Positions 1 through 50,291 of a stretch of 50,291 nt of DNA are shown piece after piece. The position numbers were made by a program, and so were the translations under genes. A model generated the notes under the pieces. It saw only the letters and a list, made by a program, of their open reading frames with translations, was not told the origin of the DNA and ran no database searches. The DNA comes from an uncultured Synergistales bacterium (GTDB lineage Bacteria; Synergistota; Synergistia; Synergistales; Aminobacteriaceae), in NCBI GenBank assembly GCA_905233725.1, contig CAJOEM010000005.1, positions 1-50,291 on the forward strand. The letters run 5' to 3'. Position 1 is the stretch's first letter; each line of letters begins with the position of its first letter.

Positions 1-59
1 CACATGAACGACGCAATCGTAATCACGAATATCACAGCCGTAAATTTTTTCGCACGCAT
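1..59 (-). CDS. N-terminal fragment of the gene downstream of the MBOAT acyltransferase
   Basis: Only the first 19 codons are inside the window. The ATG at 59-57 follows GGGGG with an 8-nt spacer. The visible peptide starts MRAKKFTAVIFVI and looks like a signal anchor or signal peptide. Genes that directly follow AlgI-type MBOAT acyltransferases often encode secreted or membrane-anchored partner proteins (AlgJ/AlgX/DltD-like), so that is the best guess from context. The family cannot be determined from this fragment. Confidence 0.5.
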   Translation of the reverse strand, partial: MRAKKFTAVIFVITIASFM

Positions 60-213
60 AATTTGCACCCCCAGCTAGAAATTAAAGTATATGAACGGAG
101 TCACGAGAACATAGCGCATGAACGACGCAATCATAATCACGAATATCACAGCCGTAAATTTTTTCGCACGCATAATTTGCACTCCCAGTTAGAAATTAAA
201 GTATATGAACGGA
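3..213. repeat. Tandem direct repeat, 114-bp period, spanning a gene junction
   Basis: Bases 3-99 recur at 117-213 with only a few substitutions, an offset of exactly 114 bp. Read on the minus strand, each copy holds the last codons of the MBOAT gene, its stop, a Shine-Dalgarno sequence and the first 19 or so codons of the next gene. About 18 bp (100-116) separate the copies. The array may continue beyond the left edge. Confidence 0.9.
75..173 (-). pseudogene. 32-codon chimeric ORF made by the junction duplication
   Basis: This small ORF starts with the same ATG and leader as the downstream gene (MRAKKFTAVIFVI, then Met where the other copy has Thr) and ends with the MBOAT C-terminus (PFIYFNF) and a TAG stop. 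It has its own Shine-Dalgarno sequence (GGGAG, 8-nt spacer). It is best explained as the by-product of a 114-bp tandem duplication. It may still be translated as a small hydrophobic peptide, but nothing here shows that it has a function. Confidence 0.6.
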
Positions 214-1559
214 TTGTACATGGAATTTATGATTTCCAGAACGGATAATATCAGCACGAGAATCAGGAATATTTGTTCGAGCCATTCAAGAGCAAATTTC
301 TCACGCAATTTCGGGATCACCGGACAACAGCCAACACACGCGATGATTAATAACAGCCAGGAACCGTGAACGTACTCGAAAAATCCCGAATCGCAAAAGG
401 CATTCGCGTTTAATCCGAGCAAAGATTTCAGGAAATGCCAGCCCGACAGAGTATCTTTCGAACGCAGAAATACCAACGCAAACGCAGCTACGAGATTCGC
501 ATAAATCGGCGAAAATATTCCGAACGTTTTTCTGACATCAATTTTGCTCTCGAACATTAAGAACGCGAAATGAATCATTCCCCATACGATGAACGACCAT
601 TCTGCGCCGTGCCAAATTCCGGTTAATAACCAGACTGTGAATATATTCAAGATATGCCGGGATTCACTCACGCGACTGCCGCCCATCGGAATGTAAACGT
701 AATCGCGAAACCATTCAGAAAGCGAAATGTGCCAACGCCGCCAAAAATCACGCACACTTTTTGCAATATACGGATACCGGAAATTCTCTTGAAAATGAAA
801 GCCGAACATTAAGCCAAGCCCAATCGCCATGTCGCTGTATCCCGAAAAATCGAAATAAATTTGCAAACTGCACGCCAACAATCCCAGCCACGACATCATA
901 GCCGACGGATTCGGCATGTAATCGAAAATATTATCCACAATTTGTGCGAGGAAATTCGCCAGCAAAACTTTCTTGCCCAAGCCATAAACGAATCTTTGAA
1001 CACCTTCGGAAAAATTCGCGAAACTCTCGTGACGATTCGTGATTTCGGCTTCGATTTGTCCGTAACGAACGATTGGACCGGCGATTAACTGTGGGAAAAA
1101 TGATATATACAGGACAAGATTCAAGAAATTTTTCTGCACCTGAGACTTGCCGTAATACACATCGAAGACGTAAGACATCATTTGGAACGTGAAGAACGAG
1201 ATACCGATTGGCAGCGCAATATTCACCCTAAGATTTTCCCAGCCTGTCAGATTCGCAATATTCCCGGATATAAACGTAGCGTACTTGAAAATTCCGAGCA
1301 ATCCAACGTCGAATAATATCGCGATTAACATGAAAAATTTCCGGCTTGAATCATGCTTTGACATTTGCAAAACCAGATACCAGTTCAGAACAATCGACGC
1401 AAGCATAATCAGCACGAAGAACGGCTCTCCCCATGCGTAGAAAAATATGCTCGCGAAAAGCAATATGAAATTCCGAACGTTACGCGCCTTCACGCAATAA
1501 TAAATCCCAAGCAGCACGGGCAAAAACACGAACAAAAATACAGCCGACGAAAATACCAT
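189..1559 (-). CDS. MBOAT family membrane-bound O-acyltransferase (AlgI/DltB-like)
   Basis: This 456-residue polytopic membrane protein belongs to the AlgI branch of the MBOAT family, which transfers acyl groups (often acetyl) across the membrane onto exopolysaccharide or cell-wall polymers. Recognisable segments are an N-terminal hydrophobic stretch with FFYAWGEPFFVL, the middle FFPQLIAGPIVRY motif, RDFWRRWHISLSEWFRDYVYIP, and TGIWHGAEWSFIVWG with the family's conserved histidine. Length fits the family. The ATG at 1559 is preceded by GGAG with a short spacer. A secreted partner gene appears to follow at the left edge. The acceptor polymer cannot be told from the sequence. Confidence 0.9.
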   Translation of the reverse strand: MVFSSAVFLFVFLPVLLGIYYCVKARNVRNFILLFASIFFYAWGEPFFVLIMLASIVLNWYLVLQMSKHDSSRKFFMLIAILFDVGLLGIFKYATFISGNIANLTGWENLRVNIALPIGISFFTFQMMSYVFDVYYGKSQVQKNFLNLVLYISFFPQLIAGPIVRYGQIEAEITNRHESFANFSEGVQRFVYGLGKKVLLANFLAQIVDNIFDYMPNPSAMMSWLGLLACSLQIYFDFSGYSDMAIGLGLMFGFHFQENFRYPYIAKSVRDFWRRWHISLSEWFRDYVYIPMGGSRVSESRHILNIFTVWLLTGIWHGAEWSFIVWGMIHFAFLMFESKIDVRKTFGIFSPIYANLVAAFALVFLRSKDTLSGWHFLKSLLGLNANAFCDSGFFEYVHGSWLLLIIACVGCCPVIPKLREKFALEWLEQIFLILVLILSVLEIINSMYNPFIYFNF

Positions 1560-1660
1560 GATTTCTCCAAAAAAATTTCCCCTCTGTTAAGATTTACGAT
1601 TATTAGCGAATCATTAAATCATTAACAAAGGGGAATATTCATGCGATTAAATTTTATTTA

Positions 1661-3568
1661 CTAGATATCTGCTCCGAATTTGACATCATCGTAGTCATCA
1701 CTATTCGTTAATAACACGACGACTGTTTCGGGGTGATTTGCTGCCTTGATCTTGTTGCGATCGAACTTCATGAGCTTCTGTCCCTTCTTGACCTTGTCAC
1801 CTTCCGCAACAAAATCCTCGAAGCCATCGCCCTTCATTTCGACCGTGTCAACACCGACGTGAATCAAAATTTCCATGTCGCCCGGTCCAGTGATGCCGAT
1901 TGCGTGTTTGCTCTCAGCTACTGATGAAATTTCGCCGTCAACTGGTGAGTAAACTACGTCGTCTTCGGGTTCGATGCCAACACCCTGACCGAGTGTGCCT
2001 GCTGCGAATGTCGGGTCTTTGATCTCAGTATACGGGATCACTTTGCCTTCGACTGGCTGAGCAATTTCGCCTGCTGAGCATTTGATTACGCTCTTGAACT
2101 CGAGAATTTTCTCAGGGATTTTCTCAGGTTCGGCTGCTGCTGGAGCTGCTTCAATTTCTTCGTGCCAGAACATCCATGCCAAAGTAAACGCAATACCGCC
2201 GGAGATCGCGAGCAAAATCGTGTACTGAACTGGCTGAGCAATCGTCAAATATCCCGGAATGCCCGTAACACCGTAAGCTTTCGCACCGATTCCCAGGAAT
2301 GCTCCGAAAATCGAGCCAATCGTGCCGCCGATCATTCCTGCTAAGAACGGCTTGAAGAATCGCAAATTAACACCGAAAATTGCCGGCTCAGTAATTCCCA
2401 ACGCTGCCGAAATTGATGACGGGATCGCAACGACCTTTGTACGGTTATTACGCGCTTTCAAACCTACAGCCAAGCACGCTCCGAACTGTGCGAAATTTGC
2501 TGCAGAAGCTATCGGCATCCACGTGTTCAAGCCTACGTCTGTCAGCATTCCTGCCTCGATTACGTTGTACATGTGGTGCAGACCCATAACGACCGTCCAA
2601 GGATAAATAGCTCCCATTACGCCTGCTCCGATCGGGTTCTTAACGAGAACTGTAGCTCCGGCTAAAACCCATGACTCAAGCTGTGAGAAAATCGGCCCAA
2701 TAATCGTGAACGTCAAGAACGTCGTAAGCAGAACTGTGCAGAACGGCGTAATAAACAAGTCCAACATTTCGAGTACGTGCTTGTGGAACCATTTCTCGAT
2801 CATGCACATAAGCCAGACTGCGATCATAACCGGAATAACGTGTCCCTGATAGCCAACTCGTGAAATCGATCCGACGACCCATTCGCCAACTTTCAAATCG
2901 CCAAGCAATTTCCAACTCGGGATAATTCCGTCAGTTACGCCGAAGAATGCGTTGATAGCCTCAGGACTTCCTGCGACCCATGCGTTCAATAAGCCAGCGT
3001 GAATCATAACAAGTCCGATTACAGCTCCCAGGAAAGTATTTCCGCCGAAGACTCTAGCCGTAGAAATTGCAACGATAACTGGCAAATACGCAAATGCCGT
3101 GTTCGCGACCATATCCAGGAATCCGTACCAGTCTGAGCTTGCAAAATCCGGGTAAACTTTGCCCAATGCCTCGACAAGACCCATCATTAAGCCCGACGCA
3201 ACGATTGCTGGTAAAATCGGCACGAATACGTCACCGATTGCCTTCAAAACGCGTTTCCAAATTGGTTGAGCAGCAGCAGCAGCAGCTTTGACATCATCTT
3301 TTGTAGCTTCTGACATGCCCGTGATCGATAAAAACTCGGCGTAAACTTTGTTGACAGTTCCAGTTCCGATTATCAACTGCAACTGACCGTTGTTCTCGAA
3401 CATGCCCTTCACGCCATCGACATTTTCGAGAACTTTGCGATTGACCTTATTATTATCTTTAATAACAAGGCGTAAACGTGTAGCACAATGAGCAGCTTGA
3501 GCGATATTATCTCTGCCGCCGATATTAGCTACGATTTCCTCAGCGCACTTTCTGTAATCCAGTGCCAT
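1661..3568 (-). CDS. PTS system sucrose-type EIIBCA transporter
   Basis: This 635-residue enzyme II carries all three domains. EIIB is residues 1-90, with the phosphorylated Cys28 in HCATRLRL. The EIIC membrane domain spans about 105-455. EIIA of the glucose type is about 480-635, with the active His near 570 in EILIHVGVDTVEMKG. The EIIC segments GHVIPVMIAVWLMC, GLHHMYNVIEAGML and GITEPAIFGVNLRF match sucrose/trehalose-type transporters, closest to ScrA from memory. It would import a disaccharide and release it as the 6-phosphate. The ATG follows GGGAGG. It lies 21 nt after a HAD phosphatase gene, probably in one operon. A trehalose or other beta-glucoside-class substrate is possible. No sucrose-6-phosphate hydrolase is in the window. 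Confidence 0.85.
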   Translation of the reverse strand: MALDYRKCAEEIVANIGGRDNIAQAAHCATRLRLVIKDNNKVNRKVLENVDGVKGMFENNGQLQLIIGTGTVNKVYAEFLSITGMSEATKDDVKAAAAAAQPIWKRVLKAIGDVFVPILPAIVASGLMMGLVEALGKVYPDFASSDWYGFLDMVANTAFAYLPVIVAISTARVFGGNTFLGAVIGLVMIHAGLLNAWVAGSPEAINAFFGVTDGIIPSWKLLGDLKVGEWVVGSISRVGYQGHVIPVMIAVWLMCMIEKWFHKHVLEMLDLFITPFCTVLLTTFLTFTIIGPIFSQLESWVLAGATVLVKNPIGAGVMGAIYPWTVVMGLHHMYNVIEAGMLTDVGLNTWMPIASAANFAQFGACLAVGLKARNNRTKVVAIPSSISAALGITEPAIFGVNLRFFKPFLAGMIGGTIGSIFGAFLGIGAKAYGVTGIPGYLTIAQPVQYTILLAISGGIAFTLAWMFWHEEIEAAPAAAEPEKIPEKILEFKSVIKCSAGEIAQPVEGKVIPYTEIKDPTFAAGTLGQGVGIEPEDDVVYSPVDGEISSVAESKHAIGITGPGDMEILIHVGVDTVEMKGDGFEDFVAEGDKVKKGQKLMKFDRNKIKAANHPETVVVLLTNSDDYDDVKFGADI

Positions 3569-3589
3569 AACAAAAAACCTCCCTGAAAA

Positions 3590-4417
3590 TTAAAATAATT
3601 TTAAATCCGCAAACGCTTTTGCAAGTCCGTCGTCACTCACTGAAGGACACACTATATCAGAAAGTTTCTTCAGAGCTTCCGCACCGTTTGCCATACAGAC
3701 GCTAGTACCGACCGTCCGTATCATTTCCAAATCGTTCATGCTGTCACCGAAGCCGTACGTGTCAGATTTTTCGACGCCGTATTTTTTCGCAATAATCTCA
3801 ACGCCCAGACCCTTGCTAAATTTCCTGTTAATTAATTCGCCATTCATGCAATTATGAGCCTTGACTTCCTGGATCACGAAATCGAAATCCTGCCCCAGTA
3901 ATTTACGCGCCGGATCGAGCTGCGAATCTTTCTGACACATGATCACGACTTTGTAAATCGGGCTGCCGTCATATTGCGACATTGGCTTGATTCCAAGATT
4001 TGACGACAAAGCTTTGCGCCAACGTTCGATCTCAGAATTTCCCTCGGCTTGACCACTGAGAAAATCCCCGAGATTCTCGTCACCCCATGAGCCGTCTTTT
4101 GCTTCAATCGTGCAGAACACGCCGTTATCATGCAGAGATTTCAACGCAATATCACGCTGCTCGTCAGTCATCGGGCAATCGAACAAGACTTCCTCAGCAT
4201 TTTCTCCGACAGCAACGTAACCGCCAGCACACGAGATCATGCCATCGAATCCCAGCTTGAACACGGGCATGAGCATATCAGGATTACGCCCTGTGCATAA
4301 AAAAACTTTGTTGCCAGCTTCACGAGCTTTCTTGATTGCTTCGAGAGCACTTTTTGGCGGAGTATTTTCGCCTGGATTTGTGAGAGTTCCGTCAATATCC
4401 AAAAATATTAATTTCAC
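3590..4417 (-). CDS. Cof-type HAD superfamily sugar phosphatase
   Basis: The 275-residue protein has the HAD motifs in order. Motif I is LDIDGTLT (Asp nucleophile) at the N-terminus, motif II is FLCTGR, and motif IV is YGFGDSMNDLEM near residue 225. A C2-type cap between about 85 and 190 marks the Cof/YidA subgroup, which dephosphorylates sugar phosphates and other small phosphomonoesters in the cytoplasm. The start is GTG at 4417, placed by a GGAGG nine nt upstream. It is the first gene of a two-gene operon with the PTS transporter, so it may act on the imported sugar phosphate or relieve sugar-phosphate stress. That role is inferred from context. Confidence 0.85.
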   Translation of the reverse strand: MKLIFLDIDGTLTNPGENTPPKSALEAIKKAREAGNKVFLCTGRNPDMLMPVFKLGFDGMISCAGGYVAVGENAEEVLFDCPMTDEQRDIALKSLHDNGVFCTIEAKDGSWGDENLGDFLSGQAEGNSEIERWRKALSSNLGIKPMSQYDGSPIYKVVIMCQKDSQLDPARKLLGQDFDFVIQEVKAHNCMNGELINRKFSKGLGVEIIAKKYGVEKSDTYGFGDSMNDLEMIRTVGTSVCMANGAEALKKLSDIVCPSVSDDGLAKAFADLKLF

Positions 4418-4490
4418 GATTCAGCCTCCATTTTAATTTTTCATTCAGAATTTTCACATGCAATTATTTTACGCTTAAGTTGCCAAATTT

Positions 4491-5501
4491 TCACACTTTT
4501 GTCTCAAAAAATTGCGGGTACAAACGCAAGACCTCAGCAATTTGTTCATTACTCAAAATTCCACTTGATAACAAATCTTGTGCAAAATCACGTCCTTGTC
4601 TCATGCCTTGTTCAATGCCTCGTTTTATGCCCAGCTCAATTCCTTTATCGCGCGCACACTCGTACTCAATGACTGCCAAAAAGTCCGGTCTATCACGCAT
4701 TCCCTTTCCCTCCTCGATTTCTGTAATATAACTATGATATTGTCTTCGCAAAACATTGTCCCTTAATCCAACAATGTAATTAACATATCTCAGAATTCCA
4801 CGACGTTCAAACTCATTGAACCCATGTTTGAACAAAATCCTGACAATGCGCTTCAAGTACGCAAATTTTTTCGACTCATTGTTCTTGCTGCGAACAGCAA
4901 ATTTCACAGCTAACAAAAACAAGTCAATCTTATTGCCGCTCGTTTCAAGTTCCTCATCGCTGAATTTGTACGCCTCAAAAAAATTATACCTGTACTTGAC
5001 CAACGTTCCGAAATAATCCGTCTCGTAAATCCCGAGAGCCTTTTCTTTCTTTGGCCGACGCGCCGTCAATATCGCCAACGAAACTATATTCTTTCGATAA
5101 TGCGCAAACAACATGCAATAATACAGGAACATTCTGTACGAAATATCCGCGCCGCCCTTGCCCTGAACTTCGATATGCAACAGCAGCCACTTCTCGTCAC
5201 CGTCCTTCATCGGAACTTTCACAAGCTCGTCAACAAATAACGGCGAATTGTGAGAATCAGTCTCAGGCAGCCCAAGAACATCTCGCAACTCTTTGTCCAG
5301 AAATTCAGGCGTTCCGGATAAATCCGCCTCAGCGTACAAATCCGGCAAAAATCTTTCCAGAACTTCACGCCAATACTCTTCGATGACATCCTTCCAAAAG
5401 CCATCGAAATCGCTGACAAATTCTCCAGCTTCATCAAGCCATTTGCTAATATCGTACTTCGATGCAATATTATTCTCGCTATTCATACTCGCTTGGCACA
5501 A
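4491..5501 (-). CDS. Rpn/PD-(D/E)XK nuclease family protein
   Basis: This 336-residue protein resembles the Rpn (recombination-promoting nuclease) / PDDEXK family, often labelled putative transposase. The nuclease core is at about 45-160, with DLSGTPEFLDKELRDVL and WLLLHIEVQGKGGADISYRMFLYY, in which the Glu-x-Gln after the hydrophobic strand is the expected metal-site pair. The C-terminus has the family's typical helical repeat GIELGIKRGIEQGMRQGRDF followed by LLSSGILSNEQIAEVL. The best start is TTG at 5501, six nt after GGAGG; the ATG at 5486 is an alternative. These genes are scattered singly in bacterial genomes. No terminal inverted repeats flank it, so I do not call a mobile element. Confidence 0.8.
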   Translation of the reverse strand: MCQASMNSENNIASKYDISKWLDEAGEFVSDFDGFWKDVIEEYWREVLERFLPDLYAEADLSGTPEFLDKELRDVLGLPETDSHNSPLFVDELVKVPMKDGDEKWLLLHIEVQGKGGADISYRMFLYYCMLFAHYRKNIVSLAILTARRPKKEKALGIYETDYFGTLVKYRYNFFEAYKFSDEELETSGNKIDLFLLAVKFAVRSKNNESKKFAYLKRIVRILFKHGFNEFERRGILRYVNYIVGLRDNVLRRQYHSYITEIEEGKGMRDRPDFLAVIEYECARDKGIELGIKRGIEQGMRQGRDFAQDLLSSGILSNEQIAEVLRLYPQFFETKV

Positions 5502-5562
5502 ACAAATCCTCCGTTTTTGATATTCGCTTAGATTTTATAATATCGCACTGGATTTAGCAAAA

Positions 5563-6324
5563 TTATATTTTTCCACGAAATTCGTGCGAGAAATTTGCGT
5601 CGTATAATCTGGACTTGTTCGCGAAATTCTTCCCGTCAAGAAATTTCCCAACCAGAATTATTCCGGTCTTAGCAATACCTGAACTCTCGACTAATTCGGG
5701 CAACGTTCGCAGATTCCCGGATATTATTCTCTCGTCGCGCCACGAAATCTTGTACGCCAATGCAGCCGGTGTCTCAGGAGAATTTCCCGCAGCAATTATT
5801 TCCGCGCAAACTTCACGCAACATTCCCGCCGACAAAAATATCGCCATCGAGCAGCCGTGACTCGCCAAAAATCGCAAACTCTCTCGCTCTGGAACTGGTG
5901 TTCTGCCTGAATGCCGAGAAATTATCAGACTCTGCGTTAAATCCGGGATCGTGTACTCAACCTGCAAACTCGCAGCCGCCGCACAAAATGAGCTAACACC
6001 CGGCACAATCTCGAACGCAACATTTTTATCGCGCAAAATTCGCATCTGTTCGTTAATCGCGCCGAATATCGCAGGATCTCCCGAATGCAGCCTCACAACC
6101 AGCAAATCTCTCGAATCAGCATCCAGCATTTTCGCCGAAATTTCCTGCAACGTCATCGCAGCACTGTCACAAATTTCGCAGTCAGCTTTTGCATATTCAG
6201 AAATCAATTCCGGATTCACGAGTGAGCCAGCGTAAATTATCACGTCAGCTTTCCGCAGCAAATTCGCCCCCCGAACCGTTATCAAATCCACAGCTCCCGA
6301 ACCAGCTCCGACAAAATATATCAC
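5563..6324 (-). CDS. cbiF: Cobalt-precorrin-4 C11-methyltransferase
   Basis: This 253-residue enzyme is a SAM-dependent tetrapyrrole methylase of the CbiF/CobM type, which methylates C11 of (cobalt-)precorrin-4 in corrin-ring synthesis. The family motifs are [17 protein letters not shown] at the N-terminus, [18 protein letters not shown] near residue 75 and [16 protein letters not shown] near residue 105. Its ATG overlaps the hisIE stop by four bases (ATGA), so it is translationally coupled to the his genes. No other corrin-ring gene lies in the window, which makes this location odd. It may be the tail of a mixed operon or a relocated gene. Confidence 0.9.
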
Positions 6325-6977
6325 GCCATCTTCTCCTGCTTGACTTTTTTATCAATCACATGACGCGACGCAAGTTCAAGAATCAGATCTTTTATCTCGA
6401 TGCCCTGATCTGCCATTAATACCAGCATGTGATATATCAAATCCGAGAGTTCGTAAATCGTCTCCTGTTTGGAATTTTTCGCAGCAATTATCACTTCTGA
6501 ACTCTCCTCGCCGATCTTCTTTAGAATTTTATCAAGCCCCTTCTCGAACAAATACGACGTGTACGAGCCTTCAAGTTTCTCAGACTTGCGCGATTTAATC
6601 AGCTCCATCAAGCCGCAAATCGTGAATTTCTCGTGAGATTCTTTCTGCGGTTTCAGGATAAAATCCTCGAAGCACGAATAATTCCCCAAGTGACACGCAG
6701 GTCCATCAGGTTTCACGTAAACTAGCAGCGCATCATGATCACAATCTGCTTTGATAGCTATGATATGCTGAAAATTTCCACTGGTCTCGCCCTTCAGCCA
6801 CAATTCCTGACGCGAACGGCTCCAGAAACACGTCAATTTTTTCTCAAGCGATATTTCCAGACTTTCGCGATTCATGTAAGCAAGTGTCAAGACTTCTCCG
6901 GTATCATCGTCAATAACAATCGCAGGCACTAGTCCTTTTTCATCAAATTTCACGTCGTTAATATTAATATTATTCAT
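6321..6977 (-). CDS. hisI: Bifunctional phosphoribosyl-AMP cyclohydrolase / phosphoribosyl-ATP pyrophosphatase
   Basis: The 218-residue protein carries out histidine synthesis steps 2 and 3. The cyclohydrolase domain (about 1-115) shows [30 protein letters not shown] and the zinc-site cluster [10 protein letters not shown]...GPACHLG. The pyrophosphatase domain (about 125-218) has [21 protein letters not shown] and the following Glu residues that bind magnesium. The ATG at 6977 is chosen because GGGAG lies eight nt upstream; an extension to 7019 has no such support. It follows hisF by 16 nt and overlaps cbiF by four. Confidence 0.93.
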
Positions 6978-6993
6978 GTCATTCACTCCCAAA

Positions 6994-7752
6994 TTAAATT
7001 CGCGCGTTAATATTCGCATGTTTCATAGCAAGCTTCAAATCCGAAATTCGTACCTCACCGAAATGAAATATCGACGCAGCAAGTCCGGCATCAACTTTCG
7101 GCAACGTCTCGAATAACGTGATGAAATCCTGAATGCAGCCAGCTCCACCAGACGCAATCACCGGCACATTCACAGACTCACTCACAGCACGCAGCATCTC
7201 GAGATCAAAACCCTTTTTCACGCCGTCAGTGTCAATCGAGTTCACGACAACTTCACCGGCACCGTTATCAACGCATTTCTTAATCCAGTTTATCGCTTCG
7301 ATGCCGGTATCATCACGCCCACCTCGCGCAAAAATCCTGAACTCACCATTCACACGCTTCACGTCCGCAGAAATCACGACGCATTGTGAGCCGTACAATT
7401 TCGCAGCCTCCGGAATCAATTTAGGATTGCGAATAGCTCCGGTATTAACGCTGACTTTATCCGCACCGCAGCCAAGCACTCGCTCAAAATCCGCAACACT
7501 AGAAATTCCGCCGCCAACCGTCAACGGTATGAAAACATTTCGCGCAGTCTCACGCAAAATATCCGTGAAAATTTTCCGACCATCGGACGACGCCGTAATA
7601 TCATAAAACACAAGTTCATCTGCTCCGTTATCACTGTAAAATTCCGCAAGTTCAACCGGAGAATTTACGTCATTCAATCCCGTGAAATTTACGCCCTTCA
7701 CGACACGCCCGTCACGAACGTCAAGACACGGGATAATTCGTTTCGTTATCAT
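6994..7752 (-). CDS. hisF: Imidazole glycerol phosphate synthase cyclase subunit
   Basis: The 252-residue TIM-barrel enzyme makes imidazole glycerol phosphate and AICAR from PRFAR, using ammonia supplied by HisH. Both catalytic aspartates are visible: [15 protein letters not shown] at the N-terminus and [13 protein letters not shown] near residue 130. LTVGGGI and IASGGAG are the phosphate-binding loops. Length is normal. The ATG at 7752 follows AGGAGG. The other his genes, including hisH, are not in the window. It is the first gene of the hisF-hisI-cbiF unit. Confidence 0.95.
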
Positions 7753-7805
7753 GCAAACTCCTCCTGAAAATTCGCAGCCTGTAAATTAGCTGTAAAATTA
7801 GCTGT

Positions 7806-7856
7806 AAAAAAGAGAAACCTCAATTCACAAATCGCTCGTGAAAAGAGATTTCTCTT
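7806..7856 (-). terminator. Strong hairpin with U-run between the peptidase gene and hisF
   Basis: On the minus strand, AAGAGAAATCTC (7856-7845) pairs over 12 bp with GAGGTTTCTCTT (7821-7810), extended by a 5-bp inner TTCAC/GTGAA stem. It runs directly into a T6 stretch. This is a good intrinsic terminator for the peptidase gene. A TATAAT lies just upstream of it on the same strand (7870-7865), so transcripts starting there would meet the hairpin before hisF. It could therefore act as an attenuator, although no His-rich leader peptide is visible. Confidence 0.75.
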
Positions 7857-7893
7857 GACTAGGCATTATATCAAATTCCGGAATTTTTGCGAG

Positions 7894-10800
7894 TTATTGT
7901 TCCGGAGATTCTGCCAAAATCATCGGTGAATATTTTTCCTCACGCGCCTTCAGCCAAACTGCAACGATAATTTCGCGGCTTTCAGGCACAGTTTCGATTG
8001 CGTTATCGAGGCTTTGATCGCTGGACTCGTAGAAGCCGACTAATTCGCTCTCACCAGAATCTTCGCTCCAGATTAATTTCGCATTCTCGGGAACATCATC
8101 GCCAAATTTCACCGTAAATTCGTAGACGTTATCTTCAGTTATCAAAATCTCCGGCAAAATCGCAGCAATCATTACATCCCCAGAACTTACGGATTCAAAT
8201 CCAGATTCAAATTCAGATTCTTGACTTGAACTAGCATCGTTCGCAAATTCTATCCCCGAAATATCCTCGAGTGATTCAGACTCAGACTCGGCTTCAGATT
8301 CAGACTCAGATTCAAATTCAAGTTCTGATTCAGTTTTCGCAGCCTCAGATTCGAGTTTGGGTTTTGCAGCTGTAGTCGCGTCACCAACTGTCAAACTCAG
8401 AGTTTTCGAATCCGTGCCAACTTCGTTCGTTGCGGTGAATGTCAAGTCGAAAGTTCCGTCCTCTGTCGGAGTTCCTGACAAAGTTCCGCTGCTGGCGTTG
8501 AAGCTCATGCCATCTGGTAAATCGCCATCAACAGACCAGGTTATCTTCGTTGAACCCGTAGCTGCGAGTTGCTGTTTGTAAGAATTATCTAATGTCGCAG
8601 GCGTGAGAGTTGCAGTCGTGATTTTCGGAGCAACTTTTGAAATGATCGTGATTTTCTTGCTGGCAGTTCCGTCAGAATTTGCAGCTGTGACAGTGACCGT
8701 GAGTTTTTGCTCAGTTGTCGGGAGCGTGCCGGATAATTTCGCTCTGTGAGTATCTGTCTGCGTGAGCGTGAGATTGCCCTGTCCTGATGCGCTGAACGTT
8801 ATGAAATCTGTTCCCGTGACTTCGAAATCAAGATCGACACTTGTTCCGGCGGCTTGCGTGTAACTAGTTGTGCTGAGATTTTGGAAAACCGGTTTTGTGC
8901 CATTGACGGTGAATTTTGCGGATTTGTTAGCTTTCGAGACAGCGTTTTCAGCCGTGACATTCACAGGAAGATTCGCGAATGAATATTTCGGAGTGCCGAT
9001 GATTTTCGCAGTGCCAGAATCCGGATCAGGTTCGAAGCTCAATCCCAAATCTTCAAGCTTAGTGATATTATTCTTCGTCATGTCTGTTGTCGGTGTGAAA
9101 GTGTACGCGAAAGTAATTGGTTTCGTTCCTGTTGCTGAGATTTTAGAGCCGGAGTATTCCTGATCGACTTTGCCTTTTGCGAGTGAGAATGTCAGATTCG
9201 GCGCAACACCTTTCACTGTCAAATTGAGAGTTTTGCTCGTAGTTCCGGCAGCATTTGTTGTCGTGAAAGTCACATCGTACGAACCAATTTCGGTCGGAGT
9301 TCCCGAGATAGTAGCTGATGTTCCCATTGAATTTTGCGTGAGAGTGAGCGTGTCTGGCAATCCTGAAACGTCCCAGGTTATGCCGGTTGCACCTTTAGCT
9401 GAGAGTTTCACGGAATATTTCGCGTCAGTCGTGGCATTTTTGAGCGAAGTAGTTGTGATTGTCGGAGGCTCGATGATATTCAGCGTAATCTTTTTCGAGG
9501 CGGAACCTGAAGAGTTCGTCGCAGTGACCGTAACTTTCATAGTCTGCGCACTTGTCGGAGCTTTGCCGGATAATCTCGCTGTCTTGCCGTCCTGAGTGAA
9601 TGTGAGATTTCCATGACCAGATGACTTGAACGTGATGAAATCTGTTCCTGTGACTGCAAAATCGATAGAAATATCTGAGCTTGCAACGTACGTGTAGTTT
9701 GATTCAGTCGGTAGGAATCCACTCGAGTTTGATCCAGCTGATGAACTTGCAACATACGTGTAGCTTGATTCAGTCGGAGCTGTGAAAGCTGGTTTTGCTC
9801 CGGTGACTGTGAATTTTGCGGTTTTGTTTTGCTTTGAGACATCGTTCGAGGCAGTGATGCTCAAGAGCAAATTCGTGAAAGCATATTTCGGAGTGCCGGT
9901 GATTTTCGCAGTTCCTGAATCTGAATCTTGTTCGAGTTTCAAGCCCAAATCTTCGAGCGTAGAGATTCCGTTAGCTTTCATTTCGGTCGTTGGAGTGAAC
10001 GCGCAGGTGAAATTAATCGGTTTCGTACCAGTCGCGGAAATTTTTGAGCCGGAATATTCCTGATCGACAGCACCTTTTCCAAACGAGAGACTCAGACTTG
10101 GCGCAACACCTTCAACTTTGAGCGTGAGATTCCTGCTGGTAGAGCCTGCTGCATTTGTGACTGTGAATGTTACGTTGTAAGTTCCGATTTCAGTAGGAGT
10201 TCCTGAGATTGTCGCTGATGTTCCCGTTGCATTTTGCGTTAGTGTGAGCGTGTCTGGCAATCCAGAAACTCCCCAAGTAATGCCAGTACCCTTGGCTGCA
10301 AGTTTTACGGAATATTTCGCGTCAGTTTTTGCGTTATTGAGCGAGGTAGTTGTGATTTTTGGAGGCTCGATGATGTCCAGCGTAATCTTTTTCGAGGCAG
10401 AACCCGAAGCATTCGTCGCAGTTACGCTAATTTTTAAAGTTTGCGCTGTAGTTGGAGCTTTACCGTATAATCTCGCAGTTTTTTCGCCGTCCTGAGTGAA
10501 TGTGAGATTTCCATGACCAGATGACTTGAACGTGATGAAATTCGTGCCCGTGACTTTGAAATCAAGATCAATATCTGAGCTTGCAACGTACGTGTAGCTT
10601 GATTCAGTCGGAGCTGTGAAAGCTGGTTTTGCTCCGGTGACGGTGAGTTTCGCGGACTTGCTTTGCTTTGAAACATCGTTCGATGCTGTGACATTCAAGA
10701 CTAAATCCGAGATCGCGTATATCGGAGTACCGGTGATTTTCGCTGTTCCTGAATCTGGATATTGTTCGAGTTCCAAACCCAAATCTTTGAGCGTAGAGAT

Positions 10801-13800
10801 TCCGTTAGCTTTCATTTCGGTCGTTGGAGTGAGAGTGCATGTGAAATTAATTGGTTTCGTACCAGTCGCGGAGATTTTTGAGCCGGAATATTCCTGATCA
10901 ACAGCACCTTTTCCAAACGAGAGACTCAGACTTGGCGCAACACCTTCAACTTTGAGCGAGAGATTCTTGGTAGTAGTTCCTGCTGTATTCGTCGCAGTGA
11001 AAGTCAGGTTGTAAGTTCCGATTTCAGTCGGAGTTCCTGAGAGCGTCGCTGATGTGCCGTTCGTGTTCTGAGTTAGTGAGAGCGTGTCGGGCAAGCCTGA
11101 AACGTCCCAGGAAATATTCACAGAACCCTTGGCTGAAAGTTTTACGGAATATTTCGTGTCAGTTTTCGCAGAAGCCAGTGAAGTAGTTGTGATTGTCGGA
11201 GGCTCGATTATGTTCAGCGTGATTTTCTTCGTGGCAGTACCTGAAGCATTCGCAGCTTTGACTGTCACGGATAATGTTTTCGCACTTGTCGGAGCTTTGC
11301 CGGATAATTTCGCGGTCTTGTCGCCAGTCTGGGAGAATGTCAGCGGACTGTAGCCAGTTGCTGTGAACGTGATAACTTTTGTGCCTGTGACTTCGAAATC
11401 GAGATCAATATCTGAACCCGTATTGAACGTATATTGAGTTTCAGATTCGTCCGGCGTTGTGAAAGCTGGTTTTTCACCTTCGACTGTAAATTTCACGGTG
11501 CTTGTTGCTTTCGATACGACGTTTTTAGCCGTGATATTCACCGGTAAAGACTTGAACGCAAAATTAGGAGTGCCGGTTATATTCGCAGTACCGGATTCTG
11601 AATCTTGTTCGAGTTTCAAGCCCAAATCTTCGAGTGTGAGAATATTTGCCTTTTTCATCTCAGCTGTAGGCGTAATCGTGCAATCGAAGCTGATTGGTTT
11701 TGTGCCGCTTGCTGAAATTTCTGAGGCGGAGTATTCACGTTCAGCGATTCCGTTAGGGAGTTTAGCCGTGATTTTTGGAGCTACGCCGTTGACTTTGAGT
11801 GTGAGATTTTTCGTGACAATTCCGACGTCGTTTGAGAGTTTGAGCGTGACGTTGTAAGTTGCGACTTCAGTTGGAGTTCCCTCGATTGTTGCTGAAGTTC
11901 CGGCAGAGTTCTGTTGTGTGAAAGTGAGCGTGTCCGGAAGTCCTGAAGCTGTCCAGATAATATTCGCAGAGCCTTTCGCGGTGAGTTTCGCGTAATATTT
12001 CGTGTCAGTCGTTGCGTCCGGAAGGGAACTTGTCGAGAGCGCAGGTTTTTCGTAAATCGTAATTGTGAATTGTTTTGTCGCGCTGCCGTAAGAATTTTTC
12101 GCGGTGATTGTCGTTGTAAATGTTCCGGTTTTGGTAGGTTTGCCGGAGATTGTGAGGGTATTGCTGTTGAAACTCAAGCCGTTCGGAAGATTCCTGGTCG
12201 TAAACGTGAGATTTGTTCCGGAAATGCTGAGCTGTTCGGAATAACTTTCGCCGAGTATGCCATCGCTTAAAGTTGTAGTGTTGATTACCGGTGCTGAAGC
12301 TTCCTGATTCATCGGCACTACAGGAGATGTTCCACCCGTAACTGTGAACGCTTTGATGCAGGCGTTGTAGGAATTTCCCTTTGACCAACTTGAGTTTGAA
12401 CCGTAATCCGAGAAGAAACTGCCCGATTCGATTTCAGCATTGTCCGTGTAGCCTGAAATTTTTGATTCGACTGCGGTTTGTGAATTGCTGAATTGCACGA
12501 CGACAGAGAAATAATCGCCTTTTGTCAGTGGGATTTGTTTGTGCAGTGTGATCGTGTGATAACCTGCTGTTGATATTGTCTCGTTCTGAGCGTGTACGAG
12601 ATTTCCCGATGTTGGCGCAGAATTTACGGATTTCAGACCGGTGTAGACGTTAATTTTGCAAGTGACGTTGTTGTTGGTCGTGAATAAGCCTACTTCGGTC
12701 AATTTCTCGTTCTTGTCACGTAACGCTTGGAAGACATTTGCTGCGAATTTGTATGAAACAGTTCCGACCCAGCCAAGAGCGTCATAATAGTAGCATTGCA
12801 TGTCAGAATTTGCGGGTTCAACGATGAATGCGCAACCGTCAGAAATCAGCTGTTCGTATGACATCCAGAAATAGCCGTTGTCGCCGACGTTGCCGTTACC
12901 GTTTGTGCCCCATATATCGCCCCAGGAATTTTTCACGAGCCACGCGCCATTACTTGATGGTTTGTTCTTGAAGTCCTCTTTGGGGAAATCATCGTCCCAG
13001 CCAACGAGCAAAACTGCGTGATCGATTCTGTTCGCGCTATTGTAGAAAGTTGTGTGTCCGTTGATTTTCGCGTATGAAGAGTATGCGCTGCCGTAATAGC
13101 TTATCTGGACAGCTCCGTGAGTCATGATTCGCTGCTTTATGTTTTCTGATGAGTCTACGGCTCGCGAATTTGTTGTGAAAGTTGCCTCTTTCAGGCGCAG
13201 AACTCTGGGATAACTTTCGGGCGTTGAGTATGCCGGAGCGGTTCTGTAGGGCAATACTGAGTCAAGAACGGGTCCGTCAAGTCGTGAATATAACGCGATC
13301 GTGTAAAGAGAGTTGCCTCCGTTGCCGAGAATCGTGTTCATGTTGGAATTGGTTTTGTAATTCTCGTAGGCTTTTGAGTAATCGGAATTTTTCATCGCGA
13401 ACCAGGCTAAGTGCATCACGGATAGATCCATTTTGGAATTTCCCTGCCGCATGTAATTTGATTCCATTGCGCCTATTCCAGCGAATGCCCAACACGTACC
13501 GTCATCGCCCTGATCTTTCACGCTTGTGAGGTAATTTCCGGCAGTTCTGAGATCGTATTTGCTTGGGATTGTCGTAGCTTTGTCGCGCATAGAAATTTCC
13601 TGAGGCGGATTATCTGCGAGATGTGACAGGTCAATCGGAATTGGAATGTACCCGGTTGGTTTAAGATTTTCGGATTCTGAGCCGGGATCTGATTCGGAAT
13701 CTGAATTTGCTGTTGCTCTGTCACGAGTTATGACCGGAGAATTTTGTTCACTTTGCCAGCGTAGAAATTCTTCGGAGAATGGTTCTAAATCAGTTTTTGC

Positions 13801-13899
13801 TGGTTCGAAAGTATCTTCAGCGAAAGTTCCCGTCGCGAAAAATGCGAACACGAACATCATTGCCAGTATTAGAATTTTCGTGTATTTGCTTGTGTACAT
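7894..13899 (-). CDS. Secreted papain-family (C1A) cysteine peptidase with multiple Ig-like repeats
   Basis: The protein has 2001 residues. A signal peptide (1-28, ending ATGTFA) is followed by a Ser/Glu-rich spacer. The C1A catalytic domain (about 112-365) has the oxyanion Gln130 and nucleophile Cys136 in KDQGDDGTCWAF, His294 in IDHAVLLVGW and Asn324 in LVKNSWG. A lectin-like domain (about 370-520) follows, then some fourteen He_PIG/Ig-like domains (about 530-1860) in a higher-order pattern. The C-terminus is a Glu/Ser-rich linker and a small terminal domain. It should act outside the cell on proteins or peptides, with the repeats as a stalk or binding surface. The ATG at 13899 has GGAG eight nt upstream; a TTG 18 nt earlier is less likely. 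The C-terminus has no obvious Synerg-CTERM or other sorting signal. Confidence 0.9.
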   Translation of the reverse strand: MYTSKYTKILILAMMFVFAFFATGTFAEDTFEPAKTDLEPFSEEFLRWQSEQNSPVITRDRATANSDSESDPGSESENLKPTGYIPIPIDLSHLADNPPQEISMRDKATTIPSKYDLRTAGNYLTSVKDQGDDGTCWAFAGIGAMESNYMRQGNSKMDLSVMHLAWFAMKNSDYSKAYENYKTNSNMNTILGNGGNSLYTIALYSRLDGPVLDSVLPYRTAPAYSTPESYPRVLRLKEATFTTNSRAVDSSENIKQRIMTHGAVQISYYGSAYSSYAKINGHTTFYNSANRIDHAVLLVGWDDDFPKEDFKNKPSSNGAWLVKNSWGDIWGTNGNGNVGDNGYFWMSYEQLISDGCAFIVEPANSDMQCYYYDALGWVGTVSYKFAANVFQALRDKNEKLTEVGLFTTNNNVTCKINVYTGLKSVNSAPTSGNLVHAQNETISTAGYHTITLHKQIPLTKGDYFSVVVQFSNSQTAVESKISGYTDNAEIESGSFFSDYGSNSSWSKGNSYNACIKAFTVTGGTSPVVPMNQEASAPVINTTTLSDGILGESYSEQLSISGTNLTFTTRNLPNGLSFNSNTLTISGKPTKTGTFTTTITAKNSYGSATKQFTITIYEKPALSTSSLPDATTDTKYYAKLTAKGSANIIWTASGLPDTLTFTQQNSAGTSATIEGTPTEVATYNVTLKLSNDVGIVTKNLTLKVNGVAPKITAKLPNGIAEREYSASEISASGTKPISFDCTITPTAEMKKANILTLEDLGLKLEQDSESGTANITGTPNFAFKSLPVNITAKNVVSKATSTVKFTVEGEKPAFTTPDESETQYTFNTGSDIDLDFEVTGTKVITFTATGYSPLTFSQTGDKTAKLSGKAPTSAKTLSVTVKAANASGTATKKITLNIIEPPTITTTSLASAKTDTKYSVKLSAKGSVNISWDVSGLPDTLSLTQNTNGTSATLSGTPTEIGTYNLTFTATNTAGTTTKNLSLKVEGVAPSLSLSFGKGAVDQEYSGSKISATGTKPINFTCTLTPTTEMKANGISTLKDLGLELEQYPDSGTAKITGTPIYAISDLVLNVTASNDVSKQSKSAKLTVTGAKPAFTAPTESSYTYVASSDIDLDFKVTGTNFITFKSSGHGNLTFTQDGEKTARLYGKAPTTAQTLKISVTATNASGSASKKITLDIIEPPKITTTSLNNAKTDAKYSVKLAAKGTGITWGVSGLPDTLTLTQNATGTSATISGTPTEIGTYNVTFTVTNAAGSTSRNLTLKVEGVAPSLSLSFGKGAVDQEYSGSKISATGTKPINFTCAFTPTTEMKANGISTLEDLGLKLEQDSDSGTAKITGTPKYAFTNLLLSITASNDVSKQNKTAKFTVTGAKPAFTAPTESSYTYVASSSAGSNSSGFLPTESNYTYVASSDISIDFAVTGTDFITFKSSGHGNLTFTQDGKTARLSGKAPTSAQTMKVTVTATNSSGSASKKITLNIIEPPTITTTSLKNATTDAKYSVKLSAKGATGITWDVSGLPDTLTLTQNSMGTSATISGTPTEIGSYDVTFTTTNAAGTTSKTLNLTVKGVAPNLTFSLAKGKVDQEYSGSKISATGTKPITFAYTFTPTTDMTKNNITKLEDLGLSFEPDPDSGTAKIIGTPKYSFANLPVNVTAENAVSKANKSAKFTVNGTKPVFQNLSTTSYTQAAGTSVDLDFEVTGTDFITFSASGQGNLTLTQTDTHRAKLSGTLPTTEQKLTVTVTAANSDGTASKKITIISKVAPKITTATLTPATLDNSYKQQLAATGSTKITWSVDGDLPDGMSFNASSGTLSGTPTEDGTFDLTFTATNEVGTDSKTLSLTVGDATTAAKPKLESEAAKTESELEFESESESEAESESESLEDISGIEFANDASSSQESEFESGFESVSSGDVMIAAILPEILITEDNVYEFTVKFGDDVPENAKLIWSEDSGESELVGFYESSDQSLDNAIETVPESREIIVAVWLKAREEKYSPMILAESPEQ
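8632..12047. repeat. Higher-order coding repeat: four C-A-B Ig-domain triplets
   Basis: Within the peptidase gene, three related but distinct Ig-like domains recur in the same order four times, followed by one more C-type domain. C begins near TTTSL..A.TD.KY, A begins VAP and contains EYSGSKISATGTKP, and B begins KPAF and contains LSGKAPT. The unit is about 278 codons: matching bases at 10061 and 10895 are 834 bp apart. Copies two and three are the most alike; for example GKGAVDQEYSGSKISATGTK is identical in both. This points to duplication by recombination. Confidence 0.88.
9680..9812. repeat. 66-bp internal duplication in one B-type Ig domain
   Basis: The stretch beginning ttgcaacgta at 9681 recurs at 9747 (ttgcaacata), an offset of 66 bp, and keeps the reading frame. 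It adds 22 residues to the third B domain, so the TES.YTYVASS motif occurs twice there and once in the second B domain. Confidence 0.85.
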
Positions 13900-14029
13900 T
13901 TTCGAAACTCCTTTCAAGATATTAGTGTATTAATAATTATAATTCGGTGTAATTTGCGCTTGGCTTTATTATAATGTGTTTGTTACAAATTATTACAAAA
14001 AGTTGCAAATTTTTCACAGGAGAATTTTC

Positions 14030-14284
14030 ATGAGATTATTTATCACGACGTTATCAATGTTCAGTGTGATCGGATTTGGCTACGCGCTTGCCGGTTACGG
14101 TGGGACTTTGTTCGGGAATGCGATGCGAATTGATTACGTTTTGTTCGGATTGATAACTGGTTTTGGCTGCGGATTGGCTGCGATGCTGCTATGGTACAGG
14201 AACCGGAAAAATTTTTTTTACGATGATGACTTAGACCACTCCGGAGAATTTTTGCAAGATGTCAAGTCAAGCGATCCAGAATAA
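14030..14284 (+). CDS. Small membrane protein of unknown function
   Basis: This 84-residue protein has two hydrophobic segments (about 2-24 and 33-56, the second ending LLWYRNRK) and an acidic C-terminal tail. I do not recognise a family. The ATG at 14030 has AGGAG with a seven-nt spacer; the longer reading frame from 13976 lacks a ribosome site. A TATAAT lies at 13970-13975, divergent from the peptidase gene. Its 3' end overlaps the next gene by 26 bp, so the two are probably co-transcribed. Confidence 0.65.
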   Translation: MRLFITTLSMFSVIGFGYALAGYGGTLFGNAMRIDYVLFGLITGFGCGLAAMLLWYRNRKNFFYDDDLDHSGEFLQDVKSSDPE

Positions 14285-14993
14285 TTTTCTCGCGATATAT
14301 CAGGATTTAAACGCCGCGATTGATGGCGCGAAATTCGAATTTCCAGAGCCGGTTATTGCTGCGTATAATCCGCTGGAATATGCGTGGGACGGTTTCGAGA
14401 AATACGTGCGGAAATATTTGCGTTCGTCTGTTAGAAATGTTTTTCTGGGAATGAATCCAGGACCTTGGGGCATGGCGCAAACTGGAGTTCCGTTCGGTGA
14501 AGTGAATTTTGTGCGGGATTGGCTGAAGCTGCGAGATATTGTGATTCGCAAGCCGATTAACGAGCTGGATTCGTACAAGATTCTCGGTCTTGATTGCAAA
14601 CGTTCGGAAATCAGCGGCAAAAGACTCTGGGGATTATTTCGCGATGAATTTGCTGAGCCGGAGAATTTTTTCGCGGAGAATTTCGTGTTGAATTATTGCC
14701 CGTTGCTGTTTATTGCGAGACCTGCGCGGAATTTAACGCCGGATAAAATCAAGCTGCCTGAGAGAAAAATCTTGTTTGGGATTTGCGACGATGCGTTGAG
14801 AAAAATTCTTGAGATTTTGCGCCCTGAGAACGCGATTGGAATTGGAAATTTTGCGGAGTCGAGATTGCTCGAAGTCGTGACAAGTTCGCGAGTTGTGAAA
14901 ATTCTGCACCCAAGTCCTGCGTCACCGTTGAGTGCGAAAAACTGGGACGTGAAAGCAAAAGAAAAATTGTTTGCGTCGGGAGTTTGGAGGTGA
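14259..14993 (+). CDS. SMUG1-type (family 3) uracil-DNA glycosylase
   Basis: The 244-residue enzyme removes uracil and oxidised pyrimidines from DNA to start base-excision repair. The water-activating motif GMNPGPWGMAQTGVPFGE (near residues 66-83) and the C-terminal intercalation loop HPSPASPLS (near 217) are the defining SMUG1 motifs. Length matches bacterial SMUG proteins. The start at 14259 is inside the previous gene, with GGAG 12 nt upstream, so translation is probably coupled. The next gene starts four nt after the stop. Confidence 0.92.
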   Translation: MSSQAIQNNFLAIYQDLNAAIDGAKFEFPEPVIAAYNPLEYAWDGFEKYVRKYLRSSVRNVFLGMNPGPWGMAQTGVPFGEVNFVRDWLKLRDIVIRKPINELDSYKILGLDCKRSEISGKRLWGLFRDEFAEPENFFAENFVLNYCPLLFIARPARNLTPDKIKLPERKILFGICDDALRKILEILRPENAIGIGNFAESRLLEVVTSSRVVKILHPSPASPLSAKNWDVKAKEKLFASGVWR

Positions 14994-14997
14994 TTTT

Positions 14998-15285
14998 GTG
15001 AGCGATGAAATTGTCAGAGTGCGCGCGTTGTTAGCCGGAAGAGTTCAGCATGTCGGCTTTAGAGCTTGGGCGTGTGATCAGGCTGAGCGTTTGGGTTTGA
15101 CCGGAACTGTTGAGAATTTGCTGGACGGTCGCGTTGAAGTAGTTTTTCAGGGCAAGCGTGATTGCGTAGACGAGATGAAAGTGAAGCTCAAGCGTGGTCC
15201 AACGATGGCACTTGTCAGACAGGCGATTTTCTATAACGAGAAGGTTGTTGAGAACGAGACGAATTTCGGCAGCATATGGTGGTAG
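14998..15285 (+). CDS. acyP: Acylphosphatase
   Basis: This 95-residue cytoplasmic enzyme hydrolyses acyl phosphates such as carbamoyl phosphate and 1,3-bisphosphoglycerate. The catalytic arginine is in the phosphate loop GRVQHVGFRAW, and the catalytic asparagine is in GTVENLLDGRVEV. The GTG start at 14998 is chosen because GGAGG sits six nt upstream; starting at 14971 would add an unsupported extension. Length is typical. Confidence 0.93.
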   Translation: MSDEIVRVRALLAGRVQHVGFRAWACDQAERLGLTGTVENLLDGRVEVVFQGKRDCVDEMKVKLKRGPTMALVRQAIFYNEKVVENETNFGSIWW

Positions 15286-15344
15286 TTATGATTCGTGATA
15301 TTATTTTTGGGAAAATATTTTGCGTGTAAGGTTGTGAAAATTTT

Positions 15345-16097
15345 TTGCTGGAAGTCAGGGAAATTTTGGAAGCTGTGAGAGACGGCTCACTCGGAGTTGA
15401 TGACGCGTTACTGAAGCTGAAGGAAAAGCCTTTCGAAGATGTCGGTTACGCGAAAGTTGACTTGCACAGAAAATTGCGTCAAGGTGCAGCAGAAGTTATT
15501 TACGGAGCAGGAAAAACTACGGAACAAATTGCCGGAATAATTCGTGTAATGCTCGCGAATAACCAGGACTTGATATTAATCACGCGCTTGTCGAGAGAAT
15601 CTGCGAATGAACTCGTAAATCTTGGGATAAATCTTGAATATCATGAACTCGCGAAAATCGGGATCGTTGGGAAAATTCCTGAGCCGAAATATTCTGGCTT
15701 CGTTTTGGCAGCGACTGGCGGCACGAGCGATATTCCTGTTGCCGAAGAAGCTGCGTTGACGTGTGAAGTTTTGGGCAGCAGGGTTGTGAGATTATTCGAT
15801 GTCGGAGTTGCGGGTTTACATCGTGTGCTGAATCATATTGACGAGATCATGAGTGCGAATGTGATAATCGCGATTGCAGGAATGGAAGGCGCATTGGCGA
15901 GTGTTTTGGGAGGTCTGACGGATTCGCCGGTGATAGCTGTTCCGACGAGTGTTGGCTACGGAGCGTCGTTCGGTGGAATTTCTGCGTTGCTTTCGATGTT
16001 AAATTCCTGTGCGAGTGGAATTTCTGTCGTGAATATTGACAACGGATTCGGAGCAGGTTATCTTGCAGCAATGATGAATCGTAAATTTGCGAAATAA
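15345..16097 (+). CDS. larB: Nickel-pincer cofactor biosynthesis protein LarB
   Basis: The 250-residue protein belongs to the LarB/PurE-like AIR carboxylase family. LarB carboxylates and hydrolyses nicotinic acid adenine dinucleotide in the first step of nickel-pincer nucleotide synthesis, the cofactor of lactate racemase and related epimerases. The PurE-like core is visible in the last 130 residues: LAATGGTSDIPVAEEAA, VGVAGLHRVL, IAGMEGALASVLGGL and VPTSVGYGASFGG. The start is TTG at 15345; an in-frame stop at 15327 excludes a longer protein. The ribosome site is weak (AAGG, long spacer). larC, larE and larA are not in the window. A nickel-type transporter lies at 35781-39045. Confidence 0.9.
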   Translation: MLEVREILEAVRDGSLGVDDALLKLKEKPFEDVGYAKVDLHRKLRQGAAEVIYGAGKTTEQIAGIIRVMLANNQDLILITRLSRESANELVNLGINLEYHELAKIGIVGKIPEPKYSGFVLAATGGTSDIPVAEEAALTCEVLGSRVVRLFDVGVAGLHRVLNHIDEIMSANVIIAIAGMEGALASVLGGLTDSPVIAVPTSVGYGASFGGISALLSMLNSCASGISVVNIDNGFGAGYLAAMMNRKFAK

Positions 16098-16118
16098 TTT
16101 TTAACGGGAGCGTAAATC

Positions 16119-16865
16119 ATGAAGAAACGAAATTTTTTATTACTGGCGTTAGTGTTGTGTTTGGGAATCGGCGTTGCGTTTGCTGAGGATTATGACATTG
16201 CTGGAGCCTGGAATCTCAGCGGCAACGGCTATGTTGACAAGTCGTTTATTCGCGTTTCGCTGGAGTTGAACGGCGATTTGGAAGTTATAACCAAGATGGG
16301 CGATGTTGTCTTCGAGGAATATAGCGACGATGTTGAAGCAGTTGCGGAAATTTTGCGAATCAGCGAGGACAGATTCAGCGAGACAGGAACGCATCTGAAT
16401 GATATTAGATTCGTAACGGGACATGTTATTAATCTGGAAATTACGGCGACGAATCTTGATATTAGCGCGTGGTCAGATCATATTGACAATTCGCGCCTGA
16501 GTATCCCTGTTCCGTTGCCAGAGCTAAGACCGTCGAATGATAACCCGTTTGTTTTGCCGAAAGTCTCGCACGCTCAGGATGATTCGAATCTTGAATACAC
16601 AGTCACGCTGACTTCGATTTATTCTGGGACGGTCAGGATTCACGGCTGGTTTGAGCTTGATATTGTCAATGACGTTGATCTTGATTCGCTGTGCAAAATC
16701 TGGAAATTCGGAACTGAAGAACCTGCCGCACCCGGCGGAGATAACAAGAGCAGCGGCTGTAATTCCTCGGGATTTGGAATTATGTCAGTTATTATGTCAA
16801 TGTTGATGATTTTCGCGATTTTTGGAGTGAAGGGTGTGAGAAATATTTGTTCGGGACGGATATAG
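16119..16865 (+). CDS. Secreted protein with Synerg-CTERM-type C-terminal sorting signal
   Basis: This 248-residue protein has a clear signal peptide (1-22, ending GVAFA before EDYDIAG). A mostly beta-strand body of unknown fold runs to about 205, then a low-complexity linker (PAAPGGDNKSSG). The C-terminus reads SGCNSSGFGIMSVIMSMLM and continues hydrophobic to basic residues, the tripartite layout of the Synerg-CTERM sorting domain known from Synergistetes. I infer that it is exported and surface-attached. Function is unknown. Its 3' end overlaps mreB by 19 bp. Confidence 0.8.
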   Translation: MKKRNFLLLALVLCLGIGVAFAEDYDIAGAWNLSGNGYVDKSFIRVSLELNGDLEVITKMGDVVFEEYSDDVEAVAEILRISEDRFSETGTHLNDIRFVTGHVINLEITATNLDISAWSDHIDNSRLSIPVPLPELRPSNDNPFVLPKVSHAQDDSNLEYTVTLTSIYSGTVRIHGWFELDIVNDVDLDSLCKIWKFGTEEPAAPGGDNKSSGCNSSGFGIMSVIMSMLMIFAIFGVKGVRNICSGRI

Positions 16866-17893
16866 GCATAGATTTAGGCACAGCGACAGTCTTGATTTAC
16901 GAGAAGCATAACGGCGTAGTTTTGCGAGAACCGTCAGTTGTTGCAGTTGATCAGGATACAGGAGATATTCTGGCTGTAGGCTTCGAGGCGAAGAACATGG
17001 TCGGGCGAACTCCGGGCAGCATTACGTCTGTTAGACCGTTGAGAGACGGCGTGATTGCGAATTACTCGATGACTGAGGCGATGTTGCAGCATTTCATGAG
17101 GCGCGTTACGAAAGGTTCGGGGAAATTTTTCCGGAATCGTGCGATGATTTGTGTGCCGTCTGGAGCTACGGATGTTGAACGCCGTGCAGTTCTCGAAGCT
17201 GCTATCGAAGTCGGTGCGCGTGAAGCGTATTTGATCGAAGAACCAATGGCTGCGGCAATCGGTGCGAATCTTGATGTTGAAGAGGCTCGCGGGAAAATGA
17301 TCGTTGACATAGGCGGTGGCACAACGGATATTGCAGTAATTTCGCTTGGAGGCGTTGTCGTTTCGAAGTCGCTTAGAATTGGCGGTGATAAATTCGACGA
17401 GGGCATTACGCGATACTTGCGCAGGCAGTATAATCTTGCAATCGGCGATCAGACTGCTGAGAATCTTAAAATAATGATCGGAACGTGTTTGCCTCTGAGA
17501 CAAGATGACAGAATGATCGTGAAAGGCCGAGATCTTGTTCAGGGATTGCCGCGACAAATCGAGGTCACGAGTTCAGCTGTGAGTATGGCGATTAGCGAGT
17601 TAGTGCAAAGCTTGGTTGACGGTATTCGCAATGTTCTGGAATTAACGCCGCCGGAGTTATCAGCCGACATAATTGACAGAGGAATCGTATTGACTGGCGG
17701 AGGAGCATATTTGCGCGGATTGCCGGAATTGATTTCGCAGCAGACTGGCATATATTGCTTCATGGCGGAAAATCCGATGGAAAGTGTCGCGCTGGGAACT
17801 GGAAAAGCTTTATCTGAAATTGATCGCCTGAAAAATTCCGGTCGAAGCACGATGCTTGTGAATATCAAACGTGGCGGTAGGAAAAGATACTAG
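16847..17893 (+). CDS. mreB: Rod shape-determining protein MreB
   Basis: The 348-residue bacterial actin directs cell-wall elongation under the inner membrane. It begins FGTDIGIDLGTATVLIY (phosphate-1 loop), followed by VCVPSG, EEPMAAAIG, DIGGGTTDIAVISLGG (phosphate-2) and VLTGGGAYLRGL (adenosine motif). The start is TTG at 16847, inside the end of the preceding gene, matching the usual MreB N-terminus. mreC and mreD do not follow. Instead flgF begins 52 nt later, so this copy is grouped with flagellar rod genes. Confidence 0.95.
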   Translation: MFGTDIGIDLGTATVLIYEKHNGVVLREPSVVAVDQDTGDILAVGFEAKNMVGRTPGSITSVRPLRDGVIANYSMTEAMLQHFMRRVTKGSGKFFRNRAMICVPSGATDVERRAVLEAAIEVGAREAYLIEEPMAAAIGANLDVEEARGKMIVDIGGGTTDIAVISLGGVVVSKSLRIGGDKFDEGITRYLRRQYNLAIGDQTAENLKIMIGTCLPLRQDDRMIVKGRDLVQGLPRQIEVTSSAVSMAISELVQSLVDGIRNVLELTPPELSADIIDRGIVLTGGGAYLRGLPELISQQTGIYCFMAENPMESVALGTGKALSEIDRLKNSGRSTMLVNIKRGGRKRY

Positions 17894-17944
17894 ATATACT
17901 AGATATTAACGCGAAATTTTTCGAAAGGAGTTGTGATGTGATAT

Positions 17945-18754
17945 ATGAACAGGGGATTATACGCTGCAGCGTCGGCGATGTTGGTTCAGGAGACGAATCT
18001 TGACGTAATCACGAATAATTTGGCGAACGTAGACACGGCTGGTTACAAGCGTCGAGTTAGTGCAAACGCGGATTTTACGGCTTATATGGACAGGATCGAG
18101 AAAGTTTCTGAAGATACTGAGACGAAAATCATGACCGTGCCGCCGTTCACGATGAATTGGAAAGGCAAGCAGACAATCGGCACACTTGCTCTCGCGAATG
18201 TATTCTCGGAAGACGTAATGGACACAAGCCCAGGTGTTGTCAAGACGACTGAGAATCCGTTGGATATAGCGATTGACGGTCCGGGATTTTTCGCAGTTGC
18301 TGATTCGAACGGCAATACGTTTTACACGCGCGAGGGAACTTTCACGCTGAATAACGAAGGCAGAATGGTCGATGGCAATGGCAATGAATTGCAGGGTGAA
18401 GGCGGTGCGATTGAGATCGGCAATAATGCCCGCAGCGTTGTGATAAATCGAACTGGTCAGGTTATCGTGGACGAAAATGTCGTTGGCAGAGTTTCGGTTT
18501 TTAATTTCGAGAGACCAACGTATTTGCGGCAGGCGGCGCGGAATTTGCTCACACCCACGCAGCAATCCGGAGACGCTGAAGCAGTTGAGAACGTGAGGAT
18601 ATTTTCTGCAGCGTATGAAACTTCGAACGTAGGCGTTGTTGAGGAGATGACGCGCATGATTGAGGCTCAGCGTGCGTATGAAGGCGCATCGAAAGCGCTA
18701 ATGACACATGATGACGAGACTAGCAGATTGATTACGTCGTATAGTCGCGGATAA
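17945..18754 (+). CDS. flgF: Flagellar basal-body rod protein FlgF
   Basis: The 269-residue protein is a proximal-rod component. It has the N-terminal rod motif RGLYAAASAMLVQETNLD followed by VITNNLANVDTAGYKR, the central beta region with IDGPGFFAV and YTREGTFTLN, and a C-terminal helix NVGVVEEMTRMIEAQRAYE. It is shorter in rod features than its neighbour FlgG and comes first, as FlgF does in flgF-flgG pairs. AAAGGAG lies 14 nt upstream of the ATG. It starts the flgF-G-A-H-I run. Confidence 0.9.
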   Translation: MNRGLYAAASAMLVQETNLDVITNNLANVDTAGYKRRVSANADFTAYMDRIEKVSEDTETKIMTVPPFTMNWKGKQTIGTLALANVFSEDVMDTSPGVVKTTENPLDIAIDGPGFFAVADSNGNTFYTREGTFTLNNEGRMVDGNGNELQGEGGAIEIGNNARSVVINRTGQVIVDENVVGRVSVFNFERPTYLRQAARNLLTPTQQSGDAEAVENVRIFSAAYETSNVGVVEEMTRMIEAQRAYEGASKALMTHDDETSRLITSYSRG

Positions 18755-18778
18755 TTTGAACGGGAGGTAATATTTGAA

Positions 18779-19570
18779 ATGCTGAGATCTTTATGGACGA
18801 GTGCATCGGGAATGATCGCTCAGCAAACGCATTTGGACGTAGTTTCGCATAACTTGGCAAACGTGAACACTCAGGGTTATAAAAAGCGCCGTGCGGATTT
18901 TGAGGACTTGATGTACCAGATTTATCGAGACCCTGGTTCTCCGATTGAGGCTGGCTCAGTTGTTCCGACGGGAGTTCAGGTTGGATTGGGAACGCGAGTT
19001 ACGGCGACACCGAGCTTCATGGTGCAGGGAAATTTCCAGATTACGGACGGACCATTGGATTGGGCGATAACTGACGACGAGGGATTTTTCCAGGTAGCTA
19101 TGGGCAACGGTGTGATTGGCTACACGCGCGGTGGCTCATGGCAGATTGACAACGAAGGTCAAATCGTGAACGAGGACGGCTTATTACTCGAACCGGCTAT
19201 AACAGTGCCACAAGATGCTTTGGAAGTGCAATTATCGCCGACTGGAGTTGTGAGTGTGAGAATGCCGAATGAGACGGAATTGCAGGAGATTGGTCAGGTA
19301 GAGCTTGCGAGATTCATAAATCCTGCGGGATTGCGTGCGGTTGGCGATAGAATTTTCATTCAGACTGATGCGAGCGGTGAGCCTATTGTCGGAAATCCTG
19401 GAGCTGATGGAATGCCGGAAGTCAGGCAAAAAGTTATCGAGATGTCGAATGTGCAGGTTGTCGAAGAGATGGTCGAAATGATCGTCGCGCAACGTGCGTA
19501 TGAGGCAAATTCCAAGGGCATTCAGACGGCTGATGAATTGCTGCGTATTGCTAACGGACTGAAGCGTTAA
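18779..19570 (+). CDS. flgG: Flagellar basal-body distal rod protein FlgG
   Basis: The 263-residue protein forms the distal rod. It starts MLRSLWTSASGMIAQQTHLD, then VSHNLANVNTQGYKKRRADFEDLMYQ, the diagnostic FlgG N-terminus. The C-terminus is EMSNVQVVEEMVEMIVAQRA followed by YEANSKGIQTADELL. Length is canonical. GGGAGG precedes the ATG by 11 nt. It lies 24 nt after flgF and three nt before flgA. Confidence 0.97.
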   Translation: MLRSLWTSASGMIAQQTHLDVVSHNLANVNTQGYKKRRADFEDLMYQIYRDPGSPIEAGSVVPTGVQVGLGTRVTATPSFMVQGNFQITDGPLDWAITDDEGFFQVAMGNGVIGYTRGGSWQIDNEGQIVNEDGLLLEPAITVPQDALEVQLSPTGVVSVRMPNETELQEIGQVELARFINPAGLRAVGDRIFIQTDASGEPIVGNPGADGMPEVRQKVIEMSNVQVVEEMVEMIVAQRAYEANSKGIQTADELLRIANGLKR

Positions 19571-19573
19571 TTC

Positions 19574-20545
19574 ATGATGCGAAAATTTTTTGGAATTGGG
19601 GAGCGTGTTTTGCTCCTCAGTTTTGTATTTGCGTTTGTATTTTTGTGTGCGTGTGAAGCTGCTCAGAATATTAAAATTCAGATTCCGGACGTGATTTACA
19701 TGAAGACGGATTCGTTTACGCTGGGAAAAGCTGCGAAAATTACCGGCGGAAATTCTAAGACTCGGAAAATTCTTTCGGGATTGGAGCTGTTCGCGTCTGG
19801 AAATATTTTGTCGCGTTCGGAAGTTCTGCGCGCGATTGAAGAAAGTGAAGCCAGTGATGCCAGAATCGAGTTATACATGCCGTCGAGTGTTCGAGTTGAG
19901 AGACCTGAATATGAGGGAAATTTCACTGAGACAAGCAATAATCCGCGTGTGAATTCGGGGCGTTCGCTTGAGAGTTTGATTCCGGTTATAAAGTCTTTAT
20001 CGGCTTGGGACGGTGATGTAGAAATTTCTGCCGGTTCACAAGTCCCGGACGGGCGCGTAATCGATCCTGCGAGCATAATTCCCGGGACACCTGCTGCGAC
20101 GCTGAGATTTCGTGATGATTCTGGAAATATTAGATCTTTGGGAGTGCGTTTAACCTGGTATCAGAATGTTCTGGTTGCGTCGAGGAATATTAAGAAGGGC
20201 GATCGCATTAACCCCAGAGATTTTTTCACGCGCAAAATGAAAGTTTCGAAACCAGGAATTTACGCGTCGAATCCAAACGAAATTTCCGGATTTAGTGCGA
20301 ACAGGAATATTAAGCAGGGTGAAGCGTTGAATCTGACTTGGCTGACGAGTTCGAGCGTTATCAAGAAAGGCAGGCGTGTGCGCGTAACTGCAAGATATGG
20401 CGGAGCAAAAGCTGTGACGGACGGTGTATTATTAGATGATGCGCGACCCGGAGAATATGCGAGAGTGAGACGTTCTGACAATCGCAAAATAGTTTTCAGG
20501 GCGCGAATAATTGACGAGAATAACGCGGAGGTTGACGTAAATTGA
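19574..20545 (+). CDS. flgA: Flagellar P-ring assembly chaperone FlgA
   Basis: The 323-residue periplasmic protein helps FlgI assemble into the P ring. A signal peptide occupies about 1-31 (ending FLCACEAAQ). The C-terminal half holds the SAF domain with VLVASRNIKKGDRI, GFSANRNIKQGEALNL and KKGRRVRVTARYGG, then the ARPGEYARVR segment typical of FlgA. The N-terminal 150 residues are longer and less conserved. Two consecutive ATG codons start it. Its stop overlaps the flgH TTG start by four bases. Confidence 0.9.
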   Translation: MMRKFFGIGERVLLLSFVFAFVFLCACEAAQNIKIQIPDVIYMKTDSFTLGKAAKITGGNSKTRKILSGLELFASGNILSRSEVLRAIEESEASDARIELYMPSSVRVERPEYEGNFTETSNNPRVNSGRSLESLIPVIKSLSAWDGDVEISAGSQVPDGRVIDPASIIPGTPAATLRFRDDSGNIRSLGVRLTWYQNVLVASRNIKKGDRINPRDFFTRKMKVSKPGIYASNPNEISGFSANRNIKQGEALNLTWLTSSSVIKKGRRVRVTARYGGAKAVTDGVLLDDARPGEYARVRRSDNRKIVFRARIIDENNAEVDVN

Positions 20546-21108
20546 GAAAAATATTTTTTGCATTAGTTTTGTGTGTGATTTTTTCGCATGATTCGCTTGC
20601 TGCGTCATTGTGGAATGACCGGGCGAATTGGATCGGCGATGCTAGACCGTCGAGAGTTGGCGATATTGTCACGGTTCTTGTGAGCGAAAAAACTGATGCC
20701 AAAGACGAAGCCACAATGGAAGCTACGAAAACTTCGAATAGCAATGTCAGCAACGGAACCGGAATCCTGAAATTCATTCGGAGCCTGGGATTGACTACGA
20801 ATAATACGAGCGCTGGTGACGGATCGGTTGAACGAAAACATCACGCTACAGCAACGGTTGCATGCTTAGTAACGGAAGTTTTGCCGAACGGTAATCTAGT
20901 AATCGAAGGCACACGCGATATTCGCACGAGTGAAGAGATTTTGCAGTTCCAGCTACTCGGCGTAATCAGACCTCAGGACGTGAACAGCGATAACCAGATT
21001 AAGAGCGAACTTGTTGCGAACGCGGAGATTGCTGTTAAAGGGCGCGGGATAATTTCGAGAACTCAGAAACCCGGAATAATTTCACAGATTTTGATGGCGG
21101 TGTTTTAA
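20542..21108 (+). CDS. flgH: Flagellar L-ring protein FlgH
   Basis: The 188-residue protein forms the outer-membrane ring. LWNDRANWIGDARPSRVGDI is followed by VTVLVSE, and the second half contains NGNLVIEGTRDIRTSEEI, VIRPQDVNSDNQIKSELVANA and AEIAVKGRG, all typical. The start is TTG at 20542, coupled to flgA by overlap. The usual lipobox before the mature protein is absent: the leader ends HDSLAASLW, and its only Cys is inside the hydrophobic core. The protein may therefore be cleaved by signal peptidase I and not be lipidated. Confidence 0.92.
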   Translation: MRKIFFALVLCVIFSHDSLAASLWNDRANWIGDARPSRVGDIVTVLVSEKTDAKDEATMEATKTSNSNVSNGTGILKFIRSLGLTTNNTSAGDGSVERKHHATATVACLVTEVLPNGNLVIEGTRDIRTSEEILQFQLLGVIRPQDVNSDNQIKSELVANAEIAVKGRGIISRTQKPGIISQILMAVF

Positions 21109-21111
21109 GTT

Positions 21112-22266
21112 ATGTTCATGAGAAAATTTGCGTTAATAATGTCGATAATTTTAATTTTTTGCGCGATGATTTTTGCGAGTAAAGCATTTGCTGCTCCGTC
21201 GATGAATTTGCAGGATCTGGATTTTGAGCGAGTGAATCCGGTTGTGCGAATCAAAGATATTACGGAAGTTGAGGGTGCGCGTGAAAATCAGTTGACTGGT
21301 GTGGGAATTGTTACGGGATTGCCTGGGACGGGTGATAACTCGAACATGACGACACAGATGATGCGGAACATGATGCGAAATTTCGGAGTTACGCTTGATG
21401 CGAGATCTGTCAGGACGCGAAATATTGCTGTAGTTTCTCTGACGGCGACTCTGCCCCCGTACGCAAGACCCGGACAAGCTATAGACGTGAATGTCAGCAC
21501 GATGGGTAACGCTTCGAGTTTGCAGGGAGGAGTTTTGATTCAGGCACCGTTGAGAGCTGCTGATGGGAAAGTTTACGCGGTCGCACAAGGTCCGTTATTA
21601 GTCGGCGGATTTAACGCGCAGAGTGGCGGAAATTCCAGAACTAAGAACGTCCCGACGGTTGGCAGAATCCCTGGTGGAGCTTTGGTCGAGAAAGAAGTTC
21701 CCTCGGATTATTACATGGGCGGACAAGTTGCGTTATTATTGCGCAATCCAGATTTCACGACTGCTCAGAGAATTTCTGACGCGATTAACCGGCAATTCGG
21801 AGCGATTTCGAAACCTGTTGACGCTGGACGGGTCGAGATATTTTTGCCGGGGAATTACGTTGCAGCACCGACGGCGTTTCTTGCATATGTCGAGAAGCTT
21901 GAGATTGAGCCTGATACCGGAGCGAAAGTTGCTGTGAATGAACGAACCGGCACTGTAGTTTTGGGTGGAAATGTCAAAATCAGTTCTGTAGCAGTTGCGC
22001 ACGGGAATTTGACGGTTTCAGTTGGGGAATCTCCAGTTGCAATTCAGAACGAGAATGAGAACGAGCGCCAGGTTGTGTTCCAGAACAGAACGGATATTAC
22101 GGCTGAGGAGGACGGTTCAAGCATGGTAGCTATGCCGGCTACGACAACAGTTCGAGACATGGTGCGTGTGTTGAACTCGCTAGGCTCAAGCCCGAGAGAT
22201 ATTATCGAAATTTTGCAGACGATTGATAAGGCAGGAGCTTTACACGGTGAACTTGTTACGATGTAA
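21112..22266 (+). CDS. flgI: Flagellar P-ring protein FlgI
   Basis: The 384-residue periplasmic protein forms the P ring around the rod. A signal peptide (about 1-27, ending ASKAFA) is followed by VRIKDITEVEGARENQLTGV, GIVTGLPGTGDN, IAVVSLTATLPPYARPGQ and the C-terminal TVRDMVRVLNSLGSSPRDII, all FlgI signatures. The start is ATG at 21112, or the in-frame ATG at 21118; neither has a strong Shine-Dalgarno sequence. A terminator follows at 22308, so flgJ is not part of this unit. Confidence 0.96.
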   Translation: MFMRKFALIMSIILIFCAMIFASKAFAAPSMNLQDLDFERVNPVVRIKDITEVEGARENQLTGVGIVTGLPGTGDNSNMTTQMMRNMMRNFGVTLDARSVRTRNIAVVSLTATLPPYARPGQAIDVNVSTMGNASSLQGGVLIQAPLRAADGKVYAVAQGPLLVGGFNAQSGGNSRTKNVPTVGRIPGGALVEKEVPSDYYMGGQVALLLRNPDFTTAQRISDAINRQFGAISKPVDAGRVEIFLPGNYVAAPTAFLAYVEKLEIEPDTGAKVAVNERTGTVVLGGNVKISSVAVAHGNLTVSVGESPVAIQNENENERQVVFQNRTDITAEEDGSSMVAMPATTTVRDMVRVLNSLGSSPRDIIEILQTIDKAGALHGELVTM

Positions 22267-22307
22267 TTTGCGTAATTTGCGAATTTGCGTGTGAAATTTT
22301 TTGTATG

Positions 22308-22353
22308 AAAAAAGCAGCTCTGGATTCGCGATTGAATCTGGAACTGCTTTTTT
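22308..22353. terminator. Bidirectional intrinsic terminator between convergent flgI and amylosucrase genes
   Basis: GCAGCTCTGGATTC pairs with GAATCTGGAACTGC around a six-base loop, with one mismatch and two wobble pairs. It is flanked by an A6 run on the left and a T6 run on the right. It can end transcription from both sides, as its position between convergent genes suggests. Confidence 0.9.
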
Positions 22354-22370
22354 GATTCGTGATTTTGTGA

Positions 22371-24203
22371 TTATTTCTCAGCGATTAGCCACAGGAATTT
22401 GTATGGTTCAAGAGTAATTTTGCCGCTTGTGTTCACGAATTTTTCGCCAGTCATTGCGTCGGTGTAATTAAATTCGCTTAAATTCTCGTCGGTGATAATT
22501 TCCTGAGCTTGTGAGCTGAAATTGAAGAACGCGAGTAATTTTTCTTTACGGGTTTTCTCGCCGTAATATCTGCCGATGCCAAGAACGTGATCGTTGTTTG
22601 TTTCGATTAGCCAGGTGTCAGCAGAATTTGAGAACACAGAGTATTTGTCGCGAGCTTCGGTCAATTTGCGAATCGCCTTGAATAATTTGCCCTCACGTGT
22701 TCGCATGTCTGAGCGTTTTGCAGCGTCTTCCCAGTGGAACGCGCCTCGATGAACGTAACGGCTGTCCTGAGCTTTTTTCGGGTCGTCATGATATGTGTAG
22801 TCGTTGAGTTGTCCGATTTCGTCACCGCTGTATAAAACAGGAATGCCGCTCTGAGTGAACAGGAACGCATGCAGAGTCAAATCCAGATCGATTGAGCCAG
22901 TGGCGTTCGTCTCGATCCCGCAGAGTGACGCAGTTGTTCCGCACATTCTAGCGTCGCCAAGTTCGGGAGCGTCGTTGTAAGTTTCGCCCTTTGACGCTGA
23001 GCCGGGAAATTCGCCTTTGAAATAATCGTTCAGGTATTTTTTGTGAGCAACTTCGTCGAGCTCGAATTGTCGCAGGAACGAGTAATCAAGTCCCCAGCCA
23101 ATATCGTCGTGGCAGCGCAAGTAATTCAGGAATACGTATTGCTTGGGTAATGCGAAAACGCTTTCGAGTTGATGCTTGAGTAAGCGCGTGTCCTGAGTTG
23201 CAACGGTGTGCCAGGTGCTGGCCATTGTCGTAACGTTGTATAACATGTGACATTCGGGCTTATCGACAGTTCCGAAATACGGCACGACTTTTGACGGTTC
23301 CATGACGACTTCACCGAGCAGCAACGTTCCAGGGCAGACTATTTCGGCAGCCATTCGCATAATTCTCACGAGTGTGTGAACCTGCGGCAAGTTTCTGCAA
23401 TTTGTTCCCGGAGTTTTCCAGATGTAAGGCACAGCGTCAAGCCTGATAATATCGACTCCCTGATTGCACAGGAAAAGCATGTTCTCGGTCATGTCGTTGA
23501 ATACTGTCGGGTTCGCGTAGTTCAAATCCCATTGATACGGATAGAACGTTGTCATTACGACTTTCTTTGCTTCTTCGCACCATGAGAAATTCCCCGGAGC
23601 TGTTGTCGGAAAAACTTCGGGTAAATATTTCTCGTACTCGTTCGGGATTGACCAGTTGTCGAAAAAGAAATATCTGTCCTGAAATTCTTTCTCGCCGTTA
23701 CGAGCGCGTTTCGCCCATTCATGATCTTCGCTTGTGTGATTCATGACGAAATCCAGACACACGCCGATGCCTTTTGAGTGACAATCGTCGGCTAAATCTG
23801 CCAAATCTTGAATCGTGCCTAAATCCGGACGAACTTTTCGGAAATCTGAGACAGCATAGCCACCGTCGCTTCGGCCTTCAGGACTGTCGAGCAAAGGCAT
23901 CAGGTGCAGGTAATTCACGCCGCATTCTTGAACGTAATCCAAGTGTGAACGCACGCCTTTGAGATTTTTCGCGAAACATTCTGTGTACATCATCATGCCG
24001 AGCATATCATTGCCAGCGTACCAGTTCGGAACATTTTCACGCGCCTCGTCAAATTCTCGTAAAATATCGCGTCGTTCTTGCCACATGCGCTTCAGCATTG
24101 AGCAGAAATATTCGAATGCTTGCATGTCGTTATTGTAGAGTTCGCAGTACAGCCATTTGAGTTCGTCGTAGTGTTGGGAAAGTCGTTTCTCGAAATCTGT
24201 CAT
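22371..24203 (-). CDS. Amylosucrase (GH13 subfamily 4)
   Basis: The 610-residue enzyme uses sucrose to extend an alpha-1,4-glucan and releases fructose. The N-terminal helical domain (about 1-85) is followed by the barrel with YAGNDMLGMMMYTECFA and LMPLLDSPEGRSDGGYAVSD. The nucleophile Asp is in GVDIIRLDAVPYIWK, the acid/base Glu in LLLGEVVM, and the third acid in FLNYLRCHDDIGWG, the hallmark of amylosucrases. The ATG at 24203 has AGGAGG nine nt upstream; a longer frame to 24308 would read through a structured leader. No signal peptide, so it is cytoplasmic. It needs free sucrose, whereas the PTS at 1661 would deliver sucrose-6-phosphate. A related sucrose hydrolase or phosphorylase activity cannot be excluded. 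Confidence 0.88.
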   Translation of the reverse strand: MTDFEKRLSQHYDELKWLYCELYNNDMQAFEYFCSMLKRMWQERRDILREFDEARENVPNWYAGNDMLGMMMYTECFAKNLKGVRSHLDYVQECGVNYLHLMPLLDSPEGRSDGGYAVSDFRKVRPDLGTIQDLADLADDCHSKGIGVCLDFVMNHTSEDHEWAKRARNGEKEFQDRYFFFDNWSIPNEYEKYLPEVFPTTAPGNFSWCEEAKKVVMTTFYPYQWDLNYANPTVFNDMTENMLFLCNQGVDIIRLDAVPYIWKTPGTNCRNLPQVHTLVRIMRMAAEIVCPGTLLLGEVVMEPSKVVPYFGTVDKPECHMLYNVTTMASTWHTVATQDTRLLKHQLESVFALPKQYVFLNYLRCHDDIGWGLDYSFLRQFELDEVAHKKYLNDYFKGEFPGSASKGETYNDAPELGDARMCGTTASLCGIETNATGSIDLDLTLHAFLFTQSGIPVLYSGDEIGQLNDYTYHDDPKKAQDSRYVHRGAFHWEDAAKRSDMRTREGKLFKAIRKLTEARDKYSVFSNSADTWLIETNNDHVLGIGRYYGEKTRKEKLLAFFNFSSQAQEIITDENLSEFNYTDAMTGEKFVNTSGKITLEPYKFLWLIAEK

Positions 24204-24231
24204 GGAAAAATTGCCTCCTGAGAAAATTATT

Positions 24232-24366
24232 AATGCCTCCGCGAATACCGTGTCGTGAAAGTTCTGACCCGTCCCTAAAAAGACTTTGAGTCTGTGGTTA
24301 TGAGCCACTGTAGAAGCGAGTGTTGGCTCAGAACGTAATCAAGATCACGAATACCGCAGGGGCATT
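24232..24366 (-). ncRNA. Structured leader or small RNA upstream of amylosucrase, 6S-like
   Basis: The roughly 135-nt minus-strand transcript would start just after a TATAAT. Its ends pair: AAUGCC (24366-24361) with GGCAUU (24237-24232). Further in, UGCG pairs with CGCG, UCGUG (24350-24346) with CACGA (24257-24253), and GUUCUGA (24334-24328) with UCAGAAC (24267-24261). Two small hairpins sit inside (24326-24302 and 24293-24281). A start right at the closing stem, long interrupted arms and a distal loop recall 6S RNA, but it is short for that family. A cis-acting leader for amylosucrase is the alternative, since AGGAGG follows 14 nt later. No known riboswitch consensus was recognised. Confidence 0.45.
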
Positions 24367-24372
24367 GACATG

Positions 24373-24378
24373 ATTATA
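24373..24378 (-). promoter_or_regulatory. Minus-strand -10 box of the leader RNA/amylosucrase transcript
   Basis: A perfect TATAAT reads at 24378-24373 on the minus strand, seven nt before the proposed RNA start at 24366. The matching -35 region is AT-rich without a good TTGACA. A second TATAAT for the divergent gene is at 24413-24418 on the plus strand. Confidence 0.6.
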
Positions 24379-24449
24379 CCAGATTTTTTGCAATTTTTTG
24401 GAAAGCTTGCACTATAATATTCAGGATTAATTTTCAGGAGGTGTGTATT

Positions 24450-26006
24450 TTGAAGTTGCGAAAGACTTTTGCTGCGTTAATGCTGAGTTTTGCATTTGCG
24501 CTGGGATTTGTGGATTTTTGCTTTGCGTTGACACGTGCGGAATTTTTGTCGGGATTACTTGAGGCGCGCGGAATTAACTGGACGGAATCTCAGGAATATC
24601 ATGAGAAGCGTGGCGGAGCGATATTTTTGCTCAGAACTGGAATTGTCACGGATAACGTATCGAATTTGAACGGGCAGGTCACACGTCGGGAAGCGTTGCG
24701 CTGGATTATTGAGTCACTGGGCTTGAAGTTTGAGGCGGAATTGCTCGGGGATTATCCGTCGGGATTTTCGGATATTGGCAATCTGAGCGATTATGAACGC
24801 GGTTGTCTTGTTGTTGCGTCGAAAATGCAGCCGAATATTCTTGACGCAAGTTCCGGTTCGAAAAAGCAGGCGAAATTTAACGGGAACAGTGCGCTGAGTA
24901 AATCTGACATGCAGAAATTTCTGGAGCGCGTGAGAAATATCAGTCGCAGGAATTTCACGCTGGATGTTATTCGTAATCCGTTGGACGGAATGCGAGTTTT
25001 GATTCATCGGGAAGGAGTTTTTTCTGGAATACCGAGTTGGCGCTTTTATATTGATGGTTTCGCGAATAAATCTCAGGCTGAGAATTTGCGCAAGCTGCTG
25101 AAAGATTTAGCCGTTGAGACGACCAGCCATCAGACGCACGGGAAATATTTTCTCAGGACACCCAAGATTGAAGATTATAATATCATTCGCAGGTTATCGA
25201 GCTTTATTAAGAGCCGCAAGCTGTCGTATAGAATTTTGCCGTCAGTTTCGAATCCGAACACAGCGATTTTGCCGAAGTTCTACGTGATGCTTTATCTTGA
25301 CCCATCGTACTGGAGAATTTCGCCGCTAGTTTCCAAGGCTGGAGCTAGAACACTTGATTATTTATCCAGCATGACGAAATTTCACGGAGCGAAGGCTGGC
25401 ATTAACGCAGGATTTTTCGCGATTACGAAGCCTGAACGTGGATTTCCGATTGGCGCGTTGAAAGTCAACGGGAAAATTCTCAACACACCGTACGAAGGTC
25501 GCGGCGCACTTGGCTGGAACGATGACGACGAGGCGATTTTTGCGATTTCAGCATCTAACCCGTATATTTATAATGACTCAGGTGAATTAATTGCGAGTGT
25601 GAATCCGGAATTTGTCTCGGACGCGAATAACTGGTTTGACATGACGAATATTATTCAAGCAGGACCGTTATTATTGGACGGAGGCGCAGTTGTTGGGAAT
25701 TCAGAGGGATTTGACAGCGCTTTGTTATCAGCACGACATCCCAGATCAGCGATTGGTCTTTCAAATGAAGGTCAATGGATATTTTTGCTCGTTGACGGAC
25801 GAAACGGAATGCACGCTTCAGGCGCAACGATTTCGGAACTGACAGAAATTTTCCGGTCACATGATATTCCGCACGCATTGAATCTTGACGGTGGCGGTTC
25901 GAGCGAGATAATTATTAACGGCAGGATTTACAACGCAATTTCTGAAGGTCGCGAACGAATGATAAGTTACGCAATCGGGGCATTTGCTTTGAATGCGAAA
26001 AAATAA
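24450..26006 (+). CDS. Secreted phosphodiester glycosidase (NAGPA-like) protein with SLH-like N-terminus
   Basis: The 518-residue protein has a signal peptide (about 1-27, ending DFCFA). Residues 28-165 resemble two degenerate SLH repeats (LTRAEFLSGLLEARGI, GQVTRREALRWIIESLGL, FSDIGNLSDYERG). A linker with a SPOR-like beta-alpha segment follows. Residues 280-518 are the NAGPA/DUF2233 phosphodiester-glycosidase domain: GINAGFF, PIGALKVNGKIL, QAGPLLLDGG, LLVDGRNG and NLDGGGSSEIIINGRIYN, the usual catalytic-site motif. Such enzymes remove terminal sugars from phosphodiesters, and some bind cell wall. The TTG at 24450 has AGGAGG eight nt upstream; the GTG at 24441 abuts it too closely. Confidence 0.82.
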   Translation: MKLRKTFAALMLSFAFALGFVDFCFALTRAEFLSGLLEARGINWTESQEYHEKRGGAIFLLRTGIVTDNVSNLNGQVTRREALRWIIESLGLKFEAELLGDYPSGFSDIGNLSDYERGCLVVASKMQPNILDASSGSKKQAKFNGNSALSKSDMQKFLERVRNISRRNFTLDVIRNPLDGMRVLIHREGVFSGIPSWRFYIDGFANKSQAENLRKLLKDLAVETTSHQTHGKYFLRTPKIEDYNIIRRLSSFIKSRKLSYRILPSVSNPNTAILPKFYVMLYLDPSYWRISPLVSKAGARTLDYLSSMTKFHGAKAGINAGFFAITKPERGFPIGALKVNGKILNTPYEGRGALGWNDDDEAIFAISASNPYIYNDSGELIASVNPEFVSDANNWFDMTNIIQAGPLLLDGGAVVGNSEGFDSALLSARHPRSAIGLSNEGQWIFLLVDGRNGMHASGATISELTEIFRSHDIPHALNLDGGGSSEIIINGRIYNAISEGRERMISYAIGAFALNAKK

Positions 26007-26020
26007 TATTTTGCGAATAT

Positions 26021-26048
26021 TTTACGAATCAGGATTTTGTGCTAGAAT
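26021..26048 (+). promoter_or_regulatory. Extended -10 promoter of the small secreted protein gene
   Basis: TTTACG (26021-26026), a 16-bp spacer ending in TGC, and TAGAAT (26043-26048) form a plausible sigma-70 promoter with an extended -10. The spacing to the ATG at 26092 leaves a short leader with GGAGG. The same TGCTAGAAT sequence occurs in the promoter of the kinase gene at 44954. Confidence 0.55.
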
Positions 26049-26091
26049 AGCCGGAAATGTGAAATTTTTTTACGGAGGAATTTTTCAAGTT

Positions 26092-26625
26092 ATGAAAAAG
26101 CTTTTGTTAGGCGTAGTATTAGTGGCAGTTTTAGCGATGGCAGTTGTTCCTGCAGTTGCTTGGGACGCGAATAAGCAGAAGGATCTTGGTCAGGATAAGA
26201 ACAAGATGAAGTGGTGGCTGTTGGATTACGGCAAGACTGAAGAGGGCGTGCCATACGCTGTGACGAGAAAATATTACACGAACACGACGGTCAAGAATGA
26301 GACGATTGAGCTGTTGATGTCCAAGTACGGTATCGCTCCGGAAGTTGCGGGAAGTTTGTATTTCACGGAATATGGCTATGAATACGATGAGACCGGCAAG
26401 AAATTTGCGCTTACATATCTGAGACATTATGACATGCTGGGCAACGAGATTCACGGCACAGTTTACGACGGAACGACTGAAGCAACTCAGAAAACGTTCA
26501 ACGCAATCGCCGGAATTCCTGCGAAAGTTGCGCCCTATGCACTCGGAAAGCCCGTTGCAGCACCGAACGCGAATCAGCAAAAAGCAGTTCCGACACGAGT
26601 GGTTCGTGCAAGAGACAAGAAATAA
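26092..26625 (+). CDS. Small secreted protein of unknown function
   Basis: The 177-residue protein begins with a signal peptide MKKLLLGVVLVAVLAMAVVP ending at AVA before WDANKQK. The mature part is rich in Lys, Tyr and Asp, with WWLLDYGKTEEGVPYAVTRK and YFTEYGYEYDETGKKFALTY. This suggests a small soluble beta-rich domain, followed by a basic tail (VVRARDKK). I do not recognise a family. The ATG at 26092 gives the signal peptide directly; the reading frame extends upstream without one. It has its own promoter and terminator, so it is a single-gene unit. Confidence 0.72.
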   Translation: MKKLLLGVVLVAVLAMAVVPAVAWDANKQKDLGQDKNKMKWWLLDYGKTEEGVPYAVTRKYYTNTTVKNETIELLMSKYGIAPEVAGSLYFTEYGYEYDETGKKFALTYLRHYDMLGNEIHGTVYDGTTEATQKTFNAIAGIPAKVAPYALGKPVAAPNANQQKAVPTRVVRARDKK

Positions 26626-26656
26626 TCACGCAGACATAACACGAAATTATTGAAAA

Positions 26657-26699
26657 CGAAGCTCCCTTTTGGATCACGCGATTCGATTGGGAGCTTTTT
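26657..26699 (+). terminator. Intrinsic terminator after the small secreted protein gene
   Basis: AAGCTCCC (26659-26666) pairs with GGGAGCTT (near 26689-26696) across a loop of about 22 nt and is followed by a T-run. It stands between convergent genes and may also serve folC on the other strand, where the U-run is weaker. Confidence 0.8.
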
Positions 26700-26720
26700 C
26701 ATGTTTTGATATGCATCGCA

Positions 26721-28055
26721 TCATGCCTGGAAATATTTTCGAATCATGCCGATTAAGTACAGGCTGCCACAGATTATCGTGACGCGATTTTCGGATTGGG
26801 ATTTTCTCGCGGCGTGTATTGGCTCGTCGAAATTTTCGAGTGATTGCGAATTTTCCCAGTGAAATTTTCGCGCGCATTTTTCAAGATTTTCGGATTCGAG
26901 TGAGCGCTTCATGTTTGGAACGCACGTTGGATATATTGACGAGTTCGGAATTGAGTTAAGAGTTCGCAGACATGATTCGTAGTCTTTGTCTCGCATCGCA
27001 GCGTAAACCAAGCCGACTTTTTCGCCGGAGAATAATTCTTTCACGCTTTCTGTTAATTTCGCAACGCCGTCTGGATTATGTGCGCCGTCAAGAATTGTGA
27101 TAGGGTCATGCGATATTATCTCGAATCTGCCCTTCCAGAATGCGTTTTTCATACCAGCGAGAATCGTTTGTGTGTTTATTTTCGGGAAAGATTTTCTCAG
27201 GCTGGAAATTGCGAGTAATGCCAGAGCTGCGTTGTAAACTTGATACGCGCCGATTAAGTTTGTGTGTATATTTTGCAAGTGCAGATTTTCGGATTCAAAG
27301 TCAAAAATATTTCCGTTCGGAGTAATTTTCACGTTCGAGATTTCTGCTTCAGAGCCAAGAACTAAGCCCTGAGAATTTTTTTCGCGGCAAATTTCCCTGA
27401 ATAATTTCGTGAGAGATTCGTCATTTCCGGCAAAGACTGCGCAATTATTTTCCCGTATTACGGCGAATTTTTCACGCGCGATTTTCTCGATAGTGTCGCC
27501 CAAGTATTCCGTGTGATCCATTGAGATTGAAGCTATAACTGAGCAGGAAACCCGTCCTAGCAAATTTGTCGCATCAAGCCGTCCGCCTAAGCCAGCCTCG
27601 ATTATGCCTATATCCAGATTATTTTCCTGAGCGAGTAAAAATGCAGCAGCCGTTAATAATTCGAAATATGAAGTCTTGTCGCAAGAATTATTATCAAGTT
27701 TTGCGATTAGTATTTCCAGAGCGTGAAGCCATTTTTCCGCAGCTAGTTCGCGTGAATTAATCAGCAGTCTTTCGCCGGGTGATTCGAGGTGCGGACTTGA
27801 GTAAAATCCTGTTTTGTAGCCCGAGTGCCTGAAGATTGACTCGAGAAACGCGCAAGTTGAACCCTTGCCGTTAGTTCCGACGACGTGAATTGCCGGGAAA
27901 GAATTTTGCGGATTGTCCACGCTTGCGAGTAATTTTGCGATTCGTTCGAGACCCGGTTTGATTTGATTATCCGAGTGCAAAAAAAGAAGCCTCTCGACTT
28001 CTTCAAAATTTGCGTTTATTTTTGCGCGTGTGTAATTTTCGTGTGAAGTTTGCAT
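26721..28055 (-). CDS. folC: Folylpolyglutamate / dihydrofolate synthase
   Basis: The 444-residue Mur-ligase-fold enzyme adds glutamate to dihydropteroate and to folates. The P-loop is VVGTNGKGSTCAFLESIF, followed by GFYSSPHLESPGERL, the GIIEAGLGGRLDATN segment, SMDHTEYLGDTIEKIAREK and the C-terminal domain with TILDGAHNPDGV. Length is normal. It follows the SPOR protein gene by nine nt at the end of the division cluster and has no obvious Shine-Dalgarno sequence of its own, consistent with coupled translation. Confidence 0.94.
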   Translation of the reverse strand: MQTSHENYTRAKINANFEEVERLLFLHSDNQIKPGLERIAKLLASVDNPQNSFPAIHVVGTNGKGSTCAFLESIFRHSGYKTGFYSSPHLESPGERLLINSRELAAEKWLHALEILIAKLDNNSCDKTSYFELLTAAAFLLAQENNLDIGIIEAGLGGRLDATNLLGRVSCSVIASISMDHTEYLGDTIEKIAREKFAVIRENNCAVFAGNDESLTKLFREICREKNSQGLVLGSEAEISNVKITPNGNIFDFESENLHLQNIHTNLIGAYQVYNAALALLAISSLRKSFPKINTQTILAGMKNAFWKGRFEIISHDPITILDGAHNPDGVAKLTESVKELFSGEKVGLVYAAMRDKDYESCLRTLNSIPNSSIYPTCVPNMKRSLESENLEKCARKFHWENSQSLENFDEPIHAARKSQSENRVTIICGSLYLIGMIRKYFQA

Positions 28056-28064
28056 GATTATTTA

Positions 28065-28865
28065 TTATTTCGCCGCCGGTGGGATTGCGTATGAGCTGCC
28101 GTAGCCCAGTTTTTTCATCGCATCGACGATTTTGTTAGCATCTTGTTTCGAATTGCCTGCTGAGACCCAAACTTTCACGTATTTCGAACCCGGGTTTGAA
28201 TACACGGTAGTTTTGTAGCCTTTGCTCGATAATTTCTTTGCTGCATCTTGAGCGGACTGTTTTGTGCCGAACGCTCCGATTTGAACGCGCCATGAACCAG
28301 TTTGAGTTTGAGTTTTCGCTGGAGTTTGAGGTTTTGCAGGCGGAGTTTTTTGTGCTGGTTTCGCTGTTGGTTTGGGAGCAGGTTTCGGTGCAGGTTTTGT
28401 TTCGGGTTTAACAGGTTCGACTGTGATATTTAGATTGGTATTGGGATTTGTATTTTGATTCGTTTGCGCAGGAGTTGCCAGTGTTGCGACAGTGTTCGTT
28501 ACGCTAGGATTGTTGTTGAATTTGAAATCCAGATTTTCCGGAGCTGAAGCCTGATTTTGCGTTTGATTTTCGAGAGTTTGTCTGAGTCTTGTGCGCTCGC
28601 GTTCTGCCATTAAGACCGGAGAATCTGCGTACGCGCGTGTCGAAGCTATGCCGGGTGAAGATTGCAAGCCGTTTATGAAAAACTGTCTGCCAGCAACTGC
28701 CAAGAGTCCAATCGCAGCAACACCGACAACGGGCAGAATTATGTCACCGAATGACGGCAACACACCACGTCGTCGGAAATTTTTCTGCGGGGCGTCACTG
28801 ATTATTCTGTGAAGTGCGCGTCTGTTAGTTCTTGTTTGGTTTTCTGAAAATTGCCGGTTGGTCAT
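28065..28865 (-). CDS. Membrane-anchored SPOR-domain protein
   Basis: The 266-residue protein has a basic cytoplasmic tail (1-35), one membrane helix (about 38-62, FGDIILPVVGVAAIGLLAVA), a long linker with a Pro/Lys/Thr-rich stretch (KPAPKPAPKPTAKPAQKTPP), and a C-terminal SPOR domain (about 192-262). The SPOR domain contains SWRVQIGAFGTKQSAQDAAK and YVKVWVSAGNSKQDANKIVD. SPOR domains bind denuded glycan at the septum, so a role in division like FtsN or DedD is likely. The ATG at 28865 with AGGAGA upstream places the start inside the ftsZ 3' end, a 41-bp overlap. Confidence 0.87.
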   Translation of the reverse strand: MTNRQFSENQTRTNRRALHRIISDAPQKNFRRRGVLPSFGDIILPVVGVAAIGLLAVAGRQFFINGLQSSPGIASTRAYADSPVLMAERERTRLRQTLENQTQNQASAPENLDFKFNNNPSVTNTVATLATPAQTNQNTNPNTNLNITVEPVKPETKPAPKPAPKPTAKPAQKTPPAKPQTPAKTQTQTGSWRVQIGAFGTKQSAQDAAKKLSSKGYKTTVYSNPGSKYVKVWVSAGNSKQDANKIVDAMKKLGYGSSYAIPPAAK

Positions 28866-30087
28866 AAGCTCTCCTCGGAAGCCCTCTGAAAGGTTCACGT
28901 TCATTCTCGCTCGGTGATGAGAGTGGTGCTACTTCGAAATTATTTTCCTGCTGACGGCTGCGAGTATTGTAAACGTCGTAAATATTTCGCACTGGTCTCC
29001 TGATAGTTGGCTGAGGTTTTTCAGGTTGTTGCTGAACTGGTGGTTTTTGCTCTTCGGGTGGGTCTTGACGTTTAATTTTTGTGCCGGTCTTGACGTTTGG
29101 CCGCTGATTTGGTTTTGCATTCTCTGGGAAAGTTGCTATTAACGTTACGTGGACTTTTTCGCCGAGTTCTTCGTCAATGACGTGTCCCCAGATTACCTGA
29201 GCGTCTTCATCTGCAGTTTCCTCGATGATTTTTGCAGCGTCGGACATTTCTTTGAGTGTAATTTCTGTGCCGGTTGTAACGTTCATGAGAATGCCGTTTG
29301 CGCCTTCGACTGGAGCGGACATCAACGGTGAAGTCAGAGCGTTTCGTGCTGCAAGTTCTGCGCGATTCTCACCTTCGCCCTCGCCCATTCCCATTATGGC
29401 AGTGCCGGCGTGAGTTAATACCGCGCGAATATCGGCAAAATCCAGATTTACGAATCCAGATTTCGTGATCAAATCCGTTACGCCTTGAACAGCTTGACGC
29501 AAAACTTCATCGACTTTCTTGTACGCGTCAACTATGCGCATTTTGTCACCAGCAATCGTGAGCAATTTCTCGTTCTCAACGACCAGCAGCGCATCGACAT
29601 TTTTCTTAAGCTCTTCGATGCCAGACAGAGCGGTTTTCATGCGTCGTCCCATCTCGAATAAAAATGGCAGCGTTACGACACCGACGACGAGAACGTTCAT
29701 GTCTTTAGCAGCCTGAGCAATTACTGGAGCAGCGCCTGTGCCAGTTCCACCGCCCATTCCTGCCGTGACGAACAGCATGTCAGCATCAGCTATGTATTCT
29801 TTTATGCGATCTATGCTCTCTTTTGCAGCAGCGTTTCCGACAGCAGGGTCAGCACCGGCACCAAGTCCGCGCGTCAAAGTCTCACCCAGAATTATCTTGT
29901 TCGGAGCCAAATTCATGTCCAAAGCTCGTCCATCAGTATTTGCAGCCACGAAATCAACGCCCTGAACGTTACTTTCGATTATGTGATTCAGAGCATTTCC
30001 GCCGCCACCGCCGACACCAAAGACTACGATTTTTTCATTCTGCTTCGTATTATTATTTGTAAGTTTGAATAATTGATCCTGATTCAT
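28825..30087 (-). CDS. ftsZ: Cell division protein FtsZ
   Basis: The 420-residue tubulin homologue forms the Z ring. [16 protein letters not shown] is the nucleotide-binding start, [15 protein letters not shown] the GTP signature, and [12 protein letters not shown] the T7 loop. The last residues, [13 protein letters not shown], are the conserved C-terminal peptide that binds FtsA and other partners, after a Pro/Gln-rich linker (about 325-400). The ATG at 30087 is preferred; upstream in-frame ATGs overlap the GGAGGAGG ribosome site. It has its own promoter region downstream of ftsA. Confidence 0.97.
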
Positions 30088-30145
30088 CGTGCACCCAACA
30101 TCCTCCTCCATGTGACAGAGATACACCAAAAATTATTTTGCAAGT

Positions 30146-30199
30146 ATTATATCATTCTATCAAGTCTATCAATTTTGCTTATCAAGTTTGCTATCAAGT
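30146..30199 (-). promoter_or_regulatory. ftsZ promoter region with four TATCAAGT-type direct repeats
   Basis: A minus-strand TATAAT lies at 30151-30146, about 60 nt before the ftsZ start. Just upstream are four copies of TATCAAGT or TATCAATT in plus-strand reading (30158-30165, 30167-30174, 30180-30187, 30192-30199), spaced 9, 13 and 12 bp start to start. One overlaps the place where a -35 box should be. They look like binding sites for a regulator, or a short slipped repeat. Confidence 0.55.
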
Positions 30200-30228
30200 T
30201 TACAAGTTTCATACGCAAATTCAGCGCG

Positions 30229-31818
30229 TTAGAATAAATCTTTGAGCTTGTTCCCCAAATCAGTCAGGAAATTGCTCAAAGTCTCACGTGTAGATTTCTT
30301 GTCATCTTCGTCATCGCCATAGGCATAGCCATCGTCTGTGTAATACGTACTGTCGCCGTCATCGAGATAATTATTATTATCCTGAGTATAGCCGTCGTCA
30401 TAAACACGTTCACGCTCGCGATCATAATCATCGTAATTGTCATCCAGTTCGCTCGTACCAGAGTCAAGATAATCATCGTCGTCAATATTATTCCTGATTT
30501 CACGTGCTGAGCCACGCCTTCTGTCGCCTTGAGCTCGAAAACCTGATCTTGTATCCTGAGTTTCGCCTCGTTCGGGTCTGTCGGGTCTATCTGGATTTGA
30601 CCCTGCAGCTTGTTTGTATCGCCTCGAAAGTCCCGGCAATGGTGAGTTCGGTGGAATGAACATGTACGGGTCACGCTCGATTAATTTCAAGTATCGCAGA
30701 ATCCCAGCCGCGCTCACGTCAAATGCGTTATTATGTCCGTATTGCATTTCGTAAACTGGTTTGTCAACAGGTCTGACTGGTAATTGCAGGATCGATTCGA
30801 CGACTCGCTCAATTCCGGGTGTATACGAAACTCCGCCCGACAAAATCACGCCGCCCGGGAATAATTGCGGGTCATATTCTTCGAGTTCAGCGCGAACGTA
30901 ATCTGCGAATAATTCCTCAATGCGAGCGACGACAACTTCGAGAGCAGCGTCGATATCAATGCCCTCACTTTTCAAAGCGTCTTCTTCTTCCTGGATAAAA
31001 ATTCTGCGCTTATTCGTCTCGGCCTCACGCAGCGACATGTGCAGCACAGTCGATAAATCATTCGTGATGTGATTGCCGCCGATTGGAATGCTCTTGACAG
31101 CAAAAACGCGCCCGCCTCTGAAAATCGTTATGCCAGTACAGCCGCCTCCAACACAGATCGAAATGCAGCCAGCTCTCATCTCGTCCTCGTAAACCGAACC
31201 CAATGCAGACGCCAGTGGCTTTAATAACACTCCGACATCTTCGCGAACTTCGAGACCAGCATTCTGAACGCAAGTTATCACGTTTGATATATACGTCACG
31301 GGACACGCAACAGTCTGAAGCATTACGTCAAGTTTTGTGCCGTTCATGTTAAGAGGATTTTCTACGGGGCGATCGTCTAAGTCATAATGCACTGGAATCG
31401 TATGCAACGGGAACATGTTACTCGGGAGAGCAAGTCTATTTTTCGCGGTTCCGATTACGCGTTCGAGATCTTTTTTGCGGACTATTTGAGCGTCACTGCC
31501 ACCACCGATTACGACCATGCCCGGTGTCATTATGCTTTTCACATCCATCGCGTTGAAAGCAACGACCACATTGCGACGAAGACGTTCAGCCGAAATTCCC
31601 GTCACATTCACAGCGTCCTCGAAAGCGCGCACGATCGATTTCTGGACTTCAATCGGGTTCACAATTATGCCTTTGGAAATTCCTCTCGAAGCTGCCTCAC
31701 CCAAGCCAATGACACGAACAGATTCAGAATAACGCGAGTCATTCTTTGCTACAACAATCGTGGTATTTGTCGTTCCAATACTCAGACCTGTCAAAAGGTC
31801 ATCAGATCTCCCCGGCAT
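30229..31818 (-). CDS. ftsA: Cell division protein FtsA with a long acidic C-terminal linker
   Basis: The 529-residue actin-like protein anchors FtsZ to the membrane. The actin fold covers about 1-395: TGLSIGTTNTTIVVA (phosphate-1), ISICVGGGCTGITIFRGG (phosphate-2) and GGVILSGGVSYTPGIERVVE (adenosine site). The last 15-20 residues, TLSNFLTDLGNKLKDLF, form the expected amphipathic membrane helix. Between them lies an unusual linker of about 110 residues, first Arg/Pro/Gly-rich, then dominated by Asp and Tyr, which most FtsA proteins lack. The ATG at 31818 follows GGGGA. Upstream is the ftsQ-like gene; ftsZ follows after 141 nt. Confidence 0.95.
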   Translation of the reverse strand: MPGRSDDLLTGLSIGTTNTTIVVAKNDSRYSESVRVIGLGEAASRGISKGIIVNPIEVQKSIVRAFEDAVNVTGISAERLRRNVVVAFNAMDVKSIMTPGMVVIGGGSDAQIVRKKDLERVIGTAKNRLALPSNMFPLHTIPVHYDLDDRPVENPLNMNGTKLDVMLQTVACPVTYISNVITCVQNAGLEVREDVGVLLKPLASALGSVYEDEMRAGCISICVGGGCTGITIFRGGRVFAVKSIPIGGNHITNDLSTVLHMSLREAETNKRRIFIQEEEDALKSEGIDIDAALEVVVARIEELFADYVRAELEEYDPQLFPGGVILSGGVSYTPGIERVVESILQLPVRPVDKPVYEMQYGHNNAFDVSAAGILRYLKLIERDPYMFIPPNSPLPGLSRRYKQAAGSNPDRPDRPERGETQDTRSGFRAQGDRRRGSAREIRNNIDDDDYLDSGTSELDDNYDDYDRERERVYDDGYTQDNNNYLDDGDSTYYTDDGYAYGDDEDDKKSTRETLSNFLTDLGNKLKDLF

Positions 31819-31908
31819 CTTTGTTAATCCCCTTCTTTTTCTTGAAATATTAATTGCTTCATAAGCATTCCATCTTTCGATTCATATTTATATTTTGTGC
31901 AAATTATA

Positions 31909-32691
31909 TTATAACGCTTTGATTACGATTTTGCCTTCATACGTAGCATCGATTATGTGATTGCCCCCTTCATGCGCAAGCTCTTCGAAAACGTCCTCGA
32001 TTAGCGAGCCCAAATCCTGATCCGAATATTTATCGCGCTGAATGAACACTTCGAATTTTTGTGAATTTCTCTCAAGCTTCAACACGAACAAATCCGAACC
32101 AGCCCGTCTTTCCCAAGTTACTTCAGAGACAAACTCGAACCAGCTGTAATCGTGAAAATAATTCATGAAATTTTCCATTGTTTGAGTTGACAACGGTGTC
32201 TTGAAAACTCCGAATAACGGCACTGCATCATCGCTGCTAACTCCTTCACTTGTTGAGTCCGGTAAATCTTTTGGAATGCGCCAGATTATTTTGGGATCGT
32301 TCCCGCGAAAATTCCTGTTAATCTCGTCATCGAGTGCCCACATTTTACCGTCACGCGATATATACCAGAGCTTCTCGCGCCACTGAACTTTCACCCAAGG
32401 TTCGAGCCACTTGATTTCCGTTTTGAATTTCCCGAGCTTAAGCATCTGCGTATTCACCGACACGGGCATGTCACGTTCGAGAAAATCACGCAAAGCCTCT
32501 GAATCTTTCAGCAAGTAGGGCCAGAAAGCTACGTCTCTCTGCGGAAAAATTTCCCATAATCTTTGCTCCAGTTCCTTGGATTGCGTGTCAATTTCGTAAT
32601 TGCTGAGTGCGAACCAGGATTTGAACTCGTACACACGAAACAAAATTCCGCAGAGCATACAAATCAAGAAAAACCTTGCTCTAAGGTGCAT
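31909..32691 (-). CDS. ftsQ: FtsQ/DivIB-like cell division membrane protein
   Basis: The 260-residue protein has one N-terminal membrane helix (about 5-22, RFFLICMLCGILF) and an extracytoplasmic region. A segment KTEIKWLEPWVKVQWREKLW, then YISRDGKMWALDDE, resembles the beta domain of FtsQ/DivIB. A clear POTRA domain is not obvious. Position between murB and ftsA is the classic place for ftsQ, and the assignment leans on that. The start is taken as ATG at 32691 inside the murB 3' end (11-bp overlap); an in-frame start 12 nt earlier is possible. Confidence 0.7.
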   Translation of the reverse strand: MHLRARFFLICMLCGILFRVYEFKSWFALSNYEIDTQSKELEQRLWEIFPQRDVAFWPYLLKDSEALRDFLERDMPVSVNTQMLKLGKFKTEIKWLEPWVKVQWREKLWYISRDGKMWALDDEINRNFRGNDPKIIWRIPKDLPDSTSEGVSSDDAVPLFGVFKTPLSTQTMENFMNYFHDYSWFEFVSEVTWERRAGSDLFVLKLERNSQKFEVFIQRDKYSDQDLGSLIEDVFEELAHEGGNHIIDATYEGKIVIKAL

Positions 32692-33589
32692 CGTCGAAGC
32701 CAACGAATTTGATTTCGGGTTCGAGTGAAATTCCCGTTTCTGACAAAACCCGTTCGCGGCAAATTCTCACAAGTTTGAAAATATCACTGCTGGAAGCTCC
32801 CGAAACATTCAGGATAAAATTTGCGTGTTTATCCGACACGACAGCTCCACCGATTCTCAAGCCCTTGCAGCCACACTCATCCAGTAATTTTCCGGCTGGT
32901 TTATCGCTCTGGGATTCAGGATTCTTGAACGTACAACCGGCGCTGCGAAATTCCAACGGCTGATTCCTGCGTTTGTCCGCGAAATTCTTGAGCAAGTCAT
33001 CGTCGTCGGGATTTTTCTCACGGAATCTCATCACACACGAAATTACGATTCTTGAAGCATTCGCAAGTTCACAATACCTGTATGAATACGCGAAATCGTT
33101 TTTCCGCCAGATTCGCAAATTTCCATCTGATTCAATCGTCGTAACTTCATCGAGCAAATCGCAAATTCCCAGACCAACAGCTCCAGCATTTCCGCAGATT
33201 GCACCGCCGACAGTTCCGGGAATCCCTACAGCAAATTCTAGCCCGGCCAAATCATGCGCACGAACTTCTCTGAGTAATTTTTGCAACGAATAGCCAGCCT
33301 GAACTTCAACACGCGAATCTTCGAGCCAGTGAATTTTTTTCAAACCGCGCGTCGATAAAACAACGCCCTCGACAAGACCGTCCGGGAACACAACATTGCT
33401 GCCGCCGCCGAGAATGTAAACGCGATTTCCCCGAACAGCCGAAAAAATCTCCTGAAATTCCTCGGGTGTATCAGGCTCGACAAAAACTTCAGCCTCTCCG
33501 CCTACTCCTAGAGTGCAAATTTCAGAAAGTCTTCTATTCTTGATTATATCGGCGTTACGAAGATTATTCACAAAATTCCCAACAATCAT
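32681..33589 (-). CDS. murB: UDP-N-acetylenolpyruvoylglucosamine reductase
   Basis: The 302-residue flavoenzyme makes UDP-N-acetylmuramic acid. The FAD-binding part shows YILGGGSNVVFPDG, GLEFAVGIPGTVGGAICGNAGA and YSYRYCE. The substrate domain has RNQPLEFRSAGCTFKNP, with the proton-donor Ser/Cys region, and the catalytic Glu lies near the C-terminus (LEPEIKFVG). It is a type II MurB by length and the YSYRYCE pattern. It lies 16 nt after murC with no strong ribosome site, which suggests coupling. Confidence 0.95.
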   Translation of the reverse strand: MIVGNFVNNLRNADIIKNRRLSEICTLGVGGEAEVFVEPDTPEEFQEIFSAVRGNRVYILGGGSNVVFPDGLVEGVVLSTRGLKKIHWLEDSRVEVQAGYSLQKLLREVRAHDLAGLEFAVGIPGTVGGAICGNAGAVGLGICDLLDEVTTIESDGNLRIWRKNDFAYSYRYCELANASRIVISCVMRFREKNPDDDDLLKNFADKRRNQPLEFRSAGCTFKNPESQSDKPAGKLLDECGCKGLRIGGAVVSDKHANFILNVSGASSSDIFKLVRICRERVLSETGISLEPEIKFVGFDDAP

Positions 33590-33605
33590 AATGATGAATT
33601 ATACA

Positions 33606-34988
33606 CTAAAACACTGATTCTTGATTCTGATTCAGATCCGGATTCAGATCCAGAAAAGCTTCACCCAATTCGTAAACATTTCCCGCGCCCATCGTCAAAA
33701 GAATGTCTCCGTTCTTTAACTCAGATTGCAGCGTATACAGAGCGTTCTCAAAATCAAATTCTAAACACGAAATTTTTTCGCTGTTCAAGTCCGCGATTTT
33801 CTGGGAAGTTATACCCGAGATATTTTTCTCACTCGCTGCGTAAATAGGCAAAACGAAAGCTCTATCAGCAATGCTCAGAGCCTGCGAAATTTCCCTTGCG
33901 AATTGTGCTGTTCGAGAAAATCTGTGCGGCTGGAACACAAGTATTATTCTGCGATTGGGGAATGCGTTTTTCATAGCGCGTAACGTAGCCATCATTTCTG
34001 TCGGGTGGTGAGCGTAATCATCGACAACTAACACTCCGGCGCGTTCACCTTTGATTTGCATTCGACGTTCTGAGCCGTGGAAATTTCTCAGGATTTGTGC
34101 AGAAATTTCGAATTTTATTCCGCATTCGTGAGCAGCAGCAATCGCAGCCAGTGAGTTCAAGATATTATGCTCGCCTGATACGTTCAGCTCCAAAATTCCG
34201 ACTTCAACGCCATCGTGAGAAATTCTCGCAACACTTCCGCCGCCGGATTTGTAATTTATGTCGAAAGCTCCCCAGTCAAAGCCGTTGCCGAAGCCGTATC
34301 TGATAATTTTTCCGCGATTCTTTTCACACGCTTCGAAAACTTGATTAGCTCCGTCATCCTCTGCGCACAAGATCAACACGCCATTTTCCGCACGATTATC
34401 TGCAAATCTCGTGAAAGCTTTGATGCCGTCATCGCGGGTTTTGTAGTGATCAACGTGATCCCAGTCTGCATTCGTAATTATCGCGATATTCGGGTGAAAA
34501 AGTTCGAACGACCCGTCACTCTCGTCAAGTTCCGCGATGAAAAATTCCCCTGAACCTGAGATTGCATTCGAGCCAATATCCGGGACATTTGCGCCAACAT
34601 ACACTGTCGGATTTTTTTGCGCGTTCAGAAATATCAGTCCGGTCATTGATGAAGTCGTAGTTTTTCCGTGAGTTCCAGCGATTCCTATGCCGAATTTCGA
34701 ATTGAAAAGATTACTCAGAGCCTGAGCGCGTGAAATTATTCGGATATTATGTTCGCGTGCATATGCAACTTCCGGATTATCTGGATCAATCGCAGTGCTG
34801 CACACGAGTAAATCGTAATTTTCGTGCGTCAAATGTTCTGGTGAATGTCCGATTTTGCATTCGATATTTTCAAGATCGTAATGGGGTTTTTGCAGGTCGC
34901 AGCCTGTGACGAAATTTCCGTGACCGTTAAGCAATTTTGCGAGCGCACTCATTCCAGCACCGCCCAAGCCCATCATGTGAATTTTCAA
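33606..34988 (-). CDS. murC: UDP-N-acetylmuramate--L-alanine ligase
   Basis: The 460-residue enzyme adds the first amino acid to the peptidoglycan stem peptide. It has MMGLGGAGMSALAKLL at the N-terminus, the ATP loop GIAGTHGKTTTSSMTG, FFIAELDESDGSF, the NADWDHVDHY motif and VDDYAHHPTEM. The start is TTG at 34988 with AGGAGA upstream. It begins the murC-murB-ftsQ-ftsA-ftsZ-SPOR-folC cluster, transcribed leftward and divergent from the sugar transferase gene. Confidence 0.96.
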   Translation of the reverse strand: MKIHMMGLGGAGMSALAKLLNGHGNFVTGCDLQKPHYDLENIECKIGHSPEHLTHENYDLLVCSTAIDPDNPEVAYAREHNIRIISRAQALSNLFNSKFGIGIAGTHGKTTTSSMTGLIFLNAQKNPTVYVGANVPDIGSNAISGSGEFFIAELDESDGSFELFHPNIAIITNADWDHVDHYKTRDDGIKAFTRFADNRAENGVLILCAEDDGANQVFEACEKNRGKIIRYGFGNGFDWGAFDINYKSGGGSVARISHDGVEVGILELNVSGEHNILNSLAAIAAAHECGIKFEISAQILRNFHGSERRMQIKGERAGVLVVDDYAHHPTEMMATLRAMKNAFPNRRIILVFQPHRFSRTAQFAREISQALSIADRAFVLPIYAASEKNISGITSQKIADLNSEKISCLEFDFENALYTLQSELKNGDILLTMGAGNVYELGEAFLDLNPDLNQNQESVF

Positions 34989-35111
34989 AAAGCCATTTCT
35001 CCTTCAAAAACATAATCATAAAAACGTAATCATAAATTTCAGGATAGATTTTAGCATGTAGCAAGCTATAATTTTCAGGAAATTGATCGCATAACAAAGG
35101 AGTGTTTATTC

Positions 35112-35702
35112 TTGAAAAGATTTCTTGACTTCGCAGCAGCATTTTTTGGACTGGTGATTTTATCGCCGCTGTTAATAATTCTCGCGGTGTTAATTCGCTG
35201 TAAGATGGGTTCGCCTGTAATGTTCACACAGAAACGCGCAGGTATTCACGGAGAGCCATTCTTGCTTTACAAATTCCGAACTATGACAGACGAAAAAGAT
35301 TCTAACGGAGAATTATTGCCCGATGAGAAACGATTGACGCGATTTGGGATTTTTCTGCGAAATCTGAGTTTGGACGAGTTGCCGCAATTATTTAACGTGT
35401 TGAAAGGCGATATGTCTCTGGTTGGACCTAGACCGTTATTGCTGCAATACGTTCCGTTATATAATGCGCGACAGAAATTGCGATTGAACGTGAAACCCGG
35501 CTTAACAGGCTGGGCACAAATTCACGGGCGAAATAATCTTACGTGGCACGAGAAATTCGAACTTGATGTCTGGTACGTTGAGAATCAGAATTTCTGGTTG
35601 GACTTGCGAATTTTGCTCATGACAGCCAAGAAAGTTTTTGCGCGAGAGGACGTGAATTTTGCAGGAGAAGCTACGACTCACGCGTTCACCGGCGATAATT
35701 AA
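35112..35702 (+). CDS. Bacterial sugar transferase (PglC/WcaJ-type phosphoglycosyl transferase)
   Basis: The 196-residue protein is a monotopic phosphoglycosyl transferase. It moves a sugar 1-phosphate from a nucleotide sugar to undecaprenyl phosphate to start glycan synthesis. The N-terminal re-entrant helix (about 5-30) is followed by FTQKRAGIHGEPFLLYKFRT, then LSLDELPQLFNVLKGDMSLV, with the catalytic Asp-Glu pair, then GPRP and the GLTGWAQIHGRN segment. Its short length matches the PglC core without the extra helices of WcaJ. TTG at 35112 has GGAG eight or nine nt upstream. No other glycan genes are adjacent. Confidence 0.9.
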   Translation: MKRFLDFAAAFFGLVILSPLLIILAVLIRCKMGSPVMFTQKRAGIHGEPFLLYKFRTMTDEKDSNGELLPDEKRLTRFGIFLRNLSLDELPQLFNVLKGDMSLVGPRPLLLQYVPLYNARQKLRLNVKPGLTGWAQIHGRNNLTWHEKFELDVWYVENQNFWLDLRILLMTAKKVFAREDVNFAGEATTHAFTGDN

Positions 35703-35780
35703 GCAGAATCTCGTAACATAATTTTTAGCGAATGTGTTATTATTCTCCCGAGAAAAATTTACACTCAGGAGGAATTTTTT

Positions 35781-36557
35781 ATGCGAAAGTTTTTTGCAGC
35801 GTTAATAATTCTTGCGTTGGCAGTTCCTGCGTTTGCTCACGAGTTGACGATTAAAGCGCAATCCAACGAAATGAAAGCAAATGTGCCGTTTAATGCGACA
35901 GTACAATCGGCTCACAAATTCATCGTTCCCGAAGAAGTTGAAGTTCTTGAACGTGTGAAAGCTGGCATTATCGAGGACGGCGTATTGAAAGAATCCGAAC
36001 TCAAAGCGAATAACCCGGGTTTGTGCATTGACTTCACAGTTACGCCAAAAGACGTTTCGAAATCCGTGATACTCGCAGCGATCAAAGACGGCGAAACCTG
36101 GAGCGTTACTAACGAGGGCGGCAAAACTGGATCAAGAACTGAACTCGAAGCTCAAGGTCTGAAAGTTTTACGCGCAACTAAGAATGACAAGTACGCAAAA
36201 GCAATTTACAACACGTCTGAATCCGACACGAATTTTTCGAGCGTATTGGGACACCCGTTGGAAATTATTCCCGTAACGAATCCTGCGAACGCGAAATCAG
36301 GCGAATATTTCGAAGTGAAAATCCTGCTGAACGGCCAGCCTTATACCGGACCAGTTTGGGCGACGTATGACGGATTTGTTACTGAGTACGAGAACACTTA
36401 CGCATATTACACCGAAGCTGAGAATGGCAAAGCTTTCGTGAAAATTACGGCTCCGGGTTGGTGGGGCATTCGTGCGTATCAGGGAGATTTGCCCGGAGTT
36501 GCCGGCGATTATGACGCGCTGACTCTTAGAGCGTTCCTGTTGTTCGAAGTGAAGTAA
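35781..36557 (+). CDS. nikK: NikK-like DUF4198 periplasmic component of nickel/cobalt uptake
   Basis: The 258-residue protein has a signal peptide (1-19, VPAFA) whose predicted cut leaves His as the first mature residue (HELTIKAQ). It belongs to the DUF4198 group and ends in a beta-rich domain with TAPGWWGIRAYQGD. DUF4198 proteins of this kind precede NikL and NikM in energy-coupling-factor nickel/cobalt systems and are thought to help metal capture in the periplasm. AGGAGG precedes the ATG. The stop and the next ATG overlap by one base (TAATG). Confidence 0.82.
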   Translation: MRKFFAALIILALAVPAFAHELTIKAQSNEMKANVPFNATVQSAHKFIVPEEVEVLERVKAGIIEDGVLKESELKANNPGLCIDFTVTPKDVSKSVILAAIKDGETWSVTNEGGKTGSRTELEAQGLKVLRATKNDKYAKAIYNTSESDTNFSSVLGHPLEIIPVTNPANAKSGEYFEVKILLNGQPYTGPVWATYDGFVTEYENTYAYYTEAENGKAFVKITAPGWWGIRAYQGDLPGVAGDYDALTLRAFLLFEVK

Positions 36558-37039
36558 TGCGAAAAATTATTCTTGCAATGGCACTCGTCTGTTTCTGGGC
36601 GGGTGCTTTGTTTGCTCATGGAGTCGGTTATCGTGAAGCTGCTGAGAAATCTGTCGCTCTGGAATTTTTCTACTCGACCGGCGAGAAAATGAGTTATCGT
36701 GAAGCGCGCGTATTTTCCCCGAAAGATTCGAAATTTGCGATTCAAACCGGACGCACTGACGAACTTGGCAGATTTGCGTTTATACCGGATTGCGAGGGTG
36801 TTTGGCGAGTGATAGTTCGTGATGAAGAAGGTCATCAGGCAAATGCTGAGATTAATATCACAGCGGAATTTCTGAGCGAGAATATTTCTGGAGAAGCACA
36901 GATTTCTGAGAATAGCGTTTTTGTTTTTGATAGCAAGTTTGAGATTGCGATTCGCGCGTTATTGGGAGTGAGTTTGATTTTTAATATTGCAGCATTCGTG
37001 AAAATATTTTCGAGGAGGCGTGAAATTGCACATCAGTGA
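36557..37039 (+). CDS. nikL: NikL-like accessory component of nickel/cobalt ECF transporter
   Basis: The 160-residue protein has a signal peptide (1-20, ending GALFA) followed by His as the first mature residue (HGVGYREA). A carboxypeptidase-regulatory-like beta domain (about 25-105) includes GEKMSYREARVFSP, GRTDELGRFAFIPD and GVWRVIVRDEEG. One membrane helix (about 133-153) and a basic end follow. This is the layout of NikL, which replaces NikN/CbiN in some systems. It overlaps nikK by one base and nikM by 14. Confidence 0.82.
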   Translation: MRKIILAMALVCFWAGALFAHGVGYREAAEKSVALEFFYSTGEKMSYREARVFSPKDSKFAIQTGRTDELGRFAFIPDCEGVWRVIVRDEEGHQANAEINITAEFLSENISGEAQISENSVFVFDSKFEIAIRALLGVSLIFNIAAFVKIFSRRREIAHQ

Positions 37040-37631
37040 AGGCGTATTATCAGGAGGAGCATTGTTGACTGGCTGGGCGTGTTCTGGCGTTGGGATTGCA
37101 GTCGGCCTAAAGAAAACTGAACCCGAAAAAATCGTTAGAACTGCGCTGATTTCGTCGGCATTTTTTCTTGCGTCGCTTGTGAATGTGAAAGTCGGGGCTA
37201 GTTCGACACATTTGGCATTTTTAGCACCGATGGGACTTGCGTTGGGTTGGGGAATTTTTCCGGCAGTTTTCACGGCGTTGATATTGCAGGCGTTTCTGTT
37301 ACAGTTCGGCGGATTACTTGTTCTGGGGGCTAATACTTTCATAATGAGTTCTGCTGGATTAGCTGCGTATTTGCTGTTTGGGAAAATAATTTCTCGCGCG
37401 AAAAATCGGGTCATGATTTTTACGTTTGCGTTTATAGCCGGAGCATTTGCCGTAATTTTGGGAGCGTTTTTAGTTGGAGTGTTCTTGACGATGAGTGAGC
37501 GAAATTTCCTTACGACTGCGAAAATAATTTTGCTCGCACACATTCCGTTAGCAATAATCGAAGGAGTCGTAACTGGCTTCATGATAACTTGGCTGCGGAA
37601 AATTTCACCGGAATTTCTGGAAATATCATGA
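37026..37631 (+). CDS. nikM: Nickel/cobalt ECF transporter substrate-binding membrane protein (CbiM/NikM)
   Basis: The 201-residue integral membrane protein binds the metal. The start is TTG at 37026, for two reasons: GGAGG lies seven nt upstream, whereas the GTG at 37020 is only one nt from it; and TTG gives MHISEGVL, restoring the invariant His2 that, with the N-terminal amine, ligates Ni or Co in this family. The remainder has VGASSTHLAFLAPMGLALGW and LGANTFIMSSAGLAAYLLFG, typical of CbiM/NikM. It overlaps nikL (14 bp) and nikQ (ATGA). Confidence 0.92.
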   Translation: MHISEGVLSGGALLTGWACSGVGIAVGLKKTEPEKIVRTALISSAFFLASLVNVKVGASSTHLAFLAPMGLALGWGIFPAVFTALILQAFLLQFGGLLVLGANTFIMSSAGLAAYLLFGKIISRAKNRVMIFTFAFIAGAFAVILGAFLVGVFLTMSERNFLTTAKIILLAHIPLAIIEGVVTGFMITWLRKISPEFLEIS

Positions 37632-38329
37632 ACGAGAATATTTTCACAATACACGCGCTCCCGAAACTTAACGCGAAATACAGTCTGGGTGATCTGGACG
37701 TGAGGGCGAAATTTGCGATTGCGATTTGTTATGCGATTTCGATTGCGATTGCGAAAACTCCGGGAGCATTTTTTCTCGCGTCAGTTTTGCCGGTTGCGCT
37801 GGCGTTCACGTTGAGTAATTCCAGCATCAGGACACTCGCGAAAATAAATCTGCTAAATCTTTTCATGATCGCTACGATGATATTAACATTTCCTGATTTT
37901 CACAAAGGCTTCAAAGCTGCGTTAATCTTGACTCTGCGCCTGAATTTCACGTGCGTAGTTTTTGCGAAATTTTTCGAGACTGCGAATTATATTCCTGATG
38001 CGAAATTTGTTCCCGAGAAAATCCGTGTGTTATTAATCCTGACGATTCGGGGAATTTTCGTGATTCAGGATTGCCTGCACTCGTCGATTTTGTCCGTGAG
38101 AATGCGTGCCAGGAATTTACACGGCGTTCTCAAATGGAAAGTCTTTGCGTATGTGATTGCGTCGAGTATCTTGCGAAGTGAGGCGCGTTCTGAGAAAATG
38201 CTGCTGGCGATAAAAATGCGCGGAGGTTTTGCAGGTTTTGAACAGGTTCGTGAGTTGAACTGGAAATTTTCTGACAGCGTGATTTGCGTTTTGTCCGGAA
38301 TTTACGTTACGGGAATTTTTCTGGCATGA
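37628..38329 (+). CDS. nikQ: ECF transporter transmembrane protein (CbiQ/NikQ)
   Basis: The 233-residue membrane protein couples the metal-binding unit to the ATPase. It has several hydrophobic helices and the coupling-helix region RMRARNLHG and AIKMRGGFAG, equivalents of the Ala-Arg-Gly motifs that contact the ATPase. The ATG at 37628 overlaps the nikM stop (ATGA); the longer in-frame extension would lie inside nikM. Confidence 0.9.
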   Translation: MNENIFTIHALPKLNAKYSLGDLDVRAKFAIAICYAISIAIAKTPGAFFLASVLPVALAFTLSNSSIRTLAKINLLNLFMIATMILTFPDFHKGFKAALILTLRLNFTCVVFAKFFETANYIPDAKFVPEKIRVLLILTIRGIFVIQDCLHSSILSVRMRARNLHGVLKWKVFAYVIASSILRSEARSEKMLLAIKMRGGFAGFEQVRELNWKFSDSVICVLSGIYVTGIFLA

Positions 38330-39045
38330 TCGAAATTGCGAATCTCAAATACACGTATCCAGACGGCAACGAGGCTCTCAAGAATATCTCGCTGAAAATT
38401 TCTCGCGGTGAAAAAGTCGGCTTGGCTGGTGCGAACGGTTCTGGTAAATCTACGCTGCTGTTAAATCTTGCTGGTGCTTTCGAGATTCAATGCGGCAAAA
38501 TATTTTTTCAGGGCTCGGAGATTGCGAATCCGGAATCTTTGCGAAAAATCACGGGCTTAACGTTTCAGGACGCGGACGACCAAATTCTTATGCCAAGTGT
38601 AATCGAGGATGTAGCTTTCAATCTTGTTGCATCAGGTATCAGTGTGAAAGAATCTCACGCACGCGCAGAGAAAATCCTGAGTGACTTGGGAATTTTGCAC
38701 TTGAAAAACCGTCCTCCGCAAAAATTATCCGGTGGCGAAAAACGCATGATTTCATTAGCCGGAATATTAATCTCAGAGCCGGAAATTCTCGCACTCGACG
38801 AACCCACAGCAGCTCTCGATCCAAGCGCAAGACGGCGTGTAATAAACTTTCTACGGAACAGCGACAAGACGATTCTATTAGCGTCACACGATCTTGACAT
38901 GTTGCTGGACGTTTGCACACGCGGAATAATTCTGAATCACGGAATGATCTCAGCAGACGGGAATTTGCCGGAATTATTTTCGCCATCGAACAAAAATCTG
39001 CTCGAACAGAACAATCTCGAATTACCCCTGCGCTACTCATGTTGA
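38326..39045 (+). CDS. nikO: ECF transporter ATP-binding protein (CbiO/NikO)
   Basis: The 239-residue ATPase powers metal import. Walker A is GLAGANGSGKSTLLLNLAG, the Q-loop is LTFQDADDQIL, the signature is KLSGGEKRMISLAG, Walker B is EILALDEPTAALDP, and the switch His is in LLASHDLDML. The ATG at 38326 overlaps the nikQ stop by four bases. It is the last gene of a tightly overlapping nikK-L-M-Q-O run. Confidence 0.94.
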   Translation: MIEIANLKYTYPDGNEALKNISLKISRGEKVGLAGANGSGKSTLLLNLAGAFEIQCGKIFFQGSEIANPESLRKITGLTFQDADDQILMPSVIEDVAFNLVASGISVKESHARAEKILSDLGILHLKNRPPQKLSGGEKRMISLAGILISEPEILALDEPTAALDPSARRRVINFLRNSDKTILLASHDLDMLLDVCTRGIILNHGMISADGNLPELFSPSNKNLLEQNNLELPLRYSC

Positions 39046-39093
39046 TTTCTAAATCTGTACACCCAGACGTGAAGCTATTGATATTGCCAGCCT

Positions 39094-39136
39094 CACAGGA
39101 GAGAATACATGAATGTTTTCACGATTTACTCCTGTG
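39094..39136. other. 8-bp inverted repeat between convergent nikO and transaldolase genes
   Basis: CACAGGAG (39094-39101) and CTCCTGTG (39129-39136) can pair around a 27-base loop. No T-run follows on either side, so it is at best a weak or Rho-assisted terminator for nikO. The CAGGAG half also resembles a Shine-Dalgarno sequence, but no credible gene follows it. Confidence 0.45.
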
Positions 39137-39154
39137 CAGATTATAACAGGCATG

Positions 39155-39184
39155 AAAAAAACTCGCCCATTACGAACGAGTCTT
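39155..39184 (-). terminator. Intrinsic terminator of the carbohydrate operon
   Basis: On the minus strand ACTCG (39181-39177) pairs with CGAGT (39165-39161) and is followed by a run of T residues (39161-39155). It lies about 35 nt after the transaldolase stop. The stem is short but the U-run is good. Confidence 0.7.
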
Positions 39185-39217
39185 TCGCCTGCAAATATTA
39201 GCCCTGAAAATTAATTT

Positions 39218-40294
39218 CTACTTCGCTTTGACCTCGATTGACGACATCAAGCTTCTGAACGCATTATTAAATGCCTCGACACCATCAGCCAACAATTTCG
39301 CACAAACTGCCTTGAGATCAATTCCGGAATCTGCGAGTTCTTTTGCGCGTGCTTTTGCTCCGTCAAGATCTTTTTCGAGCGTGAGAGCTGCTTTGCCGTG
39401 ATCAACGAATGCGACCATAGTTGCTGGTGGAATCGTGTTGACAGTGTGCGGCGCGATCAAATCATCGACGTATTTCGTGTCAGAATACGCTTTGTTCTTC
39501 GTGCCGGTGCTTGCCCATAACGGTCTCTGAAGTTTTGCTCCCTTGGCTTCAAGAGCTTCCCATTCCGAACCGGAGAAAATTTTCTTGAAGCGCTCATACG
39601 TGAACTTGATGCTGTCCGTGGCAATTTTCCCGCACAAATCTGTTTTGCCCTTTTCCGTGAGCAATTTATCAACTGCAGAATCGACTCGGCTGACAAATAC
39701 TGACGCAACTGACGAAACTTTCGGATCGAGATTCTTTTCGACACGAGCTTTAACTCCGCGAATATAAGCTTCAGCAACCTGCGCGTATTGTTCTTCTGAG
39801 AAAATCAGCGTTGAGTTCACGTTCACTCCGGACGCGATGCACTCTTCAAGAGCAGAAATTCCCTCGGGTGTTGCAGGAATCTTTATCATTACGTTTGGAC
39901 GATTGAGAGCCTTGAATAATCTCTTAGCTTCCGAAACTGTCGTGTCACGATCCGACGCTAACAACGGGCTGACTTCGAGGCTTACATAACCATCAAGACC
40001 GTTTGTCTTATCATAGACCGGTTTCAAAATATCCGCAGCAGTTCCGACTTCCTGAAGTGTTAATACCTCGTAGATTTCCGACGAATTTTTCCCGGCCTCC
40101 GCCAGCGATTTCACTTCTGAATCATAATCACTCGTTTTCGCAATCGCGCCCTCAAAAATCGATGGGTTAGTCGTAACGCCAACAACGCCCTTCGCAATCC
40201 AATCAGCAAGACCGCCCGACGCAATCAAATCACGGCTAATGTAATCCAGCCACGCACTCTGACCCAAATTGAAAATCTCGTGTAAAGTTGTCAT
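39218..40294 (-). CDS. tal: Transaldolase (long, cyanobacterial/actinobacterial-type)
   Basis: The 358-residue enzyme exchanges a dihydroxyacetone unit between sugar phosphates in the pentose phosphate pathway. The Schiff-base lysine is in NVMIKIPATPEG. VVGVTTNPSIFEGAI near the N-terminus and RPLWASTGTKNKAYSDTKYV near residue 270 match the longer transaldolase group. The ATG at 40294 has AGGAGG seven nt upstream; a start at 40312 would overlap that site. It closes the operon and links its products to pentose phosphates. Confidence 0.94.
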   Translation of the reverse strand: MTTLHEIFNLGQSAWLDYISRDLIASGGLADWIAKGVVGVTTNPSIFEGAIAKTSDYDSEVKSLAEAGKNSSEIYEVLTLQEVGTAADILKPVYDKTNGLDGYVSLEVSPLLASDRDTTVSEAKRLFKALNRPNVMIKIPATPEGISALEECIASGVNVNSTLIFSEEQYAQVAEAYIRGVKARVEKNLDPKVSSVASVFVSRVDSAVDKLLTEKGKTDLCGKIATDSIKFTYERFKKIFSGSEWEALEAKGAKLQRPLWASTGTKNKAYSDTKYVDDLIAPHTVNTIPPATMVAFVDHGKAALTLEKDLDGAKARAKELADSGIDLKAVCAKLLADGVEAFNNAFRSLMSSIEVKAK

Positions 40295-40321
40295 AAACAT
40301 TTCCTCCTGCAAATCTGCAAA

Positions 40322-41167
40322 TTATTTTTGATTCTTCAACATTAACATTCTGTCTACTACATATTTTTTAACTTCTGACATTCCCTGTACACCGTATTTT
40401 TTCGGATCAAAATTATCAGGATTTTCTGACATGTGTTTTTTCAAGCCGTTTGTCAATGCGATTCTCAAATCCGTAGCGTAATTCACTTTGCATATGCCGC
40501 GTTTTATGCACTCGACAACCTGTTCATCAGGAACGCCCGATGTCCCGTGTAAAACAAGCGGAATATCTACAACTGCGCGAATTTTCTCCAGGACTTCGAG
40601 ATTGACTTTCGGAACGCCTTTGTAAACTCCGTGAGCAGTTCCGATGCCGACAGCTAATAAATCAACCTGAGTTTTCTCGACAAATTCACGAGCTTCATCA
40701 GGATCTGTGTATGGATTCTCGTCTGAGTTTTCCAAATCGTCTTCTTTGCCGCCAACTTTTCCCAACTCTCCTTCAACAGGAACTCCGGCGCAGTGGCAAG
40801 CATCAGTCACGGATTTTGTCAGCGCGATATTTCCGGCTAAACTTAATTTGCTGCCATCAATCATAATCGACGTGTAACCAGCTCTCAGAGCCTGCATTGC
40901 GATTTCAAAGCTGTTTCCGTGATCCAAGTGACACACGACCGGAACACTAGCACGTTTAGCAGCGGTCTTGATATTCGCGTAGTAAAAATCCAGCCCGGCA
41001 TATCTCACCGTAGAAGGCGTTGTCTGCATTATAACCGGTGAATTTGTTTCCTCAGCAGCAGCTAACACCGCCATAACCATTTCCATATTTTCAACATTGA
41101 ACGCTCCAACTGCATAATGATTTCTCTGAGCGTCCTGCAAAAGTTCCTTTGATGTTACGAGTGGCAT
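40322..41167 (-). CDS. Class II fructose/tagatose-bisphosphate aldolase
   Basis: The 281-residue zinc aldolase cleaves fructose-1,6- or tagatose-1,6-bisphosphate. Metal ligands and phosphate contacts are visible: VVCHLDHGNSFE, EGELGKVGGKED, GIGTAHGVYKGVPK and LVLHGTSGVPDEQV. Length and the start MPLVTSKELL fit the GatY/KbaY/FbaA group; a GatD-like dehydrogenase and a LacC/FruK-like kinase upstream favour tagatose or fructose bisphosphate made from a 6- or 1-phosphate. GGAGGAA precedes the ATG. A duplicated block sits just upstream. Confidence 0.9.
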   Translation of the reverse strand: MPLVTSKELLQDAQRNHYAVGAFNVENMEMVMAVLAAAEETNSPVIMQTTPSTVRYAGLDFYYANIKTAAKRASVPVVCHLDHGNSFEIAMQALRAGYTSIMIDGSKLSLAGNIALTKSVTDACHCAGVPVEGELGKVGGKEDDLENSDENPYTDPDEAREFVEKTQVDLLAVGIGTAHGVYKGVPKVNLEVLEKIRAVVDIPLVLHGTSGVPDEQVVECIKRGICKVNYATDLRIALTNGLKKHMSENPDNFDPKKYGVQGMSEVKKYVVDRMLMLKNQK

Positions 41168-41649
41168 TCAAAATTCCTCCTTCATAAATATTCTCGCTAA
41201 AAAATTCTTACATTCGGGAAAATCTCGTCAAAATCTTTCGGTGCAAAATCTCCAGTATCTGGTGACAAAGCCGACGCTGCAGAAACTGCAACAGCATATC
41301 TAAGAGCTTCGTCAGGTTTAAAATTCCGCGACATCGCAACCGCAAATGCTCCAGTCATCGCATCACCGCAGCCAACAGTATTTACAGCTTCGAGCTTTGG
41401 CATTCAAAATTCTTCCTTCATAAATATTCTCGCTAAATATTCTCGCTAAAAAATTCTTACGTTCGGGAAAATCTCGTCAAAATCTTTCGGTGCAAAATCT
41501 CCCGTATCTGGTGACAAAGCCGATGCTGCCGAAACTGCAACAGCATATCTAAGAGCTTCGTCAGGTTTAAAATTCCGCGACATCGCAACCGCAAATGCTC
41601 CAGTCATCGCATCACCACAGCCAACAGTGTTCACAGCTTCGAGCTTTGG
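41165..41649. repeat. Tandem duplication (236-bp unit) across the pfkB-fba junction
   Basis: Bases 41165-41400 and 41401-41649 are near-identical copies. Each includes an ATG with its upstream ribosome site, the intergenic ATAAATATTCTCGCTAA block and the last 66 codons of the PfkB gene. The second copy has an extra 13-bp repeat of the TATTCTCGCTAAA block (41421-41449). There are seven substitutions within the coding part. The junction has a CCA microhomology between the aldolase start (ATGCCA) and the kinase sequence (CCAAAG). Confidence 0.92.
41197..41403 (-). pseudogene. 68-codon duplicate of the PfkB kinase C-terminus fused to the aldolase start
   Basis: The ORF begins MP, taken from the aldolase start, and continues with KLEAVNTVGCGDAMTGAF through to the end of the kinase, 100% identical in protein to the parent's C-terminus despite seven nucleotide differences. 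It includes the anion-hole/catalytic GCGD motif but lacks the substrate-binding half, so it cannot be a kinase. Its ribosome site is degraded to GGAAGAA from GGAGGAA. A remnant of tandem duplication is most likely; a retained small protein is possible. Confidence 0.75.
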
Positions 41650-42375
41650 TGGTTTGCCGATTAACACGCCATCATCGCACGCAAGCAACGCGCCTTCTGA
41701 GCCAAGCGACACAACTACGAATTCAACGCCCGTTTTGTGAAGCGCAATCGCTGAGTCTTTCACATCATCGAGAGTTTTGGGTTTTATTCCGGTGATTTGT
41801 TCGATCTCGTCTTTGTTGGGTTTGATCATGTTAGGCTTTGTGTCGGATTCAAGCGCACGTTTCAGATATTCGCCGCTCGTGTCGAGAATTACGTGTTTGC
41901 CAGATTCGCGAGTTATCCTAACGAGTTCGCCGTAAATATTTTTCCTAACGCCTACAGGAGCTGAACCTGACATTGTTACAACTGAGCTTGTCTCGATAAT
42001 TTCCGGGAATCTCGCGAGGAATTTCGAAATATCTTCGGGACTTATTTCAAAACCGGGTTCTAAATATTCCGTTGAGCCAAATTTCGGATCTAATATATTT
42101 ATGCAGCTGCGTGTTTCTCCGGCTACGTGTTCGAAATCAGTAATCAATCCTGCGTTTGCTGCCATAGCTTCGAGCCATTGACCGTTAAATCCTCCGATGA
42201 AGCCTGTGACTTTGACTTTTTCGCCGCAGATGTGAGCGACTTTTGCAACATTCAAACCCTTTCCACCAGCAACGTTACGAACTTCTCGAACGCGCATAAC
42301 AGTTCCGTTCTCAATCGCATTACTCATATAATACGCTTTGTCAATCGAGGCGTTAAGTGTAACAGTTGTGATCAT
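41446..42375 (-). CDS. PfkB-family 1-phosphofructokinase / tagatose-6-phosphate kinase
   Basis: The 309-residue sugar kinase of the LacC/FruK branch phosphorylates fructose 1-phosphate or tagatose 6-phosphate to the bisphosphate. TVTLNASIDKAYYM, VRNVAGGKGLNVAKVAHICG, MIKPNKDEIEQITG, VVVSLGSEGALLA and NTVGCGDAMTGAFAVA are the family motifs; the last carries the catalytic Asp. GAGGA lies ten nt before the ATG. It follows the GatD-like gene by six nt. Which ketose phosphate it uses is not decided by sequence; the neighbouring dehydrogenase points to tagatose 6-phosphate. Confidence 0.9.
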   Translation of the reverse strand: MITTVTLNASIDKAYYMSNAIENGTVMRVREVRNVAGGKGLNVAKVAHICGEKVKVTGFIGGFNGQWLEAMAANAGLITDFEHVAGETRSCINILDPKFGSTEYLEPGFEISPEDISKFLARFPEIIETSSVVTMSGSAPVGVRKNIYGELVRITRESGKHVILDTSGEYLKRALESDTKPNMIKPNKDEIEQITGIKPKTLDDVKDSAIALHKTGVEFVVVSLGSEGALLACDDGVLIGKPPKLEAVNTVGCGDAMTGAFAVAMSRNFKPDEALRYAVAVSAASALSPDTGDFAPKDFDEIFPNVRIF

Positions 42376-42381
42376 GATTCG

Positions 42382-43464
42382 CTATTCCTCGGAATTTACC
42401 AGAATTTTTCCCTTCACAAGTCCCGGAGTTTTGAACCATTCGAAAGCTTCTGAGATTTTGCTCAACGGAACGATCTTGTATATAAACGATTCGTCGAACT
42501 TGAGCTGACCTGTGGCGAAATAATGCGACGTAAATTCCCATTCATGACCCGGGAACGGTGCTGAATATGACATCCATGATCCCGTCAGAATAAATTCCTT
42601 GCGATTAATATTTTCCCATTCATCAATCGTGAAAGTTAATTCTCGTGTCGGAGTGCCGATGAAACATACTTGTGCTTTGTTAGCTGCGAGTTTGAAAGCC
42701 ATCTTCATCGTTATGACATTGCCGGCAGTTTCGTAGACGTAATCGAAGCCGCGAGCGTCCGTGAAATCCAACGCTTGTTTCATGAAATCCGGATTTTTCG
42801 TGTTAATGCCAGCGAATGAACATGAATCTGCCAGACGTTCTGCTAGTTGTAATCTCTCATCGACAATATCGAACACAGCAATTTTTCTCGCACCGAAAAT
42901 TTTCGCCCATTGCATCGTCATGATCCCGATTGTTCCACTGCCCAAAATCGCAACGGATTTTCCGCCCTGATAATTCACGCGCTCAAGCCCATGTAACGCA
43001 ACTGTAGCCGGCTCAAAGAATGCGCCCTGAATAAAGCTCACACTCTCAGGGAATTTCACGACGTTTTTCTCCGGAATAGAAATATATTCAGCGAAACTTC
43101 CAAATTCACGCGAGCCAATAAAGCTGTAATGTTTGCATAGCGAGTAATTGCCTTTCTGACAATCTTCGCACTTCATGCACGGTACTAACGGAATGCCCGC
43201 AACTCTGTCGCCAACTTTCACACTCGAAACATTCGCGCCGACTTCCTCAACAACTCCCGAAAATTCGTGACCCAAAACATTCGGGAAGAAATGGCACGCA
43301 TCACCATTAACTCTCGGAACATCAGAGCCACAAATTCCTGTATACTTGACTTTCACAAGAACTCGTCCGTCTGAAACTTTTGGCTTATCAATCTCTTCGT
43401 AGCGAATATCGTTTTTAGCGTGTACGACTCCTGCCATCATTTTTGCACTCATGCCTGCGTTCAT
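42382..43464 (-). CDS. Zinc-dependent alcohol dehydrogenase, GatD-like (galactitol-1-phosphate 5-dehydrogenase type)
   Basis: The 360-residue medium-chain dehydrogenase has the catalytic-zinc site YTGICGSDVPRVNG and VLGHEFSGVVEEVG, the structural-zinc cysteines in VPCMKCEDCQKGNYSLCKHY, the next segment FIGSREFGSFAEYI and the NAD loop AILGSGTIGIMTMQWAKIFG. IGSREFGSFAEY and GSWMSYSAPFPGHEWE closely resemble GatD, which oxidises galactitol 1-phosphate to tagatose 6-phosphate. Other polyols or polyol phosphates (xylitol, sorbitol) are possible. The ATG overlaps the preceding kinase stop (ATGA). Confidence 0.86.
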   Translation of the reverse strand: MNAGMSAKMMAGVVHAKNDIRYEEIDKPKVSDGRVLVKVKYTGICGSDVPRVNGDACHFFPNVLGHEFSGVVEEVGANVSSVKVGDRVAGIPLVPCMKCEDCQKGNYSLCKHYSFIGSREFGSFAEYISIPEKNVVKFPESVSFIQGAFFEPATVALHGLERVNYQGGKSVAILGSGTIGIMTMQWAKIFGARKIAVFDIVDERLQLAERLADSCSFAGINTKNPDFMKQALDFTDARGFDYVYETAGNVITMKMAFKLAANKAQVCFIGTPTRELTFTIDEWENINRKEFILTGSWMSYSAPFPGHEWEFTSHYFATGQLKFDESFIYKIVPLSKISEAFEWFKTPGLVKGKILVNSEE

Positions 43465-44954
43465 GCTGATAATTTTCCCCCTGATTTTTGCATCAAATTC
43501 TTCAGAGATTCGTATAACTTGATATATGTCTCGTAAGTTTTATTATACATCGCGTAATTCTCAAAATTCGGTTCGTGTTCGCGAGTGATCCTTACGGTTT
43601 TGGAAACAGCTTCGTCATAATCCCGATAAATTCCAACACCAACTCCGGCTAACATTGCAGCTCCAAGTGTTGTAGCAGTGTCACTTGATGGCACGAAAAT
43701 TTTGCGATTCGTTACGTCGGATTTAATCTGCGTCCATAACAGCGAATTTGCAGAACCTCCCATTGAGCGTAAATCGTGAATTTTCGCACCTGCTTCTTCA
43801 GCTACTGTCAAATTATGACGCAGCGCCAACGCTACACCTTCCATACATGCTCGCACGAAATGTGCCTTTGATTTTGCAAAATCTATCCCGTAAAATACGC
43901 CTTTAGCATTCGGATCCCAAATCGGAGTTCGTTCACCCATCATGTAAGGCAAGAACACAAGTCCATCACAGCCAGCCGGAATTTTCGCAGCCAAGTTATT
44001 TATCTCAGAAAAATCTGTCGCGAAATTTTCCGAGAACCAGCGTATCACACCGCCACCGCCAGTAGTTCCGCCTTGCAGGAGCCATTTGTTCGGGATAACG
44101 TGAAAGCTCAGAATCAATCTTTCGTCCGAAACGCATTCGTTCGTACATATGCTCATACCGCCAGCCTGACCGCCCTGTTCCTGAGTTTCGCCGTCGTGAA
44201 TTACCCCCGCTCCCAAAGTTCCGCACGCCGCATCAAGCCCGCCAGCAACAACCGGAGTTCCCTCGCATAAGCCAGTTTGTATCGCAGCAACATGACTAAC
44301 GCAGCCGATGACTTTATCACACGCGACGATTTCCGGCAGAAAATTCTTGTTGAGCTGCATTTCTGAGATCATTCTGTCGTCCCATTTGCCCGTTCTCATG
44401 TCGAAACAGTGCCAGCCGTAACCTTGGCTCAAATCCTGAGAATATTCACCCGTGAGCTTGAACGCAATATATCCGTTACATTGCAGAATCTTGTTAATAC
44501 GCGAGTAAATTTCCGGCATGAATTTCTTGTACCAGAGAACTTTCGGAGTAGTGTAACCCGGCTTCATAGGATTGCCCGATATACTGAAAATATTTTCGCG
44601 TCCCAAATTCCGGTTTAATTCGTCGCAAATTTCCTGAGAACGCGTATCGAACCAAAGAGGCGTGTTGCATAAGCATTCGCCCTGATTATCCATCGCAACA
44701 GCTGCCCAGCTTATGCCGTCGATCCCGATTGCAGAAATTTCCGAAGCTTTGATATTCCCGTCCGTTAGAATTTCGCGTATACAAGCTATAACAGCATTCC
44801 ACCAGTCCTCGGGATTTTGTTCAGCCCAACCGTCTTGCGTGTGAATTGCGTGATATTTCCCGTTGAGGCTTGTTATGACATTTCCGCTCGTATCGAATAC
44901 AGCAACTTTGCAGGCACTCGTTCCAATGTCTATTCCAAGTAAAAGTTCACGCAT
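43461..44954 (-). CDS. FGGY-family carbohydrate kinase (xylulokinase-like)
   Basis: The 497-residue kinase resembles XylB. The N-terminal ATPase motif is LLLGIDIGTSACKVAVFD, with AIGIDGISWAAVAMDNQGEC, TPLWFDTRSQEI, VVAGGLDAACGTLGAG (catalytic Asp), FLPYMMGERTPIWDPNAKG, and LRSMGGSANSLLWTQIKSDV. It would phosphorylate a ketose or polyol. The ATG at 44954 follows GGGGG; a promoter lies at 44994-45022. It starts the inner unit kinase-GatD-PfkB-aldolase-transaldolase. Substrate could be xylulose, a hexulose or a polyol. Confidence 0.9.
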   Translation of the reverse strand: MRELLLGIDIGTSACKVAVFDTSGNVITSLNGKYHAIHTQDGWAEQNPEDWWNAVIACIREILTDGNIKASEISAIGIDGISWAAVAMDNQGECLCNTPLWFDTRSQEICDELNRNLGRENIFSISGNPMKPGYTTPKVLWYKKFMPEIYSRINKILQCNGYIAFKLTGEYSQDLSQGYGWHCFDMRTGKWDDRMISEMQLNKNFLPEIVACDKVIGCVSHVAAIQTGLCEGTPVVAGGLDAACGTLGAGVIHDGETQEQGGQAGGMSICTNECVSDERLILSFHVIPNKWLLQGGTTGGGGVIRWFSENFATDFSEINNLAAKIPAGCDGLVFLPYMMGERTPIWDPNAKGVFYGIDFAKSKAHFVRACMEGVALALRHNLTVAEEAGAKIHDLRSMGGSANSLLWTQIKSDVTNRKIFVPSSDTATTLGAAMLAGVGVGIYRDYDEAVSKTVRITREHEPNFENYAMYNKTYETYIKLYESLKNLMQKSGGKLSA

Positions 44955-44993
44955 TGATAACTTGTTCCCCCTTACTAAACACATTTTTTCACA

Positions 44994-45022
44994 ATTCTAG
45001 CAATTTGTGATTAACATTACAA
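44994..45022 (-). promoter_or_regulatory. Promoter of the xylulokinase-like gene with overlapping palindrome
   Basis: On the minus strand TTGTAA (45022-45017), a 17-bp spacer ending TTGC and TAGAAT (44999-44994) form a sigma-70 promoter with an extended -10. The imperfect palindrome TTGTAATGTTAATCACAA (45022-45005) covers the -35 box and part of the spacer. Its half-sites resemble those of CRP/FNR-family regulators. Confidence 0.55.
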
Positions 45023-45060
45023 TCATATTTTTGACTGGAAATTTCACAGGGAGATATTCA

Positions 45061-45100
45061 ACGGACAGATTCTCGTGTGAATTCAGGATCGTCTGCCCGT
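45061..45100. other. 9-bp inverted repeat after the second FGGY kinase gene
   Basis: ACGGACAGA (45061-45069) and TCTGCCCGT (45092-45100) can pair with one wobble around a 22-base loop. It lies 26 nt after the kinase stop on the minus strand, but a T-run follows only on the plus-strand side. It may weakly separate the upstream genes from the promoter at 44994-45022. Confidence 0.4.
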
Positions 45101-45125
45101 TTTGATTCGTGCGCTAAATCTTGAG

Positions 45126-46598
45126 CTAAATCTTGAATGGAATTTCAGGAAGTCTTAACGGAATTTCGCTCGGTGTGAAGCGTCCTGTTTCGGATAAACT
45201 TTCGCCGAGTTTGGCTTCGAGATCATGCAAATCGTTTACGGCGTGTGCTGCGATGAGTGCGTTAGTTGCCAAAGCTCCGCCAGTTTTGAGAGTCACGGTT
45301 TCTGCGCGGATCATGTCAGCCTTGATCTGATTCCAGAATTTGTCCTTACTGCCGCCTTCTGTGATTATTACGCGATCAACAGGTGTTCCGGAATTTCTGC
45401 AACGTTCAGCGATTTCGGAATATTCACCAGCGATTGCCTCAAGAACTGCTCGCCATAACGTGAACTGATTCGTATTCATTCCCATGTTTATAAAGCAGCC
45501 GTGAACTTCTTCAAAACCTTTTGGACCACCCGTCAGCCAAGGCAAAAATCTCACGCCGTCACAGCCAGCAGAAAGTTTCTCCGCGCCATCGGTCAAGAAC
45601 TTGTAGTACGTATCATCGCCGGGTCTGTTGCAAATATTATCCCTGAACCATCGAAGAGCTAATCCGCCAGTTCGCACAAATCCCCAGTAGAAATATGTGT
45701 CGGGTAAAGTTCCTGAGTTGAATATTAATCCGTTGCCTTTTTTGCTGAGTCCGGGAATTATTCCGCCGGTTGAGATGCAAAACATCGAACAAGTTCCAGC
45801 AACATCAACAGCGTGACCAGGTTTGAAAACGCCGCAAGCTAATAAAGATTCCATCGTGTCACCAGCTCCTGAACAAATCGGAATACCAGCAGGGAATCCA
45901 GTTTTCGCAGCAGCCTCCTGTGAGAGATTTCCGCAAATATCCCAAGGCTTAACGATTCGCGGCATTAATTCGGGATTGATGTTGAGAATTTCGAGCTGTT
46001 TTTCTGACCAGGATTTCTTCACGACATTGTAGCCAAGTCCCCAGCCAGACATCGCGCCCCAATCGATGAATGCAGAATCAGCTTTCAACCCAGCAAGCCT
46101 CATGAGAATATACGGTGCGTTATGAATGAATTTGCGAATTTTCCCGGCGTTCGGAGAATTTTTCAGAAGCCATCGCGCGTGTAATGCCGGGAATAAACAT
46201 AACGGTTCAGGATTGCCAGTTTCTTCGGCCCATATGTCGAGATTTTTCGCAGCTAAATTTTCTGCGTCGTTCTGAGTTCGTGAGTCAAGATAATTTATGT
46301 ACGGTGTGATCGCTATGCCGTTCTCATCGATGCCGGCAGTTCCACAAATTATCCCGTCGCCCATAATCGCACGGACTGAATCTAACGGGATATTTTTCTC
46401 ACGCAACTGTTCAGCGCAAGATTTCATGCCTTTGAGAGCAAGTTCGTAATATTCGTTCACGTCCATTTCGACCCAGCCCGTATGCGGATAAAAAAGCGTT
46501 GTCGGATTAACGTTTACTGCGATTTGAGTGCCGTTTGAATCATATACTGCAACTTTCACACTCTGAGTTCCTGCGTCAAAGCAAACGTAATTCTTCAT
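45126..46598 (-). CDS. FGGY-family carbohydrate kinase
   Basis: The 490-residue kinase is a second FGGY member, clearly different from its neighbour. It has YVCFDAGTQSVKVAVYDSNG at the N-terminus, PYINYLDSRTQNDAENL, CSGAGDTMESLLACGVFKPG (catalytic Asp), DVAGTCSMFCIS, VRFLPWLTGGPKGFEEVHGC and VIITEGGSKDKFWNQIKADM. The ATG at 46598 has GGAGG five nt upstream; the open frame extending to 46790 overlaps the preceding gene and lacks a ribosome site. Substrate unknown; pairs of FGGY kinases often handle different pentoses or polyols. Confidence 0.88.
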   Translation of the reverse strand: MKNYVCFDAGTQSVKVAVYDSNGTQIAVNVNPTTLFYPHTGWVEMDVNEYYELALKGMKSCAEQLREKNIPLDSVRAIMGDGIICGTAGIDENGIAITPYINYLDSRTQNDAENLAAKNLDIWAEETGNPEPLCLFPALHARWLLKNSPNAGKIRKFIHNAPYILMRLAGLKADSAFIDWGAMSGWGLGYNVVKKSWSEKQLEILNINPELMPRIVKPWDICGNLSQEAAAKTGFPAGIPICSGAGDTMESLLACGVFKPGHAVDVAGTCSMFCISTGGIIPGLSKKGNGLIFNSGTLPDTYFYWGFVRTGGLALRWFRDNICNRPGDDTYYKFLTDGAEKLSAGCDGVRFLPWLTGGPKGFEEVHGCFINMGMNTNQFTLWRAVLEAIAGEYSEIAERCRNSGTPVDRVIITEGGSKDKFWNQIKADMIRAETVTLKTGGALATNALIAAHAVNDLHDLEAKLGESLSETGRFTPSEIPLRLPEIPFKI

Positions 46599-46632
46599 GT
46601 ATGCCTCCTGTTGTATATGTTTTGATATGCAA

Positions 46633-47853
46633 TTATTGTAACGCATTTTCGAGAATTGTTTTTGCCTCGTCCAACACTTTTTCGAGTTCGGAAATATTCG
46701 CGGCTTTACCCCAGCCCTGAGCACAAAATCCAGAACCGCCACCCTTGCCGTTAAGTTTGGAAATTGCGTCTTTGAAAGCTGCACGAACATCTACGCGCTT
46801 ATTCTCACGATTGCAGCCGAATGTCAGGAATACTCCGTCAGAATTTTCACCGGCGAGTAAGGCAACATGACTAGGATCTTCGGTTAATAATCGGAACAAG
46901 TGTTTGATCTCGTCTTGGCTGGAATTTTGCATAACGTGTGAGATTATTTTTATGTCGTGATGTGTTTGGGAATTTTTCAGCAGATTTTCAGCAACTGGTT
47001 CGAGGAAGTGTTCGAGTAAATTTTCGCGCTCGGATTTTGCGTCACGGATTTGCGATTTGAGTATCTGGATTTTTTCGAGCATGTTGAAATCTCCGCAGAC
47101 TAATTCGGATTCGATTTTGCGTATTTCGTCGTGAATTTCGCTGAGCCATTTGTAAGCAGCAACGCCGCATTTGAGATACACACGTGTACCGCCTTTGTGA
47201 TTTTCGATAGATGTGACTTTTATAACGCCAACTTCGCCGGTAGACTTCACGTGAACTCCGCAGCATGGAACGTAATCAACGTCCGGGATTTTTACGATTC
47301 GGATCGGCTGTGTAGATTTTTCGGGAGGAAGTTTTCGCGCGAATTGTTTGATTTCGTCCATAGAGGGATACAGGATTTCGACGGGAATATTTTTCCAGAT
47401 TACCTCGTTAGCAAGAGTTTCGGATTCTTTCATGATGTCCCAGTCGGCGTGAATATCCAGATCGAGCGAGACATTTTCGCCCTCGATTCGCATTCGGGCC
47501 GTGTGAAGTTTGTGCAGATTATAAAGGCAGCCAGCAAAAATATGTTCGCCTAAATGCTGCTGCATAAATTCGAAGCGCCTGTTCCAATCGAGAGTACCGT
47601 GAATTTTTTGTGCGGAATCTGAAGCCGGTTTTTGAGCGAGTACGTGAATGATATTTTCGCCACGTTCGAACACATCCAGAACTTGAGCATCGTTTATGAA
47701 TCCCAAATCGCACGGTTGACCGCCGCCGCTCGGAAAGAATAACGTCTGGTCAAGAATGATTTCGAATTTGCCCTCAGAGTTTTCTTGAATGTCTGTAATT
47801 GTCGCGTCAAAATCTCTTGCGTAAAGATCTTCGTAATAAAGTTTTCGTGTCAT
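46633..47853 (-). CDS. Alanyl-tRNA editing protein (AlaX-L type, with DHHA1 domain)
   Basis: The 406-residue protein is a free-standing version of the editing half of alanyl-tRNA synthetase and should hydrolyse mischarged Ser- or Gly-tRNA(Ala). The N-terminal beta-barrel part has FFPSGGGQPCDLGFI. Zinc ligands appear in MQQHLGEHIFAG and CCGVHVKSTGEVGV. A coiled linker (about 235-270) leads to a DHHA1-like C-terminus with a glycine-rich stretch GKGGGSGFCAQGWG. GGAGA precedes the ATG. It lies 34 nt upstream of the FGGY kinase but is not obviously related to it. Confidence 0.9.
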   Translation of the reverse strand: MTRKLYYEDLYARDFDATITDIQENSEGKFEIILDQTLFFPSGGGQPCDLGFINDAQVLDVFERGENIIHVLAQKPASDSAQKIHGTLDWNRRFEFMQQHLGEHIFAGCLYNLHKLHTARMRIEGENVSLDLDIHADWDIMKESETLANEVIWKNIPVEILYPSMDEIKQFARKLPPEKSTQPIRIVKIPDVDYVPCCGVHVKSTGEVGVIKVTSIENHKGGTRVYLKCGVAAYKWLSEIHDEIRKIESELVCGDFNMLEKIQILKSQIRDAKSERENLLEHFLEPVAENLLKNSQTHHDIKIISHVMQNSSQDEIKHLFRLLTEDPSHVALLAGENSDGVFLTFGCNRENKRVDVRAAFKDAISKLNGKGGGSGFCAQGWGKAANISELEKVLDEAKTILENALQ

Positions 47854-47928
47854 GAATAAATTCTCCGTTCAAAATTTGTCGCCGTAATTATAATATGTAC
47901 AAACGAATTTTTAGGAGCGTGTAGTATT

Positions 47929-48291
47929 TTGCGAAGAAATATTTGCGGATTCAGTTTCAGTGTAATAACGATGATTTTCGTGATCATGTTTGCGTCGTGT
48001 GCGTTTGGCTTCATTAGAGACGGCGCGGTTTCGGGTCGAAAAGGTTTGTCTTTCAGCAGTGTAGCGTATCAGTTCGACTACATGTACGTGACAATTCGCA
48101 ATCGTAATCACAGCAACGTGAATTTTGGAGGCACGATGATATTTTTGGACAGGAATTATCGTGAAGTCGCTCGGGCAGATATTCCAAATCTGAAGATTAA
48201 GCGCAATTCTTCGAGACGATTCCGCGGAGTGTTTGTTAAGGGCAGCGGTCATGAAGCAGCATCAGCAAGCCATGTAATCTGGGAGTTCTAG
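47929..48291 (+). CDS. Small secreted protein of unknown function
   Basis: The 120-residue protein has a hydrophobic N-terminal signal (about 1-27, ending FASCAFG). The mature region of about 90 residues has beta-rich segments YMYVTIRNRNHSNVNFGGTM and FLDRNYREVARADIPNLKIK, suggesting an Ig-like beta-sandwich of the FxLYD type, but I am not sure. The TTG start at 47929 has AGGAG 11 nt upstream, and a TATAAT lies near 47890. The next gene starts six nt after its stop. Confidence 0.7.
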   Translation: MRRNICGFSFSVITMIFVIMFASCAFGFIRDGAVSGRKGLSFSSVAYQFDYMYVTIRNRNHSNVNFGGTMIFLDRNYREVARADIPNLKIKRNSSRRFRGVFVKGSGHEAASASHVIWEF

Positions 48292-48297
48292 AAATTC

Positions 48298-48918
48298 ATG
48301 AGAGCAATATTAATATATTCGAAACGTGGTGGAGCATGTTTTGTTCCACACGTAGCTTTGTCTGCGATTTTTTCGCGTTCGGCATTGAGAGCGAATCTGA
48401 AATTGACAATGACGCAGGGATTTTCGCCGCGAGCTAAGATAAGTTTTGCGCCGGAATTGCCCGCCGGAGTTGTCGCGCTGAACGAACCGGTTGAGATATA
48501 TTTTGATGACGCGCAGGTTTTGCCGGAGAATTTGCAGGAAATTTTCAACGCAGCCTTGCCAGACGGATTTGCGATTAACAGGATATATTTTCCTGACACG
48601 AATCTTTCACTCGGGAAATTGTGTTATCAAGCCGTGTATTTGATTCGCAGTTCCAGGATTTCACCCGAAGATTTGCAGAGATTATTACTGGAATTTTACG
48701 CTGATGAGATTTTGCGTCTCGAGATTGAGAATGAGAATGACTGGCTGAATTTGCTGATCAAGAATCCTGCGAAAAACGGCATCGGCTTATTCGTGAAGAA
48801 ATTAATATCTGAGAATTTGATTCAGGGTTGGCAAGACATGAACATCGTGCGTGAATCCATCGGGAATTTTCACGGGAAATTTTTTGTGAATGAGATTGGG
48901 AGTGTGAATATTGACTGA
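48298..48918 (+). CDS. DUF2344 / TIGR03936-type radical SAM-linked protein
   Basis: The 206-residue protein matches the family usually fused to or beside a TIGR03960 radical SAM enzyme. Recognisable parts are YSKRGGACFVPHVALSAIFS, RANLKLTMTQGFSPRAKISF and APELPAGVVALNEPVEIYFD. The family's function is unsettled; links to RNA modification or RNase G/E have been proposed from gene neighbourhoods. Here no radical SAM gene is next to it. It overlaps the RNase G/E start by eight bases. Confidence 0.85.
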   Translation: MRAILIYSKRGGACFVPHVALSAIFSRSALRANLKLTMTQGFSPRAKISFAPELPAGVVALNEPVEIYFDDAQVLPENLQEIFNAALPDGFAINRIYFPDTNLSLGKLCYQAVYLIRSSRISPEDLQRLLLEFYADEILRLEIENENDWLNLLIKNPAKNGIGLFVKKLISENLIQGWQDMNIVRESIGNFHGKFFVNEIGSVNID

Positions 48919-50291
48919 TTTGAAGATTATCGCGGATACCCAAGAAGCTGAACAGACTCGTGTAGCATTACTGGAGGACGGCAAGTTAGCGGAAATTTTC
49001 ATAGAGTACAACGATTTTCCAGAAACTGCAGGCTCGAAATTTTCGCGACAAGGAGATATATTCAAAGCAAGAATCGACAAGATAATTCCGGGAATAAATG
49101 CAGCGTTCGTATCGATTGCTCCACACACGAAGCTGAAAGAACTGCGAAAAAATACTCCGAGGAATGCGTTTCTGTATCTGAGCGATTTCCTGAACAAGTC
49201 CATGCAGCCCAAAGTCGGCAATGAAGTAATCGTTCAAGTAGTGAAGAATGCGCGCAAAAATAAAGCCCCGATGGTTAGTGCAAGAATTTCGATTCCGGGT
49301 CGATGGCTTGTGTTAGTTCCTGGAAGCGACGAGATTGGAGTTTCGCGTAGAATATTTGATCCGGACGAGAGACGCAGATTGAAAAAGATTGCCGAAGATA
49401 TTAGCTCAGAATTGAAGGATTTCGGCGTAATTTTGCGAACTGCTGCTGAAGGAATTGACGAGAAATTGCTGCGTTCGGACATAGAATCGCTCGTGAAATT
49501 ATGGTCAGAGATTCAGGAAAAAGCCAAGAATAACAGTGCGCCGTGTTTGCTTTATCGTGATGTAGGAGCGTTGGGAAAAGTTCTGCGTGATGAAATTTCG
49601 GGGAAAATTGACGAGATCATAGTTGATGACGCAGAAGAATTTGAGCATGTTCGCGATTTTGTGTCGAGATTTTACACGGAAGCTCCAGCGATTTCGCAAT
49701 ATAAAGGGATTGTGCCAATATTCGAGTTTTACGGAATTGAAGGCGAGATTGAGCGCGCACTTGATCGCAAAGTCTGGCTGAAGAGTGGAGCGTACTTGGT
49801 GATTGACCAGACTGAAGCATTGACTGTTATAGACGTAAACACCGGAAAATTCACGAGTGCACCGGACATGAGGCACACGGTTTTGTCGGTGAATCTCGAA
49901 GCAGCCGATGAGATTGCGCGACAGTTGAGATTGCGGGCAGTTGGCGGAATTGTAGTTGTAGATTTTATCGACATGGATTTTGAATCTGACAGGCACGAAT
50001 TGCTTGAACGCTTCGAGAAAGTTCTGTGTCATGACAGGTTGAAAGCAAGAGTGTTCAGTATTACGCAGCTAGGGCTTGTCGAATTGACGCGCAAACGTGG
50101 GCGACCGGATTTGAAAAGTGTTATGACGCGGAATTGTCCGTTATGTGGCGATAACGGCTGGGTGATTCGTGAGGAAAATATTGCGATAAATATTAAGCGA
50201 TTGATTCGCAAGATTACGAGTGCTAATAATTCCGAAGCATTTTTGATCCAGACAGATCCGCACATGGCGAAATATATTCGGGATTATTTGC
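48911..50291 (+). CDS. rng: Ribonuclease G/E (partial, runs off the right edge)
   Basis: The 460 visible codons cover almost a whole RNase G-type enzyme, an endoribonuclease for rRNA processing and mRNA decay. An S1-like domain (about 36-125) has GDIFKARIDKIIPGINAAFV. The catalytic DNase-I-like part has ALTVIDVNTGKF and GGIVVVDFIDMDFE with the two metal-binding Asp residues. The zinc-link cysteines are in NCPLCGDNGW. The start is TTG at 48911, eight nt after GGGAG, overlapping DUF2344; TTG at 48920 is the alternative. No long RNase E-type C-terminal scaffold is seen yet. Confidence 0.93.
   Translation, partial: MTDLKIIADTQEAEQTRVALLEDGKLAEIFIEYNDFPETAGSKFSRQGDIFKARIDKIIPGINAAFVSIAPHTKLKELRKNTPRNAFLYLSDFLNKSMQPKVGNEVIVQVVKNARKNKAPMVSARISIPGRWLVLVPGSDEIGVSRRIFDPDERRRLKKIAEDISSELKDFGVILRTAAEGIDEKLLRSDIESLVKLWSEIQEKAKNNSAPCLLYRDVGALGKVLRDEISGKIDEIIVDDAEEFEHVRDFVSRFYTEAPAISQYKGIVPIFEFYGIEGEIERALDRKVWLKSGAYLVIDQTEALTVIDVNTGKFTSAPDMRHTVLSVNLEAADEIARQLRLRAVGGIVVVDFIDMDFESDRHELLERFEKVLCHDRLKARVFSITQLGLVELTRKRGRPDLKSVMTRNCPLCGDNGWVIREENIAINIKRLIRKITSANNSEAFLIQTDPHMAKYIRDYL

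Follow-up and report, generated by a model that had tools for sequence, protein, structure and literature searches.

A tandem duplication with a 3-bp junction microhomology at a kinase-aldolase gene boundary of an uncultured Synergistales bacterium, with copies that differ only silently

Tandem duplications with short junctions are known from the spontaneous rearrangements of Salmonella, in which direct duplications carry a short repeated sequence at their endpoints and the experimentally supported junction microhomologies measure about 8-12 bp or more (PMC3411829). In homology-facilitated illegitimate recombination (HFIR), the illegitimate junction typically shows 3-10 bp of microhomology, and sequenced examples include partial duplications of 109-950 bp produced by single crossovers (PMC3240628). 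Partial gene duplicates and truncated pseudogenes provide a further point of comparison, with a C-terminal fragment positioned beside an intact parent gene. The duplication described here lies in a 50,291-nucleotide stretch of contig CAJOEM010000005.1 (assembly GCA_905233725.1; hereafter, the window), from a putatively gut-type genome, and resembles each of these systems in part. It is a direct duplication with a short repeated sequence at its endpoints, as in Salmonella, but its microhomology is only 3 bp and its copies are 3.4% different. The junction trinucleotide, CCA, falls within the HFIR range, and a single illegitimate join of 3-10 bp would account for both the short junction and the allele-like divergence of the copies; however, HFIR is usually observed as an insertion of foreign DNA accompanied by a deletion. 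Unlike partial duplicates and truncated pseudogenes, the fragment of the kinase gene (pfkB) shows no decay at the protein level.

The duplicated segment belongs to a minus-strand, operon-like run of genes encoding a xylulokinase-like protein (FGGY kinase), a galactitol-1-phosphate-dehydrogenase-like enzyme, a PfkB kinase, a class II aldolase, and a transaldolase, which together form an operon of the sugar-alcohol type at window positions 39218-44984 (Table 1). No close homologue of the PfkB kinase was found among the genus's 42 other species, PfkB homologues in the family are only about 26-34% identical, and the closest proteins within the searched collection are clostridial (Blautia, Clostridiales; 54-57% identical). 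Because the kinase lacks a close congeneric homologue and is closest to those of Clostridia, the operon was probably acquired horizontally.

Table 1. Features of the duplicated gene boundary and examples of other abutting duplications in the genome (window positions, except where a label beginning with C is given).
Feature	Position	Strand	Basis
GatY/Fba-like class II ketose-bisphosphate aldolase of 281 aa, not disrupted by the duplication	40322..41167	-	profile match
Second copy: pfkB 3' end, stop, spacer, Shine-Dalgarno AAGGAGG, true aldolase start	41162..41400	-	sequence comparison
ORF of 68 codons in which the aldolase ATG runs in frame into the PfkB C-terminus; differs from the parent by seven silent changes	41197..41403	-	ORF list and alignment
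3-bp microhomology at the tandem junction, CCA on the minus strand	41398..41400	-	
First copy: pfkB 3' end, stop, spacer with extra 13-bp repeat, Shine-Dalgarno AAGGAAG, copied aldolase start ATGCCA	41398..41649	-	sequence comparison
Tandem repeat of 13 bp (TAAATATTCTCGC, 2.3 copies), confined to the first copy's spacer	41421..41450	.	
PfkB-family hexose kinase (1-phosphofructokinase / tagatose-6-phosphate kinase-like), intact, 309 aa, duplication parent	41446..42375	-	TIGR03168, 304.9 bits (cut-off 216.4)
Galactitol-1-phosphate-5-dehydrogenase-like enzyme, upstream in the same operon-like run	42382..43464	-	profile match
Abutting duplications, examples	C41 2224-2592; C42 5958-6369; C2:90818-91391; C3:62682-63038; C29:19739-20449		

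At the boundary between the kinase and aldolase genes, positions 41185-41400 and 41434-41649 form a tandem direct repeat that is 97% identical and far above chance (BLAST E 6.5e-102). When the edge of the aldolase gene is included, the repeat consists of a 236-bp unit plus 13 inserted bases, and the unit runs from the final 66 codons of the PfkB-type kinase through the stop codon, a spacer, and a ribosome site into the opening bases of the class II aldolase gene. The two copies are abutting and direct, the arrangement that characterizes microhomology-mediated tandem duplication; at their junction, which contains no N-gap, the ATGCCA of the aldolase is joined to the kinase sequence CCAAAGCTC, with CCA common to both, and a microhomology of this length has a chance probability of 0.06 on its own. 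Because the duplication straddles the border between co-directional neighbors, neither full gene is disrupted; such a duplication is therefore tolerated, and the fragment begins with the start codon of the next gene. The pfkB C-terminus left between the two genes is promoter-less.

Codon alignment confirmed the claim of the initial annotation that this fragment copies the PfkB C-terminus with synonymous differences only: seven codons differ, all at the third position (GTG/GTA, AAC/AAT, TGT/TGC, TCG/TCT, GCA/GCG, ACG/ACT, and AAC/AAT), and there are no amino acid differences. Only about 26% of the possible single changes in the duplicated coding stretch are silent, and the probability that all seven would be silent is near 1e-4 if every change occurred on a neutral branch, and about 0.002 when it is conditioned on seven differences with a constrained parent supplying its share. 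The expectation, also put forward in that annotation, that a neutral relic should gather amino acid changes was borne out quantitatively: in a two-branch model with dS about 0.16, about 12 such changes are expected on a neutral fragment, none are seen, and the neutral model is worse than the constrained one by 2lnLR 11.6. The fragment thus does not carry the non-silent changes that would accumulate at the neutral rate in a pseudogene relic, independent neutral decay is rejected, and the statistical surprise is genuine. An ordinary tandem duplication followed by neutral drift, in which the all-silent pattern is a matter of luck, draws some credit from the small number of differences, from the choice of this case among many features, and from the decay of some other boundary duplicates (C2 and C3), but the conditional probability and the likelihood ratio given above make it very improbable. 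Nor can the suggestion that the parent acquired all of the changes be upheld: both copies have had equal time, since the age of the fragment is the same as that of its split from the parent. Polarization of the seven silent sites by outgroups was rejected because the nearest PfkB relatives are only 54-57% identical; at that distance, silent sites are saturated and the codons are inconsistent. Codon usage is balanced and gives no signal for the direction of change.

A genome-wide scan for duplications, covering all but 2.3 kb of sequence (five small contigs were read as N), revealed a class of direct duplications, local and abutting, that are about 90-550 bp long and 82-99% identical; several of them cross gene boundaries. 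Two of these share the anatomy of the pfkB case, namely those at the end of a P-type ATPase gene (C41) and at the end of a ketoacyl synthase III-like gene (C42), in both of which the ribosome site and start codon of the next gene are found at the right edge. The junction microhomologies are 3 bp for pfkB and 6 and 2 bp for these two sister cases, and the chance of a microhomology of at least 6 bp is 0.003. In C41, the parent has Ser where the fragment and the orthologues from all eight sister species have Ala; in C42, FGSG of the parent stands against FGAG in the fragment and FGAG, FGVG, or FGGG in the homologues. In these comparisons, the conserved residue is the one in the fragment and the derived one is in the intact gene, which is the reverse of what a decaying relic would show. 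Outgroup polarization covers these two sister cases only, and C42 also contains one unpolarized Ala/Gly difference. No ATG, GTG, or TTG is present ahead of the preserved frame of the C41 fragment, and translation is therefore unlikely to be its preserver; the possibility that C41 is a frameshifted relic was rejected, as the 2-bp difference falls in an AT run at the edge of the junction, downstream of which the preserved frame continues unbroken. The boundary duplications in C2 and C3 look decayed, so that not every pair fits an allelic pattern, and relics of the ordinary kind also exist in this genome. In a sister species, no abutting pair above 85% was found in 400 kb, compared with about a dozen in the 1.87 Mb here, although these counts are small.

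Other repeats were also observed. A tandem duplication at the contig start (window 3-213; period 114, 97% identical) takes in the end of the gene at 189-1559 together with the beginning of the one that follows, and a 2007-codon ORF at window 7894-13917, probably encoding a large repetitive surface protein, contains long internal DNA repeats that are 67-79% identical over 0.6-1.4 kb. Two genes with repetitive C-termini (GRSEG / GEERGIAI repeats), at C18:22477-23620 and C29 1321-2275, each precede a short ORF that duplicates part of the C-terminal region of that gene. A dispersed family of about 130-200 bp, with around ten copies at 88-97% identity (C2 8341-8541, C48, C9, C11, C6, C18, C13, C4, and C20), had no Rfam match in the stretches tested. 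The sequence of the pfkB duplication was not found in viral contigs.

Residues 2-68 of the 68-residue ORF correspond to the PfkB C-terminus, amounting to 66 codons when the junction codon CCA is set aside. As had been noted initially, the ORF captured the aldolase start together with a modified ribosome site: its start codon is a copy of the aldolase ATG and is preceded by AAGGAAG, as opposed to AAGGAGG before the aldolase. It thus possesses the in-frame start codon and ribosome-binding site expected of a translated microprotein, and its Shine-Dalgarno pairing (-6.4 kcal/mol) is about as strong as that of pfkB (-5.9 kcal/mol) but much weaker than that of the aldolase (-12.4 kcal/mol). These signals, the contrast between zero amino acid and seven silent changes, and the significantly worse fit of a dN/dS of 0.3 or more than of 0.05 if the copies evolved independently would all agree with translation from the captured start and purifying selection on the amino acid sequence of the fragment. 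However, the fragment amounts to no more than roughly the final fifth of a kinase, its orthologue was not found in a search that included the 42 congeneric species, and equivalent fragments elsewhere in this genome have retained conserved residues despite lacking an in-frame start codon. Such a PfkB C-terminal piece is not known to have a stand-alone role. In-frame capture of a start codon is a one-in-three event by chance, and the captured ATG is out of frame in both comparable cases (C41 and C42). Translation under constraint, one of the options raised in the initial annotation, is accordingly feasible but not needed, given that the C41 and C42 fragments are better preserved than their parents, and we consider it decidedly unlikely; that the duplication made a translated 68-residue protein kept by selection, for example because it regulates or stabilizes the kinase or serves as a translated spacer against polarity in the operon, seems improbable. 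The ORF may be weakly translated as a by-product, without need of selection.

Gene conversion between the copies could keep the fragment matched to its constrained parent, and tandem copies that are 97% identical, with an 86-bp identical tract in the middle, are good substrates for it. Nevertheless, a tract of this length is ordinary for seven third-position differences (P = 0.12), direct tandem repeats that recombine mostly delete or expand, and silent differences would be no safer from conversion than any others; this explanation is therefore an unlikely one.

The properties of the assembly also bear on how the copies are read. It is a De Bruijn draft of 57 contigs with k about 99 and a reported contamination of 0, in which an overlap of exactly 99 bases recurs at many contig ends and exact repeats are never longer than 101 bases. 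With k about 99, identical or near-identical tandem copies would collapse, and therefore only diverged ones are resolvable: the 86-bp tract, the longest identical run between the pfkB copies, is below the 99-bp k-mer limit, and the identical run of the other abutting pairs never exceeds 99 bases. The divergence of resolved tandem copies is thus partly forced by the method and is not to be read as a biological signal. A draft of this kind might also have joined two strain versions of one gene boundary end to end, and such a mosaic would yield the same picture; both copies read as functional alleles, and another tandem pair (C31) is split by an N-gap. Against this, a join within a contig and without N requires junction-spanning k-mers, and only 3 bp are common at the junction; four of the five N-gaps have no duplication across them; and a search of the assembly for haplotype-duplicate contigs yielded no long ones, so that a mosaic artefact is a doubtful source of the duplication. 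Scaffolding gaps as a source of tandem copies are unsupported except for the C31 pair (C31:20601-21846), in which two 600-bp copies, 81% identical, flank a 44-base N-gap and which is possibly either a scaffolding artefact or a real duplication.

The three options of the initial annotation (constraint, recombination between the copies, and changes confined to the parent) were prompted by a pattern that does need explanation, but they omitted allelic or strain divergence preceding the relic state and the effect of assembly at k about 99. Because the C41 and C42 fragments keep conserved residues, and C41 does so without a start codon, a common cause that requires no function of the fragments is preferred. 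We give an even chance to the proposal that the pfkB copies are two functional alleles that diverged before the relic state and were brought into tandem by recombination between strains; the copies would then already have been different when they were placed side by side. One copy would be the resident allele and the other that of a sister strain, and the two would differ only silently because both had been shaped by selection on full-length, functional kinases. At dS about 0.16, a selectively useless direct repeat of 236 bp would be expected to have been deleted already, which favors an allelic origin. Most probably, related DNA would have recombined by homologous exchange at the aldolase side and been joined illegitimately, through microhomology, at the kinase side. 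Homologues of ComEC, DprA, and MutS are encoded in the genome and make uptake and recombination plausible, although this evidence is permissive only.

Allelic divergence in a tandem duplication joined by microhomology, rather than a constrained microprotein, is thus the likely cause of the pattern, and the pfkB case is a new instance of a known rearrangement, ordinary in kind. It illustrates how tandem copies that have diverged only silently can look as though a residual gene piece were under selection, and how the k-mer limit of short-read assembly determines which tandem duplications are seen at all. If several of the boundary duplications do carry the alleles of two strains, they would constitute a record of recombination between sister strains with illegitimate joins, and this record would help to follow gene flow in bacteria that have not been cultured.
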